Positions 1 through 64,000 of a stretch of 64,000 bases of DNA are shown here, piece by piece. The stretch is from Laetiporus sulphureus 93-53 (lineage: Eukaryota > Basidiomycota > Agaricomycetes > Polyporales > Laetiporaceae): the NCBI RefSeq assembly GCF_001632365.1, contig NW_024468574.1, positions 9,943 through 73,942 on the forward strand, in the 5' to 3' direction. Positions within the stretch are counted from its first letter, which is position 1. Every line of letters begins with the position of its first letter. The translations under genes and the position numbers were made by a program. The notes under the pieces were generated by a model that ran no database searches, had not been told where the DNA came from, and saw only the letters and a program-made list of their open reading frames with translations.

Positions 1-1365
1 GAAGGGGTGTTTCCCACATCGTACACACAGCTTCTTCTCCAGCCATCCTTCTTGTTCCTTGGTGAGGGTGGATACTCGATTCACGACCATTGCGTTGGGG
101 TCTTTCGGGGCCCGTGGTGCCGATGATGATGATGTCGTAACCGTTCCATGTTGTCCTGCCTTGTCGGCTCTGAACTTGGACTCTAATTGAAGGCATAGGT
201 CGAGATATTCTGGCCATGTGATGGGGTCAGAAATTCCTAGACTGTCTCGTGTGACCATTGCCTGGCGTACGTCCTTGCTTCGGTGTTCAGCGATGTAACC
301 GATGAGTGCAGTGTGCCCTAAGTTGGTCTTAGTGGCCCATTGACGGAACTGTTCTGCGAAGGATACCATTGTGGGATACGTCTTGCCGCAGATATCCTTC
401 AAATGCTGCTGCACATCCTTGTCCGGGTCGAGGGTCCTGTAGTTCACTTTAAGAATGTTGACGAAGTCTTCCCATGTGCCAAGTGCCTGCCGTGCTGCTG
501 CTCTGGTCGCATATTCGGACATGTATGTGAACGCGCCACCTTCCAAGTGCAGTAAGGCCGTGGTAATCTTGTGTTCATCGTCGTTAATCTCATTCCACCG
601 CATCCATATACCGAGTTGTTGGAGCCAGTCCTCCAGACTTCCTTTGCCCGAGTAGTGTGGAGGTTCAGCAATTTTGATGTGTGGCTTGTGCGATTGGACC
701 GTGCTGGATGTTTGACCTTGCGTCGTAGTGACGCTGCTTGCTTTGAGCGAAGCTAGCTCATGTCGCAGCTTGACGTTAGCTGCCTTGATTTCCATCATTT
801 CTTTGCCTGTATCGAGCATTGCTGCCTGGGTTCCTGTGAGCTCGTCATTCAAAACTGTCATATGCACGTCTTGCACGAGGATTCTATCCTTGAGCTTCCC
901 GATCTCCGTCTGGAGCATTCCCTCCTTGAGTCGGTGTTCGCTCTTGTTGTTTTGGATCGTTGATTCAAAGGCTTTCTTGTGCTCGTACATCTTGTTTCCG
1001 AGCACATTGTAGACCTTGGCGATCTCAGTAGTGACCGTGAGCTTCATTGCCACGATTACCCATTCACGGATGTGGTCTGGGACTTCTCCGGGAGCGGATT
1101 GTCTGAGAGCATCTTCCAGGTACTCGAATTGGTGTCCATCAAACTCCCAGATGGGTGGGACGTAGGCTGGTACAAGTGATGGTGTCGGGGATGCTGGTCC
1201 TCCGACTTGTGATGCAGAGTCCTGCGGTCCTAGTGCAGGTTCTGGTGAATTGCGCTGCGAGGCGCGTGGGGTGCTTCCGTCATGTGCTGACTCAACGTTT
1301 GTATGCAGAATGTCATCCATTCTTTGCCTGAACGTGGATGCGTATGCACGATCAGCTCCTTCCAT
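1..1365 (-). CDS. gag: Retrotransposon Gag protein, 3' end cut by window edge
   Basis: A continuous minus-strand reading frame of about 455 codons starts at the ATG at 1365 and runs off the left edge. The N-terminal part is Ser/Pro-rich. A long heptad-rich helix around residues 110-190 should form a coiled coil. Next comes the Gag capsid-like section (PPHYSGKGSLEDWLQQ, then W-rich helices). The visible end has a zinc-knuckle start of the form CVRCGKHPF after LTKEQEGWLEKK, a layout common in fungal Ty3/gypsy Gag. Gag packages element RNA into cytoplasmic particles. Protease, reverse transcriptase and integrase would lie left of the window. No stop interrupts the visible frame, so the element may be recent. 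Family assignment is by pattern. Confidence 0.85.
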   Translation of the reverse strand, partial: MEGADRAYASTFRQRMDDILHTNVESAHDGSTPRASQRNSPEPALGPQDSASQVGGPASPTPSLVPAYVPPIWEFDGHQFEYLEDALRQSAPGEVPDHIREWVIVAMKLTVTTEIAKVYNVLGNKMYEHKKAFESTIQNNKSEHRLKEGMLQTEIGKLKDRILVQDVHMTVLNDELTGTQAAMLDTGKEMMEIKAANVKLRHELASLKASSVTTTQGQTSSTVQSHKPHIKIAEPPHYSGKGSLEDWLQQLGIWMRWNEINDDEHKITTALLHLEGGAFTYMSEYATRAAARQALGTWEDFVNILKVNYRTLDPDKDVQQHLKDICGKTYPTMVSFAEQFRQWATKTNLGHTALIGYIAEHRSKDVRQAMVTRDSLGISDPITWPEYLDLCLQLESKFRADKAGQHGTVTTSSSSAPRAPKDPNAMVVNRVSTLTKEQEGWLEKKLCVRCGKHPF

Positions 1366-1386
1366 TGTGATATAGATGTAGTTAAA

Positions 1387-2244
1387 CTAATTGAAGATGA
1401 AGCCTAGGTACTGCTTGTCCTTGACTTTCCCAATCTCCCTGACGATCTCGTCTAACCTCTGCTGCTTCCCTATCTCCTTGAAGTTGATCCTTCCTATTTC
1501 TAGGCAGCACGTGTTGATGACCTGTTTGTCGACGAAGGTGTATTCACGAGTTCCCGTGTAGAGATCTGCGCAGACTTTGTCTAACTCCGATGCGAGGAGT
1601 TGTACCTTCTTTCGTTTGTCCTGATCAATTCTCTCCCAGAATGCTCCTAATATCAGTTGTAGTCTGAAGCGGGTAGCGGAGACCTGCTTCTTAAGTGTTT
1701 CGATGTGGAGGGTGGGCCTGACTTTGGACGGAAGAGGGCGAATGGGTCGTGCGTGTGTGTTGACCTTAACGAAGTTGGGAAGGGGTCGCACTGGCTGTGG
1801 AGCAACAATGATGGGGGGAACGGCGTTGGAGGTGATAAGCTCTGGGGGTGGTGCCGGCTTGCGACTACCAGTGGTAAGACGTCCCTTTCTGGGCTTGTAG
1901 CGTTCAAGCGGTGGGGTGTGATCGCGTGGCTTGCAGATGATTCCGCGCTTTATGATGTGTGTGGTATCTACAACCCTAGCTGCTGCTCGCTGCCTGTCTG
2001 TGGATGATGCACCTAGTGACGCAAGTGTGAGAAGCCTTCCACGCTCCTTGTTGGTTTCCTGATGCTTGTAGTGGGCGTCAAGGTCGATCCTGGGGGTGGC
2101 CTTGCGCTTTGAGGCTTTGGGCAGCTCAGAGTCTTGCTGAGGCTCACGCCGGGTAGAGATTGGATTGGAATGTATGTCAAAAAAGCCACGCGCTACGGCT
2201 GAAACTGCTTGCGCTGAAAATACGCGGCCGCTTGTGTTAAACAC
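1387..2244 (-). CDS. 285-codon ORF upstream of Gag in the same retroelement (function unknown)
   Basis: This open frame encodes a basic, Arg/Lys/Pro-rich protein of 285 residues (central segment TGSRKPAPPPELITSN). It ends in a TAG whose first base is 1389. The Gag ATG lies 24 bases downstream in the same frame, with no other stop between them. I recognise no domain. Such a basic protein could bind nucleic acid, but that is a guess. It is placed between the putative LTR promoter and gag, so it is probably part of the element. It could be translated separately, or joined to Gag by stop readthrough. Confidence 0.55.
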   Translation of the reverse strand: MFNTSGRVFSAQAVSAVARGFFDIHSNPISTRREPQQDSELPKASKRKATPRIDLDAHYKHQETNKERGRLLTLASLGASSTDRQRAAARVVDTTHIIKRGIICKPRDHTPPLERYKPRKGRLTTGSRKPAPPPELITSNAVPPIIVAPQPVRPLPNFVKVNTHARPIRPLPSKVRPTLHIETLKKQVSATRFRLQLILGAFWERIDQDKRKKVQLLASELDKVCADLYTGTREYTFVDKQVINTCCLEIGRINFKEIGKQQRLDEIVREIGKVKDKQYLGFIFN

Positions 2245-3180
2245 TAAGCAGGGGCGCAGAAAATGTCAGATTGTTTCTAATGTCACGGTAACACCGGACA
2301 AGAGATCAAAAAGACTAAAAAGGGACAGTCACGTGGAACGTGCCGCCCTGATCCCCCTGATCCCAAAGGTATCCCCCTGAACCCTATGTGGCGCAAGAGC
2401 CTGTTGACTTACTGGTCAATGTTGACAGACGCAGGAAAGGGCGAGAGATATATGAAGGAGCTGGTGAGCTCAGTGGGTGCTACAGGTAGTAGACGAGGAG
2501 AAACAATCTGAGGTTTCGTCCCCTACATGGCTGGTCTTATATACACATACAGCAGGCTATCTTACCTAAGCTACCTATCTACGGGTATAAGCAAATGGCC
2601 GTACATGAAACAATAGGATGTCCGGAAGTAGAACAATAAGTGGGAAGATCGATGGTTGCCGCAGTAATGCGTGTGCACATCGTGCCTATCTTGGTTTCCC
2701 TTTTGTTCTCCGATGTGAACATCGTACCTATCTAGGCTTCTGGCTAAACTAATAGGAAGCGGAAGGCCGATGCATAACAATAGTCCTTGTTCCCTTTGTT
2801 CCCAAATGGGTGCCTCTATTGTATCCTGGAATAGACAGGTCCGACCGTATCATCCACAGGTCTGGACCATAACATGTGATGTGGACTATCACCTGATCTC
2901 TACGCATCGCGTCTGTGGCTGAGTGGCATGAGATATTGGTGAAGCACGTGATCTGTGGTGTGAGAAAAGTCACGTGCGGACTTTGTGGCGAAAATCTGTG
3001 ACACACGTTGAGAACTCCGAATTGCAAATGGAGGATTCCGCTGCATAGATTATAGTACGTGCAGTAGAACAGTCGATCGACGATCAATAAAGGCAAAATG
3101 GTATAAAGGTGTAATGGAATATCGCGAATATTAGAAAGAAAAAGGAGGCACATACCGTGCTAGTGTAAACGGATTTGCAC
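2245..3180 (-). mobile_element. Probable 5' LTR and leader of the Gag element
   Basis: This gene-free stretch lies upstream of the element ORFs. It holds the TATA box and the paired 20-bp repeats described separately. No ORF here looks like a gene. The LTR boundary is unproven because no partner LTR is in the window. Confidence 0.4.
2536..2543 (-). promoter_or_regulatory. Putative TATA box of the retroelement 5' LTR
   Basis: The minus strand reads TATATAAG here, about 290 bases upstream of the first element ORF (ATG at 2244). That fits an RNA polymerase II promoter in a 5' LTR. Upstream on the same strand are two 20-bp direct repeats (2674-2694 and 2716-2736; core ACATCGTRCCTATCT) that could be enhancer-like. 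The exact LTR ends and primer-binding site could not be fixed because the second LTR is outside the window. Confidence 0.4.
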
Positions 3181-3268
3181 AGATCAACCCAAGAGTTAGA
3201 TCACTTCCTCTTAATGAGAATCTCCAGCAACACGGACTTCGTATTCTCGAGGAAGGAAATCAATGCAA

Positions 3269-3320
3269 GTCATTATAAATTGCGGTCAAACCAGAAGACC
3301 CCAAAGCAATATAAAATGAC
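3269..3320 (+). repeat. Folded motif M1, copy 1
   Basis: Three nested stems: GTCATT/AATGAC, ATTGC/GCAAT and GGTC/GACC. A symmetric ATAA/ATAA internal loop separates the first two, and a 5-nt bulge lies on the 3' side of the inner stem. The terminal loop is A-rich (3288-3296). Confidence 0.7.
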
Positions 3321-3346
3321 AACAAACGGATAACCTGAAGAAGCGC

Positions 3347-3369
3347 ATCTGTTTAAATCACAAACAGAT
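3347..3369 (+). repeat. Heptaloop hairpin 1 (loop AAATCAC)
   Basis: Perfect 8-bp stem (ATCTGTTT/AAACAGAT) closes the 7-nt loop AAATCAC at 3355-3361. Confidence 0.85.
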
Positions 3370-3415
3370 ACAAGTCGAGGTTGTGTAACAACTTGATTTG
3401 CAAACAAGTTGACAC

Positions 3416-3438
3416 CATTGATTAAATCACAATCAATG
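3416..3438 (+). repeat. Heptaloop hairpin 2 (loop AAATCAC)
   Basis: Perfect 8-bp stem (CATTGATT/AATCAATG) closes exactly the same loop, AAATCAC at 3424-3430, as hairpin 1. The stem sequence is unrelated to hairpin 1. Confidence 0.85.
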
Positions 3439-3774
3439 AAAATAATCGACAGCCAGTATAAGGCCTTGTAGTCGATCTATGCCTCGCCGACGGTTGATAA
3501 CTCCACACCGTCGCAAAAGAATAGAAATGCTATACGAAAATACAAATTTTCTGTGATGTTCAGAAAGTATCTTCGCAAGCGGTATAGCAAGCATTTCGTC
3601 AAGCCCTGTCAGCAGAATTAGGCCTAGTTAGCCAATTCATTTAAATCATCTATATCGCCTCTCGTGCAATAAAGTCTTCTTCATATAAAAAGACACGAGC
3701 TTAATAGGCAATAAGGGCATGACACCATAACATCAAGTTCCCGTGCACTCAATCAACCTTTGTCATTTAAGGCA

Positions 3775-3805
3775 GTACTGGCAGCTTTGAGCGCCATAAA
3801 AATAC
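3775..3805 (+). repeat. Motif M2, copy 1
   Basis: Core ACTGGCNGCTTTRAGC; inner stem GGC(a)GC/GCGCC. The outer GTA/TAC pairing is weak. Aligns with copies at 4580 and 5715. Confidence 0.55.
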
Positions 3806-3830
3806 AATAAGCCCGACATGACTGGTAAAG

Positions 3831-3851
3831 CATCCTTACATCACAAGGATG
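3831..3851 (+). repeat. Heptaloop hairpin 3 (loop ACATCAC)
   Basis: Perfect 7-bp stem (CATCCTT/AAGGATG) closes ACATCAC at 3838-3844. The same stem arms recur at 4541-4547 and 4609-4615, where they enclose motif M2 copy 2 instead. Confidence 0.8.
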
Positions 3852-4539
3852 GAATACTCCAATATGAATATCTTTAGTCGAAAAGGCGTCCGGAGATAAT
3901 AGGAGATAATAATATAACTCTCAGTAATCGAAACTGCTCAATCGCTAACGGACCCTTCTCAACAAAAAGAAATTCGGAGATATTCACCAAGGTTTATAAG
4001 AGACAATACCTTCATTAAATCAGCGAATAAGGCTGGGGAGCCAAAAATCATTCGTTGAGGGAACTTTCATTAAACCAAGAATATGCTGACCGAACATTCT
4101 TGGCAATACCGATGGAAAGATTCTAATCCCTGCAATCGATCACATTATGAAGGATCAGGTCGATCAGCAAAACACATCAACCGGCTACATGCGAGTCTAG
4201 CCGATGACCGCCAATAAACCGTGAGTAAAGGTTGAAAAATTACCTTTCTCTTGATTATTCAGAGGAACAGGACACCGCTTAAAATCAATGCAGATAATAA
4301 GTAAATCAGGCATCCAGTGTTCATGGAGATTTGACTCCACTACAACCGGTAAAAGGCTCTACTATTCCTAACCGGCCAACGAACACCTGATAGACAAAAA
4401 ATGAATTATAATTCATTGTCCTTATTACATTGCCACCTATTCGGTACCACCAAAGCATACAAATCATTGCTTGTCTTTAGAGCTTCTCTCACTGCTGCTC
4501 ACACGATCAGTTCGAACTTGCCTCATATTCGAAGACAAT

Positions 4540-4616
4540 ACATCCTTATGTCCCTTATATAAGTCAAACCTATTTTCCTGACTGGCAGCTTTAAGCGTCA
4601 CTATAGTCAAGGATGT
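4540..4616 (+). repeat. Motif M2, copy 2, inside an 8-bp outer stem
   Basis: M2 core at 4580-4608 is closed by GACT/AGTC. An outer perfect stem ACATCCTT/AAGGATGT (4540-4547/4609-4616) abuts it directly on the 3' side. Confidence 0.6.
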
Positions 4617-5087
4617 TTGCACTTGGACGTAAATAAGGAGGTCTTTCGACAAAGGCACTAAATGTTCCTACGATCAAAATAAAAAGTTGAATCTGTCCGG
4701 CAATACTTAATTGTATTTTGACGGACTACTCAATGAGCCTAATAGCAAAAAGAGATCAACGCTCTTGCGCGCAATAGTAACGAACGACTAAATCAGCTAA
4801 ATAACCTAACGACATCCACTGGAGTGCGGCAAATGCTATAAGTTTTATGCTTTATGCAATTTTTCTATGCATCATGCATCTTTTTAAGAAAAATATAAAA
4901 CACCGCACGACGAAGGGGATGAGCAATAACAGTTCTGATTCATTGGTACTTCGGTGTTGGGCTGAGCACCCAACACACACGATCTACGAGTACCTCGTTC
5001 CTACATATAAATTGCCTAATATGCGCACAAGACCTCGGTACACGAAGGGTAATTAAAGAGCAAACCTGAATTTTCAAACGACCATAT

Positions 5088-5112
5088 TATCTGTCTACAT
5101 CACTGGCAGATA
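5088..5112 (+). repeat. Heptaloop hairpin 4 (loop ACATCAC)
   Basis: Stem of 8 pairs including one G-T wobble, with a T-T closing mismatch, around ACATCAC at 5097-5103. Confidence 0.6.
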
Positions 5113-5181
5113 CAAGTGGAAATGCTATGTCCAGGAGAACATAACCTCGAAGAGGGGGTAGAAAAGCAAAAATCGCTAGCC

Positions 5182-5236
5182 ATATATTATAAATTGCGAC
5201 CAAAAAGTAAAGGTCCTGATGCAATATAAAATATAT
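5182..5236 (+). repeat. Folded motif M1, copy 2
   Basis: Same architecture as copy 1: ATATATT/AATATAT, ATAA/ATAA internal loop, ATTGC/GCAAT, then GACC/GGTC. The outer stem differs and the inner stem is swapped strand for strand, so pairing is kept although the bases changed. Confidence 0.7.
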
Positions 5237-5320
5237 AGCAACCTCTCGAGAAAACTCCGCCAGATGAGGACAATTCCTTCAAGCATTCACTACCACTTGA
5301 ACTAGTGTAGTCAACGACCA

Positions 5321-5378
5321 CATGCATTATAAATCACAGTTCAAACAAAATGAACCCTAATGCGATAAAAAGTGCATG
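5321..5378 (+). repeat. Folded motif M1, copy 3
   Basis: Outer stem CATGCATT/AGTGCATG (one T-G wobble), ATAA/AAAA internal loop, a weaker ATCAC/GCGAT stem with one mismatch, then GTTC/GAAC around an A-rich loop. Again the pairing is kept with different bases. Confidence 0.65.
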
Positions 5379-5557
5379 CTTCAAGAGACCTACGTCTACA
5401 AAAGACGTCAAAACTGACTTCAAGACAGAACATAACCCTCAAGGTTTCAGATCCTTATTGAGCAAATAAGAGACAAGCTCCTCAAAACGTATCGAAATAT
5501 TCCATAATCCATAAAATAGAAACTTGTGCTATACCAATAAGAAGAAAGACAGTCCAC

Positions 5558-5574
5558 AGTCCACATCACTGACT
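5558..5574 (+). repeat. Heptaloop hairpin 5 (loop ACATCAC, short stem)
   Basis: AGTC/GACT stem with a C-T closing mismatch around ACATCAC at 5563-5569. The stem is only 4 bp, so this one is weak alone. Confidence 0.4.
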
Positions 5575-5714
5575 TTAAAAGAACGTTCAGGACCTGGTGT
5601 CTAACTTTAAAAAGGTATCTCCAAGCACACATAAAAGTTCTATTATAGGGATTGGCAATAATGATGACACCACGTTTCTATCAAAAGGAATCTTTATGCT
5701 GCTGTGAATGGGTA

Positions 5715-5745
5715 GCACTGGCCGCTTTGAGCACCATGGAAGTGC
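5715..5745 (+). repeat. Motif M2, copy 3
   Basis: Same core, closed by GCACT/AGTGC where copy 2 has GACT/AGTC. The closing stem differs but still pairs. Confidence 0.6.
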
Positions 5746-6343
5746 ACTAAACCTAACCAGTAGTAATTCCAATTGATCTTAAGGAAACAGTTCGTCATGG
5801 ACTAGTTATGAGACTCGGATCATTAGTGACATCTAGTACTCTCGCCTATATAACTCCTCGAAGAACTAGGATGCAAAAGGACCTTAAGCACACCTTGGTG
5901 GAAGATCATTTTATTCCTGAAGCAAATAATCAACACCTAGTAGCAAGGTTCAGTTCATGGTCACGACTTAAGTTGCGCCTTGCATGTAAAAGGCTGATAA
6001 AATCACTGCGATACTTCAAGTCAAACACGGACAACCTGCTGCGTTGGTATTTGAATGACGGAATGTGCTGCACTTCACTGTGCCTTTAAGCATCTCAGAT
6101 CTTTTCACCTCGACGAAGTAAAATTGGATCAAAAAGGAACGAACCGACGTGCAAAACGTTATCCAGTTATATTAGTCACTTGTGCTGTCCTTGATAATCC
6201 TGCGGAACTTCCGTAAAAGTGGGAGCAAAGCCCAACACTTCGACGGAGCTCAGGCCTTAAAAAGGGGGTACTGTCACAAATACAGTCCTTGTGACCCTAA
6301 CCATTCTCATATAAATACCCTAAGCGCCAGCACTAAGCGCTGG

Positions 6344-6370
6344 ACCAGGCTATACATCACTTAGCCAGGT
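6344..6370 (+). repeat. Heptaloop hairpin 6 (loop ACATCAC)
   Basis: ACC-a-GGCTA pairs with TAGCC-a-GGT (8 pairs, one A-A mismatch). A T-T closing mismatch surrounds ACATCAC at 6354-6360, as in hairpin 4. Confidence 0.65.
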
Positions 6371-6381
6371 ATCCAAGCGCA

Positions 6382-6402
6382 CATCTGTATATTACACGGA
6401 TG
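6382..6402 (+). repeat. Heptaloop hairpin 7 (loop ATATTAC)
   Basis: CATCTGT pairs with ACGGATG (7 pairs, one T-G wobble) around the 7-nt loop ATATTAC at 6389-6395. Confidence 0.65.
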
Positions 6403-6416
6403 GTGCTGACGCACAT

Positions 6417-6438
6417 AGCATATTACATTACATATGCT
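6417..6438 (+). repeat. Heptaloop hairpin 8 (loop ACATTAC plus one T)
   Basis: Perfect 7-bp stem AGCATAT/ATATGCT. The loop is T followed by ACATTAC (6425-6431). Confidence 0.7.
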
Positions 6439-6617
6439 GGTATAGAGAATAGGTTACACGGGTTACCTGTGAAGGGCTAGATCCAATATATAGTCTCATG
6501 TCCTCGCGTGACCTCCAGCAGGCTATGCTGCTACAAGGGCCTACAGCCGAAAGGTGCCCAGTAAGCGTAGAACGAAGAAAATCTAGTCACGTGACTAAAA
6601 GCCCTAAAAAGGAATAC

Positions 6618-6723
6618 GTCACAAATGTGCCGATCATATACAATCTGACACAATGGATCATATCACGATCATAGTTCCCAAGGGAACCATTGAGTCCTAC
6701 AATAGATTGTATCGGCACGTGAC
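6618..6723 (+). repeat. Four-tier branched hairpin, 106 nt
   Basis: Nested stems are 6618-6622/6719-6723 (5 bp), 6627-6634/6711-6718 (8 bp), 6640-6646/6704-6710 (7 bp) and 6651-6656/6687-6692 (6 bp). Inside, two terminal hairpins branch: GATC-ATATCAC-GATC (6656-6670, another member of the heptaloop family) and TTCCC-AA-GGGAA (6675-6686). The two innermost stems share base 6656, so one pair must open. Confidence 0.75.
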
Positions 6724-6969
6724 TTATCGGGATCAACCAGAGATCAATTGACTAGTCGCCGATATAAGTCCTGGCCATTAAGCCACATAGGACTTGCGAC
6801 CTATTAATAGTCATGGAGATAGATCTCATAGCATCTATTAGACTGAACCAACCAACCTCAATCCTAGTCTCTCCAAGAGACCTGCTAAAGGATTAGAGCA
6901 AGGCAGTCTACGCTATCCTTATCCCGAAGATACGACAGAACGGCCTTTTACTAGACTTAGCATATGTGA

Positions 6970-7005
6970 CAACCCGATCCCCGAACAGGATCCTCAATAG
7001 GGTTG
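6970..7005 (+). repeat. Two-tier hairpin with 3'-side bulge
   Basis: CAACCC/GGGTTG stacks directly on GATCC/GGATC with a 7-nt loop (6981-6987) and a 7-nt bulge on the 3' side (6993-6999). The same plan is seen at 6860-6894 and 7015-7059. Confidence 0.65.
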
Positions 7006-7124
7006 CGACATTAAGTCTGAGCCTTTCAGAGCCATAAAAGGTCTAGAGTAATCTCAGACATCATTGTGCACAGTATATCACATGCGAATCACATAATGAT
7101 GTCACGAGTCCAGACCTATCTCAA

Positions 7125-7139
7125 GTACACATCACGTAC
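7125..7139 (+). repeat. Heptaloop hairpin 10 (loop ACATCAC, GTAC stem)
   Basis: GTAC on both sides pairs around ACATCAC at 7129-7135. The stem is short (4 bp). Confidence 0.45.
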
Positions 7140-7222
7140 AAGCTCAGATCCACAGACCGGATAAGATCTGACCCTGATAAGAGGCCACCGATCCGGCATC
7201 TAAAGAAGTCTTGATCCGGTTC

Positions 7223-7297
7223 CCACTTGATATTAGAAGAAGCCATGACTGAGTCTTCTATAGACTCCTGTATTAGTCTTGGCCGATATCAAAGTGG
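7223..7297 (+). repeat. Three-way junction fold, 75 nt
   Basis: Outer stem CCACTT+GATAT pairs with ATATC+AAGTGG (11 pairs, one bulged A). Inside are hairpins AGAAGA/TCTTCT (7235-7259) and AGACT/AGTCT (7262-7279). It is tRNA-sized, but no tRNA box A or B is evident. Confidence 0.65.
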
Positions 7298-7452
7298 ATC
7301 TCCGGGGCACTGTCGGGTGTTTCACCTTGACAGTTGTGGGATACGTAATTCCTGATGGAAATACGTAAACGTCTAGTGGGGATCCAAAGAGGTTCCTTCA
7401 GTTAAGGGTACTCACGGTGCAAGCCATGGTCCAATAGATACACGTAGTTATA

Positions 7453-7476
7453 ATAAGGTCATAAGGTCATAAGGTC
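7453..7476 (+). repeat. Tandem repeat, 3 x 8 bp
   Basis: Three perfect head-to-tail copies of ATAAGGTC. Confidence 0.95.
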
Positions 7477-7890
7477 ATGAGCAATGAAGCGGCGCCATTA
7501 GAAGGTATTTGGCGCAGCACCTCATCGTATGTGTACAATAAGGTAGGTTCCCACACTGGCTCGATCTGTAGGTCCATACCCAGTATCAGGGGTCCTGGAT
7601 CTAACATACTTGCCATATAAGGGTTCCTAGTATACATACGTATTATAATATGAAGTAGGATAGACGGTATATCAGGGTACTCCCCTGCTTGTATATATAC
7701 TAGGGTCAACTGGGAGTAGATCCCCAGTTCTATCATACTTCTCCACCTGGGGCTCACTCCTATCTGAGTCCTAAGGGACTGGCTAGCAATCTAGGTCAAT
7801 GACCGTTCGACATGGGACTTCAGGCCGCCCAACTGAGGGCCTGCTTGTAGTTGTGTAGTGATACACATTATCCTGCCACCACCCTCTCTA

Positions 7891-7909
7891 GTCGCCATAT
7901 CACGTCGAC
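7891..7909 (+). repeat. Heptaloop hairpin 11 (loop ATATCAC)
   Basis: GTCG-c-C pairs with G-t-CGAC (5 pairs, one C-T mismatch) around ATATCAC at 7897-7903. Confidence 0.5.
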
Positions 7910-8020
7910 CATTATGGGTTGGTTCTGGATGTTAGAGGTAATTCATGTCTAGTCAGGACTACATAGGTGCTGACACATTAGCTTGTGTTCGGAGACTATT
8001 CCCTAGTAGTTCGTGACAAA

Positions 8021-8302
8021 GATGCATTCTAGGAAACAGCTCATCATGAATATATGTTATTTTTATTACTGCTTATTGCCCTACAATGTGAACTCTGTGC
8101 GCACCTTGACCGGCGCTTAATCTGGTGGCTACCGCAACATTATTTGATGTCTAAATCCTGGTCTGCCACAAGAAAAATATTTCCTTGGCTTAAGATGCAT
8201 TCTAGGGAAGGGCACATCACAGAAGTAAGTCATTTAGATTGCTACTTATGGCCCTAGAATGTGAACTCTGTGCGCACCAATTACCTTGACTGGCGCTTAT
8301 TC
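8021..8302 (+). repeat. Diverged direct repeat of about 100 bp (8021-8121 and 8194-8302)
   Basis: Both copies begin GATGCATTCTAGG and share the segment TGTGAACTCTGTGCGCACC, then CTTGACYGGCGCTTA. The second copy alone ends in a perfect 8-bp hairpin (8291-8310). Function is unknown. Confidence 0.8.
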
Positions 8303-8310
8303 AAGCGCCA

Positions 8311-8798
8311 AGTTTCTCACAGGCACGTGACAGCAAGCCTTGTTGCCGCAAGATGTCTGCGGTGACACCCACAAACTTGACTTTATGCATATACGCTATC
8401 TGAGATATGGACGCAACACAAACATCATTCTCTAGTATCTCTGGAACATTCTACAGCAAAGACAACAGCCTTGAGATGCTTCAGCCAGTCCCATCAAGAC
8501 CGTTTCATGCAAGATCAGGTCAGTTGAGACTCGACGCTAACTAGATCTGTGGCCAGTGGTCCTGATCATCTACAGAATTCAATAGTTCTCCCATTCTTTC
8601 CAGCTCTTCTTCTTCCCGTATCAGTCCTTTTCAGAGCAGTTATCATGATGAACACTACAGCACCTCCGATCCAGCCAGCACAGAGACTCTATTCTTGCCA
8701 CCAACACCATTCAATCGCATGCATAACTTCTGCAATAACTCAGTGGGTACATTTTCTTTAAATCATAAGCCAATTGATCAGACAAGCTGTAGGTGAGC
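8311..8798. other. Gene-free spacer
   Basis: No convincing coding exon, repeat or RNA gene was seen. It is presumably the upstream region of the gene starting at 8799. Confidence 0.4.
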
Positions 8799-11121
8799 AT
8801 GCTGCCATCAATGCTTTCTCCCAGCCTCACTGAAGCCTCTCATCAAGTATTGCTCTCACAAAATCGCGCATATAGCGACCTCTTCAGCAAATATACACAC
8901 ATTGAAAGAAAGTACAGTCAAATTCAAGCACAACATGGTGCTCTAAAGTAAGTAACGGCTTAACTACACTCATCGGCATGCCACTAGCTATGCTCAATGT
9001 CATACAGAGATGTCTATAATGGCCTGCTCCTGAGAATCCAACACGTTGAAGGCACGAATGTCAGTCTTGCAACGTCGTCAGTCAACCATTCATTCATGCT
9101 GCCCCCTGCTGCTCCCTCTCTTGCTGCTGATCACTCGTCTACACTTTTGGCCGGCCCGCTGGAGCCCTATGACCCAGATAATTACCCTGCAACTGGACAT
9201 CTTGGTCATGGAGAAATAGGAGGACCGCCGAAAATTGTGACATTGCCCATGGCATCAAACACAACTCTACGACTCGCAATGGCATCCAGTAAGTGCACAG
9301 TGATGAGGAATCTTTAAATGCTACTAACCCCGTTAGATCTGCGAAAGCTGCAGTGAACCCAGAAAACTATGAGTTCATCGAGGACCGCAATGGCAGAGCT
9401 GTCTCCGAAGCAAGAGCTGAGGACATAAGGAACTTTGCGCATGCAATCTGGCATCAGCTTCGACAGAAGGGGAAGGCGACACCTAAATGGGGGCTCATAG
9501 ACGCAGAGTCACTCACATTGTACCTTGACATGATGGCGAGGCACTTCGAGGAGATGCGTCTTTGTGACTCTCATTGGAAGGCCAAGAAGCTTGCAACGAT
9601 GGCTTATCTGACCTTCTACAAGTATCACGTCAGGCTCAAGGCAGAGGAGCAGAATAAGCCTCAACCTAAGCCAAGATTGCTGAAACGCCGCAGCAAGGAC
9701 AGCCCGATGCACCTTTCAAAGCGCCGCAAGTCTTCTAGAGGTACCCTAGGTGACGTATACTAATCCATGCGCTGCCAGTATCTGGTTACAATGAATCTGA
9801 TGCAATTTTACAATAGATACGTCGTCCTATCCCTCTGGAAGAGCGATGCCAACTGCACAGCCTCAGCCAGCTGCCTCTTCAAGCTCATCTGCTGCTGAAC
9901 GAGTGGCTGCAATGACACCCCATGCTCATATTCCCCCCAAGTTCTCCGAACCCACCATTTTCACGTCTCAGAAAGCAGCCATTGTAACCGGTAACGCTTC
10001 TCGTGAATAATTGATGGCGACCACTGATGTGACAGTATGCTGCAGATGTATGCAACACCGATGGCCTCAACACTTCAGTCTCGCTGCCAGCAAGTTTCTC
10101 TATTACTCGTACCACTGGCAAAATGCCATCGCTTCAACAGGAGCTCACTAATGCTACTCAAGATGCTGCCGCCATGCTTGCAGTCCAGACACAGCCAACG
10201 GCATGCAATATGCCTTCATCATGCGACATGAATGATGTTCTTGCCACCACCGAGTCCACTACTACACCCATTACTGCGAATTCCAATGCCTCACTGTCTG
10301 TCATCGATGACGTTTACTCTCAGTCCATCTCCCTGGAACCAATCTTTGGTGCACTTCCCATGGACAGCACTAACACGCATGAAACAGATGACATTTCTGC
10401 TACAGATTCTCTGCCGCCGTCTGAGGTGCCCGGGGCACACATGCTAGAGGTCAGCAAGCTGTACGCTATGCATACTGGAGATGATGCTAACACAATCTTG
10501 GCGTTTTCAGATTGTAAACCCGCTGTACGTGTGGATAGTCATTTCGGAACTATGGTGCTCACAGCATCCTTAGCCAATGCATAACAAGCCTACGCGCTCG
10601 TGAAAAGCAACGCGCAGCCTCAGGAACGGAGTTGGCTTCCGCTGCAAGCAGCAAAGATAGTACGAATACTGCATAGATGGCTTCGCATTGCTGATCTCGT
10701 GTAGGTGCCCTACTTGCCCTTGCCCAGATCGCTTCTGGATCGCAGGCATCCTCTGCTCAAGAAGATGTGGCCACACATCCAACATTGGCTTTCGAAGTCA
10801 AGCAGAAGAATCAGACAAAGCCAGTGAAGCTGCATTACAACAAGAATTCGAACTCTGTCAGGTGCGTCTTATGCATCATAACAATCCATTGATTTATACA
10901 CGTAATGTGTCAGTTTTGTGTAGGAATCTCTATCTCAAAGACTACCTTGAACTCCATCCTAACGCAACCGATAAGAATGCTTTTGAAGCGTCATTCTGAG
11001 GCCTTTCACCCGACGAGCTAAAGGTATGTACTCTCGGGATTATGGTGCATTGGAATACTTGACATATGATTATGATCAGAAATATGAAGATCTTCGCAGC
11101 CAGGCTTCAAAGCAGAAATGA
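8799..11121 (+). CDS. Uncharacterised multi-exon protein, possibly with a premature stop
   Basis: Exons 8799-8947, 9008-9288, 9348-9740, 9817-9990 and 10046 onward join in one frame at GT-AG borders. Exon 3 holds the best-ordered part (DRNGRAVSEARAEDIRNF, then an aromatic helical stretch and a basic tail with RLLKRRSK). The later part is Ser/Thr-rich and likely disordered. I recognise no domain. The frame stops at 10584. However, coding-like exons follow at about 10707-10861 and 10923-11028, and then 11080-11121, where a TGA (10997-10999) interrupts a frame that otherwise continues as GLSPDELK and across an intron. The gene may therefore end early, use another splice near 10.5 kb, or be decaying. 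The basic region hints at a nuclear or DNA-binding role, which is inference. Confidence 0.55.
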
Positions 11122-12255
11122 AATACAGTGGCAGCTTAGCTAGGTATAGTCGCGCTGTCATGCACATGAAGAAATTACATTAACTATCTATTCTATGTCC
11201 AGAGATCGAGCGAAGGGCGAGCGAAAATGTGACATAGCAGGACGTAGTGGAGTGTGGGGCATGTGTGTGACGATCGAGGCAGAGAAAGGGTGAGCCGAGC
11301 GAGATGGGGGAGAACGGGAGACATCAGGGTGGATATGGGGCTATCGGGAGAAGCGGGGCCGGGGAGGCAGCGAACGAAAGGGGAAATAAGGGAGAAAGGG
11401 ACGAATTACATGCATATATTCTGTGTAGCTCTGCCCCGATCAAACCTGTTTTGCACCAGTGAAAAAGTCCGTATTTGTCGTGCAAGGTGGGATAGAACGG
11501 GGCGCTTACAATGCTCGAATTCGTCTCAATTTGCCTCACTCCGACCATACGGGATTTTCACTGGGTCTCACTACTCACCATCATCAAACCAGAGTGTGGG
11601 CTCCATAGTGAGAGTAGTCAGGCTGCGGAAGTGTGGTTTACTCCTCAGCCGGGCTATTATCTTCGGCAACAAAGCATGACCACAGCGGCAGGACAACTGG
11701 CTCTATCTGCAATGATTCAGATACCCTGGTATCAATACAACAGATGAACGGGGAGGATCAACAACCACGAAAACAAGTCAAACATTATTCAGAGCGCAAG
11801 TCGAGGGAAGATTCAACCAAGGCTGGCAGACAGCTCGCAGAATTAATTGGTACGAGGACTTCCAAAATGCAGCCGTCTTTGTTTCCCAATCATTCTCGAT
11901 TCAATTAACGGTCCTTTGTATACTTCGCATGTTGTTTGTAATGCTTGTATGAATCAATGGACGGTACTGTTGCCGCATGTCCCAAGATGCCTAGATGAAG
12001 CCACTAGGTCAAGACTTTTTGCGTCGATACTCGACAGTTGACGGGCAGGCGTATGTCTCCTTAACGCGTGAGGTCAAACTTAGATACTACCAAGCGACTC
12101 TTACGTGTCGCGGACGGATGCAGGGTTCAACTAGCGAAAATGGGTATTACATAGATACTAGTATGCAGATCCCCTACATACGACACCATTTCTTTGGTAT
12201 CTAGAGCTTGCTCTTTGAGTCCGTATCCAAGCAAGAACCGCGCCCAGCCGTCCGC
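11122..12255. other. Gene-free spacer
   Basis: Only short overlapping ORFs without recognisable motifs; a G-rich plus strand at about 11.2-11.4 kb. I see no supported gene. Confidence 0.4.
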
Positions 12256-13757
12256 TCAGTTCTGATCCTCAACGAGCGACTTCGCCGCTTTCAGGTCGGC
12301 CTCTACCATCTCTTTCACGAGCGAGTCGAAGTCGACCTTGCGCTTCCAGCCGAGCAGGCGCTCGGCTTTTGCAGGGTTTCCGAGCAGAAGGCTAAGGGGA
12401 AGGGAGGTCATACCAATTTGAAACTCGCACCACACAGACAGAGAAGCAGACGCACTCGACTTCAGCGGGACGGAAATACCCCGGGTCGACCTTGACGACC
12501 ACCTTGCCTGTCTTAGCGTCGATGCCTTCCTCGTTTGTCCCAGAGCCTCGCCATCTATCATGCAGACGTCAGCCAAGGACGGCGGTCATTGGATCGTGAC
12601 CACTTACTTGATCTCCATGCCAAGCAGGCCGAACGCCTTCTCGACGAACTCGCGGACACGATGCGTCTCACCTGTGGCGAGGACGAAGTCCTCTGGGCCG
12701 TCCTGCTGCAGCATTCGCCACATCCCCTCCACGTAGTCAGCAGCTGTGGGAAGTGTGAATATAAGCGCATATAGTTTGCTAGGAAGGGCCCTGACCGTGT
12801 CCCCAGTCACGCTGCGCGTCTATGTTACCGAGGTAGAGGCAGGACTGCTTGCCCAACGAGATGTCTGCAGCCGCGCGCGAGATCTTGCGCGTGACAAACG
12901 TCCGCCCCCGACGCGGACTCTCGTGATTGAAGAGGATGCCGTTGCAAGCATACATTCCGTACGCTTCGCGGTAATTGACGGTGATCCAGAACGCGTACAG
13001 CTTCGCGACGCCGTACGGGCTGCGCGGGTAGAAGGGGGTCGTCTCGCTCTGGAGTGTCTCAACGACCTTGCCATAGAGCTCGGACGTCGACGCCTGGTAG
13101 AAGCGCACGTGCTTATCGAGCCCACACGTCCGGATTGCGTCGAGCAGGCGAAGCGTGCCTAGTCCATCGACATTGCCCGTGTACTCGGCCATCTCGAACG
13201 AGACCTTGACGTGCGACTGCGCGCCGAGGTTGTACACCTCGGTCGGCTGCACTTGTGCGATGATGTACACGAGGTTCGTGCTGTCGCTTAGGTCGCCGTA
13301 GTGCAACTTGAACTTGTTGGGCCCTGCGAGAAGTTGAGCGGCATATGGAGTTAACAGGGGCGGGGACGTACGCTCGTGTTGGTCTGAGTAGAGATGGTGC
13401 AGACGGCTCGTGTTGAAACTTGAAGAGCGACGGATGATGCCGTGGACCTCATAGCCCTTCGACAGGAGTAGCTCAGTCCTGTAGCGCTTATAAGCTGCAA
13501 CGTTCACGCATGTCACGCGAGTCCCGAGGTACAACTTTCCAGACAATCACAAAGTGCTGACACTCACAAGTATGATCCATCTTGCCCGGTAATACCTGTA
13601 CGCAGCAATCGTCAGCACCACCAACGTGCCCTCCGGACATGCGAACAATTCACCCGGAGATGAGCGCGACCTTGCGCTTGCGGTATTCATCAGGAGGGGG
13701 CAAGTTCAATTTCACCAACGGCGAGAATGGAGCAGGGACGTCGGCGATCTGAGACAT
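12256..13757 (-). CDS. gmd: GDP-mannose 4,6-dehydratase
   Basis: This NAD(P)-dependent short-chain dehydratase turns cytosolic GDP-mannose into GDP-4-keto-6-deoxy-mannose, the first step toward GDP-fucose or GDP-rhamnose. The first exon (ATG at 13757) and a tiny second exon join to give the Rossmann start [14 protein letters not shown]. Next come [20 protein letters not shown], the nucleotide-binding [19 protein letters not shown], the catalytic STSELYGK and YGVAK (Tyr/Lys pair). Exon 5 carries [13 protein letters not shown], and the end is [13 protein letters not shown]. All family blocks appear in order over about six exons. The size of roughly 370 residues is usual. No epimerase-reductase partner is in the window. 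Splice sites all fit GT-AG. Confidence 0.95.
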
Positions 13758-14109
13758 GGTAGGAGTATCGAAGAAGATGCCAGGGAGGTAACAAGACAGG
13801 AGTCTTATTAGTATTTGGCGTCAACTGTGCGCCTGAGGACACCACCTCGGCGTCAAGCGTGCGGGTGTTATAAGCCGGGGTGGAACTTTTGTGCAGACGT
13901 CGACGACGAGGGCCGGATGCAGAACGCAAGACGAGTAGGTGAAGATGCACTGGATAGTTGGTTGGTCGCTGGCGATGCCAGCAGCAATGTATTGGCATCG
14001 CTGATTGCCGAGATCGGCGACGTACTTCTCAACGACTTTCCCCAGCTCTCCCCTGAGCATGAGATACTTGCTACCGTGCTCAAAGCTTAGAGCTAGACAT
14101 ATAAGTCGG

Positions 14110-14468
14110 CGATGCTAAATGATTCCTTCAACTTTGCTAGAACGTCACAAATGAGCACGAGGCTCGCCCACACGCCCTTGTACTGCCCCTCTGCGGTGGT
14201 CGGCTGTACCTGCCTATTGCGTACCACCCAATCAGTATCTGAGTTCACACCGCCGCAGAGCCAACACTCACTGGATAATCTTCAAACGCTCGAGATGGCT
14301 GACCATCGTGCGCGATGCGGCGCCGGCGAGGCCGCCCGCAATGAAGTACGACGTGAGCTGAGGGCTGAAGAAGGGCTGCTTCTGCTCGATGGCCACCGCA
14401 GATGCAGCCATCTGCAGCTTCTGCGCGGCCTGAAGCTGGGACTTGGACTCAACTTGACGCGATGTCAT
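14110..14468 (-). pseudogene. Truncated mitochondrial carrier (solute carrier family 25) fragment
   Basis: From the ATG at 14468 the frame has an N-terminal extension and then FIAGGLAGAASRTMVSHLER, the first half of a Solcar repeat. The usual PxD/ExxR motif reads SHLER, so the helix-kinking Pro is His. A normal intron follows, then VQPTTAEGQYKGVWASL, the first matrix loop. The frame then dissolves into stops near 14.1 kb. A complete carrier has about 300 residues with six helices, and only about one helix and a loop remain here. It is most likely a truncated duplicate. Degenerate coding-like sequence at 13.82-14.09 kb could be a remnant of it or of another gene. Confidence 0.6.
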
Positions 14469-14829
14469 GTTTAGCGGTACAGGCGAACAGCGAGACACGG
14501 CATCAAGCGTTGGGAAGACAGTGTGTTATATGGCAGTGTCGATGACCAATGCAGTGGATATAAGGCAAAGATGCTCGCACAGGGCAAAGGAGCGGCAGTG
14601 TAGAGAGGGATGGCGAGGGAGGAGGGGAGGATATGGGCTGGTGGGGAGCGTGATGGTGGAGGGCTGTCCGTGTGCTGGCTCACAGCGGTGGCGTCCAATC
14701 CACCAACTGCAGTTGTCTGCTTCCGTTCCGCAGCCACGTGGCTCTGGCGCGTGTGTGGCGCTCGCTGCACCGCGCACACTTGCTCGGGTCTCCTCCGCCC
14801 AGAGGCTGCTGCCTGCCTGCATCCATCCC

Positions 14830-15584
14830 ATGTCCGACTCCAAGGATCCTCCTTCTGTTGTCCATTTGCGCTCTCCTGACTCTGATGAGGCGTTGCCTGG
14901 CTTTGAGCTCGGGGACTTCATGGGCACATGGTGATTCTAATCATAATTGACACCAGTGCAGTTATAGCTTGACAGTCAAGGTCGATAGGTATGTGACGCA
15001 TTCAACGCTGCCGATGTGGAAGGTGAACATGCAAGTGCTTTCCGGTATCTGCGCTTGCTAATCGTGCATGGAATCTGAAGTCCTGGAAGGACGTTACCAT
15101 CTCTTATACCCTCATGTCCTCGTCCGCCGGACAGCCTGTACAATTTGAGGACGTCGTCGAATACCGCTCTAAGAATGACCTCCCGACCTCCAAGCGAAGC
15201 CGAATAGTCGGCATAGATACCCTTCTTCCCTCCTCAATTGTGCCTAGGCCTGCAGGAACCACAGCATCCTCCGAGAGAGCCGCAGAGACTTGCTTTAAAT
15301 GGAGAGGCAAGGGCTGGTTGCTCATCGCGTCCTCTCGCTGGCATATTCTCGGCTGCAGCGCCACAGCCCACCCCGCGGACTCCCCCTCTGGCAGGCCAGA
15401 GTGGGCGCTTACCTCCTTCGAGAAGACCGCCTTTACACCTGCGGGCTTGGATATATACTCCCGCACGCCCGAGGGCCTTCCTGCGATGCTGCTTGAGGAG
15501 ATTATACACAGGGCAAAAGCATTAGGCGGCGATGTTGGCAAGCTGGCTGAACAGTTCTTTGAAGTCGGGCGAAGCGCGTCGTAG
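14830..15584 (+). CDS. Lipocalin/calycin-like fungal protein
   Basis: Three exons give a protein of about 205 residues. Exon 1 (ATG at 14830) ends in GFELGDFMGTW, exon 2 reads YVTHSTLPMWK, and exon 3 begins SWKDVTISYTL and runs to the TAG at 15584. The opening GTWYVTHS resembles the lipocalin GxW strand. Exon 3 continues as alternating beta-type sequence (FKWRGKGWLLIASSRWHIL), consistent with a beta-barrel that binds a small hydrophobic ligand. There is no clear signal peptide, so it is probably cytosolic. The ligand is unknown. The join of exons 1 and 2 restores the Trp codon exactly, which supports the model. Confidence 0.65.
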
Positions 15585-16323
15585 CACGGTCGGTTCTCGT
15601 CATGATCGTCGCATCCCTTGACTCTCCATTCGCGTTACAGCCCGCTTCCTGGTCGTAGCTATAGACGTCCCTAGACTTGCCGGGGGAATTTTGACCTAGT
15701 GTAACATGCCCATCATCCTTGTCATACCCATCATAGGCATCGCGTGAGTTGCCGGCTTTGCTGTGCATGCGGTTTGCAGATCTCACGGTTCGATTTTGCC
15801 GGTTACAGCGGTTTTTCTGCTCGTGTCAGTACAGATAATCACAGATTGCCATTCAAAAAGTGCCCCTGGTTGCCTGTTGCTGAGAGGACGTCCTGAGAAG
15901 CGATGATATGCATCGTGCTCAGCCCCATTTGTTCTTGTTGCAAGCCGATTTCAACGGCGCTCTATATTCGAAATCGGCCTAGATGTGTCCTCAGGCACCC
16001 CAGCTTTCCGAGAGTCAGGAATGGCGTGACATTCTCGTAAAGATGTACCGCAGTACAGTATATCGGAATACGATACTCAACATTCGTCAATTCGAGCCGG
16101 TCGAGCAAAACTACAAGCGATACATGCTGGTGTCCCTACGAGCATCCAGCTGCAATCCTTCCAGCTCATCGAAGATCGTGACGAAAGGCCAGAGACAAGC
16201 GAACGAGCCGAGACGGTACAGCGAAGAGCGAACTGGAACCAGTCTCAGCGACGCGCACAGCAGATGAGGAGACGAAAATATGTCTGTGTGTATATGCAAT
16301 GATGCGGATAGAGTACGAACAAA
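15585..16323. other. Spacer with one 94-codon ORF of doubtful status
   Basis: A plus-strand ORF at 15983-16267 has no recognisable domain. Nothing else is supported. Confidence 0.3.
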
Positions 16324-17004
16324 TTAGGACCAGGGTAGAAACCAGATAGACGTCATGAGGGTCGTAAAGACAGATGCCTCACTGTGCAATGCATCAGGCG
16401 TGGCCGTCAGCTTCGGAGAACCGGGAATATTGATTCCATCGACAGTCCTGGTTGCGTTGATGACAACGGCGTGCGCGCCCTCGTTAATGGTGTCCTTCGT
16501 GCGAGCTCTTCGCTGCTGTTTGTCTGTTGAACTGAAAGAATCGGAACCCGCAGACACTGATGCAGACTGCTAGAACGACGATCAAATCCATCTGATGATA
16601 TGAAATGGAAATTGCAGGCAAAAGATCTGATGCTTCGGTGATGGGCTCATGGCTGTGCGATGAGCTCCAGCAGGAGGCATAGGCCCAAAATTGCCACATG
16701 TCCCACTTCATGACGAACGTTCAAAGAGGGAAATGGGAGAGAACGTACGGTAGAGCTCTTGTCAGACTTGACAACTTTAGCTTTCTGCTTGTCTCGCATC
16801 TGACCATCGGGATGTCCGTCTTTCATAATAGAAGCATCCGTGGATGCGCTGTCAGCGGCCGGCTATTTGAAGAATAGTTACCACACGCATTAAAATCTGA
16901 AGATTGGCACACACTATTACGTTCAAACTTGAGCTCTGAGTGACGGCGTCTTTCTGCTTGGCTCTGGCATTGTCCACGACATCTTGAGGATATTGAAGAG
17001 TCAT
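16324..17004 (-). CDS. Hypothetical protein, three exons
   Basis: From ATG 17004 (MTLQYPQDVVDNARAKQK) an intron of about 55 nt leads to a charged exon (DKQKAKVVKSDKSST). A second intron of about 175 nt leads to the last exon (SVSAGSDSFSST to the stop at 16324). All joins keep frame at GT-AG sites. The protein of about 140 residues is hydrophilic and probably disordered, with a short hydrophobic C-terminus (TTLMTSIWFLPWS) that might anchor it. No family is recognised. The second intron is long for this window, so the model could be wrong. Confidence 0.4.
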
Positions 17005-17183
17005 TTATCTCTGGTCATCGGCGGATACACTTCTCATACAAAACTTCCCAGGCGCACCCCCATCTCGCCGACATGTGCTGGCAGCTCAGTGTTGTCCTCT
17101 TCATGCTGATCCTTACAATTCAGCGAATCTTCGGAATCGGCCTCAAATTCCTGCGGGACATTCTTGCAGCGTCTCATAACACT

Positions 17184-18029
17184 TCAGGCGTCGGGACATA
17201 CTGTAATATGATGATGGTGAGAGGCATCCATCAATGCTACTTCTTCCTCGATCCGTCGCAGTGCCTCGTCAAGGCTCTTCTCGGCGGCAAACGGCAAAGA
17301 TCGGAGTGTCGAACATGAGTGGAGCGTTCCACGCATCGCACTCATGGTCGATCCTGGTATGCAGCATAACTTGCCAAAATCCATGGACGGCGTACCGAAT
17401 AGACAGGTACACGATAGGATCCTTGTAGTGAGTATTGCCGACGATACGCTGCACACGCATCGTCTCGACGAGAGTGTAGTCATTTGGGCAGGTCGGTCCA
17501 AGAGGACAGAGTCCATCCCTATTATCACGGCACATGGTCTGGTATTCATCGGGCTAGACGATATCATGTGTCAGTGCGTCGCGACACCGATGACACGATG
17601 TTGATGGCAGACCGATGTCTCCGTCTCCGTGAACAGATACATGCATGCTGCAACAATCTCATCCTCCAGTTTCTTGGTGGCGACGTTGATCGAGAAATCC
17701 CGGGCGACCAAGGTACGAGTGGTAGGGAATTCGCCCAGACGCTCATCACCGAGCGTGCGTTCGGTCAGCGAGAGCCGCCACCCCTGAGAGTTGCACGAAG
17801 CGACACCAAACACCTCTCGACCAGCCACGTACTCGAGCAGGAGCTCGCGGGACTGTTGTACATAACAGACGACGAGATCCTGCAATCGCACGGTGTCCAT
17901 GATCGTATGGCTGAATCGACAACTCTGCAGTTGCTGATAGGCATACGGTCCTGCGTCGTGCTCGCACTCCCCATTTGCGATGCTCTTGCAGATCGTCCGA
18001 GTCGCTGTTTCTGGGCCAGGAGGGCGCAT
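17184..18029 (-). CDS. Uncharacterised protein, member A of a duplicated pair
   Basis: Two minus-strand coding stretches (about 18010-17571 and 17545-17269) lie close together. The upstream exon carries ATRTICKSIANGECEH, SRELLLEYVAGREVF and FSINVATKKLED. The next holds a Cys-rich patch (GLCPLGPTCPNDY). I recognise no domain. The first exon is clearly related to the stretch at 19498-20004, with the same exon start after an AG acceptor. The frame is open here, unlike in copy B. The full exon structure and start are not resolved. Confidence 0.4.
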
Positions 18030-18545
18030 GGCGGGTATGCCGGGCTAGTCGATGTTAGGAGCAACTGCAGAGACGCCAACATGCGCGGGCGTCCAGTATT
18101 TATGCGGTTCGGAAGTAAGAAACTCCTCAGCTGTGCGTCATGGCGTTTTTTTTGGACGACCTGGACTGGTTTGCTATGGACGGCGGACGCCAGTGCAGTC
18201 ACGTCAGATTGTGTACTTGTTTGACCAGCTGTATCGGTATCGAGCAAAAGTCAACGTGAGCGATTCTAGGACAACTTTACAACGTCCTTGACTGAGTCAG
18301 GCCTCAAAGCTTCATGAACCACGTTAGTCACAGGCCTTTATAAAATCTTCAGCCTGAGCAACTTCGCGGATGCGAAAACCGTCGGCAACTCCCGACGGCC
18401 AGGTTTACGACTCCGCGAAGTGTCGAGAGCTAGCTGTGAAATTCAACCAATCACTGCGATATTGTACAGCACGCATACACGATCTTTGCTGTGGGTTTCA
18501 TTGTAAACGTCAAAAAGCCCGTACTCAGGATCTGAAGTACGATTA

Positions 18546-19099
18546 AACGTACAACGATCCTGTAAAATACATGTTGTAAAGGGCCCACGCGGAGGAGCCG
18601 AATACAAGCAAGAATGCCACGGCCTTCTTGAAGCCGTACTCAACGATAATCGATACAAGTATTTGAAAGGCAAGGACACATCCTATCACGATCCATAGAC
18701 CGTAGCAAGCTGTAGATGGCCCACATGAAGAAGCCCATAATCGCCGCAAGAGATGCAAAGCCTACAAGGTCACCGAGGAATTCGGAAACATGTTCGCCCA
18801 TGGCGTGCTGATGCGATGTAGTACCTGTCATTCTGTTAGCCTACTTGCACATGCAGAGAGAAAAACGGCTACCATAGTTCGTGGGGCCAGTAGACAAGCT
18901 CTTCGAGTGCACGAGCGGCTGTCGCTCTTATTGCAACGGGAGATTTGGGATAATTGCTCAGAGACTAGCTCGCGTTGTACCTCCGAGGTATAGGCTCGAG
19001 GACGCGTAATCAGCATGATTCCTTCATCTAACATATTCAACTAAACGTCACTCACCGGGTGACAGCGTAGTCGGAGGCGAAGGGAACGTTGCGCTCCAT
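18546..19099 (-). CDS. Small membrane protein, exon model uncertain
   Basis: A first exon (MERNVPFASDYAVTR, ATG at 19099) ends at a good donor. Downstream on the same strand are two overlapping hydrophobic frames. One reads FLGDLVGFASLAAIMGFFMW; the other reads WIVIGCVLAFQILVSIIVEY and then AVAFLLVFGSSAWALY to the stop near 18546. They look like two or three transmembrane helices in different frames. An intron from GTGACC (about 18770) to CTACAG would join some of them, or a frameshift splits the gene. No family is recognised. Confidence 0.35.
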
Positions 19100-19497
19100 C
19101 CTGCGCGGAATCTGTGAGCTCTATGACTATTGAGACTCTAGGCATGCTGCGTCGCAACAGAGATGCTCGAGGATATAGCTGAATCAGACATATACATATG
19201 AGCAGCCAATCACATTAAACACCGACATCACTCACTCGATGTTCCATTATATCAGTCAGCGGGAGGGTCAGGCTGGCGCTTGAACAGCAGAATATGGCGG
19301 CAGACGTTCCGCCGGGATCTTGAGCAGGCTGGGTAGGAAACTGAATATAGGACGACGCCCTCCGACTCGGTACTAAAAAATACAATTATGGCTGCCGTTG
19401 AGGCACAGCCCGTCTCTGCTGTTTCTACACAGAGTCCGATACGTGTCTCCCCGTCAACTCAGAATCGTCAGTACCGATACAAGCTCAAAGCAGGAGA

Positions 19498-20004
19498 TTA
19501 GAGATATACCCTTCTGGCCATCCGCGGAGAGTTAGGCATACCAGCGGCAGCTACCTCAGTGTCCTCAAGATTCTTGGTGGCGATATTGATGAGGAAGCCC
19601 TCGACCATGATCGTATGAGTAGCGGCGGCCCCATGATCGCCGAAGTTGACGCGCTCTGTGAGCACGAGCCGCCAATCACAGTCGGAATTGCACGTGGGGA
19701 CACAAAGACGTCCCTTCCGGCGATGTATTCTAGTAGAAGCTCGCGGCTTACTCGGCATGGATTCGTGGCATCCACAAGGACTTTCAATTGCGCGACTCGG
19801 ACATCCATGAGAGTCAAAGACAAATCGCGATGCGTGGGGCTTCCAGTAAGCGTGCGTTCCTGTGGTGTTACCACATCTCCCGCAATATGCAATGTGTGGG
19901 CAGATCATGCGAGTAGCGGTTCCTGAGTCAGGTGAAACATATTGCGCGGGCAGATTGCGGAGAGCGCGCTTTGAATCAGAGTTATTGCATGTAATGGAAG
20001 GCAT
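19498..20004 (-). pseudogene. Uncharacterised protein, member B of the pair, frameshifted
   Basis: Related to the 17.6-18.0 kb exon: ATRMICPHIAYC, SRELLLEYIAGRDVF and LINIATKNLED match copy A. The last block is in a different frame from the middle one. Copy A has 12 bases between the conserved TTT and TGCAA, whereas B has 11 (around 19700), so B lost one base. The second half present in copy A has no counterpart below 19498. Probably a decaying duplicate. Confidence 0.55.
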
Positions 20005-20596
20005 TCAAGGATGCTTCGAAGCGTGTGACAATATCTTTTGTTTCAAGGTATACCTCATACTGGATTTACAGATCGCGGTCGGCCAGTCCCGGCGTCAAGA
20101 AAGGTGGGGCAAAGGTTACATGCATAATGGAAGGGGGGAGAAGGCTCCCCAAGGGAGCAGGGCATGCGGCGTTGGGGCAGAACAAAGAGCGGGCAGTGAC
20201 GACAAGGACGGGGCGACAAATGTCGCGCACGGGGGATGCCCAATAAGGGGCCACAGTGCACTATGGAAGGCGAAAGGCCCAAATCGCATGTGTCAACTGA
20301 AAAGATGAGGTGGCAGCGACAGCGAATGTAACTACAAAAATGGAGAAATACCACACTGACTCAGGCGACTTGCAAGGCCGAGTCATGTTGAGGTGTACAC
20401 CAGACGCAATGGAGACGGTGGCGATGTGGGGTGGGTCGGGAGGGATGGGCCAAGTTGGCGAGGCCTGACATGGACACGAAGTCTTACCGGGAGGTTAAGG
20501 CGGGATGCGGTATGGCCCTCTGCGCGCGTGGCATCCAGCACCGCGATCAACACCCGGCACCTAGTGACATTGGCGAGGAGCCCGTTGTGACAGTGA

Positions 20597-20933
20597 CACA
20601 GCCTGCACAGATTTATTTTTCCACGGGAAACATGATGAAAAAATGGTGAAAATATGTTAAGTCTGGATATGGAAATAGTTTGGAAATCGGGCGGAGACAA
20701 TTGAATTATGTTACAATTCCTTCACCGAAACATCGGTATCACATATTTTTGGACTGAAATATCTTCCTTTGGGGAAATAGTTTCACTATTGCTGATACGT
20801 TTCGGTAAAACAATCGTAACATAATTTAATTGTCTCCGTCCAATTTCCAAACTATTTCCATATCCAGACATAAGATAGTTTCACCATTTTTGCATCAGGT
20901 TTCCCGTGGAAAAATAAATCTATGCAGGCTGTG
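20597..20933. mobile_element. 337-bp MITE with long terminal inverted repeats
   Basis: The ends CACAGCCTGCA... and its reverse complement form inverted repeats of about 130 bp with few mismatches, around a centre of about 75 bp. The flanking triplets are both TGA (20594-20596 and 20934-20936), a probable target duplication. No coding capacity. CAC ends and a 3-bp duplication fit the CACTA/EnSpm superfamily by established knowledge; no transposase is in the window. Confidence 0.9.
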
Positions 20934-20936
20934 TGA

Positions 20937-21310
20937 GAGGCGTGCTGGGTGTGGTCCCGATGCTAAGCGTGTGACAACATTGCGTGACGTGAGCGCTAAA
21001 ATGGTATCAATATGACTTTCAACAAGGCCAAGGGTTTCCGAATTTCCGAGTCCGCATTTCCACCACCGTCACCAGAATCATACACGCAGCATTGTCGCTG
21101 AGCGGGTCAGACGGATATCATGCATGAAATCTTGTAAACGTATCAGCGCGAGTAAAGTCATGGAACAACGCCTGGTCACATTCTTCCATGTGATGGCTCT
21201 AAGGACACGTCTGGAACAGGATGAAAGAACAAGGAGCATGCGAAGATCTCATGCTTATAGTAAGTATGTGTGCCTTGTATTCAAGACATTGATAAGTATC
21301 TGATCAAGTA
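20937..21310. other. Gene-free spacer
   Basis: No coding exon or repeat recognised between the MITE and the duplicated DUF6533 promoter block. Confidence 0.35.
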
Positions 21311-21587
21311 GAGACAGGCGCATGGAATGTGGCCTCCAGTGAACAGATCCAGACATATAAAATCTGATATGGCTGTTCTGTTTGAAGGCCACACAGATGG
21401 TCTTTTCGGCAATGTCCAATACCTGTGCTATCCGTAAGCTCCCATCTAAACCTTACCCTCTGCATTCATGTCCGGTCAATCGGGCATTATATAAAGACGA
21501 GTCGCGTACCGATGGGCATCCTTGAAGTCCCTCCGAGAACTGTTCTGTTTTGCATTGACCGTTGTCACCGACGTCGATACCTCTACA

Positions 21588-23290
21588 ATGTCGAACGCGT
21601 CAGCTGCAAGCATATTAGCTCAGGAAGAAGCGGACATGTTACAGGAATTGTGAGGACGACGATACTTTCTGAGACGTTCAGCTGACGAGTTTGTAACCAC
21701 TGTCACAGATACGCCAGCAGCTACTGTTTTCTCGCAGCTACTGGTACGCTCCCGGGTCGGACCATTCTAAGCGATCGAATTCGACTTACAGACTGAACAT
21801 GTTCAGCCCTCATCTTCTTTGAGTACATTGTGACTTTCTCTGAAGAGGTTCGCGTCATCTGGGGAGCCAGGTTCACCACTGTCACGGTCATCTTTGCCCT
21901 AAACCGTTATATGCTCATGGCACAAGGCGTTAGTTTCGCACTGAATCCCGTCTGGTGGCATACTCCACTGGTGAGTCATGTCGTGTCGTGCTGCGAGTGA
22001 ATCGAGCACTCACGATCTACGCGCACACAGAGGTGAGCTCCGACGGCCGCACCGTCACATGTTCAGCGCAGTCAATAGGTTGCCGCAGCTGTGAAGCTGT
22101 CAACGTATTGGAGAACGTGTCGATTATTGTTCTTGAGGCTGTGACAGCAAGTCAGAGATTGTTTGACCTCGAATCTCGTGAAGAGACTGATTGATAAATC
22201 GTTAGGCTTTTCCGCGTTCCGTACATATGCCATTAGTGGACACCAGATCGTCCCTGCATTGCTAGTCTTGCTACTGGGGCTAGCGCCAGTAGGCGACAAC
22301 ATCGTGAGCATATATGTTCTCCGCCATCACATGTCTGTTGAGCACCTCTGGGCAGTTTGCAAATACAGGATATTCATACTCGTTCGTCACTTACGTAGGC
22401 CGCTATCCAGTTTGTAACAGTAATCAACGCGAGTCCGTGGCGATACAGAAGAAGTAAGTGCTACGTTCACCTCTCCCACGTCGGCACTCCTAGGACTGAC
22501 CCTCCTTTGCATAGACGTGAGTTTAAAGAAAACCGACGACTTGTTGCTCTGACACGCACAATTCCTGCAGTCGTCATCTTCGATCGCATCTGCGCGGCTG
22601 TATCCGACCTGATCGTGGTCCTTGTCACTTGGTTCAAAACAGCCGGACTCGCCATGGAAGTGCGGAAGTTACGATTAAGAGGATCGATCGCCACGGTGCT
22701 GATGAGAGACGGTGAGTATGTGTGGTTCTTTGAGTGCATGCGATGCCTTACAAACAGCCCATTCAAGGCACGCTCTACTTCATGTATGTCGGGCTTTGTC
22801 ACAGTGCCTTGTCATGACTCTGTTCTTCCACCGTTCATCAGGGCCCTTTTGCTTCTCAACGTCCTCGAGATCGTGATCACACTCCACTACGTTAATTCAC
22901 AGGCGAGTTTACCCGTACAACTGCATGGCTGCTCTAAGGTAACGTTCAAGCAGAATCCCGCAAACTACGTCACAGTTTTCCAGCTACCGTAAGCGACCGG
23001 TCATAACCCAACCAGCTCAATCCATGCTCACCAAGTCAATCAGAATCTCATCAATCCTGATATCACGCCTCATCCTCAATCTACGCCAGGTGTCCCTCGG
23101 CAGCGTGGGCTTGAATACGATTTCGCTCAGCGCCGTGGACACGCCGGACATTCCCTCTCGCCTGGTTGGCAACATCGGCGCTGAACTCCAGCACTCGTCT
23201 CTTGTTTTTGAGAATGTCGAGGATAACATGGAGGACGAGCAGGGTATGACTGAGGGCTGTGAGACCTACGAGCTGGAGCAGGTGCAGTAG
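21588..23290 (+). pseudogene. DUF6533-type seven-helix membrane protein, copy 1, with nonsense codon
   Basis: Exon by exon this matches the intact copy at 58005-59685. Shared parts include SALIFFEYIVTF, VIWGARFTTVTVIF, the AFRTYAISGHQIVPALL helix, the VRKLRLRGSIATVLMRDG loop and the C-terminal exon (ISRLILNLRQVSLGS to the TAG at 23290). The codon that is TGG in copy 2 is TGA here (21794-21796, just after an intron). This would truncate the protein within its second transmembrane region. Such proteins are abundant in Agaricomycetes and of unknown function. Splice sites are otherwise kept, so decay looks recent, unless the splice is shifted. Confidence 0.75.
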
Positions 23291-24831
23291 TCATCGTACA
23301 AGCTATGCGATCGTTTTCGAAGTGCCGGCTCTGACTGTAACTCGCATTTGTACCTTGATATAATTTCCTAGTCGCGATATCCGAGCAAAATGTTACGCTA
23401 AGTTGGCACGAAGCATACGTTCATTATAGCATAAACAGCAAGAGGGAGATTCACTAGGCCAAAAGCTGCATCCCGCCGCCGCAAGGCTGAACCTTATCCG
23501 AGACATAGACCCCAAAGTTGATGAATTGGTAGCAGCAGCCAATCCGTTGCACGTCCCAAATCAATTTTACAGCATAGCAGATGTTTAGACAATTGCTGTA
23601 AAGCGTCGATTACTCAGGCCGTCGACGAAGGTGCGAGCAGCCCAAGCAGACGAGACAGGACGATCCGCCGTTCCCGCAAGTAAGATGGAAGGCGGACCAG
23701 TTCCCCAGTTTGTCGTCTTTTGCATTCGGTATTCAACGCCGATGGGCAACTGGCTGTATCCCACGTGAGCATGCCTCTCTAGACGGATTCTCATGGCACA
23801 TTAGCGGTGACTATTGGCAAAACAAGATAACGACATACCGTCGTTGCTGCGCTGCGACGCACGACTCATGATCACTATCTGACAGTATTACATTCCTTGA
23901 TGTTTGAATCTTAATAGAAGCAGCTATGATGTTCATGCTTGCGGAAGGAGCAATCCTCGACGTTGTTCATTTTCGACAGTTGCTCTAGAGTAGGCTTCGC
24001 AACTGCAAGAAAGAGATCGTGCAGCAGGGGATGCCAGGAGCCGTTCATGATGAAAACCCAAGTGAAATGACGTGCAGTGGAATTGATAGATGTCGCATAG
24101 CCTTGAGCTGAATGTAGCAGTCAGCGCGACGTTATGTAGGTGGACTCAAGGTGCCAAGCGGGGAAGCGCCCGTGCAGGTCTCCGCAAAAATTACCACTTA
24201 AGCTCAGTCCGGGCTCTTCCCGGCCCATTAGCGCCGCCGCGCTCGTCACCAAAATCTTCGTGGATCGCGGTCAGACAGACTGCCACTATCCTCTGCTCAC
24301 AAATAGCTGAAATTCTGGGTAGAAGCAATCTTTATGCTCACGCTGTTACATTGCGTGTCGCACATATACCTGGGTTTATCTCATGGCTAAGCACTGGCAG
24401 TCTGCGACCTGAAACTTGAACCGATGCTCGTTGCGAGTGCGAATAGCCTAATTCCCTCGGTGAATAGATCACTCTATAAAAGCTACAGGGAGGCATTGTT
24501 GGCGGGATCAGCTGCTAATGACATGTATTCATTGTAAACATGGTGCGTTGCAGCATTCTACGAGTCGGGACTAATTTCTAACTTCTGACCTATCCGACAG
24601 GAGCTTATCCACTCGCGCCTAGCGGTTCCTTTGTTTCTCCAGTGTCCACTGCTGAAGTATAATTTGGAACATATGGCCAACCGAACGATCCATGGATCCC
24701 CGTTTTCGCCGTCGCTCACATTTCTTCGTGGTCACCGATTCCCTACGCCGAGGTGCTGACAGACCATTCATCTTCGTCTATGAACCAATTGAAATTCTAG
24801 ATTGCTACCGGTCGCGTTCAGCATTCGAGGT
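23291..24831. other. Duplicated 3' flank of the DUF6533 block, then spacer
   Basis: To about 23595 the sequence still matches the flank of copy 2 (reverse complement of 57706-58004), so duplication extends past the gene. Beyond that, a possible two-exon minus-strand mini-gene at 23585-23870 (start MSRASQRSND) has no recognisable domain. Nothing else is supported. Confidence 0.5.
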
Positions 24832-26043
24832 CTAGCACAAAGGGCCACCGTACGTATCGAGGTCTATCATGTATTCCCCTCCCAGTATCTCTTGAAGCCG
24901 ATATCGCGGACTGAGCAGGTGGAATGTAGTATAACCTCTCTCGAAGCTGTCCCATGCGTCCCTAGCCGCCCCCTTCCCAAGCAATTTGCGAATGCGCTCA
25001 GCCGTAGCGATGGCTTCATTGACTGCTTGACTTATAGTCTGAAGCAGGGTGCTTCTCGTAGTGAAGGCGCGGTCGTGAACATAGGTACCAGTTTCTCCTG
25101 CCAGTTCTTCCTTGTAAAATGAAAGAATGTCACTGACAAAATTTGCGTTGTTTATATAAGCTTCTGTAAAGAGGAAGACCCGGTAAACGTTTCTCACTTT
25201 GTGATGTTGAGATAGCGCACTGCGTCCCTTCAATTCTCATTTGAATACAAGGAATGTCTGATGGAGAGAATGTTTGATACTCACGGCATCGCTCGAAGAT
25301 AAGTCTTAGGATCAGGAAAGTGATCCACGGGCCAAATGAAGCAGACAAAAGCTTCCGCTTCTCCGCTCAGTCCACGACGATATTCCACAAATCGAAAGGC
25401 TCGCTTATGAAGCATCACACTCCTCGTCTCCTGCTCAAGCATGCAGGCGTTGAAGAATTGCACGGTGGAGACAAGGATAATACCGGCGCTAAAACTCGGG
25501 AAATGTTTCCACATGACCGCCAGGGATTGAGCTACAGCTCCTGACACTCCGGTGTAAGGTTGAATGGATCCTATCGAGAGGCCTCGCATAAAGGAGAAAG
25601 ATTCCAATGGCCCAGGACGCCCGGCTCGGCATCCACATAGATATTGAGAGCGGCGAACAGGACGATAGCAACACGAATATCGATGTCGGTGATATGTCTA
25701 TAGGATGTCATCACTATGATGAGCCCCGTCACGATGTGCTTGCGAATTGATTCTTCGAAGTCCCAGCCTCGGGTGGCCTCTTTGACCCGATGTTCCAGGT
25801 CAGGGTCACGTTGGAGCGTTGATAGCTGATGGTATGGACTAACATCCAGGAAGCGAGACATGATGTGTCTCCATTCTTCGAGTAAGTCACTCCTCTGGAA
25901 AATTGAATGAATACCTATCATGGAACGAAGCGTCGACGCGTACCGCACTGAGGGTCACCGCCATCGAGGAAGTCGCCTAATTAATGTGCGATAAGCGTAT
26001 CCTTCTTTCATAGCATGACCGATAAGAAACATACAGTTGTCAT
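24832..26043 (-). pseudogene. TRI5-like terpene synthase, copy A, frameshifted
   Basis: Minus-strand exons from ATG 26043 resemble the intact gene at 29072-30198: RSDLLEEWRHIMSRF, HIVTGLIIVMTSY, FRFVEYRRGLSGEAEAF, SDILSFYKEELAGE and SPRYRLQEILGGEY. The frame is lost by one base near 25610 (just after AEPGVLG). The first metal-binding motif reads VDAEP where copy B has DDPAV. The second reads SDILSFYKE instead of NDILSFYKE, so a key Asp and the Asn ligand are changed. An intron present in copy B is absent here. Class I terpene synthases cyclise farnesyl diphosphate with Mg2+; this copy should be inactive. Confidence 0.75.
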
Positions 26044-26103
26044 GAGCGACCAGCGAAGAGGGCAGAGATGTGTAGCTTAGAGCAAGGTGAGGCTTTTGTA
26101 GCC

Positions 26104-27095
26104 CTTGAAGCTAGAATCTTGTTCTGTAATGCGTTATGACACATTGTACTCAATTATTGGAGCTAGAATCTTGCCTTAGTGCCGACAATGCGATAGCGCA
26201 CCGTTCCGATACTCTGAACTATCGGAGGTAGAATCTTGTCCTCACCGGGGGCATGAGCCCATGATTCCGCCGGGAACATTTTGAACACATCATGATAACA
26301 GTCACAATGTAACTCTACTGTTACTGATGTAAACATTATGAAATAATTTGAATTATTTCGAGTGAGTTCATTGTGGAATAATTGTGACATTATTCAGAAA
26401 GACACCATGGTGCGACAACAATTTTACTCCGGCCAGCATTCACAAAATATGTTGGCAACATTTTGAATGAATCATAAGGATACATTAAAAATGTGATCAA
26501 TGTGATATTGCAATGAGTACCAGATGCTTTTCCATCATGTGCCGACTGGAATCATCTTGGATGCATCAGAGATGTCCTAATATGGTTAGCACATTGCTAT
26601 ATATAGCAATACCATTTATGCAATCACAGTGAACTCAATGGGAACATCTTGAAGACATCATGGCCCCTCATGGATATCATTTAAAATTTTCTCTGAAGAA
26701 ACATTTATAGTGTTATGGCAATATTGCTTGAATGCTGTCAGCTGCAACATTGGGGTCTCATTCTTGCATCTTTATGAATGCTATCAAAATTGTTCCACAA
26801 TGCTAATTCTTAAAACATCTTAAAACATTCAAAATGATTTCAAGATATATGCACTGAAAACATTGCGTAATTATTTGGACTGTTATTACAATGTGTCCAA
26901 AATGTTCCCGGCGGAATCATGGGCTCATGCCCCCGGTGCCTGTGATGCGATAGTGCACATTGTATTCAATTATCAGAGCCTCTGACGCTAGAATAGGCTC
27001 GTCCTGCAAAGCGATAGCGCATATTGTACTCGGTGATTGGAGGTCCGAAACTAAACTCTCGTACTGCAACGTGGTAGCGCATACTAGTAAAGTTG
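26104..27095 (+). repeat. Minisatellite of about five 50-65 bp units, split by a MITE
   Basis: Units share GAGCTAGAATCTTGT, GCGATAGCGCA and ATTGTACTCAATTAT. They begin near 26106, 26158, 26223, 26975 and 27039. The third unit is interrupted by the element at 26243-26938. Confidence 0.7.
26243..26938. mobile_element. 696-bp MITE with CAC ends
   Basis: Both ends read CACCGGGGGCATGAGCC inward, with inverted repeats of about 60 bp and few mismatches. CCT flanks both sides (26240-26242, 26939-26941), a 3-bp target duplication. The interior is AT-rich and non-coding. The terminal CAC and 3-bp duplication match the 20.6 kb MITE, although the repeats themselves differ. Confidence 0.9.
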
Positions 27096-27394
27096 TACTT
27101 CCTGAATTGGAAGGCGTGGTCAAGCGCAGGAGTCCACGCGATGCACCAACTGCCATGCAGGCTAGCATGACTCTCAGCAGAGACCTACCAGACTCGCAGA
27201 AATGTCGCAGACCCTCCGCTCTCCATTCGCCGGTAACTGCTCCATCCGATGAGAACGGATACGTGTCATGTACTGACGTTGCCCACTGTATCCAAGCGTC
27301 GCATGCTGCGGAGGGGCTGGCGCGCCGTGTCGGCAGCCCGTTATCTTGGAGAGGCCCCCGGTGGTATGTCATGGTCTATATACATCATAGCGCA

Positions 27395-27605
27395 TTAGCA
27401 GTGCATCTACCTTGCATCCATAGGAAGCTAGCATTACCGTCAGACAGTGCTTCCGTGTTGCGTATGTGTCAAGTTTGTCAAAGTGTATACGGACCACAAG
27501 ATTTGGTGACTTGAGTGCAACCGCGGAACTCGATAATCAACAACGTTTCAGAATCTTTTCATTACATACATATATTAGTATTTCCTGTTCTGAGCACAGC
27601 AAGAT
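27395..27605 (+). repeat. Dispersed repeat, copy 1 (partner at 47600-47815)
   Basis: Segments such as GCAGTGCATCTACCTTGCATCCATA and GACAGTGCTTCCGTGTTGCGTATG align in the same order with 47.6 kb, with many substitutions. Probably an old mobile element or segmental duplicate; no coding content is clear. Confidence 0.6.
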
Positions 27606-29071
27606 CTATTTCTTCTTCCAGGGATGTCGCATATGTATGTTTAGAAGAAGTCAGACTGCTACTGACTATTCCATCTCACAGGTTCCTTATTTATATCGAG
27701 AGGGTATCCTGCGGACGATCCCGTTCGTTACGAGGTGCGTACACTCTGACTATCCGAACCCCAGGCTGACCGCGAAACACAGGCTGTGACTGTAGCTGTA
27801 GGTGACGAGAGTGTACCCGACCACTCCCATTTTCAATGGTCATATCAATAACCCGCCGACCGTAAAGATACACGAGGATGTCTTACATCCCCTGCTAATC
27901 TAGTAGTAGCCACTGGGCCTCTTGCATACCCAGTCTCGCATGCTGCATCGACTGGCGAGTCGTTCCCGTACATTTCAAACATGAATGTCTAGCTCCATCG
28001 TGAGCAGCTATGCCTATGATGTCCAGAACGAGGCCTTCATCAATCAAATGTCCCGCTTGTGCTGACACTAATATACATTCCCTCCTTTCTTGCAGAATAT
28101 CGCATGAACAACAGAATCGTGCATGACAAGACGGCACGTATCTCTGGTTCATCTTTCCGCTCATTTTTCTTCTCGGATCCAACATCGTCACTGATGTTTT
28201 AAGCGGACAAGACTAACAAGATCAGGCATGGTGCAGTTTGTGTCAATGAAAATTGTACTAAGAGCGCTGAAAGCTCTCTGATTCTCTCACCGAACTCACG
28301 CAGTACAGATGGCTTGGTAATGATGTTCCCTTCCCATCGATGCAGCTCCCGTTCGAATACTTTGCCGTAATCATAGCTCCCGCGATCGAGGCTATTCCGC
28401 CGCCCATGACTGTAGTCTGTGGATGTTCCGATCAAAACGGAACTGCACTAGCGGATGCACATGCCGCAGGAGTCAATGCGTCACTGTCTTCTACGATATT
28501 AGTTCAGTGGATGGCTCTCGGCGAAGCAAATACTGTAGGCGTATGTGTCACTCATCATGGACATGGCTACTGATGTCCAGTATGAGCAGCAGCCGAGTAC
28601 GTCAAATTTGGGAGACGCGTGCGGAAAGAATGCTTGCGGAGGTTTTCTTTCAGGAATAGAATATCAACCGTTGCACCGTGATACGATGATCAAGGGTGCT
28701 CCTTGAACTTGCGGCCGTGCTCCAATTCGAGAAGAGAACCCTGTTTCACATGAAGTCGGAATTAAGCTCCAGCCGGCAGCCGTTGCGTCCTTTTGTAGTA
28801 TGGTCATTGATGGCAGCGTCTATGAATGTAGCAAGCCCGCATTCTACGGTGCGATCAAGGCGGTGAGCCTGCGAAATTGGAGGTACACGACGCAATGATA
28901 CTTAACTACAGAACTGGATTGTTATTGTTTTATCTTGTTCTCCGTTAACCTTCATCTACTCATACCCCGACTCAATTGAGCGATAAAAGCTTCCAGCGCA
29001 AGCTTCCGCCGTCCGAGCTCCTTCGCTTGCACACATCAAAAGCTGCCTTCGGATCGTTGAAGCCACTAGTC
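27606..29071. other. Gene-free spacer
   Basis: Short ORFs on both strands without recognisable motifs or consistent splicing. It includes the upstream region of terpene synthase B. Confidence 0.35.
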
Positions 29072-30198
29072 ATGAATGTGTCTAAGATAAACGCACCGGT
29101 CTGTTACTGGCTCATCTTTTCTATGTTCTACCGTATTGAATGCTCCTACGTTAGAATGCCGCTACGGTCTCACAGACCGTGATACTTGATTTTCTCAAGA
29201 AGGTCGACTTCATGTTTCCGGAATATACGAGAGACGCTGTATTAGAAGCGAGAGTCAAAGAAGCAGTACAACTCTGGGAAAATGGCGATCTTCTTCGCCC
29301 TCATCTGGTCACTGCCATCATTCTCACCGCGACAGCTCACAATAACATCCCGAGTCTCAACACCAAAGTTCAGATCACACTGTTCACGACGCTCATCATC
29401 GCCATCGATGACCCAGCTGTGTTCAATGCGCTCGGCGTCCGCACATTCCTTCTCAAAATGTGCACCGGCGACATCCAACATAACGCTGGCATGCTCGGAG
29501 AATTTACTAAGATTCTGGGCCACATGTGGGATCATTATTCTGGTTTCTCCGCCAACACGATCTACGCTTCTGCGCTGCGCTACATTAACGCGTCGCTTTT
29601 GGAGAACGACTTTAGCGGGTTGCCGTTATCGCCTGATGATTTCCGCTTTGTAGAGTATAAGCGGGGTATGCGCACCACAACGGAAGCCTACGCTTGCTTC
29701 ATCTGGGAGAAATTCCGGTTCCCCGACACGAAAGTGTTCATGCAGGCCGTCCCGTAAGTCTCTGGCATGACAGCGCGAAATCTTTGCGGTACTGAGTTTC
29801 TCCTCTTCAGGGACGTTATGCTTTATGTGAACTACGTGAAGTAAGCTACGCACATTGAAAAGTGATTCTGACAATGTGGCTGCATACTGATCATCTCGCT
29901 TCGCAGTGATATATTGTCCTTCTACAAGGAGGAACTTGCCGGAGATACGGATACCTACATCCACAAGCGCGCATCTGTAACCAGAAAATCTGTTCCTGAG
30001 ACACTTCAGGCTGTCATCAGTGATACCGTCGCGACTGTTGAACGTATCCGTGACATTCTGGGCGAAGGAGAAGTGAGGGATGCATGGGAGACTTTTGCGG
30101 TGGGCTACATCGGTGCTTACATGGTTAACCCTCGATATCGCCTCAAGGATGTGCTCGGAGGAGAATACCTCATGGACGCCTCTGCCTTCGCGTCCTAG
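29072..30198 (+). CDS. TRI5-like class I terpene synthase, copy B
   Basis: Likely a sesquiterpene cyclase acting on farnesyl diphosphate in the cytosol. A short first exon (ATG 29072, MNVSKINAP) joins exon 2 at 29176 in frame. Exon 2 has the Asp-rich metal motif IAIDDPAVF (about residue 85) and FRFVEYKRGM. A tiny exon (DVMLYVNYV) leads into the last exon, completing the NSE motif NDILSFYKEE. The gene ends NPRYRLKDVLGGEY and the TAG at 30198. The length of about 315 residues fits basidiomycete members of the trichodiene-synthase family, but the product cannot be told from sequence. The frame is intact, unlike copy A at 25 kb on the other strand. Confidence 0.85.
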
Positions 30199-31304
30199 TA
30201 GATAGCAGTAGCTCAGTTCCGGGAGAGGCGCCTCATGATATTTCATTGGAATTAGACGGCTTTTTCCTCCTCTTACGACAATAAAGAGTCTACTTTTCAG
30301 CACACCGGTATATCACCGTTGCATGTTCTGAGACGTTGAGGCATTCATCCGGCACCTGAATGACCTTGTAGTCTGGGAGAAGATACATTGAAGGAGTCTG
30401 CATAAGTACACTGCAAGGTACAGGCTGATCCGTGAATCATTATTTCGTTGACGGCAGACTCTCCATTTGTACCCGCCATCTGAGAGAGAAATGGCATAAG
30501 GTACGGGGGGAGGGGAGAACGCAGCACAAATGTCATTTCTGTGAGCTTCTAGACACATAAGGTCCGAAGAACGAGAAACTTCATGGTGTTAGTCAGGCCG
30601 CTTCGGAGCGAATGAAACATCTTTACGAATGACCAGATTGAGATTTGCAGGGCGTACTGGCGGCGATGATAAGACACCATCTTCTGCGGCACCATGATAC
30701 AGTCTGCAATCCAGGAGGAATGCCTTCGGCAGCCAAAGTGGCGCCATCTTTTCAATACAGCGGAAATGCAGTATTCCTGTAGTCGGATGTGACTCAAAAC
30801 ACATGCCCATGTCGGAAGCTTCGTCAACTCACCGTAGATAAATTGAGTTTGATTGGGAGCGACATGTTCGATCACGAGGAGAGGGGGAAGATGGGCCCAG
30901 TGAGCATGGTGACCTTTACCAACATCGCGGCAGTCAACACTGATCGGCATGAAGCGATGGGTAGAAAATCGTTTGTAACATCAGACAATGGGGGATTCAC
31001 GGAAGTTACTGAACTGAAAAGGCCGGCTGCGTGGAAATGTCCGTTCACGATAAGACCTACATCGAAGCCAATGTTGAAATGATGACGCATCTTCGTCTTC
31101 TTGGTCAGGATCACGGTTAGACGGTGCAGATACGTAAAAGCTATCGATCTAGCTTTTTGCAAATCACCGGATCTCCTGAGGACGTATTATTCGGCATGAG
31201 ACTTCCCTGCACAGAGTAAGTACATAGCACGACCAGCCAGTACGCAGCGAGTGATGACAATTTCAATTTACGATAGAACATGGACAATATCGCGGAGAAA
31301 CCAA
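30199..31304 (-). other. Region with unassigned minus-strand ORFs
   Basis: Overlapping minus ORFs (30549-30950 and 30872-31162, with TVILTKKTKMRHHF and QFIYGELTKLPTW) may be exons of a short or broken gene. No domain is recognised and no consistent splice model emerged. Confidence 0.25.
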
Positions 31305-32376
31305 TCAGTATCCAACAGACTTCGGAGGTGCAATCTGCCCCGCGGCTGTTGCAAGATTCTGCGCCAAGCCTTGCGTGAGTGCGGAGGCATCTGAGATAAC
31401 GTTGATCTGTGATTATATAATGATTACTCTTTCGTGTCACGAAGACGGGGCTTACACGGCACATACCATGTCAAAGCCTTGCTCAGCGCGTTTAGCTGCC
31501 TGAGAACCCGTAGTGCAGAACATGGCGCTGAGAATGAAGACACTTGAATTTGCAAGCCATCCGGAACAGGTCACGGAGCTACTGACCATTTCTTGCCTTT
31601 GGCATGTGCACCCTCTCGTATCTTTTGGATCATCAACTCGACTTCCGGATGCGGATCTGGAGACGGCGGTGGGTATCCATGCGAGAGCGACAGATCATAC
31701 GGGCCAATGAGAACACCATCTACAACGAAAAGTAAGTCATACTGTCAATCATCAACAAGAAGCACGAAGGGCATACCGAGGCCATCTACAGAAAGAATGC
31801 CATCCAAATTCGTCATGGCATCGCGAGTCTCGATTTGTACAAGAACCAGTATCCCATCATTGGCGGTTGCGAGATATTCCGATGGTGTTATGCCCCACAC
31901 CGAATCAGTAAAAGGGCTTCCAAATCCGCGAATCCCCTTCGGTGGAAAACGAGCGGCTGCTACAACGGCTTGCGCTTGGGCAGACGTGGACACCTCATGT
32001 CAGGAACGCTTAATCAATCAGAGCATATGTCGGAGATGAGGTCGCAGCGCACCATAGGAACCATGATCCCACGCGCGCCAGCGTCGAGAGCCTGCTTGAT
32101 TTGCCAACTGGTGCTAGTGTCTGCGCACGCTCCAGTGGCAGGCACACGTACGATCGCGCTTGGCGCGGAGCTTCCGAGACTCGACACCGCCTGGATGGCC
32201 TCAGAGACACCGGGAAGGAGGGATATCATGCCATGCTCGCAATCGAGGGTAATCCAGGAGAGGTGAGGCGATGAGGCAGCGACGGTGCGAGCGTGGAGCG
32301 CGCCCGGCATCGTAATCCACGCGCCGAACGCGGGTTTCGAGGCACGGAGGGCTTGGACGAGCGATGCGGAGGCCAT
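31305..32376 (-). CDS. HpcH/HpaI aldolase family protein
   Basis: A metal-dependent class II aldolase of the 2-keto-3-deoxy type, which cleaves or forms C-C bonds with pyruvate. Exon 1 (ATG 32376, or an in-frame ATG at 32421) has KPAFGAWITMPGA, ITLDCEHGM and ALDAGARGIMVPM. Later exons have RFPPKGIRGFGSPF, the metal-ligand block ILVLVQIETRDAM, then GVLIGPYDLSLSHGYP and KCAMFCTTGSQA, ending at the TGA at 31305. All family blocks appear in order over about five exons. The total of about 280 residues is usual. The substrate is not predictable. It neighbours terpene synthase B, but functional linkage is not shown. Confidence 0.88.
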
Positions 32377-32926
32377 ACTTGGACGCGGGCAGGAGTGGGC
32401 GTGAGGCTTTTCGACACACACTACTTATCAGTCAGAGGATCCTCAGTCCAGGTACCAGAAGACGGTATTCCCAGCCAAGTCGTTGTTAGACGTGTCTCAT
32501 GGGCAGTGAAATGTCCAGCTGACAAGCAATGCGGCTCTCCGCTGTGAGCATTTGAGATGCGAGGGGTCAAGAGGTCTGAGCAGCCTCGGTCCGGCCTGTT
32601 CTTCTCTTCCCGACGTGCAAAGAGTACGAGGAAAGAAAGTCGGGTCCGTTTCTCATTCACCCATGCTATGATTCAAGGCGTCCGCCAGGAAAAAGGTAGG
32701 TCAACACGACGATGGAAGATGAAGATTAAATTTCGCGTGCAGTGTTGGCGAGATCGTACAGGGTCAGGATGAGGAATGAATTAACGAAGACGATTGGCGT
32801 CTAATGTAAGGCACTTCCGGGGTCCAACGCATTGAGTCTTGCAAGTTGGATGCACGGACTCAGCTAGACTCAGCTGATCCCAGTAGCAGATCTGCTTTTT
32901 GTCGAAAACTCTGGTGGTATTTACAG

Positions 32927-34291
32927 ATGCCTTCGCTCTCTCTCCTGTCAGCTGGATCAAACGCCCGAGGTCAGCTCGCCACGGGAAACGACGAGGACGC
33001 ACATCTCTTTGCTCCGTGTATCTTCGCTGGTCATTCCCCAGGAATACTCCCTCTTGGGACGCGTGCAGTTACTCAGATCGCATGTGGCTCCAACCATACG
33101 CTTGTACTTCTCTCTACGTCGCAGGGTTCTCAGGTATGGGGCAGTGGTGATGGACGCAAGGGACAGCTCGGACCCTCACACCTTGCAGACTCGGGGCCGG
33201 CATCCACTTCGCACTTTAGGCGGTTGGACTTCGGACTGCACTCGCGCGGGAGATATCTGGAAGGATATAGCCCACGCTTGATAGCTTCGGGGTGGGAAAC
33301 ATCGTACGTGGTACTGTCGTGCGCTGGTCGGGACGATGTGCTCATTTCGATGGGTGCTGACGACTACGGGAACCTCGGAGTGGGAGGAGTGAAAGAGAAG
33401 ACTGTAGGAAGGGATCCCATTCATGTCGTCGACCTGCAGCTTCTCTTTGATACAGAACTCGGCAATGTAGACCGCACGTTCACTATTCGGTCTCTGGCCA
33501 CTGGTCCACATCATATCGTCATTCAAGTTAACTTGGCACTCAAGAATGGGACTTCCACTCAGTATCTGGTCGGATGGGGCGCAGCGAGACATGGCCAAGT
33601 AGGATATGCGACAGGTAGCTCTCAAAAGTTGCCTTTGTTCTACACATCCCCTCGTATCATCGCTCTCGGCCTCGATGATGTGCAAGGACTGGGATCCATT
33701 CAGTCGATTGCTGCTGGTAACCAACATTCAGTATTCCTGCATAGCTCAGGGAGATTGTCCGCGCTAGGTTCGAACCGCAAGGCTCAGCTGCGTGGCCTGG
33801 GAACGCTGAAGGATGTGATCAGCGTAGGTTGCACATGGCACGGCACGTATGCGACCGTGCGCAATACCTCTGGCTATCTCATCATGGCTACGGGTAGCCA
33901 CTCCAGGGGACAGCTCGGTCGAGGAGTTGTTCGTGATGCAGTCTCACTTGGTTCAGTGGACTTTCCTTTCCCACCGAGTTCGCACCGGCTTGTCAAGGTC
34001 GCTTGTGGGAGCGAGCATGTCTTGTCTCTGTTCGAGTTGATTGGAATGGAGGACTTTGCGCCATCGTCCGGTGATTTGATATCGCAGGACAGCGAAACAC
34101 GAGCGCCGCGGATGGAGGTATGGGGATGGGGATGGAACGAGCATGGGAACCTCGGCATGGGTTCCACTACGGACGTCGACGTTCCAGTGCTTATATGGCC
34201 GCCTGCAGATCCGAGTGAATACGGTGGAAGGGCCGTAGACATCTGGTGTGGAAACGGGACCAGTTGGATCGTAATCGAACAACGAAAATGA
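32927..34291 (+). CDS. RCC1-repeat beta-propeller protein (Ats1/Kti13-like)
   Basis: A single-exon gene of about 454 residues. I chose the ATG at 32927, because the first RCC1 blade (LLSAGSNARGQLATGN) starts at once; an in-frame ATG lies at 32846. RCC1-type repeats follow: QIACGSNHTLVL, VWGSGDGRKGQLGP, MGADDYGNLGVGG, GWGAARHGQVGY, IAAGNQHSVFLHSSG, VACGSEHVLSLF and WGWGWNEHGNLGMG. Seven blades form a propeller that binds partner proteins. Fungal relatives include Ats1/Kti13, linked to Elongator-dependent tRNA modification and diphthamide synthesis. Assignment to that subfamily is by size and repeat style only. Confidence 0.8.
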   Translation: MPSLSLLSAGSNARGQLATGNDEDAHLFAPCIFAGHSPGILPLGTRAVTQIACGSNHTLVLLSTSQGSQVWGSGDGRKGQLGPSHLADSGPASTSHFRRLDFGLHSRGRYLEGYSPRLIASGWETSYVVLSCAGRDDVLISMGADDYGNLGVGGVKEKTVGRDPIHVVDLQLLFDTELGNVDRTFTIRSLATGPHHIVIQVNLALKNGTSTQYLVGWGAARHGQVGYATGSSQKLPLFYTSPRIIALGLDDVQGLGSIQSIAAGNQHSVFLHSSGRLSALGSNRKAQLRGLGTLKDVISVGCTWHGTYATVRNTSGYLIMATGSHSRGQLGRGVVRDAVSLGSVDFPFPPSSHRLVKVACGSEHVLSLFELIGMEDFAPSSGDLISQDSETRAPRMEVWGWGWNEHGNLGMGSTTDVDVPVLIWPPADPSEYGGRAVDIWCGNGTSWIVIEQRK

Positions 34292-34363
34292 TTATATGCG
34301 CTGTTTCCCGACAGAAACGCATTAATTCGAAGCATATGCATTATATACGGACACAAGAGCCGC

Positions 34364-34837
34364 TTAATCATCATCTGCAAGGCCATATTCCTCGTGGATT
34401 TGACGGATAGTGGATTGGCGGTGCGAGGCCAGCTAGCGACCGATGAGCACTGCAGCCGTTGCTGGGCATCTACAGCCACTCACCCGTCCCATCAAGATCT
34501 GATATGCGGCGAAGTCAAGGTCATATATGCGCATATATGCACGCACGATTGGAGGAGATCGCACCTGAGCTGCATCCTTCGTCTCGTTGTACCGATGCAG
34601 GAGCTTGATGTGCCTGGAGACGATCTCTTTCGCGTCTTCCCCCTCACTTGGAAAGGTTAGATGAATAAATACAGGACCTATTGGAGGACGATACCCGAGC
34701 TGTTTCTGTATTTCGTCAATCTCTGCTTCAATTGCGGCAATGCGAGCCAGCTGTTTCTTAGGGCAAGATGATATCGAGTAAGATCATTTTAGAGCTCGCA
34801 ATTGGAAGAATACCTTGATAGGTATGCTTATGTGCAT
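34364..34837 (-). CDS. swi5: Swi5 recombination mediator
   Basis: A small nuclear protein that with Sfr1 helps load Rad51/Dmc1 in homologous recombination. Exons joined at GT-AG sites give ARIAAIEAEIDEIQ (coiled coil), LLHRYNETKDAAQ, ILMGR and LASHRQSTIRQIHEEYGL, ending LADDD and TAA at 34364. The pattern LLHxYNExKDxxQxLxGxxA...T(I/V)(R/K)E(I/L)HExFGL is the Swi5 family signature. The start at 34837 (MHISIPIK) is the best short choice; a longer N-terminus is possible. The length of about 100 residues is usual. A degenerate copy lies at 43.4-43.7 kb in the same orientation. Confidence 0.82.
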
Positions 34838-35200
34838 AATTGGAAGTGTGCGATGGGATGAGAGTGTGAAGACAACACAGTAAGTGTGATTACCAGCGGC
34901 GGCTTGCAGCCACTCATTGACGCGTTGTTTGGTAGATGCGTGACCGCGATGCGCCACAGCCCGATACCGCACAGGTGATTTGAATGTGCGGATTCGCCAC
35001 CAGCTAGCATGCAAAGAAGAGTATATTCGGCGTTATCAGAGCCCGAGAAAAGAAAACGCGGAGAATATACGAATGGTTCGACGATTTCATCGAATTCCTC
35101 AGAGTAAATGCAGTTTGAAAGGTAGCCAGAGTTCAAGCTATGACTCCATGGAGAATACTCATACTAATTGTGACCAAGGTAAGTATACAGAGTGTACCCT
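34409..35200 (+). repeat. Direct repeat R1 (swi5 segment); partner 43400-44205
   Basis: About 0.8 kb aligns to 43400-44205 in the same orientation with scattered substitutions and small indels. Shared runs include CTGCATCCTTCGTCTCGTTG and GACAACACAGTAAGTGTGAT. The left edge is near the sequence TTGGCGGTGCGAGG in both copies. Confidence 0.85.
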
Positions 35201-37227
35201 ACAATCGCGTCATAGGCTCCTATATATAATGTGGTCGACGCGATCAGCTGCTCATGAAGGCGGAGATGCGAGGAGATACAACTTCAAATCTGTCCTGCTT
35301 TGCCGGCCTCTCGGCCGGCGGTCTCTCCGTGTGTTATTTCTCCGTCTGAAATGGTGGCAGTGCGAGCGATGTACATGCATGACAGAGGAACAGGGATCTA
35401 AGCAGTGAGCATGTTGTTTCGTTCACTGGCTGGAGAGCAGCACGAATATTCGCCATCATACCTCCGAAGGGTGTTGCCAAACGGAGAACTTGACAGGACC
35501 ACGATCTTCCATCTTTGTTCTCTGACATCTGATAAGCGAAGAGAGGGTTTGAAAGAGTACCTCTATCTTGAGCATGGCGCCTTCGCTGCCTCGTTTGGGG
35601 GGGGGGGGGGCATCCTTTTCTTTGCAGATGAACCACGTTCAACTTATCAGTACTATGAAGCACGAAACCAGACATGAGTCTGGCGCGTCAAGCTGGGAGT
35701 ATGTGCTGCATAGTGCTGCATCTCCAAATGCAGGGTGAGGTGGATATTTGGCTTCATGACATTGGAATTATCCTTGAAGGACAAAAATCGGCGCTGTTCG
35801 TGGATGAACGAGGGTCGCAAGACTATCTGGAGAAAGACAGCGAGCATCTATGCGTCATATATCTGTGCAAACCATGTTGCCTGTCTTATATTAAAAGAAA
35901 TTAGCTGGTAGAGAGAAGGATCGGGTATAAGGTAGGTATAAGGTGAGCTGCCTGAAGAGTGATTGCACAGGTGAGGCTTGATTTGAACGTTCGTAGGAAG
36001 AGGAGATTGTTTACACAGAGCTGGGCGGGACCTGTATGCGATGTACAGCTATCGTAGCTGCCTCTGTAATCATTTAAGTGTTGAACAGGTCTGAACCGGA
36101 TTTTGGGAGGCTTATAGGACGACTTGGATCAAAGGGCTTCGCACACTGTCACGGTCCGCTCTTAAATGGGCTGGTTAGACGATCCACACTGCTTGACATA
36201 AGTAGTAGAAGCGTAGATACGCTGTGTTAGAGAGAGTTTATGGAAGATTTGCATCGACGAGAGTCGCAGCTACGCTCTACGGTATGGATGGAGTGCCAGC
36301 ATTAGGCGCCAAAGTTTTGCAACTTGGGTCTCTCACGCTCTCCATCGCAGTTTTCCAAAATCCTCAATGTCCTTTTCTGATCCCACATCAAAGTGGTCAC
36401 CACCAGAGAAACCAGCCGGTCGCAAATATCCGGGTTGTCGACAGTGGGTTAACCTGTCTCTAGGGTGACTGACATGACAGGGCGCTGCGGTCAGAGTCGG
36501 ATCACAACCTCAAGTACGAATATTTGGCATCACCACTAACGCCAGCTTCCAGTTCATGATGCATGACTCCACAGTATAACAGACGAAGGGCTTATATCAA
36601 CGCTAGTCGTCAATATGCCAGATTTCTCCGAAGCCAGTTTGGTCCCTGCGGGAGCCGTCATGTAAGTACCGAACTCATTGCCTCTTGACCCAGGAGCAGA
36701 CGCGTCGGAGACTTATGTGATCTGATCAGCTATCTATAGTGTAATCACTACCTATCGAGCGTCGGCAGCCCCCAAACTGCGCCGCCGCTCGAGGGACGCC
36801 TGACGGGATCAAAATATGATGTGATTGTTGCCGACAGCGCCAGGCGCGAAGCGTGGTTCACCGGTCAGCAGTTCGTCTGCTTTTGATCAGTATAGCACTG
36901 AAACATGATCTTATAATAGTTGAGTCATAAAGATTGTTGACGACATTTTTCGCGTACAGCACAAGCTATGCTAAGTAAAACCCGGCGATGTTCAGCCGTG
37001 GCAACAGAGTCTCGACAGCTGCCATCCCGCCTATGTTGCGCCGAGGATGTATCTGTCCCAAGAGCGGTTAGATGGCCGTGCAGCGTGCGATGCTTGCGTG
37101 GAGCAGCGCAAAGCCAACAAGTCATTGCATATAAGCATTCCCTCCCCCGCGGCTGAGCAAATGTAGTCGTGACGCTCCCCGAATCTCCTGCGTAAACCCT
37201 CGCCTTCCTGGTGAAGGCCGGTCAGCG
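35201..37227. other. Gene-free spacer with a 14-G tract
   Basis: ORFs here (for example 35405-35677 plus) show no domains. A run of 14 G lies at 35597-35610. The last part is presumably the promoter region of the ABC transporter at 37228. Confidence 0.4.
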
Positions 37228-40200
37228 ATGCCTCGAAGCCTGTTTTGGAGACAGTTCTCCGCGTTGATGCGGAAGAATGTGATAGTGCTGTCGAAACATC
37301 CTTGGGTGTGCAGATTTTCGTCGTACTACATTGACAGGAGCTGACCGTTCTCCAGCTCAACGTTGTCCGTTGTATTCTTCTCCCAATTGGGTATGGAATA
37401 TTTCTTGCAGCTGCGCAGTTCCTCCTTTTCAGGCCGAACAATGTATGTGTTCGCTGTTTGCTCATTGCTTTCTCGTTCATAACTGTTCCTTGCATAGGAT
37501 GGTTTGGGAACAGCTGTTCCAGTACAGCGGCTTTCTGACCAGTACGATGGCTCACTGACGCTCTTGTGGGCGGACGGCACGAATGGTGCTGGCTCGCCAT
37601 CAGCGGAGGACATCATGGCGCATATCACGAGCGGCTTCAACCCTTGGCAGCTGAGCAACGTGCAAAAGGTTGATTCGCCGAGCGACGTTGCTGCACACTG
37701 TCCGGAAAACTGGAGTGGCCAATCCCAGTGCTTTGGTGCACTGATCTTCAATTCGCTTCCTGACTCCAGCAATGTCAGCAGCGCTTCGCAGCCGTACAAT
37801 TACACTCTTAGAGTGGACTATGGACTGGAGTACATAAACGTCTTGAAGCACACGAGCAGCTATGAGCAGCGGATGATACCTTTGCAATGGGCCGTGGACA
37901 ACGCCATCATCGAACTCACAACGAATATCTCCTTTCCGGCCCCTCTAGAATGGCCGTTCACGCAGGAGACGAATGCTGAGCAAGATACAGATGTCCGGCT
38001 GAGCTTCGTCAGGGGAACACGTAACCTCATCGTCCTTGCGCTATTCATATGCTATATCGGCATCGCATACCAACTGCCTGGGTCCGTCATGTTCGAGCGG
38101 GCGACCCAGCTCACCAGCCACATGAAAGCCATGGGTCTCATGGACTCTGCTCGTATTATCTCCTGGCACCTTACCATATCACTCATTTATATTCCCGCAT
38201 GGACTCTCGTCTCGGTCATCTGGCATTTTCAGATTTTCACAGGCACGAATACTGGTCTTGTCTTCGCGATCCATCTTCTTCTGGGCCTTTCTCTGGCAAG
38301 CTGGTCATTCTTTGCCTCCGTTCCGTTCGGAAGGAGCCCTCAGCTTGCAGCGATTGCATCCACAGTGCTGGCCATAGGTTTCGCTGTTCTAGCTCTTGTA
38401 TTTCAGCATGCTAGCACCGTTTCCGCATTCATCTACTCGTTGTTCTTCCCGCCAGGATTTTACATCTTCGCCATCCGCGCCGTCTGCGGATTTGAAGTGC
38501 ACCAGATACCAACGAGTGTAATCCGACCGGATCCTGATAATCATTTGCGACTCCTGCCACTCATCTTCGCAGCCATCGTGAGTTATTTTCGTCAGCGGCC
38601 TTGCTGAGTCAATGTTGACTAGTATATAGATCAATATCTTCCTCTGGCCATGCATCGCGGTGTTACTGGAGCGATATTTGTATGATGCCCACAACCCCTC
38701 GAAGTTGTCTTGGCATTTCTGGGGAAAGCAAAAGAGAGCGGTCGAGGATGGCATATCATCGCTACCAGCTGGCACCGCTATTTCTATTCGGAATCTAGGA
38801 AAGGATTTCAGGACATCCACTTTCAGACGCAACAAAGGGGTGGTCACTGCAGTAGCAGACCTCAGTCTGGACATTCCGAAGACCGGCATTTATGTCTTAC
38901 TCGGATCGAACGGGTAAGCACTGCAGGTTCACAATGAATTTTCCTCGTTGACTCTGCCACACAGAGCGGGCAAGTCTACAACAATGTCTATTCTTGCCGG
39001 GCTCCTGGGGCGCACACGCGGCACAGTACTCTTCGAGGGCGGGGCCGAACGTCCTCCGTTAGGGACGATAGGCCTGGTCCCCCAGAAGAACGTGCTATTC
39101 CCGGAGTTGACGTGTTACGAGACACTGCGCCTCTGGCAGGCAATCAAACCCCTGAGCGATTCCTCCAGTAAAGAGGACATCGAGCAGTTGTTGCACGATT
39201 GCGATCTTGGCAAGAAGGTCCATTACAATGCGAATGCACTCAGCGGCGGACAGAAGCGCAAGCTTCAGCTGGCGATTGGGTTGGTGGGAGGGTCTAAAAG
39301 TTCGTTATTTTCTCCTTAAACAAATCCTCAACCTAGCTAATCATCTGTCGCGTCTTATAGTTCTTCTGGTGGATGAGGTAACTATCGTGCATGACCAGGT
39401 AGACCTATGATGCTGACAGCGAACTCAGTGTACTTCCGGTGTGGACCCTTTGTCCCGCCGTGCTCTGTGGCGAACGTTGACGTCGGTGCGTCATGAGAGA
39501 ACGATAGTTTTCACAACTCACGTACGTGTCTATCACACCAAATAACAACTCAGATACTGAATCATTTGCTTGAAGTTCCTCGACGAAGCCGATCTTCTCG
39601 CCGACACGATCGCAATTCTTGCAGCGCCAGGGAAGCTGGTTGCACAGGGCACTCCGGTCGCTTTGAAGTCTCAACTGGGTGAAGGGTACGCTGTGCATGT
39701 GACCTTCCCTGACGATCTCGAGGAGGGTTCTGCCGAGCCATCGGAACTCCTTGAGCGCATCTGTCTCTTAGCCCCTTTCGCCTTCATTTCCACTTCCACA
39801 CCGAATGGAACATCGTATCAGCTGAGGTCAAGAGACTCCTCAATAGTGCACGAAGTTTTGAAGATGCTCGAGATGGAACGAGAAGAGGGTTTCATCGACT
39901 CATATTCCGTTCAGAGCGCGTCCATTGAAGATGTATTCCTCACCCTGATGCACAGCAACACAGAGACTCAATCCGCTACGAAGGAGAAGGTGTACGATGC
40001 GACGCTGTCCGAAGGCAGCTTTCCGATATTGGGATTGACCAACGGCCGTAAAAGGTCGCCGGTGGGACAGGCTTTAACAGTGTTCCATAAGCGCATACTC
40101 ATCGCACGACGCAGCTGGCTCACACCTCTGCTGTTGGTCCTCATCGCCGTGGGGGGCGCCTGTGCGCCCTTGTTCTTCATCTCTGGTCTGCCTGCCCAGA

Positions 40201-42907
40201 CATGCGTGCAGGCCTTCCCGGACGTCGAAAGCCTGCCATTGTATGCGCCGTACTCGCCCGTGGTGAACCAAGCTGCAAAATACGGCATCTTTGGTGCTCA
40301 GGTCCTCGCCTCGCCGCCTGGTATCCTGTCGACGCTTGGGCGGACTATGGAGACGGTGCCAGTGTACAACATCAGCAACAATGCGACCTTCGTCGAACAA
40401 GTACACCAAAATTACTTGAGCTTCCCTCTCGGAGGCGTTTCGTTCGATCTGGACTCGAGTTCAGCGCTCGTTGCATGGCAGGCTACTCCTCCTGGGTTTA
40501 CCAGCTTAACCATGCTAAATCTTGCATCAAATGTCTTTTTAAATCATGCTGTCAACGCGTCAGGGAAAGGCATTGGGGTTCCGCGGCTCATCATGGCCAA
40601 TCTCCAGCGCTTCGCAAAGTTCAATTTTGGAGAGACGCTGGATACATTGAAATGGGTTGCATTCTATGGTGCTGCGATGGTACGCGCTCAATGTGTTCTC
40701 GATGTGAAATGGTGCTGAATATACTGTGCAGTCGGCCTTCCCGGCGTTCTTCTCGCTGTATGTTTCGAAGGAACGGCGCTCTTCGGTGCAGGCTATGCAG
40801 TTCTCCAACGGCCTGTCCAATCCGGTGGGGCTGTGGCTAGGACATCTCATGTTCGACTCAATATTCTCCCTCATCGTCGCGACTGTCATGATAATCATCT
40901 TTGCTACGGTTTCTACGCAGTTTGCTGGACTTGGTCTATTCGTGAGTTTCAATTGACTGTGGAAATGGCTCATCACGAGTACTGATGCTTCTATGACATC
41001 GTAGTGGGTGGTGCTTGTCCTGTATGGCGTTGCCGCAGCGCTCTTTTCTTATTGTGTATCCCTGGCGGTGAACTCCCCCCTTGCGGCATTTGCACTCTCT
41101 GCTGGATACCAAATCGTCACATTTCTTGTAAGTAATGATCTGGCGTGGGCAAGAATCGTCTAATACGTATCCTTCCATCCTTTTAGCTCTATTTCGCCGC
41201 CCACCTTATAATCGTGACATATGCAAATGTCTTCGACAGCTCGCGTGATCTCAGCATCATTCGTACGTGGCTTCAGTCAGTACGCGCGATGCCTCAGCTG
41301 AATCTGTACTGTACTTAGATTTCACGCTGTCCGTTACAGCTCCTGTAGTCAGCGCCGTATGCAGAATCTCGCCAACCTGTATGCATGATACTGATAGCTC
41401 ACCCTTTAAGGTGCATGCCGCATTTGTGTCCGTCAATCTGTTCTCGTTGCTCTGTGACGGCAACCAACCTGCCACTTTACCGTCAATGGGCCAACTCTCT
41501 CGATTCGGAGGGCCTATTTTGTACCTCATCGGCTATAGCTTCGCGCTATTTGCTATCCTAGTTTGGGTGGACTCTGGGTCCATACGCCCGCGTCGTCTCA
41601 AGTCGCATAAGCGGGATTCTACCACAACGAAGCTCGCCTCGGGCGTGGAAGAGTTGCGCGCCGCCTGTATTCGCCGTCATGATGTGGATGACGAAGCAGC
41701 AGCGGCCGCAAAGTCCAACGACGCACTGCGTGTGTTGAACGTCGTCAAGGCGTATGGCAGCCCGGGAAATAAAGTTGTGGACGATGTGAGTTTTGGCGTA
41801 CCTAAGGATACGATCTTTGCGCTTCTTGGGCCGAACGGTGCGGGCAAGACGACAACGTTCAATATGATTCGTATGTGTTATCGAAGTTGATCTTGAATAG
41901 CGTTATGACCTGGGGTTGCTTTGCAGGCGGTGACGTAATCCCGAACGAAGGAGACGTACTTATCAACGATGTATCTATTGTTAACCAACCAAGAGCGGCG
42001 CGCCTTTCACTCGGAGTCTGTCCGCAATTCACCGCAATAGATACTGCGTTGACAGTCAGGGAACATCTGATGATTTACGGACGTCTCAAGGGATTATATC
42101 GAGGCGAAGAGGTGCAACGCAACGTCCACGCGCTGATGCATGCTACTTCGCTGGATATGTATGCAGACCGTTTGGCTACGAGCCTATCCGGCGGCAACCA
42201 ACGCAAGCTGGCATTGGCAATTGCTCTGATCGGTACCTGCCTTCTTCATGCGTGCGTGATTTGCGCTGATTGTTCCCGCAGGTAACCCATCAGTGGTGCT
42301 CATCGACGAGTTCTCGACCGGTATCGATGCAAAAATGAAGCGCGATATGTGGGCCACGTTGAGGACTGTAGCTAGAGGGAAGGCTATTGTAATAACAACA
42401 CGTGCGTAACGGTTGGTATGCCCGTGGGTAGTCGGCATCTCACGGTTGTTCCTGACAGATTCTATGGAGGAGGCTTCTGCTCTGGCCAATAAGGTCGGAA
42501 TCTTGGCCAAGAAGATACTTGGTGAGTAGTGACGCCTCCCTTTGCCGCATTGCAACTGATCAGCTGTAGCTGTGGGGACCACCGAGTCTTTGGCGGAGCG
42601 CTATGCAACGTATGAAGTCCACTTCTCCTGCCGCAGTCGGGAGGAGGTGGCCCTTGCCGAGAAGCTCATGGCCCAGGTCCCTGGCGCACGTATGGCGGAC
42701 GACGTAGCGACGCGCTTCGAGGTTCCCATTGGACATGGAATGTCGCTGGCAAAGCTATTCGGCGTACTCTCGGCACAGAAGGATTTCGAGTATACAGTGG
42801 AGAGAGCGACGCTCGAGAGCGTGTTCTTGAAGGTGATCAGGGAGAACGATGTCCTTGAAGAGGATACGGCGTCACGGACACGGAGATGGTGGAGATTAAT
42901 TTTCTGA
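37228..42907 (+). CDS. ABCA-type full ABC transporter
   Basis: A long multi-exon gene of about 1,600 codons, membrane-spanning and probably lipid-transporting. Exon 1 (ATG 37228) reads [17 protein letters not shown]. The next exon starts the first membrane domain ([14 protein letters not shown]), followed by a large extracellular loop and about five helices ([26 protein letters not shown]). The first nucleotide-binding domain has Walker A GSNGAGKSTT, signature LSGGQKRK, Walker B LLVDE and TSGVDP. The second membrane half ([31 protein letters not shown]) precedes the second nucleotide-binding domain with Walker [11 protein letters not shown], signature LSGGNQRK, Walker B VVLIDE and STGID, ending at 42907. 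All catalytic motifs are present, so it should be functional. It lies between two direct repeats carrying swi5 sequence. Confidence 0.92.
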
Positions 42908-43310
42908 ACTCTTCCCACTTAGTAAATCCCGCACTCATTCACTCAAGGATAATGATATGGCTCAACTGTACAACACCTAGTACCTCTAGTAATTAGACAC
43001 TCTCCATTCTACTTATCGATGTAAGTTCGTGCCATTCACCATAAAATCTCTAGTCCTGCAAACGTTTAAATTATAACTTGTACTCGAGTCAATATGCCCT
43101 GCCGAACGTTATCACGCGGCCTTAATGAAGCGGTTCAGTAGCGATGTTGGACTGTTAATCCCACGCGTGCCACATTCCGACCACTATCATCCCTCATAGC
43201 GGCACTCTTCTGCCTTGCCGCAGATCGCGGAATGCAGCGTTGACGCTTCACCGAATACCATATCTGCTTATAACTTATATGCCAGCGCTGCCGGGGGAAC
43301 GTATTCAACG
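42908..43310. other. Spacer between ABC transporter and duplicated segment
   Basis: No coding exon seen; presumably terminator sequence of the transporter and the promoter relic of the partial second copy. Confidence 0.35.
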
Positions 43311-43379
43311 ATGGCCACCGTCTCTTCGTTCATGGCGTTGGTTCGGAAGGACTGGATAGTGCTCTCGAAGCGTCCTTGG
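43311..43379 (+). pseudogene. Isolated first exon of a second ABCA transporter
   Basis: The 23 codons MATVSSFMALVRKDWIVLSK... end at a GT donor and align with exon 1 of the gene at 37228, including the end ...VLSK(H/R)PW. No later ABCA exons follow. Within about 25 bases the sequence switches to the swi5-bearing repeat, so the rest was lost at a duplication or deletion breakpoint. Confidence 0.75.
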
Positions 43380-43399
43380 GTACGCTGATTGTTCTTAGA

Positions 43400-43740
43400 C
43401 GAAAAGGTGGTTTGGCGGTGCGAGGCTAGCTCGTGACCGATGAGCACTGCAGCCGGTGCTGGGCATGTATGTCCACTCACCGGTCTCGTCAAGATCTTAT
43501 ATGCGCATATATCTATGAATGGTTGGATGAGATCGCACCTGAGCTGCATCCTTCGTCTCGTTGTACCGATGCAGGAGCTTGATGTGCCTGGAGATGATCT
43601 TTTTTCGCGTCTTCCCTCTCGTTTGAACAGGTTAGATGAATATAGACAGGACACTTTGGAGGAGAATACCTATTGTCTCTGTGGTTCGTCAATTTCTGTT
43701 TCAATTGCGGCAATGCGAGCCTGCTGTTTGTGAGGGCAAG
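43400..43740 (-). pseudogene. swi5 relic inside direct repeat R2
   Basis: Minus-strand pieces match swi5 (ARIAAIETEIDE; ELASHRQTT). A stop interrupts the coiled-coil part, the LLHRYNE region is shifted out of frame, and the final TIRQIHEEYGL exon end is replaced by unrelated sequence at the breakpoint near 43.40 kb. It cannot make a Swi5 protein. Confidence 0.75.
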
Positions 43741-44272
43741 ATGGCATCAAGTTCATCTGATAGTTCGCAATTGAAGGGATACCTTGATAGATATATTTGC
43801 GTGCATCATTGGAAGACTTCGATGGGATGAGAGTTCGAAGACAACACAGTAAGTGTGATTACAGGCTGCGGCTTGCAGCCACTCGTGGACGCGTTGTTGA
43901 CGCGTTGTTTGGTATGCGCATGACCGCGATGCGCCACAGCCCGATACCCTGATACCGCACAGGCTAGCTTGGCCGTCGCCTAGCGTACAATGAAGAGTCT
44001 ACTCAACGTAGTCAGAGCTTGAGAAGATGCCTATGATGGCGACGCGCTTCAGCTTTCAAGAGGAGCCAATCGCGATTCCGCCGCAGTTCTTTAGAGAATG
44101 AAGCGGCAATGATAGCAGTCCAGAATCCAAGAACTACGAGCACGGAGGATATCCAAAATAATTGTAACCAAGGTGAGTACACCTGAGTGTACCCACTTAT
44201 CATCACAAAAGCTGAACAACTATGATTGTCTTACATTGTCACGTCACTAGAACGAGCCCAATTGTTCAACGT
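43741..44272. other. Rest of direct repeat R2
   Basis: Continues the match to 34.8-35.2 kb until about 44205. A minus ORF (44012-44206) holds one hydrophobic helix (SVLVVLGFWTAIIA) but is not supported as a gene. Confidence 0.45.
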
Positions 44273-46402
44273 TCAGGGCCTTGTAAACGTAGCCTCGCTA
44301 ACGAGGCCCCCGCTGAATATGTCTCTGACTTTGAACTGCGTCACCTCTGCGCCACTAAAGACGAACTTGTAGCCCGCCAGGACCGCCGCCTCAGATCCTC
44401 TTCCTATTGCGTACCAACCGTCCGAACCATGTTGCTCCGCGGACCAGGACTCGTCGAGAGGGTCGCGCGAGACAGCCTCGACGTTGTGTTGCCAGCTATC
44501 CGTTTGACCTTCATTCGAACGTTGTTCATAATCGTCGCGAACAACGCTCCACACAGCGATGGTATCGCTAGCAGGATCATAGCGATAGACTGCCTTGCGC
44601 TGCTCTTCAGCCGAACCTCCAGTCGCCGATATGAAGACTCCTTGTTCGTGATAGAGGTATTCGCGTATGACCGCCTCAGTCATGACCCCTGGTCCACTCG
44701 GTGAAGCAGTCACAGGGCGCATAAGGAACGTGCCAAAGCCCACAAACTGGCCGTTCATCCTAGGCTCTGACGCACCGCGGACCTTGCGATTGACCTTCCA
44801 CCGGCCCGCCCACGAACGGAATACAGCGCCTCGAACCCAAGTCCTGGATTTCATGAGCGTGAAGGCGCTTTCAGTATCGAGGCGGATCTCCTCCACGCCG
44901 CGCGTGACTTCGAGCGGATAGTTCGCAGCCACCATGTAAGTCGCATCAGACATCGGGATGCCAAGCAGATCGGCGTAGCTCTCGAACAAGCCAGCATAGT
45001 CGCCATGAGGGAACTGGATGCCCGACTTGCTGGAAGCCTCTCGTACACTCTCCTCCAAAGCCACACCCTTCTTCATCTCGTCTTTCGAAGGCCAGCTCTG
45101 GATTCCAGATAATACCGCGGCCAAGTAACGCGCCTGAAGCTCGATCACCCCGTAGTACGTTCCTCGATACATGCCCACGAATCCGGCGTTTGGCAAGTCA
45201 GGATGCAGTACGAGGCGATGAGAGAGGAAGGGAACACTACGATTATTCGGCTGGAAACTGATCGCATCTCGGGCGCTCTGAGAGAGGTACGGTAGCACGA
45301 TGTTGTAGCCAGTGCACATGATGACAACATCTGGACAATCTATACGTTCTTCCGTAGAAAGGACCAAATCGCCGGTCGTCGTATCAATCGCGGCCAGTCT
45401 CGCGAGATAGATCTGCACGATCCCCGTCTGAATCCCACCTCTGTAAAGCTCGGATATGCCGACTTGCGGGGGCGTGCTGGTGTCGACCTTAAACGAAGGG
45501 AGAAGATTGTTCGGAAACAATGACTGAAGGTAGTTATGCTTGTCGTGGTTGACGTCGGCGGTCGGATTGATCATTTCTGTGCGACGGCCATTGAGATTGG
45601 CTCTGTCGTACGACAAGAAATCCCAAGGAAGGAACGATGGCATCGCCGAGGAGTTGGTTGGCGTGTAGAGGGGGGAGACATAGAATGGCCTCGGAGCAAT
45701 ATGATGGATTTTGCGGGCATAGGGAGAAAGCGCACCAGCGATCTCAACGGCAGACAGTGACCCACCCACCACGGCAACGGTCTTGTCCAAGTACGCATCG
45801 GGATCTTTGAACACAGCTGAGTGTTCAACAAGAACGGGGGAATTGTCTATGCCTGGCAAAGTGGGAATGAACGGACTCGAGAAGAAGCCCGTAGCGATGA
45901 TCAGATAATGGAAATCTTCGACATGTTCAACGGAGCTGCCATCCTGGTGAGTGGAAACGCTCTTCACCGTCCACTTGTCATTCTGATAGTCCACTGTGGC
46001 GACTTTGGTGTTCAATTTAACGTCCGCTTTGTTGACATAAGTCTGCGCATACACGTGAAGGAAGTGACCCATGTCCCCGGAGTACCGGAAGAGGTCCTTC
46101 CTCTCGCGTCCTGCGTCCGCTGGCCAAGGGACATCAGAAAAGGTACAGGTATGGCGACATATGTTGGTCGTCATGAGTGGACGATGATAAGGATGGTCAG
46201 GGGACCATATTCCACCGAGAGAGGGCGAAGCCTCGAAGATGACTGCTTTCAGGTTCTGGTACTTGCTCATATGCCTGTATGCTACGAGACCGGCTTGGCC
46301 ACCGCCTGGAAATTGTGCATGACGGTGAGAGACGGAGTGAGAATACGCAGGGTTGTGCTAGGCACCTATGATGGCTACTCGTTTCTGGGAGTCGGATTCC
46401 AT
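44273..46402 (-). CDS. Flavin-containing monooxygenase with DUF6314-like C-terminus
   Basis: A class B flavoprotein that uses NADPH and O2 to oxygenate N, S or carbonyl substrates. A short exon 1 (ATG 46402, MESDSQKRVAIIG) joins over a 58-nt intron to exon 2, completing the FAD-binding GGGQAGL. Exon 2 then carries FEASPSLGGIW, the second dinucleotide motif AVVGGSLSAVEIAG and CTGYN near the end of the oxidase part. After about residue 480 a separate domain follows (SRTWVRGAVFRSWAGRW, GFGTFLMRP, EYLYHEQGVF, VWSVVRDDYEQR). This resembles the DUF6314 domain fused to FMOs in some fungi. Total about 680 residues, intact. The substrate is unknown. Confidence 0.85.
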
Positions 46403-48479
46403 GGTGCGAGACGGACGTTGGGGTCGAAAGTTAGCAGGACCATTCGTGACAGCGAAGAATATATAGGCGGGCGACTGGCATACGCCTCACCGTGCACATG
46501 AGCTGCGCACGCTGAGAGAACTCTATCGTTGAAAGATCAGCGGGAACTCGGACAGTTGGCAGTGCACCAACGAGAACAGCCCAGAGTATGCAGTATGGAT
46601 GCTTCGCAAGTTCTAATGACAGCGAAATGTCCGAATGAACGGAGTTTTGAGCAAGCCGAGAGCACGAGCTCTGGCATCGCCTGGCCGAGACGTCTTGCTG
46701 TCGGTAATCTGCGATGTCGTTCCGAGCCGTTGGTGCGACATTCCGAGGAACAGAACATGTCTGGCATCGACCCGAGATCCAGCTGATGCCTCAATTGAAG
46801 TCGGTCGCAAAGTCAAGGTTATGAATAGAATTCACCGCTAGTTCTCCCATTGATAGCGTGAGTCCTTATAAGGAAGCATCGATCGAAGTTGTGCATGCCA
46901 AACCAAGCATTGAGTAAAGCTGATACGTCGACGGAAGACATGTTTTACACAACGAACATGTGGATGCACTTTGAATGATTCATGAAGACGATAAGCAGTT
47001 CACTTTTAATTCGCTAAAAACATATTGCAAGGGCTGCTGCTTGCCCTGTATAGTGCTGGTCAGCATTTAAACCATTTCTCAGCTCAATACCTCACCCAAA
47101 TCGCATTTTTCGAAAGCGTGCCGCTTAAGGCTTTAAATGAACGGAACCATAGGAGGGATACGTCCTAACCTCGTCGCCATGTTTACTGGCATTCCTAGCC
47201 CATGGCCAGTTCGCTATGAGCTCTGGTACGTAGAGTATTTCAATAGCAGACAATTCTGTTCTGAAATAATGCTGGTGGTCGTATGGGCTCCTAAGGGGCA
47301 ACATTACCGTCGTTGCCACTTTCATATCTGTTCAGGCATTACACTGGATGATTGTCGTCGGGCTTAGAACCCCGGTGTTCTTGACATTAGGATTCAGTTC
47401 ACTTTCGTGCCACGGTCACACAAGTGCGGCAGTAACATGTTGAGCATATCCGCAATAGATTCTGCTCGCATCAAGCGAATGTCTAACATTGCCCCTTGGC
47501 ACGAGGTGACCTTTCTTCGTCTCTAATTGCCGAGTGTTCGTGGTGCATGTTCAGCAACGCGTTAGGAGTCGAGTGAGTGGCACCACGATGCATTGTGGAT
47601 TAATGATATGCATCAGCAGTACATCCACCTAGTATCCATATAAAGCTAACGGTATCATTGGACAGTGCTCCCGTTTGGCGTATGGGTTGCCTTTGTCAAA
47701 CGTGCGAAGCCACCACCAGAACACGAGACTCGGTGACCTTGGGTGCAATGCGGGACTTGGCAACCAGCAACGGTTTGGAATCTTTTCAATACACACACAT
47801 TCTTCCGCTCATTCTGTATATCCCGCGGTGTACTGCCAGTAGCTTCCCTGAAGCTCTGAACTTTGTGGTTGAACATTGAACGGTCACGCTTGAAGATGCT
47901 GTGCCTATGGGAACTCCGCCGGAGCAACATCATACCTACTAAGACGTAGCCAGATCTATATACTCATTTGCGACAAGTTCGTTGCGGGTGATCAGCGAAG
48001 CAGAATCCCGGAGTGTAGCTCGAGAACAAGTCGCAATTCCATCTGAATACCTCCATCTGTGTGCTCCAAACATGCGTCGACATACCACCTCCACTCGGGC
48101 GTTCACCAGCATTTTACACTCACCAACTGATGCACAACAAATGTGATGGATCAGAGAACCCAACAGCTATCTCTTCGTGAGTTTGTACTTGTCGGATCAA
48201 ACATCTTGCCTGGGAGACAGCCGACCGAGTCCGCATAACGACAATGAATGTCTCGTACAGCTCAAGTTTAACAATGTAGAAGTTGGAAGCATACAGCCTG
48301 TACAGCGATCTTCATGCCCGGACGATGTGGCGTTTAAGACACTCCGACTTCGGCTCAGTTCCGTATTCTATATGGATTGGTGTAGTGTGTAATGATAACA
48401 AAAAAATCTCATCACCTGGAGTCATCCTTATTTCTGTTCGGACTTGTCGCGCTCGATCTGCCACCAGTTCATCGTGAGA
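46403..48479. other. Gene-free spacer containing a dispersed repeat
   Basis: ORFs lack domains and splicing support. The part at 47600-47815 matches 27395-27605 (listed separately). Confidence 0.4.
47600..47815 (+). repeat. Dispersed repeat, copy 2 (partner at 27395-27605)
   Basis: Same orientation and block order as copy 1, diverged. Shared runs include GACAGTGCT and GGAATCTTTTCA-like ends. Confidence 0.6.
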
Positions 48480-50161
48480 CTAAGACTGCGGGCGGTAAAC
48501 GCGAAACCATACCTTCACGAGCAGAGCGACATCGCCATACACAGTGCCCATTATGGGCTCGTTTCCGTGTGCCATCCAGTCAGTGGTAGTTTCAGTATAG
48601 GGAGTGACATCTGTCACCCAGTGCACGTTCTCTGCTTCATTTGCAGTAGGCCTCCAGTTGCCATTTTCGTCCCACTCCTCCCAATACTCTTCGTCTTCGT
48701 CAAAATCATCCGATTCGTCATGTTTCTCATCTCCATTCTTATCTTGGTCATTTTCCTCCGCAGATGTCACGGGCTGTGGATGACGGTGGATTACCACGCC
48801 TTCGTGAGCATCACGCAGCTCGCTAAAGATATACCCGCACGGCTCTATCTCCATCCAAGGCTTCAGTGAGTGATCCATCAGCACTCTGTAGTTCTCTTCC
48901 GATCCATCACTTCGGTAAACGAACTTGAACGACGCGTTCAGACCAAGTTCCTTGCAGACATCAACAACCACGGCATCGCTGCCCTTTAGCCGCTTCGCGA
49001 ATGCTTGCAAGTTCAGTGGTTCATTCAGCATGAATGGGTACTGGTGACGAAGGCCGAAACCGATGAGACCACCTTTCGGCATGAAGGTAGGATCCGCGAG
49101 CAATGTCTTGAAGACGTCCCTGAACGTATCCCGGTTGTGCGAAAGCTCCCGCCGCACCGTTGGCACATCCTTTCCCGCAGACTCCGCGGAGCGATCGGCG
49201 TAGTAGAGGTTGTACGTCAGCGTTACACGGTATCCAGACTCGACGGGCATGACTTCGTGCTCGACATCGCTGAAATAGGCCAGATATGCGAGCCGAGGTT
49301 GGCCGTCGGCGTACACCATGTTGGCAGTGGGGAACGTCCATGAAGAGCCTCTTAGAGAGAACTTCAGACTACCGCCGGTATGGGATGTGGGGAGCACGAG
49401 GACGAGCGAGCCGAACATGTCCGTGCCACGAGGTGTGTCCTTGTGAATCTTGAAGAACGAACCCGGACCTTAAATCGAGATGAGAAAACCATCTAGTGAG
49501 ATCGTCGACCAACCGCGTACCATAAACATTCAGTTTATACAGCTCAGCACGAATAGGCTTGTCTTTGTCATCCTCCAACAAGTCACCTCTGAAGGCATCG
49601 AGCAAACCAGAAGTGGCTGGGTCGAACTTCAATGCAAATTTTGAGGTATCCAGCTTGCCGGCTTTCCTGTACGTCTCATCGAAGACGTCGTTTTGATTCA
49701 CGCCAAACGTCGCCAAATCGCACGCGTCTGCAAGCGACTTGAGCTCGGCCTCCGTTGCGGTAGCGAAGTCCAGCCGTCTATAGCGCCCGAGCGTACTGTG
49801 AGCAAGTACGTTCTAACAGAGACGGGAGGAGTTCGCACCGTGCACCACCGTCTTTGGTGGAGTAATACATAACGAGCTCTTCCGGTGCGAGTGCGAACTG
49901 CCCAGAGCATATAGGCGGTTTGTTGATGATTGCATCTCGCAAACGTTGCAGTTTCTCTGCAAAGACATCAGCCTCAGATCGGTCTGTCGTTGGGGCTCCG
50001 GGTTGCTGGACCGGGAATGAGGTGGTGTTCGAGCTGAAGAGGCGAACCGCGCGGAAGCATGAAGATCGATGAGCCTTTACGTGATAACTACGAGGTGAGG
50101 AGTGACCCGATGTACGTGCAGAGCCTCCTGCGCATGTAAGGTAGGATCTACACTCCAACAT
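48480..50161 (-). CDS. 2OG-Fe(II) oxygenase (prolyl 4-hydroxylase-like)
   Basis: A fungal dioxygenase using Fe(II) and 2-oxoglutarate. From ATG 50161, exon 1 ends in YYSTKDGGAR. A 60-nt intron leads to RRLDFATATEAELK, ATFGVNQNDVFDE and YRKAGKLD. After another intron comes GPGSFFKIHKDTPRG with the metal-binding His-x-Asp (HKD), then MFGSLVLVLPT, GGSLKF and YFSDVEHEV with the second metal His, and the GYRVTLTYNLYY strand. The C-terminal part includes an acidic stretch (EENDQDKNGDEKHDESDD). The last exon ends at 48480. Target protein or small molecule is unknown. The intron at 49.8 kb explains the apparent frame change there. Confidence 0.85.
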
Positions 50162-51307
50162 TTAGACGTTTAGACATCGATGATGAATGGCTGCTTACTT
50201 CGCAGTTGGCAGCGCATATAGCCCCGATTTACGCCATGCTGGAGCTATGGACAGTGAGCGAACAAGCATTCTTCGGCCCAGCAGACGAAGGTACAATATC
50301 TGCAAGTCGATGGTTCAGTCTCGCTTTCACTTGCAACTGCGCTAGGATGCGAACTCACCAGATGAGATACCTGGCGGGCACGAGTGGAAGAGTTGCTGGA
50401 GAGTTATCTATGAGAGATCAGCGTGGCTAGCACGCACGAGCCTTTGCGGAGCATATGAGCGAGTCGGAGCTGAATTTGAGACATTGTGGGTCCAACCTGA
50501 GTTCAACTCCAGCCCCTCACCAAGCGCATGTCTGCATTCACATCCAGTCAACTTCTCAGGACAGAGTAGGGACCATTTGCTATATTGTGACCAGTGCGGA
50601 TATCGAGGGAATATTGACGAGAGACACTTGGCCCCAGTTGGCTTTGCGAATCAAGATCAGTAACGCACTTGCAGCATTTCTGGTTTGCGCCAATTTGTGA
50701 TTGTGGGCTTCGTCCTGCTCAGGTTGCCTTGTAGGGTTTGTCAAGAATCTGCGAACAGCAAGTTCGGACAGATGGATATGCATGTATGATACTTGTTGAA
50801 GTCGGTGTTTAAAGAGGCTAGCGCCCCAGGCAGGAAGCGCCAAGCTTCGGTGGCGGCACAGAACATTTCGAAACTTGAAAGCAAGAACGTTGCACTGTCA
50901 TCCTGTGTCCTGGTCCTGTCTCTAAAATCGTCTTATCTTGTGGTGCCGCCGCATCAGAAGAACGTTCAATTTAGTTGGGCATCGTGGCGAAGGTTTCGCG
51001 TTAAAGGCTGGAGACTGTGGCTCTGCACAGCATCTTTCGGGAACGAGGCAGTTCTTCGCAACGCGCTGATGTCCGCCGTACAGGCTAGCGCGGTCATGCT
51101 GTCCCCACATTACCATTCCCATTCGCCACCATTTTTGCTGCCGCCGTCTCGTTTTAAAGGCACTCACCGCTGAGTCGTCTGCTCTGGTTTCAAGTGCTGG
51201 GCAACGCGTCGCATCGCAGTCGACGCCGCCTTATACTTGCCATCGGGACACGTGTAACCAACTGGGTGGATAGATCACCGATTCGCCACGCGCCATGTTT
51301 ACTGAGT
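50162..51307. other. Gene-free spacer
   Basis: No supported gene; short ORFs only. Its right end is the upstream region of the C2-domain gene. Confidence 0.35.
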
Positions 51308-53326
51308 ATGTCCTTGTCTTCGTCGAGCCGTAGACTCAAGCTCAGTCGCGAACTGTTTTGCGCTACAGGCCGTGGTATCTCACAGGTACGATTTGCCTTT
51401 CATGCTGATCGATCTATCATGGAAGTAATGTGATCTGCGTTGATGGACTTTGTTTCTACTAGTTGTCCGTACACATGGGGTCCTCTTCATCCAGCCAGAG
51501 AAGTCGTGGAGGCCCGTCGTCACGGTGGTCGTGGTAGACACGCACCAGATACACGAAATTGTCCTTGGATGTGACGGCCAAAATCCCAACTTGAAAACCC
51601 CATTCGTTCTGTGAGCACTTTTGTGCTCTTGCTCATGATATTCTCTAAACTAGCGCTCTCGACAATTAAGACGTGATGTCCACCATGATTCGCGTTTGGA
51701 CATCAAGGTCTGGCACAAATCACACGGCAAGAATCGCAAAAAGAAACATCTTATAGGATCAGCCTACGTATCGCTGGGCGAGCTCTTCAAAAATTCCAGC
51801 GCGGGCAGAAGTTAGTGTTCATATGGTGGTGTATCTTCACATAGATCGCATTTTCTAACTTTGCCACACAGATATAGACATCCGCCTGAACTGCCCACCA
51901 CCTCAAAAGAGAAGCCCTACGGTTGGAAGCCGGCAAAAGCATAGTGCTATGCTCGCGGTCAGATTGCACGCGCCCCGGTCGTTGTCATCGTCCTCGTCCA
52001 TCACTGCAGTCGAATCCCAGCCTGCGTCCGACCATGAAGACGGATATTCGTCGGCATGTTGTACGTCGATCTGATTGTGTAGGAGCGCATTAACGGATAT
52101 TTATTATGAGCAGCATCAAGAACGGGACTTAGGAATGCGCAGCCATCTTCAATGGACGAGTCGAGTGTTCCCTCGAAGGAGCAACTGGTGGACAGTACTG
52201 GCAAAAGTGGCGATCAGCTGATACGTAGACGAAAACCGCGGCCCAAAGGCTTCCGCATCTACTCCGACGATGAGATAGAAAGCTTATCAGACGAGTCTAC
52301 ATACGTCACAACACCCCGGAAGGAATACTTTCCTTCTTTTCCAGAGGATGAGCGCGAGGTCTTGAATTGGATTGACGAAAAGCCTTCGCCGAGCTCGCCG
52401 TGGAACTTGATTTCTAGCAGTGCCCTTCCAGTGTCCCTGCACGACAGAATCGCGGAACGCCCCCTTTCGTTAGCAGAGATGTTGGTGGATCGACATGCAC
52501 CATATGTCGAACTAAGACATGCTCAGGTTGACGCCGACTTTGAAAAGGTGCTGGCTAGGTTGATGGCGGAGTGGTATACAGTCGGTGGCGCTGTACGCAC
52601 GTCCTTCTGTACTATTTCTTTCTTAACCTGATATATTGTCACTGTCACAGCTGTTGGCACTCGCTGGGTATGCATGTCAGTCGGTATTGATGCACGCGGG
52701 ATGCTGACGATCCGTCGACTCATGCAGCATTGATGCGACGATCTTCGGGCTTGCTCCAGGCTCGATCTTCGCCATCGATAGCCTGGCACAGAGAGCGGTC
52801 GCATTCGGGGCAGTCTGCTCCGGTCTTGGTATCCTGATCGACTCGATATTCATACTGCTCTACAGTGGTGCTGATGCTGAAAAGTTTCAGGTAAGTCCAG
52901 CAAAGTCATCTGCGTCACTTCTCCGGCAGGCTGACTAGGCCATCACAGCGCATCGCACTAGACGTGTACAAGTCATATTTCTTCTTCTGCCTGACATGCA
53001 GGCTCCCGACGCTCTGCCTGTGCATGTCGGCAGGCACGCTCATGGTTTTCCTGCTTGCTGTGGCTTGGACGGCATGGCCAGCTGCGGTGCTCGCGCTATC
53101 ATTCATAGGAGGCTTGCTATTCACGTTACAATACCTCGTGTATGGGTGCGATCGGTTGGGCAGGCTCTGCGGTAGAGCTATCTTGAGAATATGGAGGCTT
53201 CTGCGGCCTGCCCGTGCCACGGATGGGGATACAAGTCACGCTGCCATACCAGAAAGCACCCGCGCAATACCAGAGGGCAACTGCGCGACACAAATAGAGG
53301 TCACTGACAATGCAGGCACATCGTAA
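51308..53326 (+). CDS. C2-domain protein with C-terminal membrane segments
   Basis: Exon 1 (ATG 51308, MSLSSSSRRLKLSREL) joins VRTHGVLFIQPEKSWRPVV and then LDIKVWHKSHGKNRKKKHLIGSAYVSL. The latter is a C2-type beta-sandwich strand pattern that often binds phospholipid. The next exons are Ser/acidic-rich (DDEIESLSDESTYVTT) and carry LSLAEMLVDRHAPYVELRHAQV. After two short introns, three or more hydrophobic stretches follow (FGAVCSGLGILIDSIFILLY; LMVFLLAVAWTAWPAAVLAL), ending at 53326. All splices keep frame. It probably anchors to a membrane and contacts lipid through C2. I recognise no enzyme domain. Confidence 0.65.
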
Positions 53327-53492
53327 TGGAATTTATTTCTATGGACAAGGATACTATGTATATACACAATTGATGTCATGAGTGAATGATCATTTCATAA
53401 ACTGTGCATATCTGGTGAGATGATGGGAACTCCCGAGAGTTTCGGTCAGCATCGAATAGGCGCCTAATCATTATTGCTTGGTACTGAACACC

Positions 53493-55162
53493 ATGTCCTC
53501 CGATACCCCATCTACCTCAGAGATTCAGATCAACGTCAAAGGTGGTGCCTCATCCTCTGCGTTCTACCATTTTGACCGACCCTGCTACAGGGCCCAGCGA
53601 GCTCAAGCTCCAGATCACAATAGCTACCGACAAGACTGTTGCTGACCTGAAGCAGGCCATTGCGGAGAAGTCAGATGTCCCTGCTGACCGCCAACGCCTC
53701 ATCTACTCCGGTGCGTGCATATTTTCGCTGCTTGAGGTACTCCCTCGCTGAATCCCCTCTTCAGGGCGTGTGTTGAAGGTGCGATCGTATCTCCACTCTC
53801 GCGACGCACTGATTGAGCCCGCTGTATACGCGTCAGGACGAGGATGTGCTCTCCACCTACAAGATCCAGTCTTCGCACACCATTCACATGGTCAAGGGCG
53901 CAGCCCGCTCGGCCGCATCGACGTCGCAGTCCGCAGCGCAGCAGCCGCTGCCCAACATGCAGGCTGGGCAGAACCCGCACGATCCTCTCACTCAGCTCAC
54001 TGGCCATATGGGGTATGGGGCGATGGCTGGTCTTAATCCCTTTGCCGAGCTCGGCCTCAATCCCAATGACCCCAACATGGTGAGTGGCGGCTTTGTCGCG
54101 ACATCTGATCGTTGCTTGAGCCAGCGAGCTGTACTGGTGGCTCCGGTGTTGTTGAGACCACGATTTCTTTGAAACCTGCCCCACAACTCTGATATTTGCC
54201 CTCATTGACACACTCTATGACATTTACTTGATGATCAGTCGGAAAGAATGATAGTTGACATCGATATGTCTGTTTACAGATGCAGTCCATGCTCACATCG
54301 CCTCAATTCCTTCAGCAAATGTCTGGTATCATGTCCAACCCCGCCTTGCTTGACCAGATCATCGCGTCCAACCCTCAACTGGCAGCTATGGGTCCACAAG
54401 TGCGGCAGGTCTTCCAAAGCGAGCAGTTCCGTAACATGGTGTACGCAGCTTGCCCTACTGTCTCCATCTCCAAGCTGCCTTCACTCACATCAATTACACA
54501 CAGCTCCAATCCCGAGACGTTGCGCATGATGCTCCAGATGTCCACGATGATGCGCGATATGGGCGGTGCAGGTGGTGGTGCAGGAGCCTTCCCAGCGCCT
54601 GGTCTGCCCTCTACCGCTCGACAAAATGTCCAGCCAGCCGCAGGTACTGGCACCGGCACAACCACCTCTCCCGGCACAATCAACCCCCCTCTTCCCTTCT
54701 TCAATCCCTTCTTCCCCCCACCCCCTGCCACTGGCGCCTCCGCGGGCACAGGCACCTCGCCGACCGCGCCCGGCGCGACGGGTGCCGCAGGAACAGGGGC
54801 AGGCGCTGCGCCTGGCGCTGTGCCTGGTGCTGGTTTGTTTGATCCCGCAATGATGCAGCAGATGCTCGCTGCGATGGGAGGGCAAGGCGGTGCGGATCCG
54901 TTTGGACTCAGTGCGCTGGGCGGTGGATTCCCAGCCCCTGCTGCCCCGGCGGACACTAGGCCACCGGAAGAGCGCTTCCAAGTGCAGCTACAAGTGGGTG
55001 ATTCACGCTTTCTCACCGTATCGTTATGTGCTGACTGTAGAGCTGCAGCAACTCCAAGACATGGGTTTCACAAACGCCTCGCAGAACGTCCGTGCGCTGC
55101 TCGCCACTGCCGGAAACGTGAACGCTGCTATCGAGTACATCCTCGGCGGCGGCGGATTGTAA
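53493..55162 (+). CDS. dsk2: Dsk2/ubiquilin-family ubiquitin receptor
   Basis: A shuttle protein that carries ubiquitylated cargo to the proteasome. Exon 1 (ATG 53493, MSSDTPSTSEIQINVKG) joins LKLQITIATDKTVADLKQ, AEKSDVPADRQRLIYSG and DEDVLSTYKIQSSHTIHMVKG, together the N-terminal ubiquitin-like domain. STI1-type repeats follow (MLTSPQFLQQMSGIMSNPAL; NPETLRMMLQ). A long Pro/Gly/Ala/Thr-rich linker (about 54.6-54.9 kb) and another Met/Gln-rich helix (FDPAMMQQML) come next. The C-terminal UBA domain (LQQLQDMGFTNASQNVRALL) ends at 55162. Domain order and size are as expected. The 3' end faces dus1 about 220 bp away. Confidence 0.93.
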
Positions 55163-55383
55163 ATGCACTGGCTAGGTCGCGACTCTTGTGGTTCCGTATA
55201 TACGGCGTTCGATAGAAATGATCAACAACTTGCCGCGCATTTGCCGACTTATATGGCGCTTTCGTGGGTTGCTGTAGGCTCGTTTTGATGTGGATATACA
55301 ATCTCTGTGTAATATAGCAATCGTCGACGATCAAGAATCAATGAGTTCGTAAATTAAATGCAATGATTGCCGTCGTCGTAGAG

Positions 55384-57315
55384 CTAAGCGACACTGATGA
55401 CTTCTCTCGCGCCGACGTCATCTTCCAGCCTTGCTCGCTTGTTCTCTTCTACTCCTTCAAGCTCAGGTGGGGAACGCTTCTCGCCCACAACCACCACCGG
55501 AGTGCTTTGCGAGCTAGCTTCGTTCCCCAAAGAGGGTATATGTGCAGCATCTGCCACAGACAATAGTTTCTTCGAGACTGAGAAAGAGTTACGATCACTC
55601 GAGCAAGGTATATACCGTTCACGAAAGCACTTACCTAGAGCATTTTCAACGTTGACAGGCTGAGCCTTATTACTAATCTTGCTTTTGCCTTTCGTCTGCT
55701 CATCTTCAGCAGGGACTGGAGGCAATGGTCGGAAGTACGGCTGTGCAAGCCAGTGTGGTAATAGTGGCAAGCCCGTCCCGCTATCAATCGTCAGAAGGGA
55801 CTCGAGTTCCCGTCCTTCAACCGCCTTCTCATCTCGCTATGGCCACCCTAATGATCAGCCAACCACTAAGATCAGCCAGGTCGAGTCGATAACTCACCTC
55901 CATCCTCTCCGCAAGGTCCTTCACTATCTCCTCATACTTCTCCCACATCGCACCATCCTCGTTCTTATCCGTTCGCACGCGTCCGAGCTGCTCCCTCAAG
56001 TCCTTTTCCCGCCCAAGTGCTGGCCGCAGGAGCTTGAACAGGTGCCCTTTGACCGCGCTCGGAGAGGTCGGCGTGCGCTGCGCCTTGACGATCGCAAGAT
56101 ACTCGAGTGCAAGGGTTGTATGTCGCGGGTGGTCGCCTGTAAGGCAAGATGTCGGGAGGGCTGCCGAGGCCGTCGCTGATATAGGTACGGACTGTAAGTC
56201 AGAAGAGCCAAGGGAGGAGCTGGAGGCTATTGGTGGTCGTGGTAGGGAAGAAGGAGCAAACAGGGCGGGATTATAGAGGTTGCCCTCCGCAGACATGATA
56301 GCATCCGCGCCAGTGGCAGCAAGACAGTGCTCAATGTCGGAATGGAAGAGAATGTTCCCGTTCGCGAACACTGGCACCGAAACGGCCGCCTTGACCGCAC
56401 GGATCTTCTCCCAGTCGGCAAGACCCTAAGGTATATGTGAGTCACTGCAAACGGGGACACTGCATATGGAGAACGTACACTTCGGTGCCCCCGCTGCTCG
56501 CGCGTTCGACCATGGCATGTTAGAATCTGCGCTCCGGCCCGCTCTAGCATCTTCGCGTATTCTACCGTCTTCTCCACCGTCGAAAACACCCTAAACTTCG
56601 CTGTCACAGGTATTGATAGGTTGCAATGCAATGTATTGACTGTGTTGGAGCGGACGATGAAAATGATGCAGTAAAGAAGTTAGTAGGAGAACGTACTCAG
56701 TTCGTAGATCAGATCCCACTCGTCCTGCAAGAAGGACCCGTAATGCCCCTTCTTCGCAATGTCCTGAGGGCATCCCAGATTGATATCGATCGCATCACAA
56801 TACGGCTCCAGCATCTTGGCTGATGCCAGAAGTTTCTCCGCGTGATTTGCGCAGAATTGAACGATGAGTGGCCGGTCCTCAGGCCCGCCCTCCTCTCCGA
56901 AGGCGGTGTTGAAAACCTGTTGGCGATAATTCTTATGCGACCCATCGGCATACATCTGCATACAGCAGGTTGAGCTCTGAACTATGGCGAGTAAGTGTTA
57001 TAGAGCGCATTTGCAAACCTTGGCGTTGATCATCGGTGTATAGACGAGCTGGGGGACGGGTCAGCTACTGCTGCGAATCGAGAGGTAACGCATAGATGCT
57101 TACTTACTTGTGCCCCGTATTTCCTAGAGAGCTTCCTCCACGCCTACCAGGTGCAGCTCAAGATCAACGAACGGACTTTCCTTGAAACCGGGTACACTCA
57201 CCAATTCGCTCTGGTCGACCATAGGTGCGACCACATACTTCGGGCTGCCCAAGACCTCGCGGTAGAAGTCGTAGCCTCCCAATTTCGTATGCTCTTGCGT
57301 CCTCAAGCCTGGCAT
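55384..57315 (-). CDS. dus1: tRNA-dihydrouridine synthase (Dus1-like)
   Basis: An FMN enzyme reducing uridines (positions 16/17 in Dus1) in the tRNA D-loop. From ATG 57315, exon 1 has [16 protein letters not shown]. Short exons with YTPMINAK lead to the YRQQVFNT region and then [34 protein letters not shown] carries the catalytic Cys. Next are [26 protein letters not shown] and PVFANGNI, then [15 protein letters not shown], a phosphate/FMN-binding block. The C-terminal half has a disordered insert, a helical part and a Lys-rich tail ([10 protein letters not shown]), ending at 55384. About nine exons. Dus1 subfamily is favoured by the start and active-site context. Confidence 0.88.
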
Positions 57316-58004
57316 GATGAATGCTGCGAAGCGGTTTGGTTTTCCCGAACGAGTTCGCTGCAGCGAACGAAGAAAGTTAAAAATGGTGGTGAGCGCTCAG
57401 GCGCAAATTTGCAAGTGTTGTCCGAGGGTATTCGTTATTTTCCGTCTCGTCCACAGAAAATATCTCGTCGAACGAACCCACTTAGCCGTATGAGAAAAGC
57501 CAAAGGATGTACATATGTCTAACGCTAATGGTCCAAGAGGCCCAGGCAAAGGACCGTTCAACCACGTGCCAACATTGCATGCCCAAAAAGGCATCTCTAA
57601 TCGTTGCTCAGCGAATCTCTCAAACTCCGTAAACGACCGATAGCATTTGCCACTGAGGTGTCTCCAATGTTTCGTGAGACTGCGACGCTTTACCTGCAAT
57701 GTTGGTCTAAACATCTGCTATGCTGTGAACATGGTTTGGGGCGTGCAACTGAGTGACTGCTGCCACCAATTCGCCGACTTTTGTCTGTGTCTCGGACAAC
57801 ATTCAGCATTGCGGCAGCGGGATCAGTTTTTGACCTGGCGAATCTCTCCCTTGCTGAAGTTATGCTATATTGAGCGTATACTTCGTGCCAGATTAGCATA
57901 ACATTTTGCTTGGAATATCGCGATCGGTGAACTATGTCAAGGTGCAAACGTGGGCTACAGAGTCGGCACTATGGAACACGATCGCATGGCTGTATGTACG
58001 ATGA
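57316..58004. other. Spacer including the duplicated 3' flank of DUF6533 copy 2
   Basis: 57706-58004 matches the reverse complement of 23291-23595. No supported gene. Confidence 0.5.
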
Positions 58005-59685
58005 CTACTGCACCTGCGCTAACTCATAGGTCTCACAGTCCACACTGATGCTCTGCTCATCTTCAATGCTATCCTCGACATTCTCAAAAACAAGAGACGT
58101 GTGTTGGAGCTCGGCGCCGAAGTTGCCAACCAGGCGAGAGGGACCGTCCGGCGTGTTCAGGGTGCTGTGAGACATCGGATTCAAGTCCACGCTGCCGAGG
58201 GATACCTGTCGTAGATCGAGGATGAAGCGCGACACCAAGATTGACGTCATTCTGATTGACTCGGTAAGCATGAGTTGAGCTGAATTGGGTATGGTCGGTC
58301 GCTCACGGTAGCAGGAAAATCGCGGCGGAGGCTGAGTACTGAGTCTGCTTGCACTTCAATTTAAGGTAGCCATACACTTGTATGGGTAGACTTGCCTGTG
58401 AAGTCTCGCTGCTGATATTGAAGATGTTGAGAAGTAAAAGGGCCCTAGCGAACGGTGGAAGAACAGAGTCAAGACAAAGCACTGTGAGAGAGTCCGACGT
58501 ACATGAAGTGGAGCGTGCCTTGAAATGGTTGCTCGTAAGGCATAGCATGTACCAAGAGAGCAACACGTACTCACCGTCTCTCATCAGCATCGTCACGATC
58601 GATCCTTTTAACCGTAACTTCCGCACTTCTATGGCGAGTCGGAATGTTTTATACCAAGTGACAAGGACCACGATCAGGTCGGATACAGCCGGGCAGATGC
58701 CCGTGGCGAGGGCTGCAGGAATCGTGCGTGTCAGAGCAACAACTAATCGGTCTTCAAACTCACGTCTATACAGAGGAAGGTCAGTCCTAGGACGGCTGAC
58801 GTCGGAGAGGTGGACGTGGCACTAACCCATCTATCCCGACGTACGGGGATGAGCCATAGGAACAATTTGGATAGCTGCCTACGTCAATGGCGAACTCCCA
58901 TGACCCATTTGCATATGCAAACAGCGACTGCCCAGAGATGCTCAACGGACACATGATGGCGGGGAACATATATACTCACGATTTGGAAGCCGACTGGCAC
59001 AAGCCCCAGTAGCAAGACTAACAATGCAGGGACGATCTGGTGTCCGCTAATCGCGTATGTGCGGAACGCGGCAAAGCCTAACAAATTATCAATCAATCTC
59101 TCCATGAAATATGAGGTCAAACAATCTCTGACTTGCTGTCACAACCTGCAGAACAACACTCGTCACCTCGTTCAATACGTTGACAGCATCGCAGCTGCGA
59201 CAATCTATTAACTGCGCTGAACATACGGTGCGATCATCGCCGCTCACCTCTGTGTGCGCGTAGATCGTGAGTGCTCGATTCACTCGCAGCACGACACGAC
59301 ATGACTTACCAGTGGAGTATACCACCACGTGGCATATAGTGCCAAACTAATGCCTTCTACCAGGAGCATATAACGGTTGATGGCAAAGATGACCGTGACA
59401 GTGGTCAACCTGGCTCCCCAGATGACGTGGACCTCTTGAGGAAAAGTCACAATGTACTCATAGAAGATGAGGGCTGAACATGTCCAGTCTGTTAGTTGAG
59501 TTCGATCGCTTATAGTGGTCCGACCCGGAGCGTACCAGTCGTTGCGAGATAGCAGTAGGCATAAGTGTACCTGCGACAGTGATCGCAGACTCGTCGGGTG
59601 AGCGCCTCAGAAACTATCGTCGTCCTCACCCTTGCTGGGATATGCCAAATTCCAGACCCAGTATTTCAGGTGACGCGTTCGACAT
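58005..59685 (-). CDS. DUF6533-type seven-helix membrane protein, copy 2
   Basis: From ATG 59685 (MSNASPEILGLEFG) about eight exons join in frame: YTYAYCYLATTDWTCSALIF, VTFPQEVHVIWGARL and MLLVEGISLALYATWWY. Then come a Cys-containing loop (CRSCDAVNVL), AFRTYAISGHQIVPALLVLL, LVVALTRTIPAAL, KTFRLAIEVRKLRLKG, LLLLNIFNI, and the C-terminal exon with ISMTS-like start and FILDLRQVSLGSVDL to the stop at 58005. Several hydrophobic spans indicate about seven helices. The family is expanded in Agaricomycetes, receptor-like in shape but unproven in function. The Trp codon lost in copy 1 is TGG here. Confidence 0.8.
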
Positions 59686-59787
59686 TGTAGAGGTATCAAC
59701 GTCGATGACAACGGTCAATGCAAGACAGAACAGTTCTCGGAGGGACTTTAAGGATGCCCATCGGTGCGTGACTCATCTTTATATAAT

Positions 59788-59965
59788 GCCTGATTGACCG
59801 GACATGAACGCAGAGAGTAAGGTTCAAATGGGGGCTTACGGATGGCATAGTATTGAAGATTGCCGAAAAGACCATCTGTCAAACAGAACAGCCGTGTCAG
59901 ATATGATACGTCTGGTTCATCATGCGCGCGTGAGTACATTTGGGAATCCCTCACTTCTATTCGCA
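59788..59965 (-). repeat. Promoter repeat of the DUF6533 block, copy P2
   Basis: Upstream of copy 2. It matches 21310-21490 upstream of copy 1 and an orphan at 60147-60342. Shared parts include GAACGCAGAG, the TTGCCGAAA segment and a TTATATAAAGA box in P1 and P2. Confidence 0.75.
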
Positions 59966-60146
59966 GAGAGAAGTTAAGGAAGAAGTCATGAGAGCAGTGC
60001 GATAACAATCCAGGAGCTCCCCGTGGCATCCAAAATTTGCGGTGCTGTCAAACTTTGTGCTCTTAATGACCGCGTCCGCTTTCCATGGAACCCACAATCT
60101 CAGCCAACAGATAACTCATGCTCGACTTGCATATACATCGTTATAC

Positions 60147-60342
60147 GTTGCCTGATTGACCGGACATGAACGCAGAGGTAAGGTTCAGATGGGGGCTTAC
60201 CCTAGGCCTACCCGGGGTATCAGAAATTGCCGAAAACCATCTGTCTCGCCTTCAAACAGAACAGCCGTATCAGATATGATACATCTGATTCACCATGCGC
60301 GCGTCAGTACATTTCTCTCGCTTTTAGTCGCAGAGAGACAAG
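60147..60342 (-). repeat. Promoter repeat, orphan copy P3
   Basis: Aligns with P2 over about 190 bp in tandem (same orientation), including GCCTGATTGACCGGACATGA. No gene copy follows it. Confidence 0.75.
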
Positions 60343-62670
<2,328 letters not shown>

Positions 62671-63114
62671 AAGAATCCTGCCGAAGTGATGCGATGCCGA
62701 TTTATCTTGAGTTATTGCACCTCGCTCTCAACAGCGGTGCTGTGTAATATATCAGATACACATCTCAACTTGTACAATATCGAGTCAACCATCGTTTATA
62801 TGTCACTGCATCGTCATTCTTGCCCTCGCATACACCTGATATTCATCCGCTAGAAGTTGAAACGAATGTACTAAGATTACGGCGAGAGATACCCTAAAAT
62901 GTTACAGGTTGGTATGTACAGCGGAAATCGAAGACCGATCACAATCATCCCGGACACAAGCCCTTCCACGTTCTACATTAATTTCGCGGTTAGGAAGGTG
63001 GCGGCGAAGCTAGTGATTCCTGCAGCGAATATGAATAACAGATGTATGAAATGAAGATTATGACCACCAACCTGCGTTAGTAGCTCGGCTGAATATGCGC
63101 AATCAACAATGTAG
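62671..63114. other. Intergenic tail-to-tail spacer
   Basis: Terminator regions of adenosine kinase (plus) and the proline-rich gene (minus). Nothing else was seen. Confidence 0.5.
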
Positions 63115-64000
63115 TCAGCTTGCGCTAGCGTCCATTTCAACAGGTTGCTTACCAGGGTTCAACATTGTCACTCCGTCTTCAGTTACAATCTCTTCCATCT
63201 TGTGATCGTCAACTTCCTCCTTCAACTTTTGCTCTTTCGGAGCGTCCACCGCCATCGGCTGTTCCGCCTGCTCGGTTGCACCTCCCTTCGGTGAATCACC
63301 ATCGGCGTCAGCTTCTCCGTCGGCATCGACATCGACATCAGCGTCGGCTGCCGCTGCTGGTGCAGGAGACCGAGGTGCACCCCGCGTCTGAGGGGAAACA
63401 GCCTTCTTCTGTTTCGACGAAGTGGCATCAGCAGTCTGAGATTGAACGCTCGCTTGCCGGGCCTTATTCTTGTCCTTGCTCCTTTGAGGTGAATCAGGTT
63501 CGTCGCTACTCGCTTCTGTACGACTGGATTCAAGCCGTTGCAATTCTAAGACAGCTCTGACGGCTTCTTTGGCATCGGCGCTCAATTTCACTTGACTTTG
63601 CTTCTTCTGTTCCCCGTCCTTGGCTGGAGCGCCGCCGCCGCTTGATGAACTCGGATGCAATGCATCCCCAGGTCCTTCTAGAGACGGGTCAATGACTGGC
63701 GCTGAGGCCACCGACGAGCCATCCTCCATCTCGGCGTCGGAGTCCTTGCTTTCCTGGCTCCCCTCAGCAGGAGAGCTCCTGCCATCCGGCGGGGGCGGAT
63801 AAGGCGCGCCATTTGGCGCAACATGAGGGTGCGTCATGTACTCCGGACCCATATGGCCGGGGTGCCCTGGCGGAGGAGGCATTGGCATCATGCCCGGAGG
63901 CGGACGATAGTATGGAGGGTAATAATGCGGCGGCGGCGGGACAGCATACATGTGTCCAGGAGGCACCGCTTGACCCTCCGGGGACCACGGTGCCGGAGGA
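63115..64000 (-). CDS. Proline-rich low-complexity protein, 5' part outside the window
   Basis: The minus frame is open from the right edge to the stop at 63115. The visible part starts with Pro/Tyr/His-rich sequence (PPPPHYYPPYYRPPPGM). It continues with acidic and Ser-rich stretches (SQESKDSDAEMEDGSS), a short helix (AKEAVRAVLELQRLESS), basic patches (RSKDKNKAR) and Ala/Asp repeats (ADADVDVDADGEADADGD). It ends near MLNPGKQPVEMDASAS. All of it looks disordered. This pattern is common in the tails of transcription regulators, but the domain that would tell lies outside the window. Confidence 0.7.
   Translation of the reverse strand, partial: PPAPWSPEGQAVPPGHMYAVPPPPHYYPPYYRPPPGMMPMPPPPGHPGHMGPEYMTHPHVAPNGAPYPPPPDGRSSPAEGSQESKDSDAEMEDGSSVASAPVIDPSLEGPGDALHPSSSSGGGAPAKDGEQKKQSQVKLSADAKEAVRAVLELQRLESSRTEASSDEPDSPQRSKDKNKARQASVQSQTADATSSKQKKAVSPQTRGAPRSPAPAAAADADVDVDADGEADADGDSPKGGATEQAEQPMAVDAPKEQKLKEEVDDHKMEEIVTEDGVTMLNPGKQPVEMDASAS

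What the first reader, a model, noticed from the sequence alone, without database searches (positions are those of the whole stretch)
3340..7910. Family of stem-loops sharing the heptaloop ANATYAC on unrelated stems
At least eleven plus-strand hairpins present the same 7-nt loop (AAATCAC, ACATCAC, ATATCAC, ACATTAC or ATATTAC) at 3355, 3424, 3838, 5097, 5563, 6354, 6389, 6425, 6660, 7129 and 7897. The stems are different sequences, up to 8 perfect pairs, and several keep pairing through T-G wobbles. About fifteen ANATYAC heptamers lie on the plus strand of this 4.6 kb, against two or three expected for even base composition. A conserved loop on freely varying stems suggests that something recognises the loop: an RNA-binding protein, or a hairpin-specific nuclease or recombinase. 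The loop is loosely like rolling-circle origin loops ending in ATTAC, but that is only an analogy.
Basis: partly seen in the sequence, partly recalled or inferred. Interest (0 to 1): 0.9.

Follow-up and report, generated by a model that had tools for sequence, protein, structure and literature searches.

The report
Repeated loop-tagged hairpins in fungal retrotransposon
A non-autonomous LTR retrotransposon of a mushroom-forming fungus carries about a dozen RNA hairpins whose stems change but whose seven-letter loop is largely kept, which suggests that something, probably an RNA-binding protein, reads the loop.

Summary
The hairpin family is real. ANATYAC loops closed by at least 5 bp occur 6 times in window 3004-8018, against 0.02 in shuffles, and never in 8019-64000 on either strand. 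They belong to one repeat: a non-autonomous LTR retrotransposon of an agaricomycete (1.75-kb LTRs, TGTCAC...GTGACA, 5-bp target duplications, polypurine tract). Related copies show compensatory stem changes under kept loops, and corrected folding energies favour the plus strand; raw wobble counts do not. The element also has a 144-codon ORF without detected homologue, broken in the three copies seen, with marks of past purifying selection. It shares its PPT/LTR junction and a 64-bp gag-start stretch with a larger Ty3-like family whose three copies examined lack the hairpins. Best reading: dispersed sites for a trans-acting RNA-binding protein (packaging, retention or export of the RNA). Recognition itself is inferred. 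Rivals: kissing loops, or hairpin-templated mutation plus module duplication. New variant of a known kind.

The parts
6272..8018 (+). 3' LTR of the element (1747 bp, TGTCAC...GTGACA)
   Evidence: Related LTRs elsewhere in the genome with the same ends; exact 5-bp target duplications at C19, C74, C41 and C6
3004..6271 (+). Right 3.3 kb of the internal region, noncoding; the left part is cut off in the window by a nested repeat
   Evidence: Copies at C94, C19, C74; longest ORF wholly inside is 93 aa (ORFs of 80 aa or more)
6259..6268 (+). Polypurine tract AAAAAGGGGG before the 3' LTR
   Evidence: Sequence; AAAAGGGGGTACTGTCACA has 52 genome sites with up to 2 mismatches, 4 of them this element's copies; 0 for the reversed control
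7661..7727 (+). Likely core promoter with TATATATA at 7692-7699; would put U3 at about 6272-7725
   Evidence: 79-82% similar to 5 other loci; resembles the larger family's promoter by eye; inference. A second TATAAATA lies at about 6312
3347..3369 (+). Hairpin, loop AAATCAC, 8 bp
   Evidence: 4 of 4 copies keep stem and loop; T-A to G-C double change
3416..3438 (+). Hairpin, loop AAATCAC, 8 bp
   Evidence: Loop in 2 of 4 copies; the other 2 keep a hairpin with another loop
3831..3851 (+). Hairpin, loop ACATCAC, 7 bp
   Evidence: Heptamer in 4 of 4 copies; C19 has one more loop base, C74 a wobble and an A.A
5089..5111 (+). Hairpin, loop U-ACATCAC-U, 7 bp
   Evidence: 4 of 4 copies, with G.U variants
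6348..6366 (+). Hairpin, loop U-ACATCAC-U, 5 bp
   Evidence: G-C/A-U double change, 6 and 6 of 12 rows; loop ANATYAC in 9 of 12 rows
6382..6402 (+). Hairpin, loop ATATTAC, 7 bp
   Evidence: Loop in 9 of 12 rows; U.G in 8, U-A in 4 of 12 at one pair
6418..6437 (+). Hairpin, loop T+ACATTAC in the window, heptaloop in other copies
6656..6670 (+). Hairpin GATC/GATC, loop ATATCAC here
   Evidence: Only 1 of 12 rows has ANATYAC
7125..7139 (+). Hairpin, loop ACATCAC, 4 bp
   Evidence: T-A to C-G double change; loop in 13 of 14 rows
3548..3566 (+). Hairpin TTTCTG-TGATGTT-CAGAAA, loop complementary to ACATCA: the kissing candidate
   Evidence: Stem double change, loop kept in 4 of 4; a loop with GTRATNT is expected by chance at P 0.05-0.13
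4954..4976 (+). Hairpin without the motif, stem changed at several pairs between copies
   Evidence: well paired in 3 of 4 copies
4180..4205 (+). Hairpin without the motif, C-G to T-A double change, A.C mismatch in the window
3271..3317 (+). Module TTATAAATTGC...GCAATATAAAA, with relatives near 5185 and 5325
   Evidence: D2, D9
3777..3796 (+). Module ACTGGCAGCTTTGAGCGCCA, again at 4581 and 5717
   Evidence: D4; similar copies in L009 near 3745 and 4221 by eye
1..3003 (-). High-copy repeat, LTR element-like, nested into the element; not part of the hairpin system
   Evidence: 42 matches listed in the genome; none of its 4 minus-strand heptamers in a hairpin

Best explanation
The hairpins are RNA recognition sites dispersed along the genomic RNA of a non-autonomous LTR retrotransposon. 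Shown by sequence: the element is an LTR retrotransposon; its internal region is mostly noncoding and structured beyond shuffled controls; stems co-vary between copies while the loop A-H-A-U-Y-A-C (H = A, C or U) is mostly kept; the hairpins lie downstream of a small ORF and in the LTR. Inferred: the transcript folds, a trans-acting RNA-binding protein binds the loops, and several sites per RNA give cooperative binding that helps package, retain or export this RNA so that it can be copied by the machinery of another element. Candidate binders, in the order I favour: a host RNA-binding protein (about 0.25 of the total), the element's own 144-codon protein with its basic C-terminal part (0.2), the Gag of a helper element (0.15). 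The shared polypurine tract and 64-bp gag-start stretch suggest that the Ty3-like family of about 8.9 kb seen at C63 is the helper. Since the copies of it that I examined lack the hairpins, these would be this element's own addition and not the helper's basic packaging signal.
For: Enrichment and confinement. Covariation with kept loop: left hairpin GTGACT/AGTCGC and GTGGTT/AACCGC; double changes at 3355, 6354 and 7129. Perfect stems of 5 bp or more: Watson-Crick double changes 63 observed against 14.5 expected from unpaired substitution rates (right internal), 10 against 2.7 (left), 325 against 145 (LTR) (cells of related copies are not independent). Fold gain over column shuffles larger on plus: -241 against -193 (right internal), -190 against -159 (left), -210 against -174 (LTR), -31 against -26 (first part of LTR). 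Mean local z of the LTR -2.35 on plus and -1.47 on minus, of the left part -1.89 and -1.10, of host DNA about 0.1. ORF: 0 gapped codons among 144 in three copies, pN/pS 0.30, 0.39, 0.41 against 0.53-1.88 in the other two frames. Helper link: the 64-bp stretch at 20 loci outside the element and the PPT/LTR junction at 48 sites outside it; 7 of the 20 loci have such a site 7.2-7.6 kb away in the same orientation; one of these, C63, was read.
Against: No binding or expression data. Raw wobble counts do not single out the plus strand: in the right internal part G.U 64 (115 expected) but A.C 123 (146 expected), in the LTR G.U 528 (838) and A.C 702 (918); among the ANATYAC hairpins alone G.U 10 and A.C 6 types. 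For LTR stems of 7 bp or more there is no excess of double changes (15 against 20.9). The single-sequence z of the right internal part does not favour plus (-0.80 against -0.97), and the left and right parts of a Ty3-like element are also below zero. The loop is not kept everywhere: 3424 in 2 of 4, 6660 in 1 of 12. Loop columns vary less than all columns in the right internal part (1 of 21 against 685 of 3213) and LTR (3 of 21 against 592 of 1706) but hardly in the left part (4 of 21 against 478 of 2172); 3424, 6425, 6660 and 7075 were left out of that count, which favours conservation. For the ORF, noncoding control stretches gave pN/pS 0.43-0.90, so the lowest control overlaps nearly with the ORF values. 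The presumed helper has 0 hairpins at its 12, 1 and 5 RNATYAC sites in three copies, one whole with withheld parts and two 5' ends.
Confidence: 0.6

Rival explanations
1. Kissing loops. The ANATYAC loops pair with a complementary loop, either the hairpin at 3548-3566 in the same or a second RNA molecule, or an outside RNA, and shape or dimerise the RNA. C or U at positions 2 and 5 would both pair with G in GUGAUGU.
For: Loop TGATGTT with closing G-C kept in 4 of 4 copies while its stem has a double change. Ty1 RNA has complementary 7-nt motifs in two hairpins that are proposed to start dimerisation (PMC5454406, passages seen).
Against: One receptor for about a dozen donors; chance of such a loop P 0.05-0.13; 4 of 13 loops have A at position 2, which does not pair with G.
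Confidence: 0.17
2. No loop recognition. Palindromes are kept and made alike by template switching of reverse transcriptase or polymerase at hairpins, and the loop recurs because structured modules were duplicated.
For: G.U is not favoured over A.C in perfect stems. Repeated modules at 3271/5185/5325 and 3777/4581/5717, and 3355 and 5097 share a 32-nt stretch at 81%.
Against: Plus-strand fold gain in all four blocks; stem changes with the same loop kept; outside the hairpins themselves, most of the flank matches among the 13 are overlaps of near neighbours.
Confidence: 0.17
3. Chance or base composition in an A-rich, low-GC repeat.
For: The stretch is A-rich and the motif was chosen after looking.
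Against: 6 observed against 0.02-0.045 in dinucleotide shuffles of three copies; stems co-vary.
Confidence: 0.02

Closest known systems
LARD (large retrotransposon derivatives) and TRIM non-autonomous LTR retrotransposons
   Same: LTR elements without gag-pol that are said to specify conserved RNA secondary structure and to depend on autonomous elements (PMC7215508, passages seen)
   Different: A fungus, an ORF with marks of past selection, and many hairpins with one loop; the passages of PMC7215508 that I saw describe an LTR super-hairpin of Cassandra and no such loop family
Dispersed packaging signals of RNA viruses and hepatitis B virus
   Same: Several stem-loops with a shared loop recognition motif (RGAG in HBV; (x)xYA in MS2) scattered over a genome packaged as RNA (PMC8677749 and PMC6281560, passages seen)
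   Different: An LTR retrotransposon; no capsid protein of its own known; binding untested; the examined copies of the presumed helper lack the loops
Ty1 5' RNA structure with 7-nt kissing motifs
   Same: LTR retrotransposon RNA with functional hairpin motifs of 7 nt (PMC5454406, passages seen)
   Different: Ty1 has two complementary motifs near the 5' end; here one loop recurs about a dozen times, downstream of the ORF and in the LTR
Ty3-like family of the same genome (C63, L046)
   Same: PPT/LTR junction within 2 mismatches, a 64-bp gag-start stretch with a CTGAC-G/A-TTC-C/T-GTCAG hairpin
   Different: LTR 715 bp, long frames, no ANATYAC hairpins in the copies examined

Membership tests
LTR retrotransposon | Long terminal repeats with TG...CA ends | tested here: met
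   TGTCAC...GTGACA, 1.65-1.75 kb; pairs in C19 (right one partly withheld) and C74
LTR retrotransposon | Short target-site duplication | tested here: met
   Of 8 copies printed with both sides, 5 bp exact at 4 (C19, C74, C41, C6), one base off at C26, not readable at C35, C50, C46 where an LTR end is cut or interrupted
LTR retrotransposon | Polypurine tract next to the 3' LTR | tested here: met
   4 of 4 copies with internal right end exact over AAAAGGGGGTACTGTCACA
LTR retrotransposon | Primer-binding site after the 5' LTR | tested here: inconclusive
   Sequence after the LTR is kept in 3 copies but I recognised no tRNA end by eye
LARD-like non-autonomous element | No gag-pol in the internal region | tested here: met
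   Longest ORF in the internal parts of L009, L011, L007 is 122 aa, minus strand (ORFs of 80 aa or more); ORF pieces without Pfam match. Copies are decayed
LARD-like non-autonomous element | Encodes no protein | tested here: not met
   144-codon ORF with pN/pS 0.30-0.41 and no gapped codon in three copies; controls 0.43-0.90 with 1-10 gapped codons. It now has a stop in each of the three
Dispersed packaging signals | Several stem-loops with a shared loop motif on different stems | tested here: met
Dispersed packaging signals | Loop binds the capsid protein and promotes assembly | not testable with these tools
   Needs protein and assay
Dispersed packaging signals | Also present in the genome that encodes the capsid protein | tested here: not met
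   0 hairpins in three copies of the presumed helper, parts withheld or not fetched; another helper is possible

The most novel reading that the evidence does not exclude
A retrotransposon carries its own tag system: one small protein that it encodes and about a dozen hairpins whose loop that protein reads, so that a parasite of another element's machinery marks its own RNA for packaging or transport.
Probability: 0.18. Interest if true: 0.85.

Novelty: new variant of a known kind. Interest (0 to 1): 0.62.

Why it matters
How non-autonomous LTR elements get their RNA chosen by another element's proteins is, as far as I know, poorly understood. A set of about a dozen hairpins with one loop is a concrete candidate for such a mark, and the loop is short enough to test by pull-down and probing. 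In the listings and passages seen here I met no LTR retrotransposon with a repeated loop motif of this kind; the library holds open-licence papers only and I read no paper whole.

Tried and rejected
Rfam in 1-14000: two matches, E 0.17 and 4.5, both far below the gathering score. tRNA genes in L009: none. Homologues of the ORF: none; Pfam none; PDB one hit at E 0.73; AlphaFold of the open C50 piece has mean pLDDT 35.8 and was not used. Viral contigs: LTR start 0 matches; a 17-base module pattern 7 matches, probably chance for so short a pattern (not computed), not read. Early idea that R begins near 6345 because of TATAAATA at 6312: given up, since 7661-7727 is shared with other loci. Wobble test for the strand: does not favour plus; confounded because recent decay is almost pure transitions (window against C50 LTR 28 transitions, 0 transversions; C74 LTR pair 64 and 5). 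The sliding control is not fair because stems were chosen as paired in one row; one search is the better control. The pairing counts are partly circular, since hairpins were chosen for pairing. Counts left out three LTR rows (two partial ones and C46). KH-domain recognition of UCAY loops (Nova) is recalled; the search for it found one paper, listing only, that does not help.
Full report
WHERE IT IS. The window is G000:C65:9943-73942 of a 38.6-Mb genome in 124 contigs. A GDP-mannose dehydratase ORF at 12779-13546 has its named matches in Agaricomycetes; among the best is Gelatoporia subvermispora at 90% (120 of 8000 listed), so this is a mushroom-forming fungus, perhaps of the Polyporales. Window 1-3003 is a high-copy repeat (42 matches listed) that sits inside our element. 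The hairpins lie in 3004-8018.

THE OBSERVATION. In 3100-8300 there are 18 plus-strand ANATYAC heptamers against 5.0 in dinucleotide shuffles (maximum 13 in 1000), and 2 on the minus strand. Closed by at least 5 pairs, with a U.U mismatch allowed next to the loop, there are 6 in window 3004-8018, 6 in the C19 copy and 6 in the C74 copy, against 0.021, 0.042 and 0.045 in 2000 shuffles each (maximum 2). There are none, even at 4 pairs, in window 8019-64000 on either strand, in 4.4 kb of the C94 Ty3-like element, or on the minus strand of window 1-3003. On the minus strand of the element the C19 copy has one 4-bp case.

WHAT CARRIES IT. The stretch is repeated: C94 (94%), C19 (83 and 90%), C74 (80 and 88%) for the right internal part, C50 for the left part, and further LTRs for which no internal match was found. 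C19 and C74 show the whole plan: LTR, internal region (5.6 kb in C19), LTR. Target duplications of 5 bp (4 exact of 8 read), TGTCAC...GTGACA ends and a polypurine tract show an LTR retrotransposon. LTR pairs are 97.4% (C19, over 891 positions) and 95.8% (C74, over 1649) identical. The internal part has no ORF above 122 aa. It has one 144-codon frame at L009:3200-3631. Three copies (C19, C74, C50) align there without a gapped codon, with pN/pS 0.30, 0.39 and 0.41; the other two frames give 0.53-1.88 and three noncoding control stretches 0.43-0.90 with 1-10 gapped codons. Each of its three stop positions is TGA in one or two copies and CGA or CAA in another. No homologue was found.

RELATION TO A LARGER FAMILY. 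Nucleotides 55-118 of the internal region match 20 loci outside the element at 83-89%, and the PPT/LTR junction has 52 sites with up to 2 mismatches, 48 of them outside this element, and 0 for the reversed control. In 7 of the 20 (C63, C98, C24 twice, C60, C47, C17) the two lie 7.2-7.6 kb apart in one orientation. The C63 copy has a 715-bp LTR pair at 98.6% and long frames, part of it withheld; the C94 copy has Retrotrans_gag and retroviral protease matches. This is the likely helper. No ANATYAC hairpin was seen in its copies at C94, C63 and the 5' ends at C60 and C98.

STRUCTURE AND COVARIATION. Across copies stems change on both sides while the loop mostly stays. Left hairpin 1162: GCGACT[ACATTCC]AGTCGC (C19, loop lost), GTGACT[ACATCAC]AGTCGC (C74), GTGGTT[ACATCAC]AACCGC (C50). 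Left hairpin 1249: A-U, G.U and G-C at one pair in three copies, the loop being ANATYAC in two. Window 3355, 6354 and 7129 each have a double change. Hairpins without the motif co-vary too, such as 4954, 4180, 3548 and left 1327, so the whole trailer looks like a structured RNA, not the ANATYAC hairpins alone. Double changes expected from unpaired rates are exceeded 2.2-4.4 times at perfect stems of 5 bp or more, but for LTR stems of 7 bp or more there is no excess (15 against 20.9). Column-shuffle corrected folding favours plus in all four blocks (10 shuffles each, 40 for the short one). Against this, A.C exceeds G.U in perfect stems, and it stays a little higher among states seen in three or more LTR rows (27 against 25). 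Recent decay by transitions blurs that test.

LOOP. In 13 chosen hairpins the loop is A, A/C/T, A, T, C/T, A, C; G never stands at position 2, though one related row of 6354 reads AGATCAT. The model R1 built from them, run over 12 sources (153,873 bases), gave 59 matches up to E 5. All 47 up to E 0.3 lie in the element on its plus strand; those outside the element are window 56833 and 26315, both minus, at E 0.48 and 1.7; one match at E 3.6 is on the element's minus strand, at the 3548-type hairpin of C19. The 13 match by construction.

DISTRIBUTION. If the promoter is at 7661-7727 (inferred), the hairpins lie downstream of the ORF: left 1162, 1249, 1633, 1709, then window 3355, 3424, 3838, 5097, and the U3 of the LTR. 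Some recur by descent: 3355 and 5097 share 32 nt at 81%, and modules recur at spacings of 1.7-1.9 kb. In a comparison with the hairpins masked, most flank matches are overlaps of near neighbours; a short match of the GGC module before left 1162, left 1633 and 3838 is the clearest exception.

READING. I take the hairpins as binding sites of a trans-acting RNA-binding protein on the RNA of a non-autonomous retrotransposon (0.6). The steps shown by sequence are: repeat, element type, structure beyond controls, covariation, loop retention in most copies. Binding, the identity of the binder and its effect are inferred. Kissing loops and templated mutation with module duplication are the rivals.

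Noticed in passing
window 8019-8278: Two copies of an 87-nt unit (80% identical) next to the LTR; each could form a long hairpin around ATTCTAGG/CCTAGAAT by eye. A 95% match to 8019-8642 lies near the end of contig C43.
   Followed up: partly
window 6272-8018 against C50 LTR (L016): 28 transitions and no transversion separate the two LTRs; C74 LTR pair 64 and 5. Decay after insertion is almost pure transitions, as in methylation- or RIP-like mutation.
   Followed up: partly
L011, about 2849-3471: The C74 copy has an insert within the left internal region, made of two similar units that begin with TGTCACAGTATGACC.
   Followed up: no
L009:2690-2753: 64 bp shared with the gag start of a larger Ty3-like family, with a hairpin CTGACG-TTC-CGTCAG that has a double change in C74: a candidate shared packaging signal.
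   Followed up: partly
window 3777-3796, 4581-4600, 5717-5736: A second recurring hairpin, TGGC-A-GCT-TTG-AGC-GCCA, three times in the window and by eye about twice more in L009; three times it starts 47-61 nt before an ANATYAC loop.
   Followed up: partly
window 3271-3317, 5185-5232, 5325-5350: A third recurring module, TTATAAATTGC (TTATAAATCAC at 5325) followed by different inner stems and GCAATATAAAA-like ends.
   Followed up: no
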